A stretch of DNA of 39,157 nt, taken from assembly GCA_938017685.1 (NCBI GenBank), contig CALIIL010000153.1, forward strand, positions 1 through 39,157, in the 5' to 3' direction. How positions within the stretch are numbered: position 1 is the first letter of the stretch; every line of letters starts with the position of its first letter. Source of the stretch: an uncultured Chitinophagaceae bacterium. Lineage in GTDB: Bacteria > Bacteroidota > Bacteroidia > Chitinophagales > Chitinophagaceae. Below the pieces are notes generated by a model. It saw only the letters and a list, made by a program, of their open reading frames with translations, made no database searches and had not been told where the DNA came from. Shown here in pieces: positions 1 to 39,157 of this stretch. The translations under genes were made by a program, and so were the position numbers.

Positions 1-269
1 TTCATTAAACAAACTCAAATTATATTTACGATGCAAAAACAAAAAACTTCCAAAGACAGACAGACTTCCCACAACAAGTTTGTTTGCTTTGAAAGTAAAA
101 TTAATCAAATCGATTACACACTTTTTTGTACACTACCTTGCGCCATTCGGCTGTAAGGAAGCTCATTAGGCAAAGTTACTAGTCCAATGTTTTATAACGC
201 TATGGTTTTATTGAACCGCTATATAGTTTAGGCATTTATTGTTAGTGATAGTAATAACAGTGGCGAGCG
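1..269. other. left-edge intergenic stretch with no gene
   Basis: This AT-rich stretch lies downstream of the minus-strand 108-residue gene and runs off the left edge. I see no open frame with coding character, no strong hairpin followed by a T-run on either strand, and no tRNA-like structure. A GTTTAGGC string near 227-234 followed by a weak inverted repeat around 236-258 recalls an integron-type site, but there is no integrase or cassette array to support that. Confidence 0.4.
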
Positions 270-596
270 TTATTCACTTAGTTTGTCTAAAATTAATTGA
301 AGCTTCTCGGTGATTTCAACCTGGGAAGTAGCTTCTTGAAGCATTAAAGGGTTATCCCAGTCAACACCTTTGATAATTAATAATCTGAACGTGCCTTTAT
401 TGGTTTCAAAATCGCCATACCAACCGAGGTCAATTTCAATGTCTATTTCACTAAAATTTGCATGGAATAAATCCTCCGTTAAGTTGCATAAACTATTCTC
501 CTCCGAATAATCCGAAGCCGGATCGTAGGTCGTGAATACATTTCTGGTAATGTTGCACTTGGCAGGTATTTCTAGTGGTTGTGGTTTGAATTCCAT
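270..596 (-). CDS. small acidic hypothetical protein
   Basis: I do not recognise this 108-residue protein. It has no signal peptide or membrane segment, so it is probably cytoplasmic. It is strongly acidic, with a DLGWYGD stretch at residues 56-62, a predicted beta strand rich in Ile/Leu at 69-76 and DWDNP at 79-83, then a C-terminal helix. It starts with ATG six bases after the stop of the upstream secreted protein gene, so the two are probably cotranscribed. The small acidic fold directly behind an exported protein is reminiscent of immunity proteins of polymorphic toxin systems, but no toxin domain is visible in the neighbour and this is only an inference. It could equally be an ordinary lineage-specific protein. 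Confidence 0.6.
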   Translation of the reverse strand: MEFKPQPLEIPAKCNITRNVFTTYDPASDYSEENSLCNLTEDLFHANFSEIDIEIDLGWYGDFETNKGTFRLLIIKGVDWDNPLMLQEATSQVEITEKLQLILDKLSE

Positions 597-602
597 TGTT
601 AT

Positions 603-1775
603 CTATTTTTCTATCCATTTTGCATAAACAACTGTTCTACCCTCAATCTGATGAACCGTATTATTCGGAAATAAGACAAGTACATTTGAAATTGAAACTT
701 CATCATCTATTTCAAGTTTTCTAAACTGTTCTTTAAGTTCTATTGTACCTCGAGTGGACTTTATGTCAAAAGATTTAGTGGTGCCTTTAGATTTAATTGA
801 ATAGGTATAGCTAAGTAATTTATACTTTAAATATCTATCCTCATGCAATTGGTCTAAATAATGTGCAACACTTGGTTTTGCATCCCTCGTACTATAAATG
901 GTGTCGCGATATTGATCCCCGAAATATATTCTTGGTTCAGGTAATTCTAGAATCTCAAATATTTGACTAAAAAGTGCTTGTTCTTTATTCTTGTCTTTTA
1001 TGGCGTACACCCTAATAAATCTTCTTGTCCAAGCATCTTTTGGGTTCATTATAAAATAACCATCTTGTTTCTTTACTTCGGCATTATCTACTTCAAGAAA
1101 TATATCATTCATATCATGATTGGGTATGAATACTTTGTTGTCGTAGTCTTGATATAAATAATTTCTTTCTAAATTAAAAACCACTCCGTTTTGGGGCAGT
1201 TCAAAATGTTCTCTTTTTTTTCTTAATTTACATTCGATGAATAATTTATGCAATTCTGATTTTTCAGAAAATGTATTTTGTATCGAGGTCGAAACTTCCG
1301 TTTTGCTTTCTATTGCTTTTCTTTTAACTTCATCGTAATCCTTCAAAGCTGTTATGAAATCTTTTAATAAATATGGTTGCATGTAACCTATTGATTTATG
1401 ATAAAATATTGTATCACCAATTATGGAAAGTTCGAACTCTCCTCCAGCACCATAGCCAAGTAAGTCATAATCTTTTATAATATAATTACTTTTTCTAAAA
1501 AAGACTAACTCCTTTTGTCCAATAGAATATTTTTCATGTCGCCAACCACATAGCCAATCTTCTGTTTTTTGTATTTTAAGCGTATCTAATTCTAATTCAT
1601 TCAGAACATATTTATCAACTTTTAAGTAAAAGTAGCTGTCATCTAAATCAACTATTTTGCCAATAGCCGCATAATCTGCCATGCATACCAATGATGACAA
1701 AGGCATATATTTATAATCAGCCTTCGCAACATTTTGTAATAAAATGATAAAAAGTAGCGGTAAGATTTTATTCAT
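603..1775 (-). CDS. secreted protein with TIMP/NTR-like N-terminus and GldM_C-like C-terminus
   Basis: This 390-residue protein has a Sec signal peptide (residues 1-19, cleavage after AKA). Residues about 20-140 (a start such as LVCMADYAAIGKIVD, then a run of strands, with a Cys pair at about 31 and 75) look like the TIMP/NTR-type OB fold seen in secreted Bacteroidota proteins. Residues about 195-388 follow the pattern of the C-terminal region of the gliding/T9SS protein GldM: a NYLYQDYDNKVFI strand like the GldM 'VLYxGVDNP' element, a linker ELPEPRIYFG like 'KxIPDP.P..G', an LLSYTYSI strand, and a final block with DDEVSISNVLV and EGRTVVYAKW. The N-terminal GldM membrane helix is absent, so this is not GldM itself. 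The domain calls are from remembered motif patterns; function is unknown. It is first in a likely two-gene operon. Confidence 0.65.
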   Translation of the reverse strand: MNKILPLLFIILLQNVAKADYKYMPLSSLVCMADYAAIGKIVDLDDSYFYLKVDKYVLNELELDTLKIQKTEDWLCGWRHEKYSIGQKELVFFRKSNYIIKDYDLLGYGAGGEFELSIIGDTIFYHKSIGYMQPYLLKDFITALKDYDEVKRKAIESKTEVSTSIQNTFSEKSELHKLFIECKLRKKREHFELPQNGVVFNLERNYLYQDYDNKVFIPNHDMNDIFLEVDNAEVKKQDGYFIMNPKDAWTRRFIRVYAIKDKNKEQALFSQIFEILELPEPRIYFGDQYRDTIYSTRDAKPSVAHYLDQLHEDRYLKYKLLSYTYSIKSKGTTKSFDIKSTRGTIELKEQFRKLEIDDEVSISNVLVLFPNNTVHQIEGRTVVYAKWIEK

Positions 1776-1837
1776 TTGCCTATTGTTCTTGTACTAACGA
1801 AGTTACTCGATATTAAAATATTATTTCAGGGATTTAC

Positions 1838-4591
1838 CTACAAAAACTTCCCTGTATAAGACCGTTTCACTTTCTTCAATCCCTTCACATCGCCTGCATA
1901 CAACAATTCGCCGCCGTACTGTCCGCCTTCGGGTCCGAGGTCTATGACCCAATCGGCATTTTTTATAACATCCATATTGTGTTCTATTACAATCACGGAA
2001 TGCCCTTTCTGTATCAATGCTTCAAAGGAATTAAGCAACTTTACAATATCATGAAAGTGCAAGCCGGTGGTAGGTTCATCAAAAATAAACATCATTTTCT
2101 TACGCTGGTCACTTAGTAATAAAAACGAAGCGAGCTTCACACGTTGGGCTTCACCACCGCTGAGTGTATCGCTACTTTGTCCGAGCTTAATATAACCCAA
2201 GCCAACATCTTGTAAGGCTTGTAGTTTCTTGCTTATTTTCTTTTCATCTTCAAAGAATACGAGTGCATCGTCTACACTTAAATCTAATATTTGAGCAATG
2301 TCTTTTTTATTATATTTTACTTCCAGTACTTCGTCTTTAAATCGTTTGCCTTTGCATTGGTCGCATAATAATTTTACATCAGCCAAGAACTGCATCTCTA
2401 CCGTTATTTGTCCATCACCCTTGCAAGTGTCACAGCGGCCGCCATCTACATTAAAGGAAAAGTGGCCAGGTTTGTAACCACGCAGTTGCGCTATTTTTTG
2501 CTTGGCAAATAAGTTGCGCATATCATCATAAGCCTTAATGTACGATACCGGATTAGAACGGCTTGAACGACCAATAGGGTTTTGGTCTACCATTTCAATC
2601 GCGTCTATTTGTTCTACGTCACCCGTTAATTCGCCAAAGCTTCCAGGCTTAACTTCAAATTGATCTAAGGCGTTTTTTACCGCCGGGTATAATATCTTTT
2701 TTATTAAAGTTGTTTTACCCGAACCGCTCACACCAGTTACCACCGTAAAATTATTCAAGGGGAAGGTCACATCAATGTTTTTCAAATTGTGTTGTGAGCA
2801 ATCGGTTACAGTTATTTTATTAGTTGTTTTGCGTTTTACCTTTTTTAAATCTACCGATAGCTCTTCATTTAAATATTGAGCAGTGAGTGATTTTTTGTTC
2901 TTCTTTAGTTTTTTATAATCACCTTCCGCAACGACCTCTCCTCCCAAGTGTGAAGCGAGCGGTCCAATATCAATCATGTGATCGGCATGCTTCATAATGA
3001 GCTCGTCATGCTCAACTACAATTACGGTATTACCCAAGTCTTTAAGCTCTTGTAATACTTTAATGAGTTGCTCTGTATCGCGTGCATGTAGCCCTATACT
3101 TGGCTCATCCAATATATATAAGCTGTCCGTGAGGTTGCTTCCAATAATGCGCGTAAGCTGTATGCGCTGGCTTTCACCGCCGCTCAGCGTATTGGCTTTT
3201 CGTTCCAGGGTTAAATAATTTAAACCAACTGCCAATAAAGTGTCAATTCGTTTTTTAATTTCAGTCAATAAACGATGCGCAATTTTTGTATCGCGTTCAT
3301 CTATTTTTATTCCATCGAACCATTGCTTTAAGTCCTCAATTGGGAGGTTCATTAAATGTGCAATGTGGGTATCGTTTATTTTTACATAAAGGGCCTCGGG
3401 TCTTAATTTTTTTCCATGGCAATTCGTACAGCTTGCTTTTCCTCTATAGCGCGCTTGTAATATTCGGTATTGTATTTTATATAAATTTTGAGCAACCATA
3501 TTAAAGAACGATTGTACACCATGTGCACTATTCCATAAATAATCATACTCAGCCTCGGTCAATTTATTAACCGCTCTATGAATAGGGAAGTCGCCCTCAT
3601 TGGCATAGGCAATGAACTGTCGCTGGTAGTTGCTCATTTTATCTCCACTCCAACATGCCACCGCGCCTTCGAATACGCTAAGCTTTTTGTTTGGGATAAC
3701 GAGTTCTGGGTCTATCCCAATCACTTGTCCAAAGCCTTCGCACTCTGGGCAAGCTCCGTATGGATTATTGGCTGAGAAAAGGTTAGCGGTAGGCTCTTCA
3801 AAACTCATATCATCTAACTCAAAGCGATTACAGAAATGTATGAGTTCGCCATCGATATCAAAATACACATCGCCATTGGTTTCATCAAAAGCGGTTTGAA
3901 TACTATCGGCTATGCGGTGTATATCATCTTCAGAAAAATCTTTAGACACAAAGCGGTCAATAAGAATGTATTGCGTTTTAGTAAATTTGATTGTTTTTTC
4001 TTCGAGCAATTCTTCTATTTGGATATACTCTTTTTTCTTTTGATCAAAGAGGCGAGTATAACCTTGCTGTAATATTTCGTTGAGGTAATATTGCGGGTTT
4101 TTTTGCGCGTATTCTGGTAGCGGAATGATTATGATTAGTTTCTTTCCTTCATCTAAATTTTTAATGTAATGAATGACATCTTGAACTTCATCTTTTTTTA
4201 CTTCGCGTCCACTTATTGGTGAGTAGGTTTTACCAATCTTGGCATAGAGCAAGCGCAAGTATTCTGTAATTTCCGTCATGGAACCAACCGTTGAGCGTGG
4301 TGTACGACTTATAACTTTTTGCTCAATAGCTATAGCTGGGCACAAACCTTCAATGCTATCTACATCGGGTTTGGTCATGTTTTTCATAAATTGGCGAGCG
4401 TAACTACTTAAGCTTTCTACGTAACGTCGTTGTCCTTCGGCAAAAAGGGTGTCCATTGTCAGGGAAGACTTTCCGCTTCCGCTCACGCCGGTGACCACCG
4501 TCATTTTATTATAAGGGATACGCACATCTACATTTTTAAGATTGTGCATTTTGGCGCCTTTGATTATGATGTCTCTGTCTTTTGTGGGCAT
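1838..4591 (-). CDS. uvrA: excinuclease ABC subunit A (UvrA paralogue)
   Basis: UvrA is the damage-recognition ATPase of nucleotide excision repair, acting as a dimer with UvrB on DNA. The 917 residues are near the usual 940. Two ABC modules are visible: Walker A GVSGSGKS at 35-42, signature TLSGGESQR, Walker B with LDEPSIGLH in the first; GVSGSGKTT, TLSGGEAQR and FDEPTTGLHF in the second. The insertion-domain zinc knuckle (CDTC ... CDQC) in the second half is intact. The first zinc module is altered: C254 is present, but the position three residues on is Phe257 instead of Cys, while C281/C284 (CPEC) remain. That fits the second UvrA paralogue type I associate with Bacteroidota, so a classical UvrA may exist elsewhere. 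It is transcribed divergently from the DUF4197 gene and starts at ATG 4591. Confidence 0.95.
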   Translation of the reverse strand: MPTKDRDIIIKGAKMHNLKNVDVRIPYNKMTVVTGVSGSGKSSLTMDTLFAEGQRRYVESLSSYARQFMKNMTKPDVDSIEGLCPAIAIEQKVISRTPRSTVGSMTEITEYLRLLYAKIGKTYSPISGREVKKDEVQDVIHYIKNLDEGKKLIIIIPLPEYAQKNPQYYLNEILQQGYTRLFDQKKKEYIQIEELLEEKTIKFTKTQYILIDRFVSKDFSEDDIHRIADSIQTAFDETNGDVYFDIDGELIHFCNRFELDDMSFEEPTANLFSANNPYGACPECEGFGQVIGIDPELVIPNKKLSVFEGAVACWSGDKMSNYQRQFIAYANEGDFPIHRAVNKLTEAEYDYLWNSAHGVQSFFNMVAQNLYKIQYRILQARYRGKASCTNCHGKKLRPEALYVKINDTHIAHLMNLPIEDLKQWFDGIKIDERDTKIAHRLLTEIKKRIDTLLAVGLNYLTLERKANTLSGGESQRIQLTRIIGSNLTDSLYILDEPSIGLHARDTEQLIKVLQELKDLGNTVIVVEHDELIMKHADHMIDIGPLASHLGGEVVAEGDYKKLKKNKKSLTAQYLNEELSVDLKKVKRKTTNKITVTDCSQHNLKNIDVTFPLNNFTVVTGVSGSGKTTLIKKILYPAVKNALDQFEVKPGSFGELTGDVEQIDAIEMVDQNPIGRSSRSNPVSYIKAYDDMRNLFAKQKIAQLRGYKPGHFSFNVDGGRCDTCKGDGQITVEMQFLADVKLLCDQCKGKRFKDEVLEVKYNKKDIAQILDLSVDDALVFFEDEKKISKKLQALQDVGLGYIKLGQSSDTLSGGEAQRVKLASFLLLSDQRKKMMFIFDEPTTGLHFHDIVKLLNSFEALIQKGHSVIVIEHNMDVIKNADWVIDLGPEGGQYGGELLYAGDVKGLKKVKRSYTGKFL

Positions 4592-4744
4592 TACAGTTGC
4601 AAGATAAGAAGTGAAATGGAAGCTAGGCTTATTTCTTGCCTATGCTTGATAACATTTTTTTTATTCTTAATTAAATGAAAAGGTAGTCGAGTGATAGCTC
4701 AAAAAATGACCGTAAAGCCTACCTTGCTCTAAATCGAAAGAATA

Positions 4745-5473
4745 ATGAAGAAAATAATATTAGTGTGTTTGTTTCCAATACTAGCTATGTCTTGTGGAAA
4801 TTTAGACCAAATTGTAAAAGCAGGTGGAGATATATTGAATAGCGGCATGCTATCTCAAGCGGATGCAGCAGCAGGTATTAAGCAAGCCTTAGAATTTGGT
4901 GTATTAAATGGCACGAAAACATTAGGAGCACGTGATGGCTTTTTGAAAAATGCGGCTTATCAAATATTAATGCCTAAAGAAGTAAGAAATGTAGAAGCAA
5001 AAATTAGAAACAACCCAATTGCTAATGCCTTGGCTGGTGCTTATTTGGATAAAGTAAAAGTGGCCATGAACCGCGGAGCGGAAAAAGCTATGGTGCAAGC
5101 CAAACCAATTTTTGTCAATGCGATACGTTCTATGTCTATTTCTGATGCTGTAAGCATTGTTACTGGGCGCGACGGAGGAGCAACTGACTTTTTAAGAAGA
5201 GCGACAACTGCTCAGCTTACGCAAAAGTTTACACCTATAATTGGTAACTCATTAAAGTCTGTAAATATTGAACAGCCTTGGAATAAAGTATCGAGTGCTT
5301 ATAATATGATTGCTGGTAAAAAGGTCAATACTAACCTAACCTCTTACGTTACAGAAAGAGCTATGGAAGGCTTATTTGCTAAAATTAGAGAAGAGGAGCA
5401 TTCTATTCGAGCCAATCCTGTAGCCCGTACTACGGATTTGTTGAAGCGTGTATTCGCTTTTTCAGGTAAATAG
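4745..5473 (+). CDS. DUF4197 family lipoprotein
   Basis: The 242-residue product begins with a short hydrophobic signal ending AMSC (Cys17), a Bacteroidota-type lipobox, so it should be an outer- or inner-membrane lipoprotein facing the periplasm. The body matches the DUF4197 family: an ALEFGVLNGTKTLGARDGF block near residue 45, IANALAGAYLDKVKVAMNRGAE, a FVNAIRSMSISDAVSIVTGRDGGAT block, FTPIIGNSLK, and the C-terminal motif where an acidic EEEHSIRANP segment precedes ARTTDLLKRVF. It is almost all helical. The family has no established biochemical role. The gene is monocistronic: a divergent uvrA lies upstream and an intrinsic terminator follows 18 bases after the stop. Confidence 0.88.
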   Translation: MKKIILVCLFPILAMSCGNLDQIVKAGGDILNSGMLSQADAAAGIKQALEFGVLNGTKTLGARDGFLKNAAYQILMPKEVRNVEAKIRNNPIANALAGAYLDKVKVAMNRGAEKAMVQAKPIFVNAIRSMSISDAVSIVTGRDGGATDFLRRATTAQLTQKFTPIIGNSLKSVNIEQPWNKVSSAYNMIAGKKVNTNLTSYVTERAMEGLFAKIREEEHSIRANPVARTTDLLKRVFAFSGK

Positions 5474-5491
5474 TTTTATCGATGAAATATT

Positions 5492-5526
5492 AAAAAAGCG
5501 ACAAGGTTTACTTGTCGCTTTTTTTT
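5492..5526 (+). terminator. Rho-independent terminator after DUF4197 gene
   Basis: AAAAAAGCGACAAG (5492-5505) pairs with CTTGTCGCTTTTTT (5511-5524) around a five-base GTTTA loop, followed by more T residues. The perfect GC-centred stem with flanking A/T tracts is a classic intrinsic terminator and could work on both strands. Confidence 0.9.
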
Positions 5527-5540
5527 ATATATTTGACTTA

Positions 5541-6581
5541 ATGCGAACTGCGCCTTTACTCTTTCTGCTCTTTCTTACTTTTTTAAGCAAAGCTCAAACA
5601 GTAGATTATAATGAATACCATAAGTTGATTAATGAAGCCGAGGTTCATTATTTTATAAATAATAATATAGATAGTGCTTTGTTTTATTATGACATTGCAT
5701 TTAGTGCCTATGATAAAGTGTTTGCCCGTGATTGTATGATTGCTATACAAATTGCCGTCAAGCATAAAAAGAATGCTGATGCCTATATTATTAAAGGTTT
5801 CAGAAATGGTATTACAGAACACCATATTTTAAGTATTCCTTTTCTAAGAGACAATATTCGAGTAAAAGAATTAACCAAGCTGCTATTTGTTTATTCACGT
5901 AAGAAATACTTAAAAAGAATTAATGTCGATTATTTAGATTGGCTCATGAATTTTGCTATACAAGATCAGTGTATGAAAGTCAAGGATAATGATATTTATT
6001 ACAAGTGGTTGTTAGTGAAATATGATAGCCTAAAGCTCAAAATAAAAGACTGGGGGTTTCCTGGAGATTTTAATATTGGGTTAGGACAAGCAGATATATT
6101 CAAAGAATTAGGTGTAAATAGAAAAAGTTTGAACGAAAGACTAGATACTGTTCTTTGTAGAGATTTAAGCTATTTTAAAAATAATAAGTATGATGAGACT
6201 TTGTGTGCTCCTTTCATTAATGTTTTAATTTACCATTATGCTTGTGGTTATATGTATTTTGAAAAAGAGATAAAGCGAGCTATAAAGAATGGAAATTTAC
6301 ATCCAAGAGATGCTGCTGCCATGCATGATTTTATGTTTTATTTGCATTCGCAAGGATTTAAATATTGTGCTAAATATGGACGTTTTTATTTGAATGAGTT
6401 TTACGGTGTTAGTGTTTATGGCATGGAAGAAGCGACAAAACGAGGTCGCGCCTCAAAAAGTGTTATGAATCTAAGTCGCAAAAAGATAGGGGTGAATGTT
6501 GTCGATGTTGACATTGCCAAACGAAAGAATGAAAAAGAGTTCGGGATGAAATTGTTTTATGGATACAGTGGTTGTCGCTAA
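5541..6581 (+). CDS. exported helical protein of unknown function
   Basis: The 346-residue protein starts at ATG 5541 with a clean signal peptide (residues 1-18, ending LSKA before QT). The longer frame opening at 5448 is rejected because it overlaps the end of the DUF4197 gene and would translate the terminator hairpin. Residues about 20-75 contain one TPR-like helix pair (INEAEVHYFINNNIDSALFYY, then an AF..YDKVFARDCMIA segment), typical of Bacteroidota proteins that track 'n units per item', but a full TPR array is not evident. The rest is rich in Tyr, Lys and aromatic residues with no motif I recognise; the C-terminal 40 residues are very basic. A TATATTTG element (5528-5535) lies just upstream of the start, so the mRNA could be nearly leaderless. 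Confidence 0.75.
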   Translation: MRTAPLLFLLFLTFLSKAQTVDYNEYHKLINEAEVHYFINNNIDSALFYYDIAFSAYDKVFARDCMIAIQIAVKHKKNADAYIIKGFRNGITEHHILSIPFLRDNIRVKELTKLLFVYSRKKYLKRINVDYLDWLMNFAIQDQCMKVKDNDIYYKWLLVKYDSLKLKIKDWGFPGDFNIGLGQADIFKELGVNRKSLNERLDTVLCRDLSYFKNNKYDETLCAPFINVLIYHYACGYMYFEKEIKRAIKNGNLHPRDAAAMHDFMFYLHSQGFKYCAKYGRFYLNEFYGVSVYGMEEATKRGRASKSVMNLSRKKIGVNVVDVDIAKRKNEKEFGMKLFYGYSGCR

Positions 6582-6609
6582 TTAATATTTTTTGAATAGC
6601 TAAATAAAT

Positions 6610-6618
6610 TACCTTTAC
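6610..6618 (+). promoter_or_regulatory. possible -7 promoter element of kdsD
   Basis: TACCTTTAC resembles the Bacteroidota -7 element TAnnTTTG(C), with one mismatch. A TTTG at 6591-6594 could act as the -33 element, although the spacing is a little short. If used, transcription would begin close to 6622-6626, which bears directly on the kdsD start problem. Confidence 0.35.
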
Positions 6619-6621
6619 ACC

Positions 6622-7587
6622 ATCAAAACAAAAGAAGAAATATTACAGTCGGCCAGGAAAACGATTGCTTTAGAAGCTCAATCGATTAAAGCATTGGACA
6701 GTTACTTGAACGAAGCTTTTGCTCAAGCTGTTGAAACTATTAATAGTAGTGAAGGAAGGCTAATCATTAGTGGTATAGGTAAGAGTGCCAATATTGCTCA
6801 GAAGCTAGTAGCGACTTTTAATAGTACAGGCACGCCTGCTGTTTTTATGCATGCGGCCGATGCTATTCATGGTGACTTAGGTATGATGCAGCCGAATGAT
6901 GTGGCTATGCTTATTTCTAAAAGTGGCGAAAGTGAAGAAGTAAAAGTGCTTATTCCTTTAATTAAAAACTTTGGCAATAAAATTATAGCCTTATGTGGTC
7001 ACGCAACTTCTTTTTTAGCGAAGCAGTCTGACTACTTTATAAACTGTACCGTAAGCGAAGAAGCTTGTCCGAATAACCTAGCACCTACCTCAAGTACCAC
7101 AGCGCAGTTAGTTATGGGCGATGCCTTGGCCGTGGCTCTATTAGAGTTGAAAGGATTTGGTCCTGAGGACTTTGCACGTTTTCATCCTGGAGGTGCTTTG
7201 GGGAAGCAGCTTTATTTATTGGTCGATGATTTGTGCGAAGCGCATGAAAAACCGGCCGTGAATATTCATGCCAATATTAAAGAAGTTATTTTAGAAATAA
7301 CCTCTAAACGATTAGGAGCCACCGCTGTTGTTGAACATGATAAACTGCACGGTATAATTACAGATGGTGACATTCGTAGGATGATTGAAAAGAATGTTGA
7401 TTTTAATTTGTTGACTGCAAAAGATATAATGAATAGCTCACCAAAAACGATTAACAAAGGTTCAAAAGCAGTAGAAGGTCTGAGCGTAATGCGATCCAAT
7501 AATATTTCTCAATTGATTGTTTTAGACGAGCATCAGTACGCAGGGATGTTTCATATTCATGATTTGGTGCGCGAGGGTATTGTCTAA
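6622..7587 (+). CDS. kdsD: D-arabinose 5-phosphate isomerase (KdsD/KpsF), non-ATG start
   Basis: This enzyme converts ribulose 5-phosphate to arabinose 5-phosphate, the first step of Kdo synthesis for LPS. A SIS domain (GIGKSANIAQKLVATFNSTGTP, then HAADAIHGDLGM, SKSGES, and the EACP...APTSSTTA..MGDALA block) is followed by the FHPGGALGKQL motif and two CBS domains at the C-terminus. No ATG, GTG or TTG exists between the in-frame stop at 6601-6603 and TTG 6694. Starting at 6694 would remove the conserved N-terminal helix that is plainly encoded upstream (ARKTIALEAQSIKAL, matching the E. coli 'AGKEVLAIERECLAEL' region). I therefore extend to ATC 6622 (321 residues, close to the E. coli 328); ATA 6640 is an alternative. 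The gene converges with the deacetylase gene, stops only two bases apart. Confidence 0.85.
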   Translation: MKTKEEILQSARKTIALEAQSIKALDSYLNEAFAQAVETINSSEGRLIISGIGKSANIAQKLVATFNSTGTPAVFMHAADAIHGDLGMMQPNDVAMLISKSGESEEVKVLIPLIKNFGNKIIALCGHATSFLAKQSDYFINCTVSEEACPNNLAPTSSTTAQLVMGDALAVALLELKGFGPEDFARFHPGGALGKQLYLLVDDLCEAHEKPAVNIHANIKEVILEITSKRLGATAVVEHDKLHGIITDGDIRRMIEKNVDFNLLTAKDIMNSSPKTINKGSKAVEGLSVMRSNNISQLIVLDEHQYAGMFHIHDLVREGIV

Positions 7588-7589
7588 TA

Positions 7590-8942
7590 TTAGTTAAATA
7601 GCTTTTTTATTTTCTTAAAAATTCCATCTTTTGGACGAATAGATTTTTCTATTTGTTCTAAATAAAGAGCCTTCCAACCTTTCCAAAGTCTATCTGAACC
7701 GAGTGAAAAGTTATGCCAAACGCTTATCATTGTGCCATTGACTTGTTTCACTATGTTAGAATAATATTCAATTTCTTTTTGAGTTGTTTCTATATCTTGT
7801 TCTTGTTCAAATTTTGAATTGCATTCCATAAAGCAAAAAGGAAAAATGCGTAATGGGGTACTGCAATTTTTCTTTAAATTGAACCAGTAATGCGGCATGC
7901 TTGTACTAGCTCTAAAGCCGTTAATACTGCCATAGCCCATAGAGTAATCTTGATTGAAACCTAAAAGAATTAAATGCTCATAAGTTTCCGGCAGGGAGAA
8001 TTTGATATAGTGTTGCCGGCTTATTTTAACCTTTTGGTTTAGAACTTTGCGTAGGGCTTCTCTCTCGGCTTGTACCATGGTGCGCTCTTCATTGGATTGA
8101 TAGGAAGGGTGTAAGCCAATGCTATTGTTTTCGGCCAAGCGGTTTATTAAAGCAGGCATCGCTTTTTTACTCAAGGGCAAATTTTTGTCCAATGGTCCAT
8201 TCTCGCCTACCAGAAAAAAGAAGATGCCTGTAAGATTATTCTTGGCATGTGTTTTTTCAATGAGTTTATAACTGTCGTAAGGGTCTTTGTTTAAATGAAT
8301 GCGAGAAAAGAATCGGCCAAAGAGTGAGCCAATTTTCCCTTTGCTTAAGTCTCTCGCATATCCACCAATTGTGCGTTTGAAGCTTTTGTATTTATAGCTG
8401 TAAGCGATGTCTATATCATAGGTTGGGATAAAGTTATATGGAGGATCTATTAGTGCTAATTCTTTATCAATAAAAAGGACCTGCTGCTTAAATGCTTGGA
8501 GCCAAAGCTCTATGAGTGGTTTGTCTAAGAAGTTGTTTTTGTAGGCCAAACTATTCTTGTGGTCATAGCGATCAAACTCATCTTTTTCATGGGGTAAATA
8601 CTCTTCATAACGGCTGAGTAGATAAAAGCTCGCCGCAAACATATCAAAAGGGACGTCCTTTGTTGCCGATGTACTGAAGAATATTGGCAAGTCTCTCCAA
8701 CTTGCAATAGTTATATTTTGAGCTGTAATATCATGTTCAAAAAGTAATGCCACAGGTTTGATTTGTAATGTGGCATCCAATATATCTTGATGGCTATAAT
8801 TGATTTTTAAACCGCTGGCTTTAGTAAAAGTATCTTGCTTTGTGTGCAATGTATATTCATGTTGAAAGTACTCGCCAAAAATAAATTGGAGAATGTAATG
8901 TAAGCGTTCACTTGTTTTATCTGTATAAATATGAACTTGCAC
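7590..8942 (-). CDS. polysaccharide deacetylase-like family protein
   Basis: This 450-residue protein has no signal peptide. The N-terminal ~160 residues form a domain common in Bacteroidota (DUF7033-like), containing FAASFYLLSRYEEY and a DRYDHKNSLAY stretch. From about residue 170 it resembles NodB-fold polysaccharide deacetylases: motif 1 appears as TYDIDIAY (instead of TFDDG), then GIFFFLVGENGP, IGLHPSYQS with the metal-binding His, SRQHYIKFSLPETY, and DYSMGYGSINGFRASTS. The metal ligands are only partly obvious, so activity is inferred. Start is GTG at 8942, two bases after the lutB-like stop, so translational coupling is likely. The flippase upstream suggests a surface-polysaccharide role. 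Confidence 0.8.
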   Translation of the reverse strand: MQVHIYTDKTSERLHYILQFIFGEYFQHEYTLHTKQDTFTKASGLKINYSHQDILDATLQIKPVALLFEHDITAQNITIASWRDLPIFFSTSATKDVPFDMFAASFYLLSRYEEYLPHEKDEFDRYDHKNSLAYKNNFLDKPLIELWLQAFKQQVLFIDKELALIDPPYNFIPTYDIDIAYSYKYKSFKRTIGGYARDLSKGKIGSLFGRFFSRIHLNKDPYDSYKLIEKTHAKNNLTGIFFFLVGENGPLDKNLPLSKKAMPALINRLAENNSIGLHPSYQSNEERTMVQAEREALRKVLNQKVKISRQHYIKFSLPETYEHLILLGFNQDYSMGYGSINGFRASTSMPHYWFNLKKNCSTPLRIFPFCFMECNSKFEQEQDIETTQKEIEYYSNIVKQVNGTMISVWHNFSLGSDRLWKGWKALYLEQIEKSIRPKDGIFKKIKKLFN

Positions 8943-8944
8943 AA

Positions 8945-10321
8945 TTATTGTTTTAATTCTTTATAAAGCTCTTTAAATGTCTTGCTCGTTTTTTTATCTG
9001 AACTTGTATCGCTTATCGCAGACTTGTAAATTTTATCAAGCACTTGTTTTTTTACATTGATGCCCAATAATTCTTTAATGCTCTTTTTACTCATCACATT
9101 TTTCCATTTTCTCCAATCGCTTTTCTCTTTGCTTTCTGCAAGGCCTTTTTGATTGGTCAAGCTTCTGTTGTACTGCAACATGCCGTGAATATTTATATTT
9201 ACCGGACATGCTTCCGTACATTGGCCGCACAGGGTTGAGGCATGACTGAGGTGGTGAGTTTCTTTAAAAGATTCTAAGTGTGGAGTTATAACCGCGCCGA
9301 TTGGGCCGCTATAGGTTGTGCCATAGGTATGACCACCAATGTTCTTATATACAGGACACACATTAAGGCATGAACCACATCGAATACAATAGGCGCTTTC
9401 CCTCAAGGTGGGGTCTTTTAATAAATTGCTTCGCTCATTATCAAGCAATATCACATACATTTCTTCTGGTCCATCTACTTCTTTTCCTTTTTTAGGTCCA
9501 GTGATAATAGAATTATATACGGTCATTTTCTGTCCGGTGCCATAAGTTGAAAGAAGAGGCCACATGCTTTGTAAATCATCAACCGACGACAACATTTTTT
9601 CTATTCCAACGATAGCTATATGCACTTTTGGCATCGCAGTTGTTAATCGAACATTCCCTTCATTTTCGGTTAGTGCTATTCCTCCAATGTCAGCTATAAG
9701 GAAGTTGCCGCCTGTAATGCCGATTTGTGCTTTAGTATATTTTGCTCTTAAATTTTTGCGTGCAATTTGTGTTAACTCGTTCGGGTTAAGGTGTGAGTCG
9801 GTATTTAATTTTTGATGAAAAAGTTTGGCAATGTCTTCTTTGCTTTTGTGCATGGCGGGTGTAACAATGTGATAAGGTGGCTCATTATCTAATTGTTGTA
9901 TGAACTCGCCCAAATCGGTCTCTACACTTGTAATATTATTTTTTTCAAGAAAAGCATTGAGTTGTATTTCTTCTGTGACCATGCTTTTGCTTTTTACAAC
10001 AAGATCTGTATTATGCTTTTTGCATATTTTTAGAATGGCTTCATTAGCTTGTTGCGCATCCATAGCCCATATTACTTGCCCACCATTACTAGTAAACTTT
10101 TCTTCAAATTGAATTAAATATTTATCTAGTTGTTCAATGGCTTTCCATTTAATATTCTTGGCTTTCTTTCGCGCGGCTTCTAAATTGTTGTATTGGTCTT
10201 TTCCTTGGACGACTGCATCATTATACTTACTAATATTAAAGGAGAGCTTACGCTTATGTTCACGGTCGCTTGCTTTTAATTCGCTTTTGGTAAGGAATAA
10301 TTTTTTGGAAGTTGTAGCCAT
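8945..10321 (-). CDS. lutB: LutB-like LUD-domain iron-sulfur protein
   Basis: The 458-residue protein has the LUD domain (about residues 60-300, with TGGNFLIADIGGIALTENEGN and ITGPKKGKEVDGPEEMYV) followed by two ferredoxin-type 4Fe-4S motifs: CIRCGSCLNVCP at about 311-322 and CGQCTEACP at about 366-374, then a basic C-terminal tail. This is the LutB architecture, the Fe-S subunit of the LutABC L-lactate oxidation complex. No lutA or lutC lies in this window, so the LutABC role is not proven; a stand-alone LutB-like protein is common in Bacteroidota. It sits between a flippase gene (28-base gap) and the deacetylase-like gene (2-base gap), an operon that does not by itself suggest lactate metabolism. 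Confidence 0.88.
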   Translation of the reverse strand: MATTSKKLFLTKSELKASDREHKRKLSFNISKYNDAVVQGKDQYNNLEAARKKAKNIKWKAIEQLDKYLIQFEEKFTSNGGQVIWAMDAQQANEAILKICKKHNTDLVVKSKSMVTEEIQLNAFLEKNNITSVETDLGEFIQQLDNEPPYHIVTPAMHKSKEDIAKLFHQKLNTDSHLNPNELTQIARKNLRAKYTKAQIGITGGNFLIADIGGIALTENEGNVRLTTAMPKVHIAIVGIEKMLSSVDDLQSMWPLLSTYGTGQKMTVYNSIITGPKKGKEVDGPEEMYVILLDNERSNLLKDPTLRESAYCIRCGSCLNVCPVYKNIGGHTYGTTYSGPIGAVITPHLESFKETHHLSHASTLCGQCTEACPVNINIHGMLQYNRSLTNQKGLAESKEKSDWRKWKNVMSKKSIKELLGINVKKQVLDKIYKSAISDTSSDKKTSKTFKELYKELKQ

Positions 10322-10349
10322 TCTCTTGGTAAAAGTACAACAGTCCTTT

Positions 10350-11852
10350 TTATTTAAGGAACTTGCCTATGACTGGCAAAGCCGAGAATTCTTTTCGGTC
10401 GTAGATTAAAGCGAAAATGATGAAGGTAGATATGAAGCCAACACCTATTAGAATACGTAAAATCAAACTGTCTATGTTGTGAATAAACGAATTTTGAATG
10501 AAGAATATTCCAAAGGCGACTGCTATATAAATGAAAATTTTACCAACGTTATAAGGAACGGGAAAGTATTTTTGACCAAGTAGATAACTTGCGACAACCA
10601 TAAACCCATAGCAGGCTAAGCTAGCCCAAGCGCAAGCCACATAGCCCCATTTCGGAATAAATATGATGTTGAATATGATAGTAATAGCAGCTCCAATTAA
10701 GGTTATTAGAGCCCCAATGTGCGTTTTGTTTTCTAGCTTAAACCAAACACTCAAGTTGTAATAAACGCCGTATAGAATTTTAGAAAGAAGTAAAATAGGG
10801 ACTACGATAAAACCCTGTGTTCTTTCTGGATGAAGGTCAGCTCTAATATAAATTTTCCAAACGTCGTAGAATAGAAGAACCGCAAGTAATCCAATACAGC
10901 AAATAATGACAAAGATATTCATAATTCGTGCGTAGGAATCGGCTGCATTTTCTTCTTTGGAATGTCGCATGAAAAATGGTTCAGCGCCCATACGAAATGC
11001 CTGAATGAAAATAATTATTAATGCTGCTAATTTGAAATTCTGAACGTAAATACCTGCTTGGAATTTATTTTCAGCTAATGTGCCAGATAATAATTTTGGA
11101 AGCATTAGTCTGTCAAATATTTCATTAATCATTCCACCAAGGCCAACAATAACAAGTGGGAGAGTAAATAATAACATTTTTTTCCAAAGCGTTTTGTGTA
11201 ATCTAAATTTATAAGATTTAAACTCGCCAAGCATTAAAAGCAGCGTGATAAAACTTGCAACAAGATTGGCTGAAAATATATAGGTAAGTGCCTTGTCGTT
11301 CAAGTCAAATCCTTGAAGAAGGCTGCTTGCATATCCATTTTTTTGTAACCAAGGACAAGTATAAATAAAGAATGAAATGAGTGAGAGGTTAATGATTACA
11401 TTAAGTATTTTAATTAATGCAAATTTCCTAGGTCGCTGGTCATTTCTCATCTTGGCAAATGGCATAGAAGCAAGGGCATCGAAAGAAATAATGAGTAGTG
11501 CAATTAAAATAACATTGGGTTGCTCGGATATATTTACCAAGTTGGCAACATCCTGTCTAAATAAGATAAGCAATAAAACAAGCGGAGTGGCAATTAGAAT
11601 AATTGTACTTGTAGCTATGTTAAATATTTTTTTTGGGTTGTAATCTCGGCAAAACCTGAAAAATGTAGTTTCCATACCAAAAGTAAAAATGATATTTAAT
11701 ATGGCTATTGCGGCAAATAAAGAAGCTGTGTCACTTTGAATATTGTTACTAAGCACACCTGTTATTGGAACTACTAAGTAGTTTATAAACTTAGATAGTA
11801 CAGTGCTTACACCATACCACATCGTTTGCCCTGCTAGTGATTTTATACTCAA
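10350..11852 (-). CDS. oligosaccharide flippase family protein (Wzx/MurJ-like)
   Basis: A 500-residue integral membrane protein with about 12-14 hydrophobic segments, typical of the MOP-superfamily polysaccharide exporters. The N-terminal LAGQTMWYGVSTVLSKFINYL, the GMETTFFRF region and the late RMGAEPFFMRHSKEENA segment are characteristic of the Bacteroidota flippase group. It would move lipid-linked glycans across the inner membrane. The start is TTG at 11852; the residues around it (SIKSLAGQT) agree with the usual N-terminus of the family and a good -7 element lies 20 bases upstream. It heads the operon with the lutB-like and deacetylase-like genes. Substrate cannot be told from sequence. 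Confidence 0.88.
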   Translation of the reverse strand: MSIKSLAGQTMWYGVSTVLSKFINYLVVPITGVLSNNIQSDTASLFAAIAILNIIFTFGMETTFFRFCRDYNPKKIFNIATSTIILIATPLVLLLILFRQDVANLVNISEQPNVILIALLIISFDALASMPFAKMRNDQRPRKFALIKILNVIINLSLISFFIYTCPWLQKNGYASSLLQGFDLNDKALTYIFSANLVASFITLLLMLGEFKSYKFRLHKTLWKKMLLFTLPLVIVGLGGMINEIFDRLMLPKLLSGTLAENKFQAGIYVQNFKLAALIIIFIQAFRMGAEPFFMRHSKEENAADSYARIMNIFVIICCIGLLAVLLFYDVWKIYIRADLHPERTQGFIVVPILLLSKILYGVYYNLSVWFKLENKTHIGALITLIGAAITIIFNIIFIPKWGYVACAWASLACYGFMVVASYLLGQKYFPVPYNVGKIFIYIAVAFGIFFIQNSFIHNIDSLILRILIGVGFISTFIIFALIYDRKEFSALPVIGKFLK

Positions 11853-11871
11853 GAATTGTAATTATTTAGTA

Positions 11872-11879
11872 CAAATGTA
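11872..11879 (-). promoter_or_regulatory. -7 promoter element of the flippase operon
   Basis: Read on the minus strand this is TACATTTG, an exact match to the Bacteroidota sigma-A -7 consensus TAnnTTTG. Transcription would start near 11866, giving a leader of about 14 nt before the TTG start at 11852. A clear TTG -33 element is not visible at the expected spacing. Confidence 0.5.
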
Positions 11880-11986
11880 ATTTTTGTTATGCTTAATCCC
11901 TTATTAAAGTTTCTACAACAAATCACAAACAAGTGATTAACAGCAAATAATTATTCAATCAATATCTTTATGTCAAATTAAAACAC

Positions 11987-12634
11987 ATGAAAAACATAAT
12001 TACTATTTTACTACTAAGCATTGTTGCAACCTTCAACCTTCAAGCGCAAGATGCTCAGGAAAGCGCCATAAGCATTTTAAAAGTAGACCAACCTTGCGTT
12101 ACGGCTAACTATGATGTAAGCTCTGATATTCTATCAACGGCTTGGGCAGCTGAGTTGGCTAAGTATGGCATAAAGAAAGGAAGTAAAGTAAAAGGAGGCT
12201 TTAGAAAATACAGTGGAGTAAATATACCGTCAATATCGGCTGATAAAATTGATATTTATTCTAAAATAAGCGGTAAAAAAGCAAACAGTACATTGGTTGT
12301 ATTGGTTTCTAAAGGATATGACAACTTTGTAAATAACGAGAAGTATCCTGAAATGGTCGCAGCAACCAAAAAAATGATGAACGAATTGGTCAATGGAACT
12401 GCAGTTGCTAAACTACAAGTGAATATTGAAAAACAAGAGAAAGTGGTTGCCAAAGCAGAGAAAACAGAAAAGAGTGTAATCAAAACGGGCGAAAGCTTAG
12501 CAGATGATATGAAGCGATTAGAAAAGAAAATTGCTGATAATAAAACAGCTCAAGAAAATGCAATGAAAGCATTAAAAGAAGAGCAGGCTAACTTAGCAGG
12601 ATTGAAAGAAAAGTTAGGATTAATGACTAAATAG
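11987..12634 (+). CDS. exported protein with C-terminal coiled coil
   Basis: I do not recognise a named family. The 215-residue product has a signal peptide (residues 1-20, cleavage LQA before QD). Residues about 25-130 form a mixed alpha/beta region containing VTANYDVSSDILSTAWAAEL and a NSTLVVLVSKGYDNF strand-loop. Residues about 135-213 are a long charged helix with heptad character (VNIEKQEKVVAKAEKTEKS and later DDMKRLEKKIADN), predicted coiled coil. It should be periplasmic or outer-membrane associated. It stands alone between the divergent flippase operon and a convergent RDD gene; TATCTTTA at 11963-11970 is a candidate -7 element. A strong terminator follows. Confidence 0.75.
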   Translation: MKNIITILLLSIVATFNLQAQDAQESAISILKVDQPCVTANYDVSSDILSTAWAAELAKYGIKKGSKVKGGFRKYSGVNIPSISADKIDIYSKISGKKANSTLVVLVSKGYDNFVNNEKYPEMVAATKKMMNELVNGTAVAKLQVNIEKQEKVVAKAEKTEKSVIKTGESLADDMKRLEKKIADNKTAQENAMKALKEEQANLAGLKEKLGLMTK

Positions 12635-12655
12635 TCATTTCCTTTAATGAATATG

Positions 12656-12689
12656 AAAAAAAAGAGCTCGCCATGCGAGCTCTTTTTTT
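12656..12689. terminator. bidirectional intrinsic terminator between convergent genes
   Basis: GAGCTCGC (12664-12671) pairs with GCGAGCTC (12675-12682) around a CAT loop, flanked by an A-run on the left and a T-run on the right, so it works in both directions. It terminates the exported coiled-coil gene (stop at 12634) and overlaps the end of the RDD gene, whose stop codon (12688-12690) lies in the T-run. Confidence 0.9.
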
Positions 12690-13461
12690 ATTTCCTACTG
12701 AGAAAATTATAGTCGTTTAATAATACTTCTAAGAATATATCATCGTCCATATCTGGTTCTAGATCTAAAGCGGCCTTAATCTTATTGGCTATGCTGCTTA
12801 CGTATTGGTCAATATTAGACTTGCGATGGCGGCTTACTACATTATTGATAATATTAATATCATTGTCGCTTAATTTCATAACAGCCGGGAAGGAAACGGT
12901 ATAACTATCGTTATTGACCTCCCTAAAAATAGTATCGTTTAAGTCGTAAGGAACGCGCTTATATACCATAACGGTACCTGCTGCTAAGTCACCTAGGCGT
13001 TGGTTGTATTTCGTACTAAGAAAAAGGATAAAGGATAATATGCCTGTGATAGCCAAGAATATGCCCATGAAATACTGGTCGGATCCTAAGAATATGAAGC
13101 ACCAAATTAAGCCAAAGTCTACAAATCGTGTAAGCCAACGAATGAGTATTTGTGGTGTGCTTGCCTCGCGTCCATCCATGCTTACGACTTTAATTCCTAG
13201 TGTCATTTTACCCAAACTTTGACCATTGTTCAACAACTCAAAAATTACATGGTAAGCCAAGAAAGGCATAATGATTAATACTTCTTCAAGTCCAAATGTA
13301 CTGGCACCTTCAAAGATGTCGTTAAATATTTTGCTCATACCCCAGAGGTATAGCAGCAAAATGATAAAGTCAATAATCCAAGCAAAGAAGCGAATGTGAA
13401 AAGGCGCTGTATCAAAATTTAGATTGATATTAAAACTTGTATTTACTTGTAAGAGACCCAC
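12688..13461 (-). CDS. RDD family membrane protein
   Basis: The 257-residue protein carries an RDD domain at about residues 20-165: a first helix RFFAWIIDFIILLLYLWG with the characteristic Arg/Asp, a second hydrophobic segment VLIIMPFLAYHVIFELL followed by GQSLGKMTLGIKVV, then RWLTRFVDFGLIWCFIFLG with further Arg and Asp, and the closing RLGDLAAGTVMVYK. The C-terminal ~90 residues are cytoplasmic and charged, with no known motif. RDD proteins are poorly understood; some relatives affect ion transport. The start is GTG at 13461. It is divergent, by 60 bases, from the SpoIIM-MoxR operon, and RDD genes commonly accompany such operons, so a shared function is likely. Confidence 0.88.
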   Translation of the reverse strand: MGLLQVNTSFNINLNFDTAPFHIRFFAWIIDFIILLLYLWGMSKIFNDIFEGASTFGLEEVLIIMPFLAYHVIFELLNNGQSLGKMTLGIKVVSMDGREASTPQILIRWLTRFVDFGLIWCFIFLGSDQYFMGIFLAITGILSFILFLSTKYNQRLGDLAAGTVMVYKRVPYDLNDTIFREVNNDSYTVSFPAVMKLSDNDINIINNVVSRHRKSNIDQYVSSIANKIKAALDLEPDMDDDIFLEVLLNDYNFLSRK

Positions 13462-13521
13462 AACATAAAATTATGCGTTTTTTTATTATCAGACGTTTTA
13501 TTTATCCTAAATTGTGCTAGA

Positions 13522-14502
13522 ATGCGCGAAGGCAAGTTTATTGATAAAAATAAAGAACGCTGGCAGTCCTATATGGATGATGCTGAGGATGCCGATGAAT
13601 TGGCGGATCGATTTTCAAATCTCATTGATGATCTAGGCTATGCTAAGACTTTTTACCCTAAGAGTAAAACCACCACTTTTATAAATGCGCTATCGGCTAA
13701 GATGTTTCGTAACATTTATTACAAGCAAAAAAAAGAGCAAGGTCGTATGCTTCGCTTTTTTAAATATGAGTTGCCGCTAACATTTAGGAAGTATCATAAA
13801 GTATTTTTATTTACACTTATATTTTTTTCTCTCGTTGTCTTCATTGGTGTAATGAGTAGTATGAAGGATTACGATTTTATACGTTCAGTCTTGGGCGATG
13901 GTTATGTAGATATGACCGAAGAAAACATCAATAAAGGCGATCCTTTTGGTGTATATAAAGATGAGAACTCTTGGGAAATGTTTATTCGTATAGCCTTTAA
14001 TAATATTCGAGTAGCGCTATTGTGTATGGTTATGGGTTTGTTGGCAGGCGTGGGTTCCTTATATATGTTATTTGAGAATGGTTTAATGTTAGGCAGTTTT
14101 CAGTATATGTTTTTTGCTAAAGGTCTGGGCTGGCAATCAATCTTAGTGGTATGGATCCATGGTACGATTGAGATAGCCTCTATTGTTATTGCGGGCACTG
14201 CGGGTTTAATATTGGGTCGTGGTTTTCTTTTTCCGGGTAGTTTTACACGGATGGAATCTTTTAAACGTGCGGGCCTAGATGCCGCGCGTATTGCCGTAGG
14301 CTTAATACCCTTTTTTATAATTGCTGCCTTTTTAGAAGGTTATGTAACGCGCCTAACTAATATGCCTATCATTTTAAGTGTATTTATTTTATTTGCCTCG
14401 GCTTGTTTAATCACTTGGTACTTTGTTTTATATCCTATGTTGTTGCATCGAAGTGGTTTTTCTTTTGAGCAAAATAAATTAAAATTCCCAACAGAAAAAT
14501 GA
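13522..14502 (+). CDS. SpoIIM/DUF95 family integral membrane protein
   Basis: A 326-residue membrane protein of the stage II sporulation protein M family. The cytoplasmic N-terminal ~90 residues are helical and charged (KNKERWQSYMDDAEDADELA). Five or so hydrophobic segments follow: VFLFTLIFFSLVVFIGVM at about 95-112, VALLCMVMGLLAGVGSLYM, WIHGTIEIASIVIAGTAGLIL (the conserved H-G-x-x-E motif), IAVGLIPFFIIAAFLEG and a last helix ILSVFILFASACLITWYF. The organism need not sporulate; in Bacteroidota these genes travel with MoxR and DUF58 genes. It is first in a five-gene plus-strand operon and its stop overlaps the next start by ATGA. Confidence 0.88.
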   Translation: MREGKFIDKNKERWQSYMDDAEDADELADRFSNLIDDLGYAKTFYPKSKTTTFINALSAKMFRNIYYKQKKEQGRMLRFFKYELPLTFRKYHKVFLFTLIFFSLVVFIGVMSSMKDYDFIRSVLGDGYVDMTEENINKGDPFGVYKDENSWEMFIRIAFNNIRVALLCMVMGLLAGVGSLYMLFENGLMLGSFQYMFFAKGLGWQSILVVWIHGTIEIASIVIAGTAGLILGRGFLFPGSFTRMESFKRAGLDAARIAVGLIPFFIIAAFLEGYVTRLTNMPIILSVFILFASACLITWYFVLYPMLLHRSGFSFEQNKLKFPTEK

Positions 14503-15329
14503 GGCTCAGGTGCTACTTCATAGCAGTGTTGATGCTTGCTTTTTCTGTTGTAGGAAAGGCGCAAACAAATAATGAAGATTTGCTTCAAGACTTTCAAGAG
14601 ACTATTGATAGTATTAAGGATACAGAGGAAGTGAGTGCAGAAGAAGTTGGAGAGTTCTATGAAGAAGTATATGATGAGGATTATATAGATGATGAATATG
14701 ATGAGGATGAAGAATACGAAGAATACGCTCCAATAGATTATTACGACCAACGTAGGGTTGATCAAAAAAAGTGGTCGAAGTATAAAAAGGATAAGCGTTT
14801 TATTTATAAAATAAAACCAAAGAAAAAAAAGAAAGAGAAAAAGCCTTGGTCGCCCAATCTTTCTTTTTTGAATGGCGCGCTCTTTAAGTTTTTTCTATAT
14901 TTAGTTGTTGCCGGAGTCTTAGGTTACATCGTATTTCTGTTCTTTAAGAATAATGAATTTTCATTTAAAAGAAAAGGAAAATCTAATACTGAGAATGAGG
15001 AAATGCCTTGGGAGGAGGTTGAAAGTTTTGAAGATTGGGAGCTAGCATTACAAAAAGCAGAGCAGGATAAAGACTATAGACTAGCGACTAGAATATTGTA
15101 TTTGCAAAGTCTGCAAAAATTAAACAATCAATCGCTTATTGATTACAGTCAAGAGAAAACGAATTGGCACTATGTGCAAAAACTATTAGGCACAACTTAT
15201 CATGAACCATTTAAAACACTCACAACCTATTTTGATTACATCTGGTATGGTAATTATCATGTAGAAGAAGAAAGGTATAATGAAGTGAAGAGTAGTTTTT
15301 TAACCTTTAATAATACTGTATACGCATGA
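14499..15329 (+). CDS. DUF4129 domain membrane protein with charged periplasmic region
   Basis: The 276-residue protein has a signal peptide (residues 1-21, ending GKA before QT), a periplasmic stretch, one membrane helix (about 131-150, FFLYLVVAGVLGYIVFLFF) and a cytoplasmic C-terminal DUF4129 domain (YRLATRILYLQSLQKLNNQSLI, KTNWHYVQKL, FDYIWYGNY). The periplasmic part is sharply charge-segregated: residues about 40-80 are nearly all Asp/Glu/Tyr, and residues about 90-118 are Lys-rich. DUF4129 is a regular partner of MoxR/DUF58/DUF4350 genes; its role is unknown. Both ends overlap the neighbouring genes by ATGA, indicating translational coupling. Confidence 0.85.
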   Translation: MRLRCYFIAVLMLAFSVVGKAQTNNEDLLQDFQETIDSIKDTEEVSAEEVGEFYEEVYDEDYIDDEYDEDEEYEEYAPIDYYDQRRVDQKKWSKYKKDKRFIYKIKPKKKKKEKKPWSPNLSFLNGALFKFFLYLVVAGVLGYIVFLFFKNNEFSFKRKGKSNTENEEMPWEEVESFEDWELALQKAEQDKDYRLATRILYLQSLQKLNNQSLIDYSQEKTNWHYVQKLLGTTYHEPFKTLTTYFDYIWYGNYHVEEERYNEVKSSFLTFNNTVYA

Positions 15330-16513
15330 GGAATATAGTTTATATTATCATAGCGTCTATTATGCTTTTCTCTTGTGGCGGAGGAAAGGACAGCAAGGAA
15401 AGTGTAAAGAAACATGATTGGCGATACGACTTGCGTAAAAATAGTACCGAGCCCTTTGGTTGTTTCTTAGCGTCCAGTAGTTTAGAAGATTTATTCCCAA
15501 ATGCTAAGGTCGAAATGGCAACAAAGCTTTTTGCTGAATTGGATAAGGCCAATGGCAAATCATTTTTTCAAGAACAGAATTTCTTAAACATCATTGTGGC
15601 CAATGATTTTTATCCTACGGCAGATGAAGTGGATGTGCTTACGGAGTATATTGAGCATGGTGGTCATGTGTTTTTGGCAGCTGGAAGCACGAACCCGCGA
15701 TTTGATTCTGCCTTTGGTACACACATTGCTGTGCAGGACTTGGAAGTAGGAGATAGTAACCTAGTCTTTCATTGGGGTGAAGATGGTGACCGTGAGTATA
15801 GTATGAAATTCCCCTTGGTTATTACTTACTTGGATTCTTCAAGAGGAGATGTGTTAGGGGAGCAAAAATTAAAAGAAGGCTATGGGGCAATTGTAACCAA
15901 GGAGCAGATTGGTAAAGGAACATTTATGCTCTGCACAGCACCAGAAATACTATCTAATTATTTTTTAATTAAAGATAGTAACATTAATTACTACGAAAAT
16001 ATTTTCTCACACTTTAAATATTATACATCCAAAATTCGCTGGCAAAGTCAGAAGACTTATAATGGTAACTACCAAAAGCCTGAAAGTAACCTTTGGTCAT
16101 TGCTGAAGCATAAGGAATACTTGGCTGCCTTTTTAGTCTTGTTGGCTCTCTTATTATTGTATTTGCTTTTTGAAAGTAAGCGACGCCAGCGAGCAGTGCC
16201 TGTTATTGCGCCAGTCAAAAATGATTCCTTAGAATTTACTGAAACAGTAGGACGATTGTATTATCATGAAAGAGATCATCAGAATTTGGCAGAGAAAATG
16301 GTTCGTTATTATCTAGAGTATATTAGAACGAAGTATAATATTTCAACCCAGCAATTAGATGCCACATTTGCACAAAAAATAAGCCGCCGATTAGCCAAAG
16401 ACTTGCAAGAAACGGAAGCTTTTGTGTCTTATATTTCAAAAATAAAACAAGCAAGTAGCTTAGCAGAAAGCGATATTAAATTTTTATATAATCAATTAAA
16501 AAAATACACTTAA
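15326..16513 (+). CDS. DUF4350 domain lipoprotein/membrane protein
   Basis: The 395-residue protein begins with a lipoprotein signal ending LFSC (Cys17, followed by GGG). Residues about 30-225 form the DUF4350 domain, a GATase/flavodoxin-like fold of the ABC-transporter-associated type (NFLNIIVANDFYPTADEVD, then IEHGGHVFLAAGS). A strong membrane helix lies at about 265-283 (AAFLVLLALLLLYLLFE), and the C-terminal ~110 residues are cytoplasmic and helical (LYYHERDHQNLAEKMVRYYL). It is thus anchored twice, with the domain in the periplasm. It overlaps the DUF4129 gene by four bases and the MoxR gene by one (TAATG). It probably works with MoxR in an unknown envelope process. Confidence 0.85.
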   Translation: MRNIVYIIIASIMLFSCGGGKDSKESVKKHDWRYDLRKNSTEPFGCFLASSSLEDLFPNAKVEMATKLFAELDKANGKSFFQEQNFLNIIVANDFYPTADEVDVLTEYIEHGGHVFLAAGSTNPRFDSAFGTHIAVQDLEVGDSNLVFHWGEDGDREYSMKFPLVITYLDSSRGDVLGEQKLKEGYGAIVTKEQIGKGTFMLCTAPEILSNYFLIKDSNINYYENIFSHFKYYTSKIRWQSQKTYNGNYQKPESNLWSLLKHKEYLAAFLVLLALLLLYLLFESKRRQRAVPVIAPVKNDSLEFTETVGRLYYHERDHQNLAEKMVRYYLEYIRTKYNISTQQLDATFAQKISRRLAKDLQETEAFVSYISKIKQASSLAESDIKFLYNQLKKYT

Positions 16514-17493
16514 TGGAACCATTATCATTTGAAAACAAACTAGATATTTCTCAGGTATATATTGCCATGAGCGAGATTAAAGCCGAGTTGGGCAAAGTTA
16601 TTGTGGGTCAAGAGGATTCAATAGAATTAATCTTGGCAGGCATATTGGCCGATGGTCATATCCTGCTAGAAGGTGTACCTGGCGTGGCTAAAACCTTAAC
16701 AGCTAAATTATTGGCGAAGTGTATTGATGTGGAGTTTTCGCGCATACAGTTTACTCCTGATTTGATGCCAAGTGATGTGATGGGTACAAATATTTTTAAC
16801 CCGAAAACATCAGAGTTTGAGTTTAGAAAAGGTCCTGTATTTGGAAATATTATTTTAATTGATGAGATTAATCGGGCACCAGCCAAGACACAAGCCGCCT
16901 TGTTCGAAGTAATGGAAGAACGCAAAATGACGATTGATGGAACGGCCTATGAATTAGGTTATCCATTTATGGTTATTGCTACACAAAACCCAGTAGAGCA
17001 TGAAGGAACTTATCAATTACCCGAAGCGCAGCTGGATCGATTTGCGTGCAAGCTTATTGTTGATTATCCTGATTTGGCAGGAGAGACGGAGATAATAAGA
17101 CGCCATCAACAAAAGGCGAATATGCATCAAATGATTGGAACGATTAATACAGTTCTTAGTCAAGAAAAACTTTTGAGTTTAAGAGAGCTTGTAAGTCAAG
17201 TACGAGTGGATGATAACATTATGGAGTATATCGCTAAGTTAGTGTTGAGTACCCGTGATAATAATGATTTATTCTTAGGAGCATCGCCTCGCGCTTCAGT
17301 TACCTTATTAAATATGTCTAGGGCGCTGGCTACATTGCGTAGCAGAGATTTTGTAACGCCTGAAGATGTTATTTATATCGCTCCTTCAGTCTTGCGACAT
17401 CGAATACAGCTTACGCCAGAGAAAGAAATGGAAGGTGGTAGTCCCGATGATATAATTGCTGCATTAATTAATGATATAGAAATACCGCGTTAA
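16513..17493 (+). CDS. MoxR family AAA+ ATPase
   Basis: MoxR ATPases are chaperone-like AAA+ proteins thought to remodel or mature partner complexes. The 326 residues carry Walker A GVPGVAKT at 54-61, Walker B LIDEINRAP (D117, E118), the ATQNPVEHEGTYQLPEAQLDRF block that contains sensor 1 and the arginine-finger region, and sensor 2 at GASPRASVTLL. All ATPase residues are present, so it should be active in the cytoplasm. Its neighbours, a DUF58 protein downstream and SpoIIM/DUF4129/DUF4350 membrane proteins upstream, are the standard partners. The ATG overlaps the previous stop by one base. Confidence 0.94.
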   Translation: MEPLSFENKLDISQVYIAMSEIKAELGKVIVGQEDSIELILAGILADGHILLEGVPGVAKTLTAKLLAKCIDVEFSRIQFTPDLMPSDVMGTNIFNPKTSEFEFRKGPVFGNIILIDEINRAPAKTQAALFEVMEERKMTIDGTAYELGYPFMVIATQNPVEHEGTYQLPEAQLDRFACKLIVDYPDLAGETEIIRRHQQKANMHQMIGTINTVLSQEKLLSLRELVSQVRVDDNIMEYIAKLVLSTRDNNDLFLGASPRASVTLLNMSRALATLRSRDFVTPEDVIYIAPSVLRHRIQLTPEKEMEGGSPDDIIAALINDIEIPR

Positions 17494-17495
17494 GA

Positions 17496-18833
17496 TTGAA
17501 AGAAAGACATTTAATAAGCGATTTATTTCTGCGCCCTCGTATATTTTGGGCGCTAGGTATATTGGTGCTATTGTATGTCCTGTCCTTTCATGTGCCTGTG
17601 TTATATGGTATAGCTACTATTTTATTGTTGTTTGTATTGCTTGCCATTTTTATGGATTATGTTTTGTTGTTTTTTACCAAAGGAAATATTTACGCCTTGC
17701 GACAACATGAAGATGTGCTAAGCTTAGGCGATGAAAATCCAATAAGTGTTTCTGTAGAAAGTGAATATGGGTTTCCATTAGATATTACCATCTATGATGA
17801 GCTACCTGTTCAGTTGCAACAACGTGATTTTAAATTATATGAGCGCTTATCTATTCGTGGGAAAAAGGAAATTAAGTATTCTATTAGACCAACAAGTCGT
17901 GGCGAATATTTTTTTGGTGCAACACATGTTTTTACTAGTACAAAAATTGGCTTGTTGCAAAGGCGTTTTTCAACGGTTGGAGAATCGATGGTCAAAGTGT
18001 ATCCTTCTTATCTTAAGTTAAAGCAATATTCAATACGCGGTATTGCCATGCGCGATCAAATGTCAGGAAGTATTAAAGTAAAGCGCGGTGCCAGTACAGA
18101 ATTTGATCAGATTAGAGATTATGTACGCGGAGATGATGTGCGCCGTATTAATTGGAAAGCCAGTGCGCGCCGTGACCAATTAATGGTCAATGATTATATG
18201 GACGAGAAGTCTCAACAGGTTTTTTGCCTCATTGATAAAAGTTGTTTGATGAAAATGCCTTTTAATGGATTGAGCTTGTTGGATTATGCGATTAATGCAT
18301 CATTAATGTTTACTTATGTAGCCTTGCAAAAAGATGATAAGGTGGGCTTGATAACCTTTAGTAAGCAGTTGGATGATATGATTAAAGCGTCTAAAAGTAA
18401 GAAGCAATTTAGTACGATAGTAGAGCGCTTGTATAAGCAAAAAACGGATTTTCAAGAGAGTAATTACGAAGCTGTTCAGCTGGCAGTGCGCCGTGATGTT
18501 GGGCAGCGCTCATTACTATTTTTATTTACAAACTTTGAAACCTATGTAGGCTTTGAGCGGAAGTTGCCTTATTTCAAAATGTTGAACCGTAAGCATTTGT
18601 TATGTGTCATTTTATTTGAGAATACCGAGTTGAAATCTGTGCATGAAAATAGAGGGAGTGATACAGAAGATATTTATATCAAGACGATTGCAGATAAGTA
18701 TATCTATGAGAAAAAAATGATGCTTAAAGAATTACGTAAGAATGGCATTTTGAGTATCTACTCTGCTCCGGAAGAGCTTTCGGTTAATGTGGTCAATAAG
18801 TATTTAGACTTGAAGTCAAAACGATTTATTTAG
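17496..18833 (+). CDS. DUF58 domain protein (MoxR partner)
   Basis: The 445-residue protein has two N-terminal membrane helices (about 14-55: FWALGILVLLYVLSFHVPVL, then a Leu-rich IATILLLFVLLAIF stretch) and a large cytoplasmic part with the DUF58 signature IRDYVRGDDVRRINWKASAR and NDYMDEKSQQ, followed by a vWA-like fold. DUF58 proteins are the usual partners of MoxR ATPases. The start is TTG at 17496, two bases after the MoxR stop; I see no ATG nearby, and the TTG start fits the frequent alternative starts in this window. The classical BatA/BatB vWA genes that often follow are missing here; the operon ends and a REP-like intergenic region follows. Confidence 0.9.
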   Translation: MKERHLISDLFLRPRIFWALGILVLLYVLSFHVPVLYGIATILLLFVLLAIFMDYVLLFFTKGNIYALRQHEDVLSLGDENPISVSVESEYGFPLDITIYDELPVQLQQRDFKLYERLSIRGKKEIKYSIRPTSRGEYFFGATHVFTSTKIGLLQRRFSTVGESMVKVYPSYLKLKQYSIRGIAMRDQMSGSIKVKRGASTEFDQIRDYVRGDDVRRINWKASARRDQLMVNDYMDEKSQQVFCLIDKSCLMKMPFNGLSLLDYAINASLMFTYVALQKDDKVGLITFSKQLDDMIKASKSKKQFSTIVERLYKQKTDFQESNYEAVQLAVRRDVGQRSLLFLFTNFETYVGFERKLPYFKMLNRKHLLCVILFENTELKSVHENRGSDTEDIYIKTIADKYIYEKKMMLKELRKNGILSIYSAPEELSVNVVNKYLDLKSKRFI

Positions 18834-18846
18834 ATGATTATTCTGC

Positions 18847-18945
18847 AAGCTGTCATGCTGAACTTGTTTCAGCGTCCTCTGCAGTACGAGCATGTTTAAG
18901 AAGATGCTGAAATAATTCCGATAGCTATCGGATCATTATGACGTA
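18847..18945. repeat. REP/BIME-like intergenic palindromic element
   Basis: The region contains GCTGAA-cttgt-TTCAGC (18857-18873), a hairpin inside a GTCATGCTGAACTTGTTTCAGC string that I recognise as a dispersed repeat of Bacteroidota genomes, and a perfect 16-base palindrome TCCGATAGCTATCGGA (18917-18932) flanked by ATAAT/ATTAT. The right half (GATGCTGAAA ... TTATGAC) is an inverted, partly diverged copy of the left half, giving a BIME-like pair. It lies in the convergent space between the DUF58 and recG genes and may act as a terminator. Confidence 0.65.
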
Positions 18946-18961
18946 CAAGGTGATGCATCAA

Positions 18962-19000
18962 CAAATCAGCACATCACCCAATCGCCAAATCGCCACATCA
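18962..19000. repeat. imperfect direct repeats overlapping the recG stop codon
   Basis: CAAATCAGCACATCA (18962-18976) and CAAATCGCCACATCA (18986-19000) differ at two positions, with a related CAATCGC between them. The last three bases of the second copy (TCA) are the recG stop codon on the minus strand. Confidence 0.6.
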
Positions 19001-21103
19001 AGATATTCTGCTCCAAATCTCTTTCCCACGCCGCTTGGATAAATATTGTTTAATCGGTGCGTTTTCTTCTTTTTCTAAAAAAGGATCTTGCTTTAGAATG
19101 TGTAGTGCCATTTCTCTTGCTTCGGCTAAGATGTTTACATCGCGAACAATATCTGCCAGTTTAAAATCCATTACACCGCTTTGCCTTGTTCCTTGAATGT
19201 CTCCTGGTCCACGTATTTCTAAATCTTTTTCGCTAATCGCAAAACCGCTACTTTCATTGACCATGGTTTGTATGCGTTTCTTGGCCGTTTGGCTAATTTT
19301 ATTAGCCGTCATTAAAATACAGTAAGAGGCCTCAGCGCCACGGCCCACACGACCACGTAATTGATGCAGTTGTGATAAGCCAAAACGTTCAGAACTTTCT
19401 ATAACCATAACCGAGGCGTTAGGCACATTTACACCTACTTCAATAACTGTTGTGGCAACTAATATTTGCGCATCGCCTCGCACAAATCCTTGCATGTTAT
19501 GTTCTCGCTGTTCCATATCTTGGCGACCATGCACCATGGCTACATTGTATTTGTGATCAGGGAAGTAAGATGTGACTAATTCATAGCCTTGTTCTAAGTT
19601 TTCATAATCTAGTTTCGCGCTTTCTTCAATGAGCGGATAGACGATATATATTTGACGACCTTTATCAATCTCTGTTTTTATAAATTGCATAACCTCAGAA
19701 CGTCTTGTGTCATTTCTGTGCACTGTTCTAATGGGTTTTCGTCCAGGCGGTAATTTTTTTATTACGCTTACATCTAAATCGCCATAAGTCGTCATGGCCA
19801 ATGTGCGCGGAATAGGCGTTGCGGTCATGACTAAGATGTGCGGCGACCGTGTATTTTTCTTATACATTTTGGCTCGTTGGGCTACACCAAAACGATGTTG
19901 CTCATCAATAATACACAAGCCTAAATTTTTAAACATCACTTTAGGTTCCAGTATGGCATGTGTACCAATGAGTATATGCAACTCGCCATTTTCTAGTGCG
20001 GCATGTATTGGTTTGCGTTCAGATGCTTTAAGGCTTCCGGTTAGGAGGCTCACATTTATGCCTTGTCCTTCCACTTCTTTTTTAATGCTCTGATAATGTT
20101 GTTGTGCCAATATTTCTGTTGGTGCAATCAAGCAAGCTTGGAAGTTGTTGTCCATGGCAATTAGCATGGCTAAAAGCGCCACGATTGTTTTTCCGCTTCC
20201 AACATCACCTTGTAATAAACGGTTCATTTGAAAACCCGTTCGGGTATCTTCTCTTATTTCTTTTAATACTTGTTTTTGATCATCAGTTAGTTCAAAGGGT
20301 AGGTGGTTTTTATAAAAGGTATTGAAGTAGTCGCCTACTTTTCCAAAGACAAAACCTTCGACTTTATTTTGATTTAATTTGAGCTTGCAAATATTTAATT
20401 GATGAATAAATAATTCTTCAAATATTAATCGTTCCTTGGCGGCTGTTAGTTGTGCTTCGCTTTCGGGGAAATGAATTTGTTGCAACGCTTCTAAGCGAGG
20501 CATTAAGCGTTGTTCTTCTAATACGGCAGCGGGTAGTATCTCGGGTAAATCTTTGATTGTAACAAGCTCTAATAGTTTTACTAATAAGTTTGCATGGTTT
20601 TTACCTGAAAGGTTCATGGCTTTCATTTTCTCCGTGCTCGGGTAGATAGGAAAAAATGGAATAGGATTGGCCTCATGAACCACCTTCTCTATTTCAGGAT
20701 GCGAGATGGAAAAACGCCCATTAAAAAAAGTAGGCTTGCCATATACTTGCACCTCTTGATATTTAGACAATGCTTTTTTCATCCAGCTTACGCTGCGGAA
20801 CCAAAGTAATTCCATAGAGCCTGTATCATCTTGTAGGTAGGCAACTAATCTGCTTTTTTGTCCAACGCCTATTTCTTCATAATCTACTATTCGTCCTTGG
20901 ATGAGTGCATTCTCTTGATCTTTATTCAAGTCTTTAATCTTTGTAAAGGCTGATTTGTCTTCGTAACGAAAGGGGAAATGAAAGAGTAGATGTCCAAAAG
21001 TAACTATCCCCAATTCCTTGCGCAGTGTATCGCCACGCATGGGACCTACACCTTTGAGATACTCAATAGGTGTTTTTAATAGTTCTTTGGGTTGGAAGGG
21101 CAT
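18998..21103 (-). CDS. recG: ATP-dependent DNA helicase RecG
   Basis: RecG reverses stalled replication forks and migrates Holliday junctions. The 701 residues match the usual ~690. An N-terminal wedge/OB domain (about 1-210, PIEYLKGVGPMRGDTLRKELG at the start) is followed by SF2 helicase motifs: Walker A GDVGSGKT at 299-306, the RecG-type DEQHRFG at 400-406, MTATPIPRTLAMTTYGDLDVS, and the C-terminal VIEVGVNVPNASVMVIE...LHQLRGRVGRG block containing motifs V and VI. It is cytoplasmic. The start at ATG 21103 follows the upstream lipoprotein gene by 29 bases, so they may share a transcript. The stop codon sits in an intergenic repeat. Confidence 0.97.
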   Translation of the reverse strand: MPFQPKELLKTPIEYLKGVGPMRGDTLRKELGIVTFGHLLFHFPFRYEDKSAFTKIKDLNKDQENALIQGRIVDYEEIGVGQKSRLVAYLQDDTGSMELLWFRSVSWMKKALSKYQEVQVYGKPTFFNGRFSISHPEIEKVVHEANPIPFFPIYPSTEKMKAMNLSGKNHANLLVKLLELVTIKDLPEILPAAVLEEQRLMPRLEALQQIHFPESEAQLTAAKERLIFEELFIHQLNICKLKLNQNKVEGFVFGKVGDYFNTFYKNHLPFELTDDQKQVLKEIREDTRTGFQMNRLLQGDVGSGKTIVALLAMLIAMDNNFQACLIAPTEILAQQHYQSIKKEVEGQGINVSLLTGSLKASERKPIHAALENGELHILIGTHAILEPKVMFKNLGLCIIDEQHRFGVAQRAKMYKKNTRSPHILVMTATPIPRTLAMTTYGDLDVSVIKKLPPGRKPIRTVHRNDTRRSEVMQFIKTEIDKGRQIYIVYPLIEESAKLDYENLEQGYELVTSYFPDHKYNVAMVHGRQDMEQREHNMQGFVRGDAQILVATTVIEVGVNVPNASVMVIESSERFGLSQLHQLRGRVGRGAEASYCILMTANKISQTAKKRIQTMVNESSGFAISEKDLEIRGPGDIQGTRQSGVMDFKLADIVRDVNILAEAREMALHILKQDPFLEKEENAPIKQYLSKRRGKEIWSRIS

Positions 21104-21132
21104 TGAGAAAATGCTATTTTTTTGGCCAAATG

Positions 21133-21894
21133 TTATTTGTTATATTCTTCAACTGCCAGGATTAAAGGAAGGGAATTGTTTCTCTTTCTATACATGCCAC
21201 CAAGAAGCCAGTTGAAAAAAACAGCTCCTCCTAGTTCTAACGAATAGTCTTTTGTTTCCACGCTTTTAACTTTTTTTGAAGAGCCATGAACAAAAGCGCC
21301 AACTAAGGCACCAATACTTGCAAAACGATGAACGTACCTTGCTGCTCTTTTTCGTTTATATTGTTTTAAGTATTGAGTACAATTTGGGTTATCTCTAACT
21401 AATGGCGCAATAAAATTATAGTCCTCAATACTGCCAAATTTACCTGTTTTAGGATCTAAAACTAGAAAGTCATGATAGCTACTATATTGTTTTCTGCCTT
21501 CTTTTCCCATGCTATAACCCAATAATTGGCTATATATATGTAGTTTATTAGTATTGTTATTTAAGAAATACTCTCCTCTAATTAGCTTTTTTCTTTTTTT
21601 GAGTAATTTAATACTTGAATTTGACTTTATGTAGGCAATTTTCTTAAGTTCAACTTTGGAACCATTTATTTCTATAGAAGTGGCGTAAGCGTCATAATCT
21701 GAAGCTTCAGGATTAGAATTACAATCAAAAATAATTTTGCTATTATTTTTTAATAAGATATGACATTCGTTATTTGTTTTCCTTGTTATATCAGTCTTGG
21801 CTAATTCCTTGCTTGCTTTTATTCCAGCTAGTTTTAGTTTGCATGAAGAAAAAAGCACTAACAAAACAATACTGTACATAGTAAGTTTTCCCAT
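21133..21894 (-). CDS. lipoprotein of unknown function
   Basis: I do not recognise a family. The 253-residue protein has a lipoprotein signal ending LFSSC (Cys18). The mature part is basic and beta-rich: a strand ILLKNNSKIIFDCN near residue 47, VELKKIAYIKSN, and LHIYSQLLG. A small Gly/Ala-rich segment (FASIGALVGAFVHGSSK, about residues 190-206) could be a weak membrane-associated hairpin. The C-terminal LGGAVFFNWLLGGMYRK is hydrophobic. It is likely an envelope lipoprotein restricted to this lineage. It is cotranscribed with recG at most by read-through; there is no functional link I can argue. Confidence 0.7.
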   Translation of the reverse strand: MGKLTMYSIVLLVLFSSCKLKLAGIKASKELAKTDITRKTNNECHILLKNNSKIIFDCNSNPEASDYDAYATSIEINGSKVELKKIAYIKSNSSIKLLKKRKKLIRGEYFLNNNTNKLHIYSQLLGYSMGKEGRKQYSSYHDFLVLDPKTGKFGSIEDYNFIAPLVRDNPNCTQYLKQYKRKRAARYVHRFASIGALVGAFVHGSSKKVKSVETKDYSLELGGAVFFNWLLGGMYRKRNNSLPLILAVEEYNK

Positions 21895-22226
21895 AATTCT
21901 GGCTAAAGTAATACACTTAAATTTAAATCCTGAAATAACTAAAGTGTTATTTGTCTGTCAGAATAATTTGAAGCTGTCATTCGGGTTTTTTTGTTTGCAT
22001 GAAGCAGGATGCAGTCTAAATTCACAATAATTGAACATATTGTTTATATGATATTCGTCAAATTCAACCAAATCAACAGATATTTGCCCGTAATCCACGT
22101 TAATTCAGGTCTAATCCACACCAAAACGGTGGTTATACAGCTGGGACGGCAATAAAGCTGCTCAAACCATTGATTTTGCTATGTTTAACAATGTGGAAAA
22201 ATAAGAATTGGCATTTATAGTGCTTA
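21895..22226. other. intergenic region upstream of the dcw cluster, no gene seen
   Basis: About 330 bases lie between the divergent lipoprotein gene and the MraZ operator. No convincing open frame or RNA gene is visible. A short AAGCTGTCAT string at 21971-21980 also occurs in the REP-like region (18847-18856). GATATTTG at 22079-22086 is one mismatch from the -7 consensus but is about 200 bases from mraZ. A small imperfect hairpin CACC-AAAAC-GGTG lies near 22120. A long leader or a second promoter for the dcw cluster could lie here, but I cannot prove either. Confidence 0.4.
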
Positions 22227-22253
22227 AAAGTGGGAAAAAGTGTTATTTTGTGG
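22227..22253 (+). promoter_or_regulatory. MraZ operator (three decameric half-sites)
   Basis: AAAGTGG (22227-22233), AAAGTGT (22237-22243) and TTTGTGG (22247-22253) recur at exactly 10-base spacing about 35-60 bases before the mraZ ATG. This matches the AAAGTG[T/G]-N3 repeats bound by Mycoplasma MraZ, and TGGGA at 22231 and 22251 matches the E. coli TGGGN-N5 repeats. A degenerate -7 element TTATTTTG (22243-22250) overlaps the box, consistent with autorepression of the dcw operon. Confidence 0.75.
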
Positions 22254-22287
22254 GAGATTTAGGAAGTACCTAATCGATAAACACAAT

Positions 22288-22761
22288 ATGTTAGGCTTAC
22301 TCGGAGAATACGAAGTTTCATTAGACGCCAAAGGGCGCATGAAGTTGCCTGCTGGTTTTAAAAAACAACTAGCAGATGGCGAGGAGTTTCGTTTTGTCTT
22401 AAACCGAGGTTTTGAAAAGCAGCTCACATTATATACCGAAAAGCAATGGGAGGATGTGGCTAAAGTGTATAGTCGATTAAATGATAATAATGCGAAAGCA
22501 AGAAAGTTGAAAAGGGTATTCTTAAATGGGGCAACAATTTTAGAGCCGGATAGCGCTGGCCGCATATTGTTACCAAAAACCATGTTAGAATTTGCAAGTA
22601 TTAAGAAGAGTGTAGTCTTTACCGCCCAATTAAATAAGGTAGAGTTATGGGATGCTGACTTGTATCGTAAGCAAATGGCTGAGGATGTAGAGGATTTAAG
22701 TGCGCTGGCAGGCGAAGTTTTAGGCAATGATTTTATGAGTCCATTGGACCCAGAAATATAA
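22288..22761 (+). CDS. mraZ: transcriptional regulator MraZ
   Basis: MraZ is the DNA-binding repressor that opens the dcw cluster. The 157-residue protein has the two SpoVT/AbrB-like half domains with the repeated D-x-x-G-R-x-x-L-P motif: LDAKGRMKLP near residue 12 and PDSAGRILLP near residue 92. The start is ATG 22288 (LLGEYEVSLDAKGR follows within residues 4-17, as in homologues); the TTG 48 bases upstream lies inside the operator and is rejected. Operator repeats before the gene suggest autoregulation. rsmH follows 25 bases after the stop. Confidence 0.95.
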   Translation: MLGLLGEYEVSLDAKGRMKLPAGFKKQLADGEEFRFVLNRGFEKQLTLYTEKQWEDVAKVYSRLNDNNAKARKLKRVFLNGATILEPDSAGRILLPKTMLEFASIKKSVVFTAQLNKVELWDADLYRKQMAEDVEDLSALAGEVLGNDFMSPLDPEI

Positions 22762-22786
22762 TAGATGAGCAGTAGCTAATAGATGA

Positions 22787-23728
22787 ATGAAAGACCAAGA
22801 TAGGAATCAAGATGAAGTAAGTAATTATCACGACTCCGTTCTTTTACATGAAAGTATCCAGGCATTAAATATTAATAAAAATGCTAACTATCTCGACGCC
22901 ACCTTTGGCGGTGGAGGTCATAGCAGAGCTATCCTTGATAAGCTCGAAAATGGAAAACTATTAGCTTTTGATCAAGATGATGACGCGGTGCGTAATCTTC
23001 CCAATCATGAACAACTAATTTTTGTTCGAGAGAACTTTCGGTACGCCGATCGTTTTGTTCGACTGCACAATATGCTGCCTTTGGGTGGCATCTTGGCCGA
23101 TTTTGGTGTGAGTTCACATCAATTTGATACGGCCGATCGTGGGTTTTCTATTCGCTTCGATGGCGCGCTTGATATGCGCATGGATACTCGGCAGGAACTA
23201 ACCGCCGCTCATGTATTGAACAGTTATGATGAGAGTGCACTTCACAAGCTCTTTGAACAATACGGACAAGTAACCAATGCAAAATCGCTCGCAAGGCACA
23301 TTGTTGCTTCAAGATTAAACGGCTCATTTGAAACGATAAATCATTTTATACAAACTATAAAACCATTTATCCGAGGAAAGGAAAATAAATACTTAGCTAA
23401 AGTATTTCAGGCCATAAGAATTGAAGTGAATGATGAGCTCAATGTAATTCGAGATTTATTGTTGGGGACTATTCCGCAATTAGCAATTGGTGGTCGAGTA
23501 GTAGTAATAACCTTTCATTCCTTAGAGGATCAGATAGTCAAAGAAGTATTTAAAAAATACAGTGAAGAAGAAATGACAGAAGCAGAAATGTTACTGGGTA
23601 GAAAAGAAAAAGAAGGAGAAGGGTTGAAAATAAAAATACTAAAACCGATTAAACCAAGCGCTGAAGAACTTCAAAGAAACAACCGCTCCCGGAGCGCAAA
23701 AATTAGATACGCTGAAAGAATTAGATAA
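22787..23728 (+). CDS. rsmH: 16S rRNA (cytosine-1402 N4)-methyltransferase RsmH
   Basis: RsmH (MraW) methylates C1402 of 16S rRNA in the ribosomal P site using SAM. The 313 residues are the usual size. Visible motifs are YHDSVLLHESIQAL at 14-27, the SAM-binding DATFGGGGHS at 37-46, DFGVSSHQFD followed by RGFSIRFDGALDMRMD, and the late VVVITFHSLEDQIVK and NNRSRSAKIRYAER. ATG 22787 is chosen; an out-of-frame ATG lies four bases upstream. The stop shares one base with the ftsL start (TAATG). Confidence 0.97.
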   Translation: MKDQDRNQDEVSNYHDSVLLHESIQALNINKNANYLDATFGGGGHSRAILDKLENGKLLAFDQDDDAVRNLPNHEQLIFVRENFRYADRFVRLHNMLPLGGILADFGVSSHQFDTADRGFSIRFDGALDMRMDTRQELTAAHVLNSYDESALHKLFEQYGQVTNAKSLARHIVASRLNGSFETINHFIQTIKPFIRGKENKYLAKVFQAIRIEVNDELNVIRDLLLGTIPQLAIGGRVVVITFHSLEDQIVKEVFKKYSEEEMTEAEMLLGRKEKEGEGLKIKILKPIKPSAEELQRNNRSRSAKIRYAERIR

Positions 23729-24051
23729 TGGCAAAAAATAAAAACTGGCAGAAAAAACTAGAGACCTTAGGGTTGGAAGGTTTGGTTAAGAATATCCCGA
23801 TGGTGTTCTTGATTATGTTATTTTTTATTTTAAACATTTTCGTAGGTCATTATACTGAGAGTGCCATTAAGGATTTGAATAGAAAGACAGCACAATTAAA
23901 ACAATTGCGTTGGCATTACATCAACGAGAAGTCGGAGTTGATGTTTATGACAAAAGAAAGTGAATTGGCAAAACGTGCGGTAAACCAAGGCTTGGATGTA
24001 TTGAACATGCCGCCGAGTAAAATAGAAATAAGCAAACCTTTAAGTAATTAA
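23728..24051 (+). CDS. ftsL: FtsL-like cell division protein
   Basis: A 107-residue bitopic membrane protein with a basic cytoplasmic N-terminus, one membrane helix at about 23-42 (NIPMVFLIMLFFILNIFVG) and a periplasmic helix with heptad character (about 44-85) as expected of FtsL. FtsL pairs with FtsB and FtsQ and activates FtsWI. Sequence similarity is low in this family, so the call rests on size, topology and position between rsmH and ftsI. The stop overlaps the ftsI start by one base (TAATG). Confidence 0.82.
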   Translation: MAKNKNWQKKLETLGLEGLVKNIPMVFLIMLFFILNIFVGHYTESAIKDLNRKTAQLKQLRWHYINEKSELMFMTKESELAKRAVNQGLDVLNMPPSKIEISKPLSN

Positions 24052-26126
24052 TGAACGTAAGTAAGGACATACGATTTAGAGTTTACATCTGCTTTATGCT
24101 GATGTGTGTATTTGCCGTGGCTATTTTGGCCAAGGGTGCGCAGGTCATATTCGTAGAGGGTGATGAGTTGCGTGCGTATGCTGATAGTATTTATACTAAA
24201 GTAGAAGTATTGAAGCCAGAGCGCGGTAATATTTATACTGAAGATGGTAGCCTCGTTGCATCATCTATTCCTGAGTTTGATATTCGTGTAGATTTTAAAT
24301 CTATTAATAAAGATACCTTTTATAAGTACTTGCCTAAGTTGTCTTATAATCTATCTAATGTTTTAAAAGATAAGTCTGCGAGTGAGTATAGAATGTTGCT
24401 CACTAAGCAATATAAAAAAGGGTCGCGTTATTATCGATTGGCGCGTCGTGTAAATTATTCTAATTATACCAAGATTAAAAAGATGCAGCCTTTTGCTAAG
24501 GGGGCTAACAAAGGTGGTTTTATTGCTGAGGCGAGTACTAAGAGAATAAATCCATTTGATTTGGCTAATCGTACGGTAGGTATTTGGCGTAAGAATGCAC
24601 AAAAAGTTGGATTGGAAGATGCGTTTAATAGTGATCTCAATGGTGTTGAAGGGCGACGAGCTATGAAAAAAATTGCTGGTGGTGCATGGATGCCTATTGA
24701 TGGTTCTGAAGTAGCTCCGGAAAATGGAAAAGATATAATCACAACCTTGGATATGAATATTCAAGATGTAGCACAGAATGCATTGCGTAATCAATTAGAG
24801 TATGATCAAGCGGCATATGGTACGTGCATTGTAATGGAAGTTAAAACAGGTAAGATTAAAGCATTAGCAAACTTGGGTCGTCAGCCAAATGGTTCTTATT
24901 ATGAGGATAAAAATTATGCTTTGATGGGTATTGAGCCAGGTTCAACCTGCAAGGTTATTTCTCTTATTTCATTATTGAATGATCAAAAAATTAAGATAAC
25001 GGATAATGTAAATTGTGGTCCGGGTCGTTATAGAATCGGAAAGCGTACCGTTACGGATAGTCATCCTGTAGGCCGAGTGTCTATAAAAGATGCCTTAGCT
25101 CAATCTTCTAATATAGGCTTCTTTAAAATGATCTATGGCAACTATAAAACAGATCGTGATGCTTACTTACGCAACTTAAAAAGATTAGGTCTTGATAAGC
25201 CAACAGGTATAGAAATTAAAGGAGAAAGTAAATCTAACTTAAACGAAACGCGCATTTACGATGAAGAGTATTTGGTTGGTTCAATGGGTTATGGTTACGG
25301 AATGAAACTGACGCCATTGCATATGTGTATGGTTTATAATACAGTTGCAAATGACGGTAAATTAATGAAGCCGTACTTGGTTAATGCTATAAAAGAATAT
25401 GGTAAAGAGGTGCAAGTATTTGAGCCGGAAGTGCTGAATGATAATGCAATAAGAAAAGAAGCTGTTGGAGATATTAAAGATGCAATGCACGCCGTTGTTG
25501 AGCGCGGAACGGGAAAAAAGTTAAGAAACCCATATTACAATATTTGTGGTAAGACAGGAACGGCAAGAGTTTCGGATGGTAATACAAAATATAGTGATCG
25601 CGTTTATCACGCATCTTTCATCGGTTTTTTTCCAAAAGAAAATCCTCAATACACGATTGCGGTTGTTGTGAGAACGTCGCGTAATTCTAGAAATTATTAT
25701 GGTGGTTTGCTAGCCTTGCCAGTTTTTCAACAAGTGGCAAATCGATTATATGCTACGCACGTACAAACACCTAAGTCATATGTCAATACTGATTCCTTGC
25801 ACAATATGCCTGTGCTAAAAAATGTGCGCAATGATCAAATGAGCATTATTGCTAAAACACTTGGGGTAAAAACAAATAAAGGTGGTTCAACATGGTTGAC
25901 TAATGTAAAACCTGAAGGTTCTAAAAAATGGAGTGCGCAATCGCTTCTGGTAAAAAAAGGTGAAGTGCCTAATGTGAAAGGAATGGGATTGAGAAATGCT
26001 TTGTATTTATTAGAGAATAAAGGCTTGCGTGTTATTCCTGTTGGCAAAGGAAAAGTAGCCACGCAGTCTTTGGAGGAAGGAACAATTATTAGAAAAGGAC
26101 AAACGATAACATTACACTTAAGTTAA
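24051..26126 (+). CDS. ftsI: septal peptidoglycan transpeptidase FtsI (PBP3) with PASTA domain
   Basis: A class B penicillin-binding protein that crosslinks septal peptidoglycan with FtsW. The 691 residues comprise a membrane anchor at about 9-31, a dimerisation/pedestal region beginning LKPERGNIYTEDGSLVASS, and the transpeptidase domain with active-site S298-T-C-K301, S352-S-N354 and K501-T-G-T504. A single PASTA domain closes the protein (about 637-691, starting EVPNVKGMGLRNALYLLE). That tail is absent from E. coli FtsI but familiar in Bacteroidota and SpoVD-type enzymes, where it may bind peptidoglycan or regulate activity. It is coupled to ftsL by a one-base overlap and is immediately followed by murE. 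Confidence 0.97.
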   Translation: MNVSKDIRFRVYICFMLMCVFAVAILAKGAQVIFVEGDELRAYADSIYTKVEVLKPERGNIYTEDGSLVASSIPEFDIRVDFKSINKDTFYKYLPKLSYNLSNVLKDKSASEYRMLLTKQYKKGSRYYRLARRVNYSNYTKIKKMQPFAKGANKGGFIAEASTKRINPFDLANRTVGIWRKNAQKVGLEDAFNSDLNGVEGRRAMKKIAGGAWMPIDGSEVAPENGKDIITTLDMNIQDVAQNALRNQLEYDQAAYGTCIVMEVKTGKIKALANLGRQPNGSYYEDKNYALMGIEPGSTCKVISLISLLNDQKIKITDNVNCGPGRYRIGKRTVTDSHPVGRVSIKDALAQSSNIGFFKMIYGNYKTDRDAYLRNLKRLGLDKPTGIEIKGESKSNLNETRIYDEEYLVGSMGYGYGMKLTPLHMCMVYNTVANDGKLMKPYLVNAIKEYGKEVQVFEPEVLNDNAIRKEAVGDIKDAMHAVVERGTGKKLRNPYYNICGKTGTARVSDGNTKYSDRVYHASFIGFFPKENPQYTIAVVVRTSRNSRNYYGGLLALPVFQQVANRLYATHVQTPKSYVNTDSLHNMPVLKNVRNDQMSIIAKTLGVKTNKGGSTWLTNVKPEGSKKWSAQSLLVKKGEVPNVKGMGLRNALYLLENKGLRVIPVGKGKVATQSLEEGTIIRKGQTITLHLS

Positions 26127-27593
26127 TTGAAGAAGTTAAGAAACATATTATCTCATATTGACATCCTACAACAAGTTGGAGCGGATGTGGTTGAAGTTAA
26201 TCAGCTACAATTGGATTCTCGTGCATGTGAAAAAGGCGATGTGTTTTTTGCAATGAAAGGTTCGCTTGTTGATGGTCATGATTTTATTGAAAAAGCTATT
26301 GAGAATGGCGCATCTGTAATCGTATGCGAAGAAATGCCTTCTATTCTAAATGATAACTGTTGTTATATACAAGTAGCTAATGCATCACAGGCTTGTGGTC
26401 GTGTGGCTTCTAGTTATTATAATCATCCTTCTGATCAATTGAAGCTGGTGGGTATAACGGGTACAAACGGCAAGACTACTTGTGTGAGTTTGTTGTATCA
26501 GTTATTCATGAGCATGAATATTAAGACTGGCTTGCTCAGTACGATAGAAAACAAAATTGGCAACGAAACAATACCAAGTACACATACTACTCCAAATCCT
26601 ATTGCCCTTCAAGCTTTGTTGGCTCAAATGGTTGAGGCGGAATGCACCCATGCTTTCATGGAAGTGAGTTCGCATGCTATAGCACAAGATAGAATTGAGG
26701 GTGTTCGTTTTGCCGGTGGTGTATTTACTAATATTTCGCACGATCATTTAGATTATCATAAAACCTTTGATGAGTATATCTTGGTCAAGAAATCTTTCTT
26801 GGATCATTTGCCAGCAACTGCATTTGCCATGAGCAATATAGATGATAAGCGCGGTGCGGTGATGTTGCAAAATACAAAAGCAACTAAGAAAACATTTAGT
26901 CTTAAAACCTTAGCCGATTATAAAGGCAAGGTGTTGGAAAATAACTTAACTGGCTTAGTCTTAAATATTGATAATGAAGAGGTGTATATGAAACTCATTG
27001 GTGAGTTTAATGCTTATAATTTATTGACTGTTTATGCTGTGGCTCGTTGTTTAGATTTTGACAAGATAGATACCTTACAACACTTAAGTAATTTAAAAGG
27101 TGCGGAAGGACGTTTTGAGACAGTAAAGTCCGAGAAGGAAAATATATTGGGTATTGTAGATTATGCCCATACGCCGGATGCATTAAAAAATGTATTAGCA
27201 ACAATAAATAAATTGCGAAACGGCAATGAAATCGTACATGCTATTGTAGGCTGCGGTGGAGATAGAGATAAAACAAAACGACCAATTATGGCGCATGTAG
27301 CTTGTGAGCATGCGGATAAGGTGATTTTTACTTCTGACAATCCAAGAACGGAAGATCCTGAAACAATAGTGCAGGAAATGGAAGCGGGTGTGCCTGCTCC
27401 ATTAGTTAAAAAGTACTTGACAATTTTAAATCGAAAGGAAGCAATTAAAACAGCTTGCGGTTTTGCACAAGCAGGTGATATAATTCTGGTGGCAGGGAAA
27501 GGTCATGAGAAGTATCAAGATATCAATGGCGTGAAGCATGTCTTTGATGACAAGGAAATATTAAATGAATTTTTTAAACTAATGGAGAAATAA
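26127..27593 (+). CDS. murE: UDP-MurNAc-L-Ala-D-Glu:meso-diaminopimelate ligase MurE
   Basis: MurE adds the third stem-peptide residue in the cytoplasm. The 488-residue protein has the N-terminal UDP-binding domain ([19 protein letters not shown]), the ATP loop GTNGKT at 112-117, THTTPNP, HDHLDYH and the C-terminal DNPR motif (D404-N-P-R407) that selects meso-diaminopimelate rather than lysine. The start is TTG 26127, directly after the ftsI stop; the frame has no nearer ATG. A MurE of this type implies DAP-type peptidoglycan. Confidence 0.97.
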
Positions 27594-27594
27594 G

Positions 27595-28860
27595 ATGCTG
27601 TATTACCTATTTACATATTTAAGTGAGCAATTGGATTTTCCTGGAGCAGGTGTGTTTCAGTTTATTTCTTTTCGAGTGGCTGTTGCGCTTATTGTTTCTC
27701 TTTTAATTTCTTTAGTTTTTGGAAAAAAGATTATTCGCATATTGCGCAATAAGCAAGTAGGCGAGCAAATACGTGATCTTGGATTAGCAGGCGAAAAAGT
27801 AAAGCAAGGGACACCTACTATGGGTGGTATCATTATTATCGCAGCGATTATTATTCCAACTTTATTATTTGCCAAAATAGAAAATGTGTACATCGTATTG
27901 ATGTTGCTTTCAACGCTTTGGTTGGGTACGCTAGGCTTTATCGATGATTATTTAAAGAAGTTTAGACAAAACAAAGACGGGCTTAAAGGACGCTTTAAAG
28001 TGCTAGGTCAGCTAGGTCTTGGATTAATCGTTGGTGCAACGATGTACTATAACTCAAATGTAAATATTGTACGTGAGACAACGGGCGGAGTATCGCCAAT
28101 TTATAATGTAGAGGATAAGTTAGTTGGTGATGAATATCAACGACCTGAAAGTGGCGAAAGAACTTTTCAAAATGTGAGAAGTGCCGTGACTACTATTCCA
28201 TTTGCTAAGAACCATGAGCTCAGTTATGCTAAGATTGCTTCTTGGTTTGGCGAAAGTGCTGTGCCATTTGTAACGCCATTATTATACATATTATTAGTAA
28301 CCTTTATCATTATTGCAGTTTCCAATGGGGCCAACTTAACCGATGGTATTGATGGACTCGCTACAGGCACCAGTGCCATTATAGGCATATGTTTGGGAGT
28401 TTTTGCCTATGTATCTGGTAATGTAAAGTTTGCCGAATATTTAAACATTATGTACATACCTCACCTCGGAGAGTTGTCCATTTTTATTGCAGCCTTTGTA
28501 GGTGCATGTATTGGTTTCTTATGGTATAATGTATTTCCAGCGCAAGTTTTTATGGGCGATACGGGCAGTTTGGCATTGGGTGGGATTATCGCTTCACTAG
28601 CCATTATTGTACGTAAAGAAATTTTAGTGCCCATTATTTGTGGCATTTTCTTAGTAGAAAATTTAAGTGTGATGATACAAGTAGGGTATTTTAAATACAC
28701 CAAGAAAAAGTTTGGCGAAGGCCGGCGCGTATTCTTGATGACACCGCTCCATCATCACTATCAGAAATTAGGATATCACGAAAGTAAAATCGCAACAAGG
28801 TTTTGGATTGTAAGCATCTTGTTGGCGGTATTGAGCATTGTAACATTAAAACTTCAGTAG
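27595..28860 (+). CDS. mraY: phospho-MurNAc-pentapeptide translocase MraY
   Basis: MraY makes lipid I by joining the MurNAc-pentapeptide to undecaprenyl phosphate in the inner membrane. The 421 residues exceed the E. coli 360; much of the excess is an insertion around residues 160-220 ([20 protein letters not shown] and following), which I associate with Bacteroidota MraY. Motifs: GTPTMGG near 79-84, LGFIDDYLK with the catalytic Asp pair, [25 protein letters not shown] and the HHHYQKLG histidine triad. Around ten membrane helices are visible. ATG 27595 follows the murE stop by one base. Confidence 0.97.
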
Positions 28861-28867
28861 TAGAATA

Positions 28868-30214
28868 GTGCATTACGATATAGTCATATTAGGAAGTGGA
28901 GAGAGCGGCACAGGTGCTGCACTTCTTGCTGCGCAACAAGGATTGAGTGTCTTTGTGAGTGACTATAGTGCTATACCTGCTAAGTATAAAATGGAATTGG
29001 AAAAGCAACAAATACCTTTTGAAGAAAAGCAGCATACTCAAGAAATTATTTTTAATGCGAAGGAAATTATTAAAAGTCCAGGCATTGGTGAGCATGTGCA
29101 AATGATTAAAGACTTGCGTGCTAAGAATATGAGTATCGTGAGCGAAATAGAATTTGCCTACCGCTACAAAGCTGATAGTAAAATCATTGCTATCACAGGA
29201 ACAAACGGTAAGACAACTGCCACTACACTAACCTATGAAATGCTAAAGCATGCAGATTATGATGTGAGTATGGTTGGAAATATTGGCTACAGTTTTGCTC
29301 GTCAAATAGCTGTAAAGCCAACGGCTTGGTATGTGATAGAAGTCAGTAGTTTTCAGTTAGATGATATCAAAAGCTTTCAGCCTGATGTGGCTGTGATATT
29401 AAATATTACACCAGATCACTTAGATAGATATAATTACAAGTTTGAAAATTATACGCAATCCAAGTTCAATATAACAAAAAATCAAGATGAAAATAATGTG
29501 CTCGTTTTAAATAAAGACGATGAGGCCATTACATCTTTTCTAAAAAATACAACCTTAACAACTAACCCAAAAATTCAATATTTTTCAATGAGAGAGACAG
29601 TACAACATGATGGCGCTTATATAAGCGAAAAGGAAATGGTTTTAAAACAGAATGGAGAAAAGGTATCGATTAATATTAATGATATTTCACTCAATGGAAA
29701 ACACAATCAGCAGAACTCAATGGCGGCCGGTATCTCGGCTAGAGTAGCTGAAGTGCGTGCCGAAAAAATCAGAGAGAGTTTACAAGCTTTTCAATCTTTA
29801 GAACATAGAATGGAGAGTGTTGCAAGTATACGCGGCGTAGAATTTATTAATGATAGCAAGGCTACTAACTTAAATAGTGTGTGGTATGCTTTAGAAAGTA
29901 TGACTAAAGATACTGTATTGATTTTGGGTGGTGTAGATAAAGGAAATGACTACGAGCAAATTGCAGAATTAGTTAAAGATAAAGTGAAAGCAATTGTTGC
30001 GCTTGGAGAAGATACTACTGTGATACAAGATTACTTTAGAAAGTTGGTGCCAGTGATGGAAGCTAAAAGTATGCAGGAAGCTGTTGTGTTCTCATTTGAG
30101 ATGGCGAAGAAAGGTGATTGTGTTTTATTGTCGCCAGCTTGTGCAAGTTTTGACCTATTTAAGAATTATGAAGACCGCGGTGAGCAATTTAAATTGACGG
30201 TAAAAAATCTATAA
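28868..30214 (+). CDS. murD: UDP-MurNAc-L-alanine:D-glutamate ligase MurD
   Basis: MurD adds D-glutamate to UDP-MurNAc-L-Ala. The 448-residue protein shows the N-terminal Rossmann motif LGSGESGTGAALLA (about 8-21), the ATP loop GTNGKTT near residue 116, VIEVSSFQLDDI, ILNITPDHLDRY, LNGKHNQQN, EHRMESV and NDSKATN in the expected order. The start is GTG 28868, seven bases after the mraY stop. It is cytoplasmic and acts before MurE in the pathway, although its gene comes later in the operon. Confidence 0.97.
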   Translation: MHYDIVILGSGESGTGAALLAAQQGLSVFVSDYSAIPAKYKMELEKQQIPFEEKQHTQEIIFNAKEIIKSPGIGEHVQMIKDLRAKNMSIVSEIEFAYRYKADSKIIAITGTNGKTTATTLTYEMLKHADYDVSMVGNIGYSFARQIAVKPTAWYVIEVSSFQLDDIKSFQPDVAVILNITPDHLDRYNYKFENYTQSKFNITKNQDENNVLVLNKDDEAITSFLKNTTLTTNPKIQYFSMRETVQHDGAYISEKEMVLKQNGEKVSININDISLNGKHNQQNSMAAGISARVAEVRAEKIRESLQAFQSLEHRMESVASIRGVEFINDSKATNLNSVWYALESMTKDTVLILGGVDKGNDYEQIAELVKDKVKAIVALGEDTTVIQDYFRKLVPVMEAKSMQEAVVFSFEMAKKGDCVLLSPACASFDLFKNYEDRGEQFKLTVKNL

Positions 30215-30217
30215 TTG

Positions 30218-31366
30218 ATGGAAGCGATTAAAAACTTCGATATCAGAACACGTATTAAAACGAAGGCCGATTTAATAATCTGGGCTATTGTTATCATCTT
30301 GTCTTTAACGAGTTTGATTGCAATATATAGTAGCACAGGTTCATTGGCATATCGTGTGAATGGCGGACATCCTGAGAGGTTTTTGATCAAGCGTTTAATT
30401 ATTGTGGTTATTGGTTTCTTAATTATGTACATAGCACATACCATTAACTATACTTACTATAAACGCTTTGCTAATATATTTTTAATCATCAGTGTCTTAT
30501 TGTTGGGATATACTTTGTTTTTTGGTGTGACGCTGAATGAGGGTTCGCGTTGGATTTCTATTCCAGTGGTGAATGTTACCTTCCAATCTTCGGATGTTGC
30601 TAAGCTGGCGTTGATTATCTATTTAAGTGCGCAGCTTTCTAAGTTTCAAAATACGAAAGGGGAGTTTACACAAATTTTACTTTGGATATTCTTGCCAACA
30701 GGTATTGTTTGCGGATTGATTGCTCCGGCTAATCTATCAACTGCCTTGATTATCGCAGTATGCAGTGGTATGATGTTTTTTATTGGTCGTATTCAATTTT
30801 CATATTTGGCTATTATGGGCGGTGTGTTAATTATTATTTTAACTGGAGCCTTTATGTTTTCAGGTCGTTCTCAGACATGGCAAAATCGAATTTCTAACTT
30901 TACATCAAGTGAGAAAAGCGTGGAGAGCTACCAAGTTACACAAGCTAAGATGGCTATTGCCAAAGGTGGTTTGTTAGGAAAAGGTCCAGGTAATAGTACA
31001 CAAAGAAATTTCTTGCCTCATGCTTATTCAGATACCATTTATGCTTTCCTCATTGAGGAGTATGGATTAATTGTTGGCGGCTTTGGTTTAGTGTTTTTAT
31101 ACCTCCTCTTACTATGGAGAAGTATTGTAATATTTAGAAAGTGTCCATATGCATTTGGCGCTTTTTTGGCGGTAGGCTTAAGTTTTACACTCGTATTTCA
31201 GGCCTTTATACATATGGCGGTAAATGTCAATTTATTACCAGTAACTGGGCAAACATTGCCATTGATAAGTAAGGGAGGTTCCTCCGTATGGTTTACCTGT
31301 TTAACAATAGGTGTGATATTGAGCGTAAGCAAATTTGTAAATGAAAATCATAAAGAAGCGGCATAA
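30218..31366 (+). CDS. ftsW: septal peptidoglycan glycosyltransferase FtsW (SEDS)
   Basis: FtsW polymerises lipid II into glycan strands at the septum as partner of FtsI. The 382-residue protein has about ten membrane helices and the SEDS motifs: SSTGSLAY, LNEGSRWISIPV, FQSSDVAKLALI, GLLGKGPGNSTQRNFLPHAYSDTIYAFLIEEYG with the catalytic Asp in its periplasmic loop, and the terminal TGQTLPLISKGGSSVW. I start at ATG 30218; a TTG one codon upstream overlaps nothing and is less likely. The gene follows murD by three bases. Confidence 0.96.
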   Translation: MEAIKNFDIRTRIKTKADLIIWAIVIILSLTSLIAIYSSTGSLAYRVNGGHPERFLIKRLIIVVIGFLIMYIAHTINYTYYKRFANIFLIISVLLLGYTLFFGVTLNEGSRWISIPVVNVTFQSSDVAKLALIIYLSAQLSKFQNTKGEFTQILLWIFLPTGIVCGLIAPANLSTALIIAVCSGMMFFIGRIQFSYLAIMGGVLIIILTGAFMFSGRSQTWQNRISNFTSSEKSVESYQVTQAKMAIAKGGLLGKGPGNSTQRNFLPHAYSDTIYAFLIEEYGLIVGGFGLVFLYLLLLWRSIVIFRKCPYAFGAFLAVGLSFTLVFQAFIHMAVNVNLLPVTGQTLPLISKGGSSVWFTCLTIGVILSVSKFVNENHKEAA

Positions 31367-31368
31367 GA

Positions 31369-32463
31369 ATGAGTAAGAAAATAATCATAGCAGGTGGCGG
31401 AACTGGTGGGCATATATTCCCAGCAGTTGCAATAGCTAATGCGCTAAAGCGTGCAGAGCCGACTATGGATATTTTGTTTGTGGGAGCTCATGGCAAGATG
31501 GAAATGGAAAAAGTTCCTAAAGAAGGTTTTAAGATTGTAGGCTTAGATATTGCTGGGATGAACCGTAGTAATATGCTTAAGAATATTACGTTACCTATTA
31601 AGTTGCTGAAATCACTCATGGCGGCGAAGAATATAATCAAAGACTTTAAGCCAGATGTTTGTTTGGGTGTTGGTGGTTATGCAAGCTTCCCTATTTTAAG
31701 CGCTGCGCAAAAAATGGGTATACCCACTGTAATTCAAGAGCAAAATTCTTACGCGGGTAAGAGTAATAAAATTTTGGGTAAAAAAGCCAAGAAGGTTTTT
31801 ACAGCCTATGAGAATATGCAATCCTTTTTTACGAATGCAGCAGTTGAGCAATTAGGCAATCCTGTGAGAAAAGTAATTGAAGAAATGGCTGTTGAGAAAA
31901 ATGAAGCCTATTCATTTTTTGGTTTAGATAGTCATAAAAAGACCTTGTTTGTTTTTGGAGGAAGTCTTGGAGCAATAAGTATTAATCAAGCCTTAAAAAT
32001 GCAATTGGATGCCATTGTAGAATCAGGTGCTCAAGTTATATGGCAGACAGGAAAAGATTTTTATCAAGAAGCTGTGCAAGCGGCTGAGAAGTATCAAGGG
32101 CAAGTAAAAGTCTATGATTTTTTAAGAGAAATGGAGCAAGCTTATACCGTAGCCGATGTAATAGTGAGTAGAGCAGGAGCCTTGTCTATTGCTGAGTTGT
32201 GTATTGTAGGTAAGCCGGTAATATTTGTGCCGTATCCTCATGCGAGTGAAGATCATCAAACCCATAATGCGATGGCGCTAGTTAATAAAAACGCGGCTCA
32301 AATTATTACAGATAGTGAGGTCAATGAAAAGCTAGGGAAGCAAGTACTCAACTTAATGGCCGATGAACATGCGCAACAAACATTAATCAATAATATTATA
32401 GCCTTGGCAGTGAAAAATGCTGATGATAGAATAGCTAATCAAATACTAGAAATAATCAAGTGA
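31369..32463 (+). CDS. murG: UDP-GlcNAc transferase MurG (lipid II synthase)
   Basis: MurG transfers GlcNAc to lipid I at the inner face of the cytoplasmic membrane, giving lipid II. The 364 residues contain the nucleotide-loop GGGTGGHIFPAVAIA at 9-23, GVGGYASFP, QEQNSYAGKSNKILG, FGGSLGAISINQAL, and the donor-binding SRAGALSIAELCIVGKPVIFVPYPHASEDHQTHNA region. All expected motifs are intact. ATG 31369 lies two bases after the ftsW stop; the stop overlaps the murC GTG (GTGA). Confidence 0.97.
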   Translation: MSKKIIIAGGGTGGHIFPAVAIANALKRAEPTMDILFVGAHGKMEMEKVPKEGFKIVGLDIAGMNRSNMLKNITLPIKLLKSLMAAKNIIKDFKPDVCLGVGGYASFPILSAAQKMGIPTVIQEQNSYAGKSNKILGKKAKKVFTAYENMQSFFTNAAVEQLGNPVRKVIEEMAVEKNEAYSFFGLDSHKKTLFVFGGSLGAISINQALKMQLDAIVESGAQVIWQTGKDFYQEAVQAAEKYQGQVKVYDFLREMEQAYTVADVIVSRAGALSIAELCIVGKPVIFVPYPHASEDHQTHNAMALVNKNAAQIITDSEVNEKLGKQVLNLMADEHAQQTLINNIIALAVKNADDRIANQILEIIK

Positions 32464-33815
32464 TCGATTTAAAGAACATATCGCAAGTGTATTTTATTGG
32501 TGCCGGCGGCATTGGGATGAGTGCTTTGGTGCGCTACTTTCATGCGAAGGGTTGTGTGGTAAATGGTTATGACAAAACACCCACGCGTCTGACGCGTGAG
32601 ATGGAAGCAGAGGGGATTGATATTCACTTTGAAGATGATCTTAATCAGTTGAATAAAGATGCGCAGCTTGTTGTGTATACTCCTGCCATTCCTGCTGATC
32701 ACAAAGAATTAAATTGGTATAGAGACAACAATTATACGGTGGTGAAGCGCTCTGATGTACTGCAAGCCATTACTGCTTCTCAGCAAGCAATATGCGTTTC
32801 AGGGACACATGGCAAGACGACCATTAGCTCAATGATTGCTTATTTATTGAGAGAGACGGGCTTTGGTTGTCAAGCATTCTTAGGCGGTATTGCTGCTAAT
32901 TATGATACCAATTATTGGAATACTTCTGATGATTGGTGTGTTGTGGAGGCAGATGAATATGATAGAAGTTTTTTAAAACTACATCCAAATATTTCTGTAG
33001 TAAGCTCCATTGATCCAGATCATTTAGATATCTATGGTACAGTTGAGGAAATGGAAAAGGCCTATTTCCAATTTATTAATAGTACAAAGGATGTACTGTT
33101 CTATAAGCATGGGTTAAAGCAAGCTAGTAACTTTAAGGTGCAAAAAGAGTATACCTATAGTGCCCAAAATGATAGCGCAAATTTTTACGCGCAAAATGTA
33201 ACAAGCAAGAATGGTTCATATCTATTTGAAGTGTGTATCCATGGAGAAGTATTGGGTGAGGCGCAATTAAATATGGGTGGTATGCACAATGTTGAGAACG
33301 CTATTGTTGCTTTAAGTATATGCCATCATTTAGAAATAGATATGCCAAAAGCTATGCAAGCATTGGCAGGATTTAAAGGCGTGCGCCGTCGTTTTGAGTA
33401 TGTTGTCAATAATGACAAAAGTGTTTATATCGATGATTATGCGCATCATCCCGAAGAAGTCTATCAATTGATAAAAAGTACTAATTCACTATTTAGAAAT
33501 AAAAAAGTGTCTGTTGTTTTTCAACCGCATTTATTTAGTCGTACCAAGGATTTAGCAGATGGCTTTGCCAAAAGTTTAGATGAAGCAGACGAAGTAATAC
33601 TCTTAGATATTTATCCAGCGCGCGAGTTGCCAATGGAGGGCGTTACAAGCGAGTTGATAAAAGATAAAATGCAAAATAAGAATGTACATATTTTATCCAA
33701 AGACGGAGTAATGGAGTGGGTGCAAAGAAGTAAGCCTGAGGTTTTAATTACAGCAGGTGCTGGAGATATAGATCAGATTGTAGAACCGTTAAAAAATATT
33801 ATTAATGAATATTAA
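32460..33815 (+). CDS. murC: UDP-MurNAc:L-alanine ligase MurC
   Basis: MurC adds the first amino acid of the stem peptide. The 451-residue protein has the N-terminal FIGAGGIGMSALVRYFHAKG (about 12-31), ATP loop GTHGKTT, EADEYDRSFL, SSIDPDHLDIYG, NMGGMHNVENA, GVRRRFEYV, DDYAHHPEEV and QPHLFSRTKDL in order. The start is GTG 32460, overlapping the murG stop by four bases, and its 3' end overlaps the ftsQ start by eleven bases, so the three are translationally coupled. Confidence 0.97.
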   Translation: MIDLKNISQVYFIGAGGIGMSALVRYFHAKGCVVNGYDKTPTRLTREMEAEGIDIHFEDDLNQLNKDAQLVVYTPAIPADHKELNWYRDNNYTVVKRSDVLQAITASQQAICVSGTHGKTTISSMIAYLLRETGFGCQAFLGGIAANYDTNYWNTSDDWCVVEADEYDRSFLKLHPNISVVSSIDPDHLDIYGTVEEMEKAYFQFINSTKDVLFYKHGLKQASNFKVQKEYTYSAQNDSANFYAQNVTSKNGSYLFEVCIHGEVLGEAQLNMGGMHNVENAIVALSICHHLEIDMPKAMQALAGFKGVRRRFEYVVNNDKSVYIDDYAHHPEEVYQLIKSTNSLFRNKKVSVVFQPHLFSRTKDLADGFAKSLDEADEVILLDIYPARELPMEGVTSELIKDKMQNKNVHILSKDGVMEWVQRSKPEVLITAGAGDIDQIVEPLKNIINEY

Positions 33816-34911
33816 AGTAAAAAACATATTGCGCAATGTTGGTTTCTTGCTGTCTGTGCCTATCATCATTCTTGCATTTGTATTTGCCCATCAGCAAGAC
33901 TTAAATGTTGTATGTGAGGATGTGCATGTAACCATCGATAATCCAGAAACAAACTTCTTGTCGACTAAACAAGTAAAGAATATTATCCTTGACCAAGGTG
34001 TTGTACTTAATGAAACAAAATTGAATTCTATAGATGTGCAATCAATAGAAGAGAAGCTCAGTGCGAATCCTTGGATTAATAAAGTAGAACTATTTATTGA
34101 TGCTAATAATACGATAAACGCACAGGTGCAGCAGCATGAGGTTGTTTTGCGCGTGCAGCGCACTGATAGTAGTTTCAATGGTTACTTTTTAGATAAAGAC
34201 GCGCGCGTTATTCCTTTGTCGCGTCAGTATTTCCCCTTGGTGCCAATTGTAACATCGGAGCGCTCATTAAAAGATGCTCAGTCTAAAAAAGATTTGGTTA
34301 AGCTAGCGCAGTTTATTGTGGCTGATACATTTTGGAATGCTGTAATTACACAGATAAATTATGACAAAAAAGGAGAGGTTGAACTAGTAAGTGTTATTGG
34401 AAATGCTGGTATTCGTTTTGGCGGAATGGAGGATATGGAAGATAAGTTTGAGCGCCTATTTCAATTTTATAAGAAAGGAATTACGCGCATTAACTGGAGT
34501 AATGTAAAAGAATTGGATGTGCGCTTTAAAAAGCAACTAGTATGTCGTCGTTTCCATAAAGAAGCATCGCTCGAAGAGCGCAAGGCGCCAATTATGTATA
34601 CCAAGCGTAAGAGTAAGCCAATAAAGCTTGATAAAAAGAAAAGAGTACTTACAGCAAGTGCCGCTCCGCTTAAGAGTAAAATGGTTAAAAAGGCTTCAAC
34701 GACTAAATCATCAAATAGTAATGTAGCTAAAAGTGAAAAGAAAAGTAGCCCTAAAAAAACGCTTGTTAAGTCTAAAAAGCCAAAGGAGAAAAAACAGCTT
34801 GAGGTAAAAAAAGCTAAGAAAGTAGAGAAGAAAAAAGTTGATCAACCAAAGCTCAAAAAGAAAAAACGAAAGGAAATAATCATAAATACAGAACCCACTA
34901 ACAAAAAATAA
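33805..34911 (+). CDS. ftsQ: divisome protein FtsQ with lysine-rich periplasmic tail
   Basis: FtsQ is a bitopic protein that scaffolds FtsL/B and FtsWI. One membrane helix at about 11-28 (VGFLLSVPIIILAFVFA) is followed by a POTRA domain (about 38-110, TNFLSTKQVKNIILDQGVV; LSANPWINKVELFIDANNTI) and a beta domain to about residue 245 (LDKDARVIPLS, FWNAVITQINYDKKGEVELV). The 368-residue length exceeds E. coli FtsQ (276) because of a tail of about 120 residues that contains about 40 lysines together with Ser, Thr and Pro and appears disordered. By topology this tail is periplasmic. The start overlaps murC by eleven bases; ftsA follows after nine bases. Confidence 0.9.
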   Translation: MNIKVKNILRNVGFLLSVPIIILAFVFAHQQDLNVVCEDVHVTIDNPETNFLSTKQVKNIILDQGVVLNETKLNSIDVQSIEEKLSANPWINKVELFIDANNTINAQVQQHEVVLRVQRTDSSFNGYFLDKDARVIPLSRQYFPLVPIVTSERSLKDAQSKKDLVKLAQFIVADTFWNAVITQINYDKKGEVELVSVIGNAGIRFGGMEDMEDKFERLFQFYKKGITRINWSNVKELDVRFKKQLVCRRFHKEASLEERKAPIMYTKRKSKPIKLDKKKRVLTASAAPLKSKMVKKASTTKSSNSNVAKSEKKSSPKKTLVKSKKPKEKKQLEVKKAKKVEKKKVDQPKLKKKKRKEIIINTEPTNKK

Positions 34912-34920
34912 TAAAATAAC

Positions 34921-36492
34921 ATGCAAGAACAGAACCCAATTATTGTAGGATTAGACATCGGAACAACTAAGATTGTAGCCATAGCCGGTCGCAAAACAAA
35001 ATATGGCAAAATAGAAATCCTTGGTCACGGATTTAGTAATAGTAGCGGTGTAAACCATGGTATGGTTTTAAATATTGATGAATGTAATAAGTGCATTGAT
35101 GCTGCTTTATTAGATTGTCAGGAAAAAAACCCTGACTTGAATATTAAGGAAGTGTATGTTGGTGTTGCAGGTCATCATATTAAAAGCTTGCAAACATCTG
35201 GAAAGCGCGTTATTCAAAACGAGGAAGAAGTTGTGTCGCGTAAGGATGTAGAATTATTGATTAAAGAACAATACAAAACATCCATTCATCCTGGTGATCA
35301 AATCATTGATGTGATTGCACAAGAGTTTATGGTAGATAATCATGGTCCATTTCTTGAAAAGGAAGTGGTAGGGATGAGTGCTACTGATTTACTCGCCAAC
35401 TTTCATATTATAACTGCCGATAAAGCAGCAATAAAAAATATTAATAGAGCCGTAACACGTTCTGAACTTTCAATCAAAGATTTTGAGTTGCAACCTTTAG
35501 CATCCGCTGCAGCTGTTATGAGCCCAGAAGATATTGAGATGGGTGTTGCCATTATTGACATTGGAGGAGGTACTACTGACTTAGCAGTATTCCATGATGG
35601 AATAATTAAGCATACAGCCGTTATTCCAAGAGCGGGGGTAAATATTACACAGGATATTAAAACTGGCTTGGGTGTATTGAAATCTCAAGCGGAATTAATG
35701 AAGAAAAAATTTGGTGTAGCATTAGCTGATGAAGTGAGTAGCAACACATTTATTTCTATTCCTAGTATTCGTGGTCATGCGCCTAAAGAAATTTCGGTAA
35801 AGAACTTGGCTAATATTATCCAAGCTCGCATGGAAGAAATACTAGAGCATGTACAACATCAATTGCGCCAATTGAACTTAGAGGATAAGTTACATGGTGG
35901 TGTGATTTTGACAGGAGGTGGTAGTCAATTAAAACATTTGCGCCAGCTAACAGAGTATAAGTTAAATATGGCAGCACGTATCGGTTTTCCTAATCAGCAT
36001 ATTGTTGGTGAGCGTGCTAAAGAATTGAACCAGCCAATGTTTGCGACTTGTCTTGGGTTAATCTTGAGAGGTTATGATGATGTTGAGAATAATCGTTTTG
36101 CGAGTTTCTCGGCTAACTCTATGCATGAAACAATGTCTTATACTTCCGAAGTTGTGGAGCAAAGCACAGATGATGCGCAGCAAGAAATTGCTACTCTTTT
36201 TGGCGAGTTAGAGCCAAAGACTGAAGCTGTTGAAGAAGTGAGTAGCGATATGGTGCAAGAGACAACTGCAGAAGAAGCAGCAGATCTTCAAGAAGAAATG
36301 GATGCACTGTTTCGTCCGCAAGGAGATCCTATTCCTGAAGAAATAGTTTCTGTAGATCATACCATAAAAGAAGAAGAGGAGCCTAAGCCAGTTATTCAAA
36401 AAAGAACGCTTGGGCTAACAAAAATATTTGGCGCTGTAAAGAATGGAGTGCTCAAAGTTTTTGAAGATGGCGATGATATAGAACTAAAATAA
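34921..36492 (+). CDS. ftsA: cell division protein FtsA
   Basis: FtsA is an actin-fold ATPase that anchors FtsZ to the membrane. Core motifs: phosphate-1 GLDIGTTKIVAIAG at 9-22, the 1C-type insertion, the phosphate-2 IIDIGGGTTDLAVF near 216-229, and the adenosine motif VILTGGGSQLKHL. The core ends near residue 385. An acidic linker of about 110 residues (EEVSSDMVQETTAEEAADLQ, DALF) follows, and the C-terminus (about 497-517, LTKIFGAVKNGVLKVFED) is an amphipathic helix suited to membrane binding, as in E. coli. At 523 residues it is about 100 longer than E. coli FtsA (420). It begins ten bases after ftsQ and is separated from ftsZ by 51 bases. Confidence 0.96.
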   Translation: MQEQNPIIVGLDIGTTKIVAIAGRKTKYGKIEILGHGFSNSSGVNHGMVLNIDECNKCIDAALLDCQEKNPDLNIKEVYVGVAGHHIKSLQTSGKRVIQNEEEVVSRKDVELLIKEQYKTSIHPGDQIIDVIAQEFMVDNHGPFLEKEVVGMSATDLLANFHIITADKAAIKNINRAVTRSELSIKDFELQPLASAAAVMSPEDIEMGVAIIDIGGGTTDLAVFHDGIIKHTAVIPRAGVNITQDIKTGLGVLKSQAELMKKKFGVALADEVSSNTFISIPSIRGHAPKEISVKNLANIIQARMEEILEHVQHQLRQLNLEDKLHGGVILTGGGSQLKHLRQLTEYKLNMAARIGFPNQHIVGERAKELNQPMFATCLGLILRGYDDVENNRFASFSANSMHETMSYTSEVVEQSTDDAQQEIATLFGELEPKTEAVEEVSSDMVQETTAEEAADLQEEMDALFRPQGDPIPEEIVSVDHTIKEEEEPKPVIQKRTLGLTKIFGAVKNGVLKVFEDGDDIELK

Positions 36493-36543
36493 ATAAACTT
36501 AAAATAAAATTCAACTTACCCTAATCCATAAAATTTAAACAAA

Positions 36544-38616
36544 ATGATCGAATTCGAATTACCACAAAAAAGTGAAAATATTATCAAAGTCGTAGGCGTT
36601 GGCGGCGGCGGAGGTAATGCAGTTAACCACATGTATTCTCTTGGCATTGATGAAGTAGACTTTATCGTATGCAATACGGATATGAAAGCACTCTCAGAGA
36701 GCGCGGTGCCTATTAAAGTACAATTAGGGCCGGAGCTTACTCAGGGGCTTGGTGCTGGAGCAAAACCTGATGTTGGGCGTGAGGCTACAACCGAAAGTTT
36801 AGATGAAATAAAAAAAGCATTTGGAGATAATACACAAATGGTATTTGTAACTGCCGGTATGGGTGGTGGAACAGGCACAGGTGGTGCACCAATTGTGGCT
36901 AAGTTAGCCAAAGAATCGGGCGCATTAACTGTTGGTATTGTTACGACTCCATTTTCTTATGAAGGGAAAAAGCGTAAGCAATATGCGCAAGATGGTATTG
37001 ATGAATTAAAGAAAAATGTAGATACCTTGCTTATTATTTCTAATGATAAAGTGCGTCAGCATTTTGGCAATGTAGCTATCTCTGAAGCTTTTTGTAAGGC
37101 AGATGATATATTGGCAACGGCGGCAAAATGTATTACAGATGTAATTTCAAGTAAGGGACATATTATTGTGGATTTTGCCGATGTATGTACAGTTATGCGC
37201 GAAGGTGGTAGAGCGATTTTGGGTAATGCAAAAGCAGGTGGTGAGAACCGTGCAGCTATTGCGGTAGAAGAAGCGTTGAGTTCACCTTTATTAAATGATA
37301 ATAGTATTCAAGGTGCTAAATGGATTTTGTTAAATGTAAATTCTTCTCAAGGAGATACTGAGCATACCTTAGATGAAATGGAATTGATCCAAGCTTATGT
37401 ACAGGAAAAAGCTGGTGACGATTGTGACTTGATCCTAGGTATGGGTTATGATGAAGACTTAGGTGATAATATTGGTATTACCATTATTGCTACGGGATTT
37501 AAAGAAAATGAAACAGAAGAAGCGTTTAGAAAGTCCAACCTTTTTGAAAAAGACAAAGTCTTTGTTTCATTAGAAGAAGAAGCTAAGAAAGTGGAGCATA
37601 CGCCTAAAAATATTTCTGATAAAGTACCGCAATTGGGCAAAGCAGATATTGATTATACACCAACAACATTTCAAGTAGAGCCATTAAATGCGACACCCAT
37701 TACGGCTTTAGGTTTGCGTCCAGAGGATGAAGTAATTCCAGCTTTTGAAGAGAGCTTTATGGAAGATGAAGTGCCAGCTGTTACAAGCTTAGGTGCTTTT
37801 ATTGAAGAAAGTGTTCCTGAAATGGAAGAGCTAGCTGGAGATGAAGGTGCTGAGTGTGAAATTATTTCTTTTGAGAAAACAGAAGAAATAAGAAAGGACT
37901 TGATGCAGACTTATGAAATGGAAAACAATATTGATACGGATGAAACAGTAGCAGAGGAGGAAGCTGTTGTTTCTTTTGAAATGAATATTGAAGATGAGAT
38001 TGAAGAACAAATGACAGCTGAGCCTACCGTTGAAGCGCCAGTTGTTGAAGAACCAACTGTTGAAGCGCCAGTATTTACTACCACTGAAATGGAAACGCCT
38101 AGTGAGAATAATTGGGAAGATACTGAGGTTGGAGAAACGATTGAATTATTTGTAAAGGATGATGTATCAGAAGTAGAAGAAGTGACCTTTGATACACCAC
38201 AATTTGAAGCGCCAGTTGTTGCTGCAAGTAATGAAATGAATGCTGCTGAAAAAAGTGATGATGAAGTAACTGATGAATATGTTTCGATTAAAGGAATAAC
38301 CTTAGCGCGTAAAAAAGGTAGCCGAATGCTTACGGATTATGAGTTAGAGCAAGAAGCAAATTTTGAATTACAGAAACGTGCTTTTGATGAACGTGCTTCT
38401 AAACTTCGTTCTATGAGTTATGATGTAAATAAATTGGAAGGACAGCAAGAAGATGAAGAAATTCCTGCCTACGTGCGTCGCAATCAAGCATTAGATAATC
38501 ATGCTCATTCTTCGGATGAAGAGATAAGTGGTACTTCTATAACAGAAGATAAAAATTCGTTGAACTCCAATGTGAGTACATTAAATAATTTCCTAAATGG
38601 AAATAACCCAGATTAA
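36544..38616 (+). CDS. ftsZ: cell division GTPase FtsZ with a long C-terminal linker
   Basis: FtsZ polymerises into the cytokinetic ring. The tubulin-like GTPase core (about 1-325) has VVGVGGGGGNAVNHM at 17-31, the signature GGGTGTG at 107-113, FSYEGKKR and the T7-loop region (NGDCDLILGMGYDED). After the core comes an acidic, low-complexity linker of about 300 residues (most of 335-638) that includes short Val-Glu-Ala-Pro repeats. The conserved FtsA-binding peptide is visible as EIPAYVRR at about 639-646, but it is followed by 44 more residues ending LNNFLNGNNPD, a tail that resembles the FLHDNVD end known in flavobacterial FtsZ. Total length is 690 residues against 383 in E. coli. A 51-base gap precedes it and a terminator follows. 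Confidence 0.97.
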   Translation: MIEFELPQKSENIIKVVGVGGGGGNAVNHMYSLGIDEVDFIVCNTDMKALSESAVPIKVQLGPELTQGLGAGAKPDVGREATTESLDEIKKAFGDNTQMVFVTAGMGGGTGTGGAPIVAKLAKESGALTVGIVTTPFSYEGKKRKQYAQDGIDELKKNVDTLLIISNDKVRQHFGNVAISEAFCKADDILATAAKCITDVISSKGHIIVDFADVCTVMREGGRAILGNAKAGGENRAAIAVEEALSSPLLNDNSIQGAKWILLNVNSSQGDTEHTLDEMELIQAYVQEKAGDDCDLILGMGYDEDLGDNIGITIIATGFKENETEEAFRKSNLFEKDKVFVSLEEEAKKVEHTPKNISDKVPQLGKADIDYTPTTFQVEPLNATPITALGLRPEDEVIPAFEESFMEDEVPAVTSLGAFIEESVPEMEELAGDEGAECEIISFEKTEEIRKDLMQTYEMENNIDTDETVAEEEAVVSFEMNIEDEIEEQMTAEPTVEAPVVEEPTVEAPVFTTTEMETPSENNWEDTEVGETIELFVKDDVSEVEEVTFDTPQFEAPVVAASNEMNAAEKSDDEVTDEYVSIKGITLARKKGSRMLTDYELEQEANFELQKRAFDERASKLRSMSYDVNKLEGQQEDEEIPAYVRRNQALDNHAHSSDEEISGTSITEDKNSLNSNVSTLNNFLNGNNPD
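38030..38220 (+). repeat. short coding repeats in the ftsZ linker
   Basis: TTGAAGCGCCAGTTGTT occurs at 38030-38046 and again at 38204-38220, with a shorter copy TTGAAGCGCCAGT at 38060-38072. They encode the V-E-A-P-V / F-E-A-P-V units of the linker and may drive length change by slippage or recombination. Confidence 0.6.
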
Positions 38617-38637
38617 TTCTGTTGAAATAAAGATTAT

Positions 38638-38658
38638 TCATCCTGAGCTTGTCGAAGG
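38638..38658 (+). repeat. dispersed intergenic repeat fragment
   Basis: TCATCCTGAGCTTGTCGAAGG is a string I recognise as a dispersed intergenic repeat in many bacterial genomes, including Bacteroidota. It lies between the ftsZ stop and its terminator. A single copy is seen here, so the call rests on familiarity rather than on repetition inside the window. Confidence 0.5.
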
Positions 38659-38676
38659 GTAGATTTTATAGGGTGC

Positions 38677-38712
38677 GAAAAAGCTCGGTTTTTACCGGGC
38701 TTTTTCTTTTTT
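38677..38712 (+). terminator. Rho-independent terminator closing the dcw operon
   Basis: GAAAAAGCTCGGT (38677-38689) pairs with ACCGGGCTTTTTC (38694-38706) around a TTTT loop, with one G-T wobble, followed by a T-run. It ends transcripts from ftsZ and could also stop the convergent minus-strand gene. Confidence 0.88.
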
Positions 38713-38728
38713 GTGTTTTTGTTTTGAT

Positions 38729-39157
38729 TTAAGGATTGGGCTCTAAGTCTATATTGAGGGTGGAGGTTGTTCCTGTTTTTATTTCATAGTCTTCGATCGT
38801 TTTTCTTTGATAGCCATCGGCTTCTATTATTATTGTGTATGTGCCTGCCGCCATTGGGCTTATGTTGTACTTGCCAATGGTGTCGGATGTAGCTGTTTTG
38901 TCTTTGCTTGGAATAGTTATTGTTGCGCCTTGGATTGTTCTTCCATCGGCTTGGTTGCTTATTGTTCCTTTTACTCCTGCTGTTCCTGCACCTTTGACTA
39001 AGTATAATAACTCGGCAAAGATGAATTGCTTGCGCACGGCTTCGTCGTTTTTGAATATTTCTTGTCCATCGAGGAGCATGTCCATGAGGTTTTTGTGCAG
39101 TTGGTTGTTGGCTATTACTTTGTCTTGTGTTCCTTGGCGGGCTGTTTCTTCGGCATC
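38729..39157 (-). CDS. carboxypeptidase-regulatory-like domain protein (5' end cut by window edge)
   Basis: The frame is open from 38729 to the right edge (142 codons within the window), so the start lies outside; the internal ATG at 39085 is not a necessary start, because 24 more in-frame codons (beginning DAEETARQGTQDKVIANNQL) precede it. Residues before the domain form an acidic helical stretch. The C-terminal ~80 residues are a carboxypeptidase-regulatory-like/prealbumin beta-sandwich: GVKGTISNQADGRTIQGATI, KTATSDTIGKYNISPMAAGT, YTIIIEADGYQRKTI and STLNIDLEP. Such domains occur on many secreted Bacteroidota proteins, but here the N-terminus and export signal cannot be seen. The gene converges with ftsZ. 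Confidence 0.8.
   Translation of the reverse strand, partial: DAEETARQGTQDKVIANNQLHKNLMDMLLDGQEIFKNDEAVRKQFIFAELLYLVKGAGTAGVKGTISNQADGRTIQGATITIPSKDKTATSDTIGKYNISPMAAGTYTIIIEADGYQRKTIEDYEIKTGTTSTLNIDLEPNP

Follow-up and report, generated by a model that had tools for sequence, protein, structure and literature searches.

The question raised by this locus is what a long, lysine-rich extension contributes to the cell division protein FtsQ. The window, meaning the whole stretch of DNA that was analysed, is one contig of 39,157 bp from a Bacteroidota MAG of 2.78 Mb in 178 contigs. Its ORF 33805-34911 is FtsQ by gene order, a POTRA_1 match just short of the cut-off and fold. The gene lies between murC and ftsA in the order ftsW, murG, murC, ftsQ, ftsA, ftsZ, which is that of an ordinary dcw cluster (ftsW and murG were named from their translations). 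The Pfam POTRA_1 match (PF08478) scores 22.5 bits (E 1.4e-4), 0.5 bit below the curated cut-off of 23, and no NCBIfam profile matched this FtsQ up to E 0.1. The features used below, in window coordinates, are these:

33805..34911, + strand: ftsQ coding sequence, 368 aa plus stop (ORF, Pfam POTRA_1, fold)
33811..33903, + strand: N-terminal membrane helix, residues 3-33, modelled as helical; charge indicates N-in/C-out
33904..34140, + strand: POTRA domain, residues 34-112 (Pfam, fold comparison)
34141..34563, + strand: FtsQ beta domain, residues 113-253 (model, fold comparison)
34564..34653, + strand: juxta-domain tail stretch, residues 254-283; the sequon region in PKAVM-type tails, with none here
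34654..34869, + strand: Lys-rich linker, residues 284-355, modelled with low confidence
34870..34908, + strand: tip KEIIINTEPTNKK, residues 356-368, conserved in the genus sister
34876-34887, + strand: IIIN in the tip, residues 358-361, predicted beta strand
23728..24051, + strand: FtsL-like ORF of 107 aa, presumed from its position and one hydrophobic stretch to be FtsL, the partner of FtsQ and FtsB
34921..36492, + strand: ftsA, neighbour and anchor for the FtsQ survey

The AlphaFold model of the window FtsQ has a mean pLDDT of 80, and the folded part is mostly above 90. Its best structure match is 8hhf_Q, from an FtsB-FtsL-FtsQ complex (Z 14.6, rmsd 5.7, 232 residues aligned), followed in order by 6h9o, 5z2w, 2vh1, 2vh2 and 8bh1; further matches, at Z 9.3 and lower, are mostly BamA-type POTRA domains. 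The model, the PDB comparison and the charge pattern give the architecture of FtsQ/DivIB, in which a single N-in membrane helix precedes a POTRA and a beta domain, and the protein shares its fold, operon position and FtsB partner with E. coli and P. aeruginosa FtsQ (2vh1, 8bh1; FtsQ-FtsB complexes 6h9o, 8hhf). With E. coli FtsQ (2vh1_A, Z 13.1), model residues 38-253 match chain residues 58-260. The structured part thus ends at about residue 253, the equivalent of E. coli residue 260, and the extension therefore begins at about nucleotide 34564, 9 nt inside the start given in an earlier note on this DNA. That note had placed the tail beyond the end of E. coli FtsQ, and the greater length is supported: E. 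coli FtsQ, at 276 aa, has about 16 residues beyond its fold, whereas the window protein has 115, which are Lys-rich and carry a conserved tip. The last beta-domain strand (residues 244-249) is taken, from its position, as the putative counterpart of the FtsB-receiving strand in solved complexes. The same strand contains Cys247 (34543-34545). In other families, 56 of 80 usable FtsQs have Cys at this position (the pattern did not read 6 of them), but 71 of 77 Chitinophagaceae rows have Ala or Gly; the window keeps Cys.

The segment 34555-34911 consists of 118 codons and the stop codon TAA, which had been counted in the 119 residues of the earlier note. As that note had described, it is rich in lysine and in AAA/AAG codons: the last 118 residues of FtsQ contain 40 Lys (23 AAA, 17 AAG), 4 Arg, 9 Glu and 2 Asp, for a net charge of +33, along with 12 Ser, 7 Thr and 7 Pro. 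Residues 1-250 contain 20 Lys and have a net charge of +2. Across all six frames of the window, the runner-up open 119-codon stretches hold 23 Lys; they occur jointly in ORFs 14499-15329 and 11987-12634, the former having an Asp/Glu-rich stretch followed by a Lys-rich one. An assembly error is unlikely because a tail of this kind, with an almost identical end, is present in a second MAG of the genus (L003; the FtsQ ends read at L003 and L185 agree). Charge opposite to that of the FtsQ tail is found on the cytoplasmic side, in the acidic C-terminal region of FtsZ (36544-38616; 359 residues, net -65) and in acidic residues 391-523 of FtsA (34921-36492; net -21).

The C-terminal part of FtsQ in general lies outside the inner membrane, and the N-terminal charge pattern of the window protein (+3 in residues 1-11, -3 in residues 29-60) places its tail there as well. 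The periplasmic location proposed earlier is thus supported by this pattern, by the FtsQ fold and by extracytoplasmic sequons in the tails of many relatives. The proposal of a polycationic, disordered tail also stands, with disorder probable from the model: pLDDT is about 40-60 over residues 251-350 and about 60 in the last 18 residues. Within the tip, AlphaFold draws IIIN as a strand at a pLDDT of only about 60, and the model of the sister FtsQ likewise has a tip strand, at residues 410-413. These strands count as fewer than two independent observations because both models share one alignment set of 38 rows (the window and 37 of 48 loci read), just two of which have such tails. A search of solved structures with the tail sequence gave no match at E up to 1, and PHROGs gave none up to E 0.01.

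To what extent is this tail a property of the family? Matches were found in 282 of 294 genomes, about 155 of them among the matches listed. From those listed by E-value we extracted 78 Chitinophagaceae rows, window included, of which 77 were usable (L032 runs off its contig); having been taken by E-value, these rows are biased towards FtsQs that resemble that of the window. Another 10 family genomes came from an even draw of the order; 2 of them were also among the E-value rows, and the 8 additional rows brought the set to 85 FtsQs from 68 genera. Tail length was counted as the residues after the end of the homologous match. In this sample, drawn from the matches listed and the even draw, tails of at least 60 aa occur in 73 of the 85 FtsQs (57 of 68 genera) and tails of at least 30 residues in 82; the remaining 12 are shorter than 60 aa, and the even draw taken separately gives 7 of 10 at 60 aa or more. 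The 73 long tails have a median length of 98 and a median Lys share of 0.17, and 71 are net positive. Tails are net positive in 65 and cores in 19 of 67 FtsQs (paired Wilcoxon p 3e-12, related species not being independent). The window tail extends 116 aa past the end of the homologous match; its Lys share of 0.34 is the highest of the sampled family, and its net charge (+32, counted from residue 253) is the third highest. The longest tail, of 266 aa in L012 (Chitinophagaceae, genus g94), has KPAAQP-like repeats and a net charge of +36 and ends in KYIYQGN. An exchange of Lys and Arg driven by GC content was rejected, as GC3 did not clearly correlate with Lys/(Lys+Arg) (Spearman -0.15, p 0.23, 67 rows).

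In other families of the order and class, a long cationic tail was found in 3 of 80 usable FtsQs (82 rows less L118 and L119, which were wrong ORFs), and in the rest of the phylum in 0 of 20. Among the 48 loci read for the alignment set (L211 in the wrong frame; L233 and L234 left out), the tail occurred solely in the genus sister. A long positive tail is the rule in Chitinophagaceae and rare elsewhere, as judged from these sequences. The three exceptions, L131 and L161 of one family (f8) and L168 of another (f23), have Lys-rich tails with neither a PKAVM nor a KYIY tip and may have arisen separately from those of Chitinophagaceae. In a quick tree built on the folded domains, an SH-aLRT of 99 separates the 85 family rows from 24 outgroup rows; among the family rows, tail presence changes 11 times, chiefly on terminal branches. 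The outgroup is uninformative on tails because its 24 rows, from the 80 usable ones, were labelled short without measuring and do not include L131, L161 or L168. We read the pattern as suggesting an early gain followed by losses, although the change count cannot tell gain from loss. Some lineages do without the tail, as the 12 short FtsQs and the 11 changes indicate.

The comparison of relatives that the earlier note had called for found the tail in close relatives and across the family; the family-wide distribution and the conserved C-terminal tip were both missed in that note. In many tails a motif begins 5-15 residues from the C-terminus. It is of three types: PKAVM with a few residues behind it, found in many genera; KYIY or a near variant, in a second clade; and EIII or PIII, in the window clade. 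The window, with neither PKAVM nor KYIY, shares the EIII/PIII variant with L003, L004 and L006, and endings in this clade are REIIINTEP or KEIIINTEP, KPIIISSEP and APIIIKNNQ. EIII/PIII may be equivalent to PKAVM and KYIY, to judge by position and hydrophobic pattern. Of the 85 sampled FtsQs, 42 (38 of 68 genera) have PKAVM or KYIY in their last 30 residues, compared with a mean of 0.065 and at most 2 in shuffles. With no motif chosen beforehand, PKAVM is the 5-mer common to the largest number of genera, 25 of 68, and in shuffled tails the figure is at most 6. A wider pattern applied to the 73 long tails gave 35 KAVM, 14 KYxY and 4 III, and 20 tails had no recognised tip even then.

Shared descent inflates these motif counts, yet neighbouring linker sequence is not retained and the tip codons differ synonymously. 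All synonymous Pro, Lys, Ala and Val codons occur among 29 PKAVM-type tips, and because they vary, the tip is selected as protein. Between the window and its sister, whose FtsQ is 53% identical over the fold, shared positions number 11 of 15 in the tip (15 residues only), 31 of 70 in the linker and 109 of 222 in the fold. Elsewhere in its own genome the tip pattern has one 2-mismatch site besides ftsQ, and a control pattern gave 2. Braun lipoprotein has a conserved C-terminal Lys, and a covalent anchor of that kind is unlikely here: a C-terminal Lys is present in 13 of the 73 long tails, although the window tail itself ends in Lys.

The earlier note had also suggested that the tail could be a site for modification. 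According to PMC12871550, the D-[ST]-hydrophobic sequon is the motif of O-glycosylation in Bacteroidota, a system whose substrates are non-cytoplasmic proteins. We counted D-[ST]-[AILVMT] within 50 residues of the domain and found it in 34 of 35 PKAVM-type tails (59 sequons), against a mean of 6.6 tails and at most 14 in shuffles. In the first 50 residues, 7 of 14 KYxY tails have a sequon (shuffles mean 2.5, at most 8), as do 1 of 4 III tails and 11 of 20 tip-less tails. In PKAVM-type tails the sequons form clusters, most of them 5-15 or 25-35 residues beyond the domain (L020, L026, L041, L043 and others). The window tail contains no D[ST][LIVTASM] (the core has DSS at residues 121-123); PKAVM-type tails share the sequon of Bacteroidota O-glycoproteins, and for them a glycosylated collar on a division protein is possible. 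Tail glycosylation is a lead, since the cores of PKAVM-type FtsQs also have sequons (29 of 32) and DS could cap a helix. O-glycosylated cell division proteins are mentioned, but not named, for P. gingivalis and P. intermedia in PMC8729774 and PMC10897501.

Taken with these observations, the arrangement of the protein suggests how the tail may work. It would be a periplasmic cationic tether, probably disordered, that was added to FtsQ in Chitinophagaceae and that springs from the end of the beta domain, next to the strand onto which FtsB adds in solved complexes. The Lys-rich linker would hold this end of FtsQ near an anionic surface, of wall or membrane, at the septum, and the beta-prone tip would add as a strand onto a partner in the periplasmic division machine, with the three tip types playing the same role and septal wall synthesis being affected. 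At about 100 residues, a linker that is charged and disordered can reach across several nanometres, and this reach, the position of the tail directly behind the final strand of the beta domain and the retention of FtsB all point to a tether that keeps a docking motif near both the wall and the septal complex. For FtsWIQBL of P. aeruginosa, PMC7614612 describes an FtsQ sheet extended by an FtsB strand and the last FtsL strand. We put the probability of a cationic tether with a docking tip near the FtsQ-FtsB-FtsL sheet at roughly 0.5. A more specific form is put forward tentatively, as the less probable of the two: a two-part FtsQ module, not known from model divisomes, in which a cationic tether, probably O-glycosylated in one clade, is joined to a strand-forming tip that captures a partner or gates the FtsQ-FtsB-FtsL sheet.

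An unlikely variation is that the tip bends round to add one more strand to FtsQ itself, or to the FtsQ-FtsB-FtsL sheet, and serves as a lid or switch within the molecule, the linker being only a flexible loop that allows it to reach. In the single-chain models of both the window and its sister, the tip is the sole strand of the tail, and the strand it pairs with must belong to that chain; by eye its letters resemble the C-terminal strand of FtsB (EDVFVYD and the like). However, the tip is modelled with low confidence, and a self-docking tip has no need of a long charged linker. FtsB of the window genome (PF04977, 49.6 bits, contig C151) has the C-terminus NEDVFVYDTVLVK, a terminal strand by analogy; 28 family genomes were read by eye, window included and both tailed and tail-less, and all 28 keep this strand (L264 was mis-extracted). 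The tip is therefore no substitute for FtsB, and the reading that it replaces FtsB was rejected. We are similarly doubtful of an electrostatic anchor without sequence specificity, in which the tail would stick to peptidoglycan, lipid II or membrane lipids, and charge and length would matter but not the tip. Positive charge in nearly all long tails, although their linkers are hardly alignable, speaks for such an anchor, but PKAVM is common to far more genera than any other tail 5-mer, and some PKAVM tails are close to neutral (L035 net +2, L053 net +1).

It is less probable still that the tail is a weakly constrained product of repeat or low-complexity drift tolerated in the periplasm. Lengths from 2 to 266 aa, the repeated changes in presence, the similar tails in two other families and the long tails with no recognised tip would fit drift; the constancy of the charge sign and the recurrence of PKAVM across genera do not, and because many relatives keep a small conserved tip we regard the tail as a working tether and not as junk. 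A signal at the mRNA or DNA level, in which A-rich codons cause programmed slippage or form an element before ftsA, we consider very improbable. The window tail does contain A-runs of 5-7, and the longest runs in the tails of six relatives are of 6-8, but the slippage raised in the earlier note is not supported: a -1 or +1 shift after any of five A-runs of 6-7 (excluding the run at 34903 and runs of 5) meets a stop within 1-15 codons, and the synonymous variation of the tip codons also speaks against such a signal. The minus-strand ORF 34711-34926 (71 aa) was rejected as an overlapping gene: it is a Phe/Leu-rich mirror of the Lys codons with nothing seen in its favour, and a second gene need not be invoked.

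A cationic tether with a docking tip has partial parallels in known systems. TonB/TolA-type segments that span the periplasm are Lys/Pro/Ala-rich, flexible cationic spacers whose distal end bears an interaction element; the FtsQ tail resembles them as a cationic periplasmic spacer with a putative interaction element at its tip, and no homology is claimed. The C-terminal gamma region of Gram-positive DivIB is likewise an unstructured tail after the beta domain, but the window tail is about three times longer and strongly cationic and has a terminal motif conserved in many relatives. For E. coli, PMC3152878 states that the non-structured last 30-40 residues of FtsQ/DivIB are a determinant for FtsB/FtsL binding; for S. 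pneumoniae DivIB, it states that the last 35 residues are unchanged in NMR upon FtsL/DivIC binding. S. aureus DivIB, an FtsQ homologue, is reported in PMC9652317 to be a peptidoglycan-binding protein, and this wall binding by the outer part of the protein is a possible likeness for the window FtsQ. FtsQ itself is known, and the conserved tip of many Chitinophagaceae tails is new here; among the open-licence papers listed on FtsQ/DivIB and on Bacteroidota O-glycosylation, none was seen to describe such an FtsQ tail.

FtsQ joins FtsB and FtsL to the rest of the divisome, and its structures are known mostly from E. coli, Pseudomonas and a few Gram-positives. The tether and tip are a defined, removable part with which to ask how a large Bacteroidota family places and switches on septal wall synthesis, and whether charge holds division proteins to the wall. 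If the tether-and-tip reading is true, a core regulator of septal wall synthesis would have a lineage-specific arm with which to reach out.
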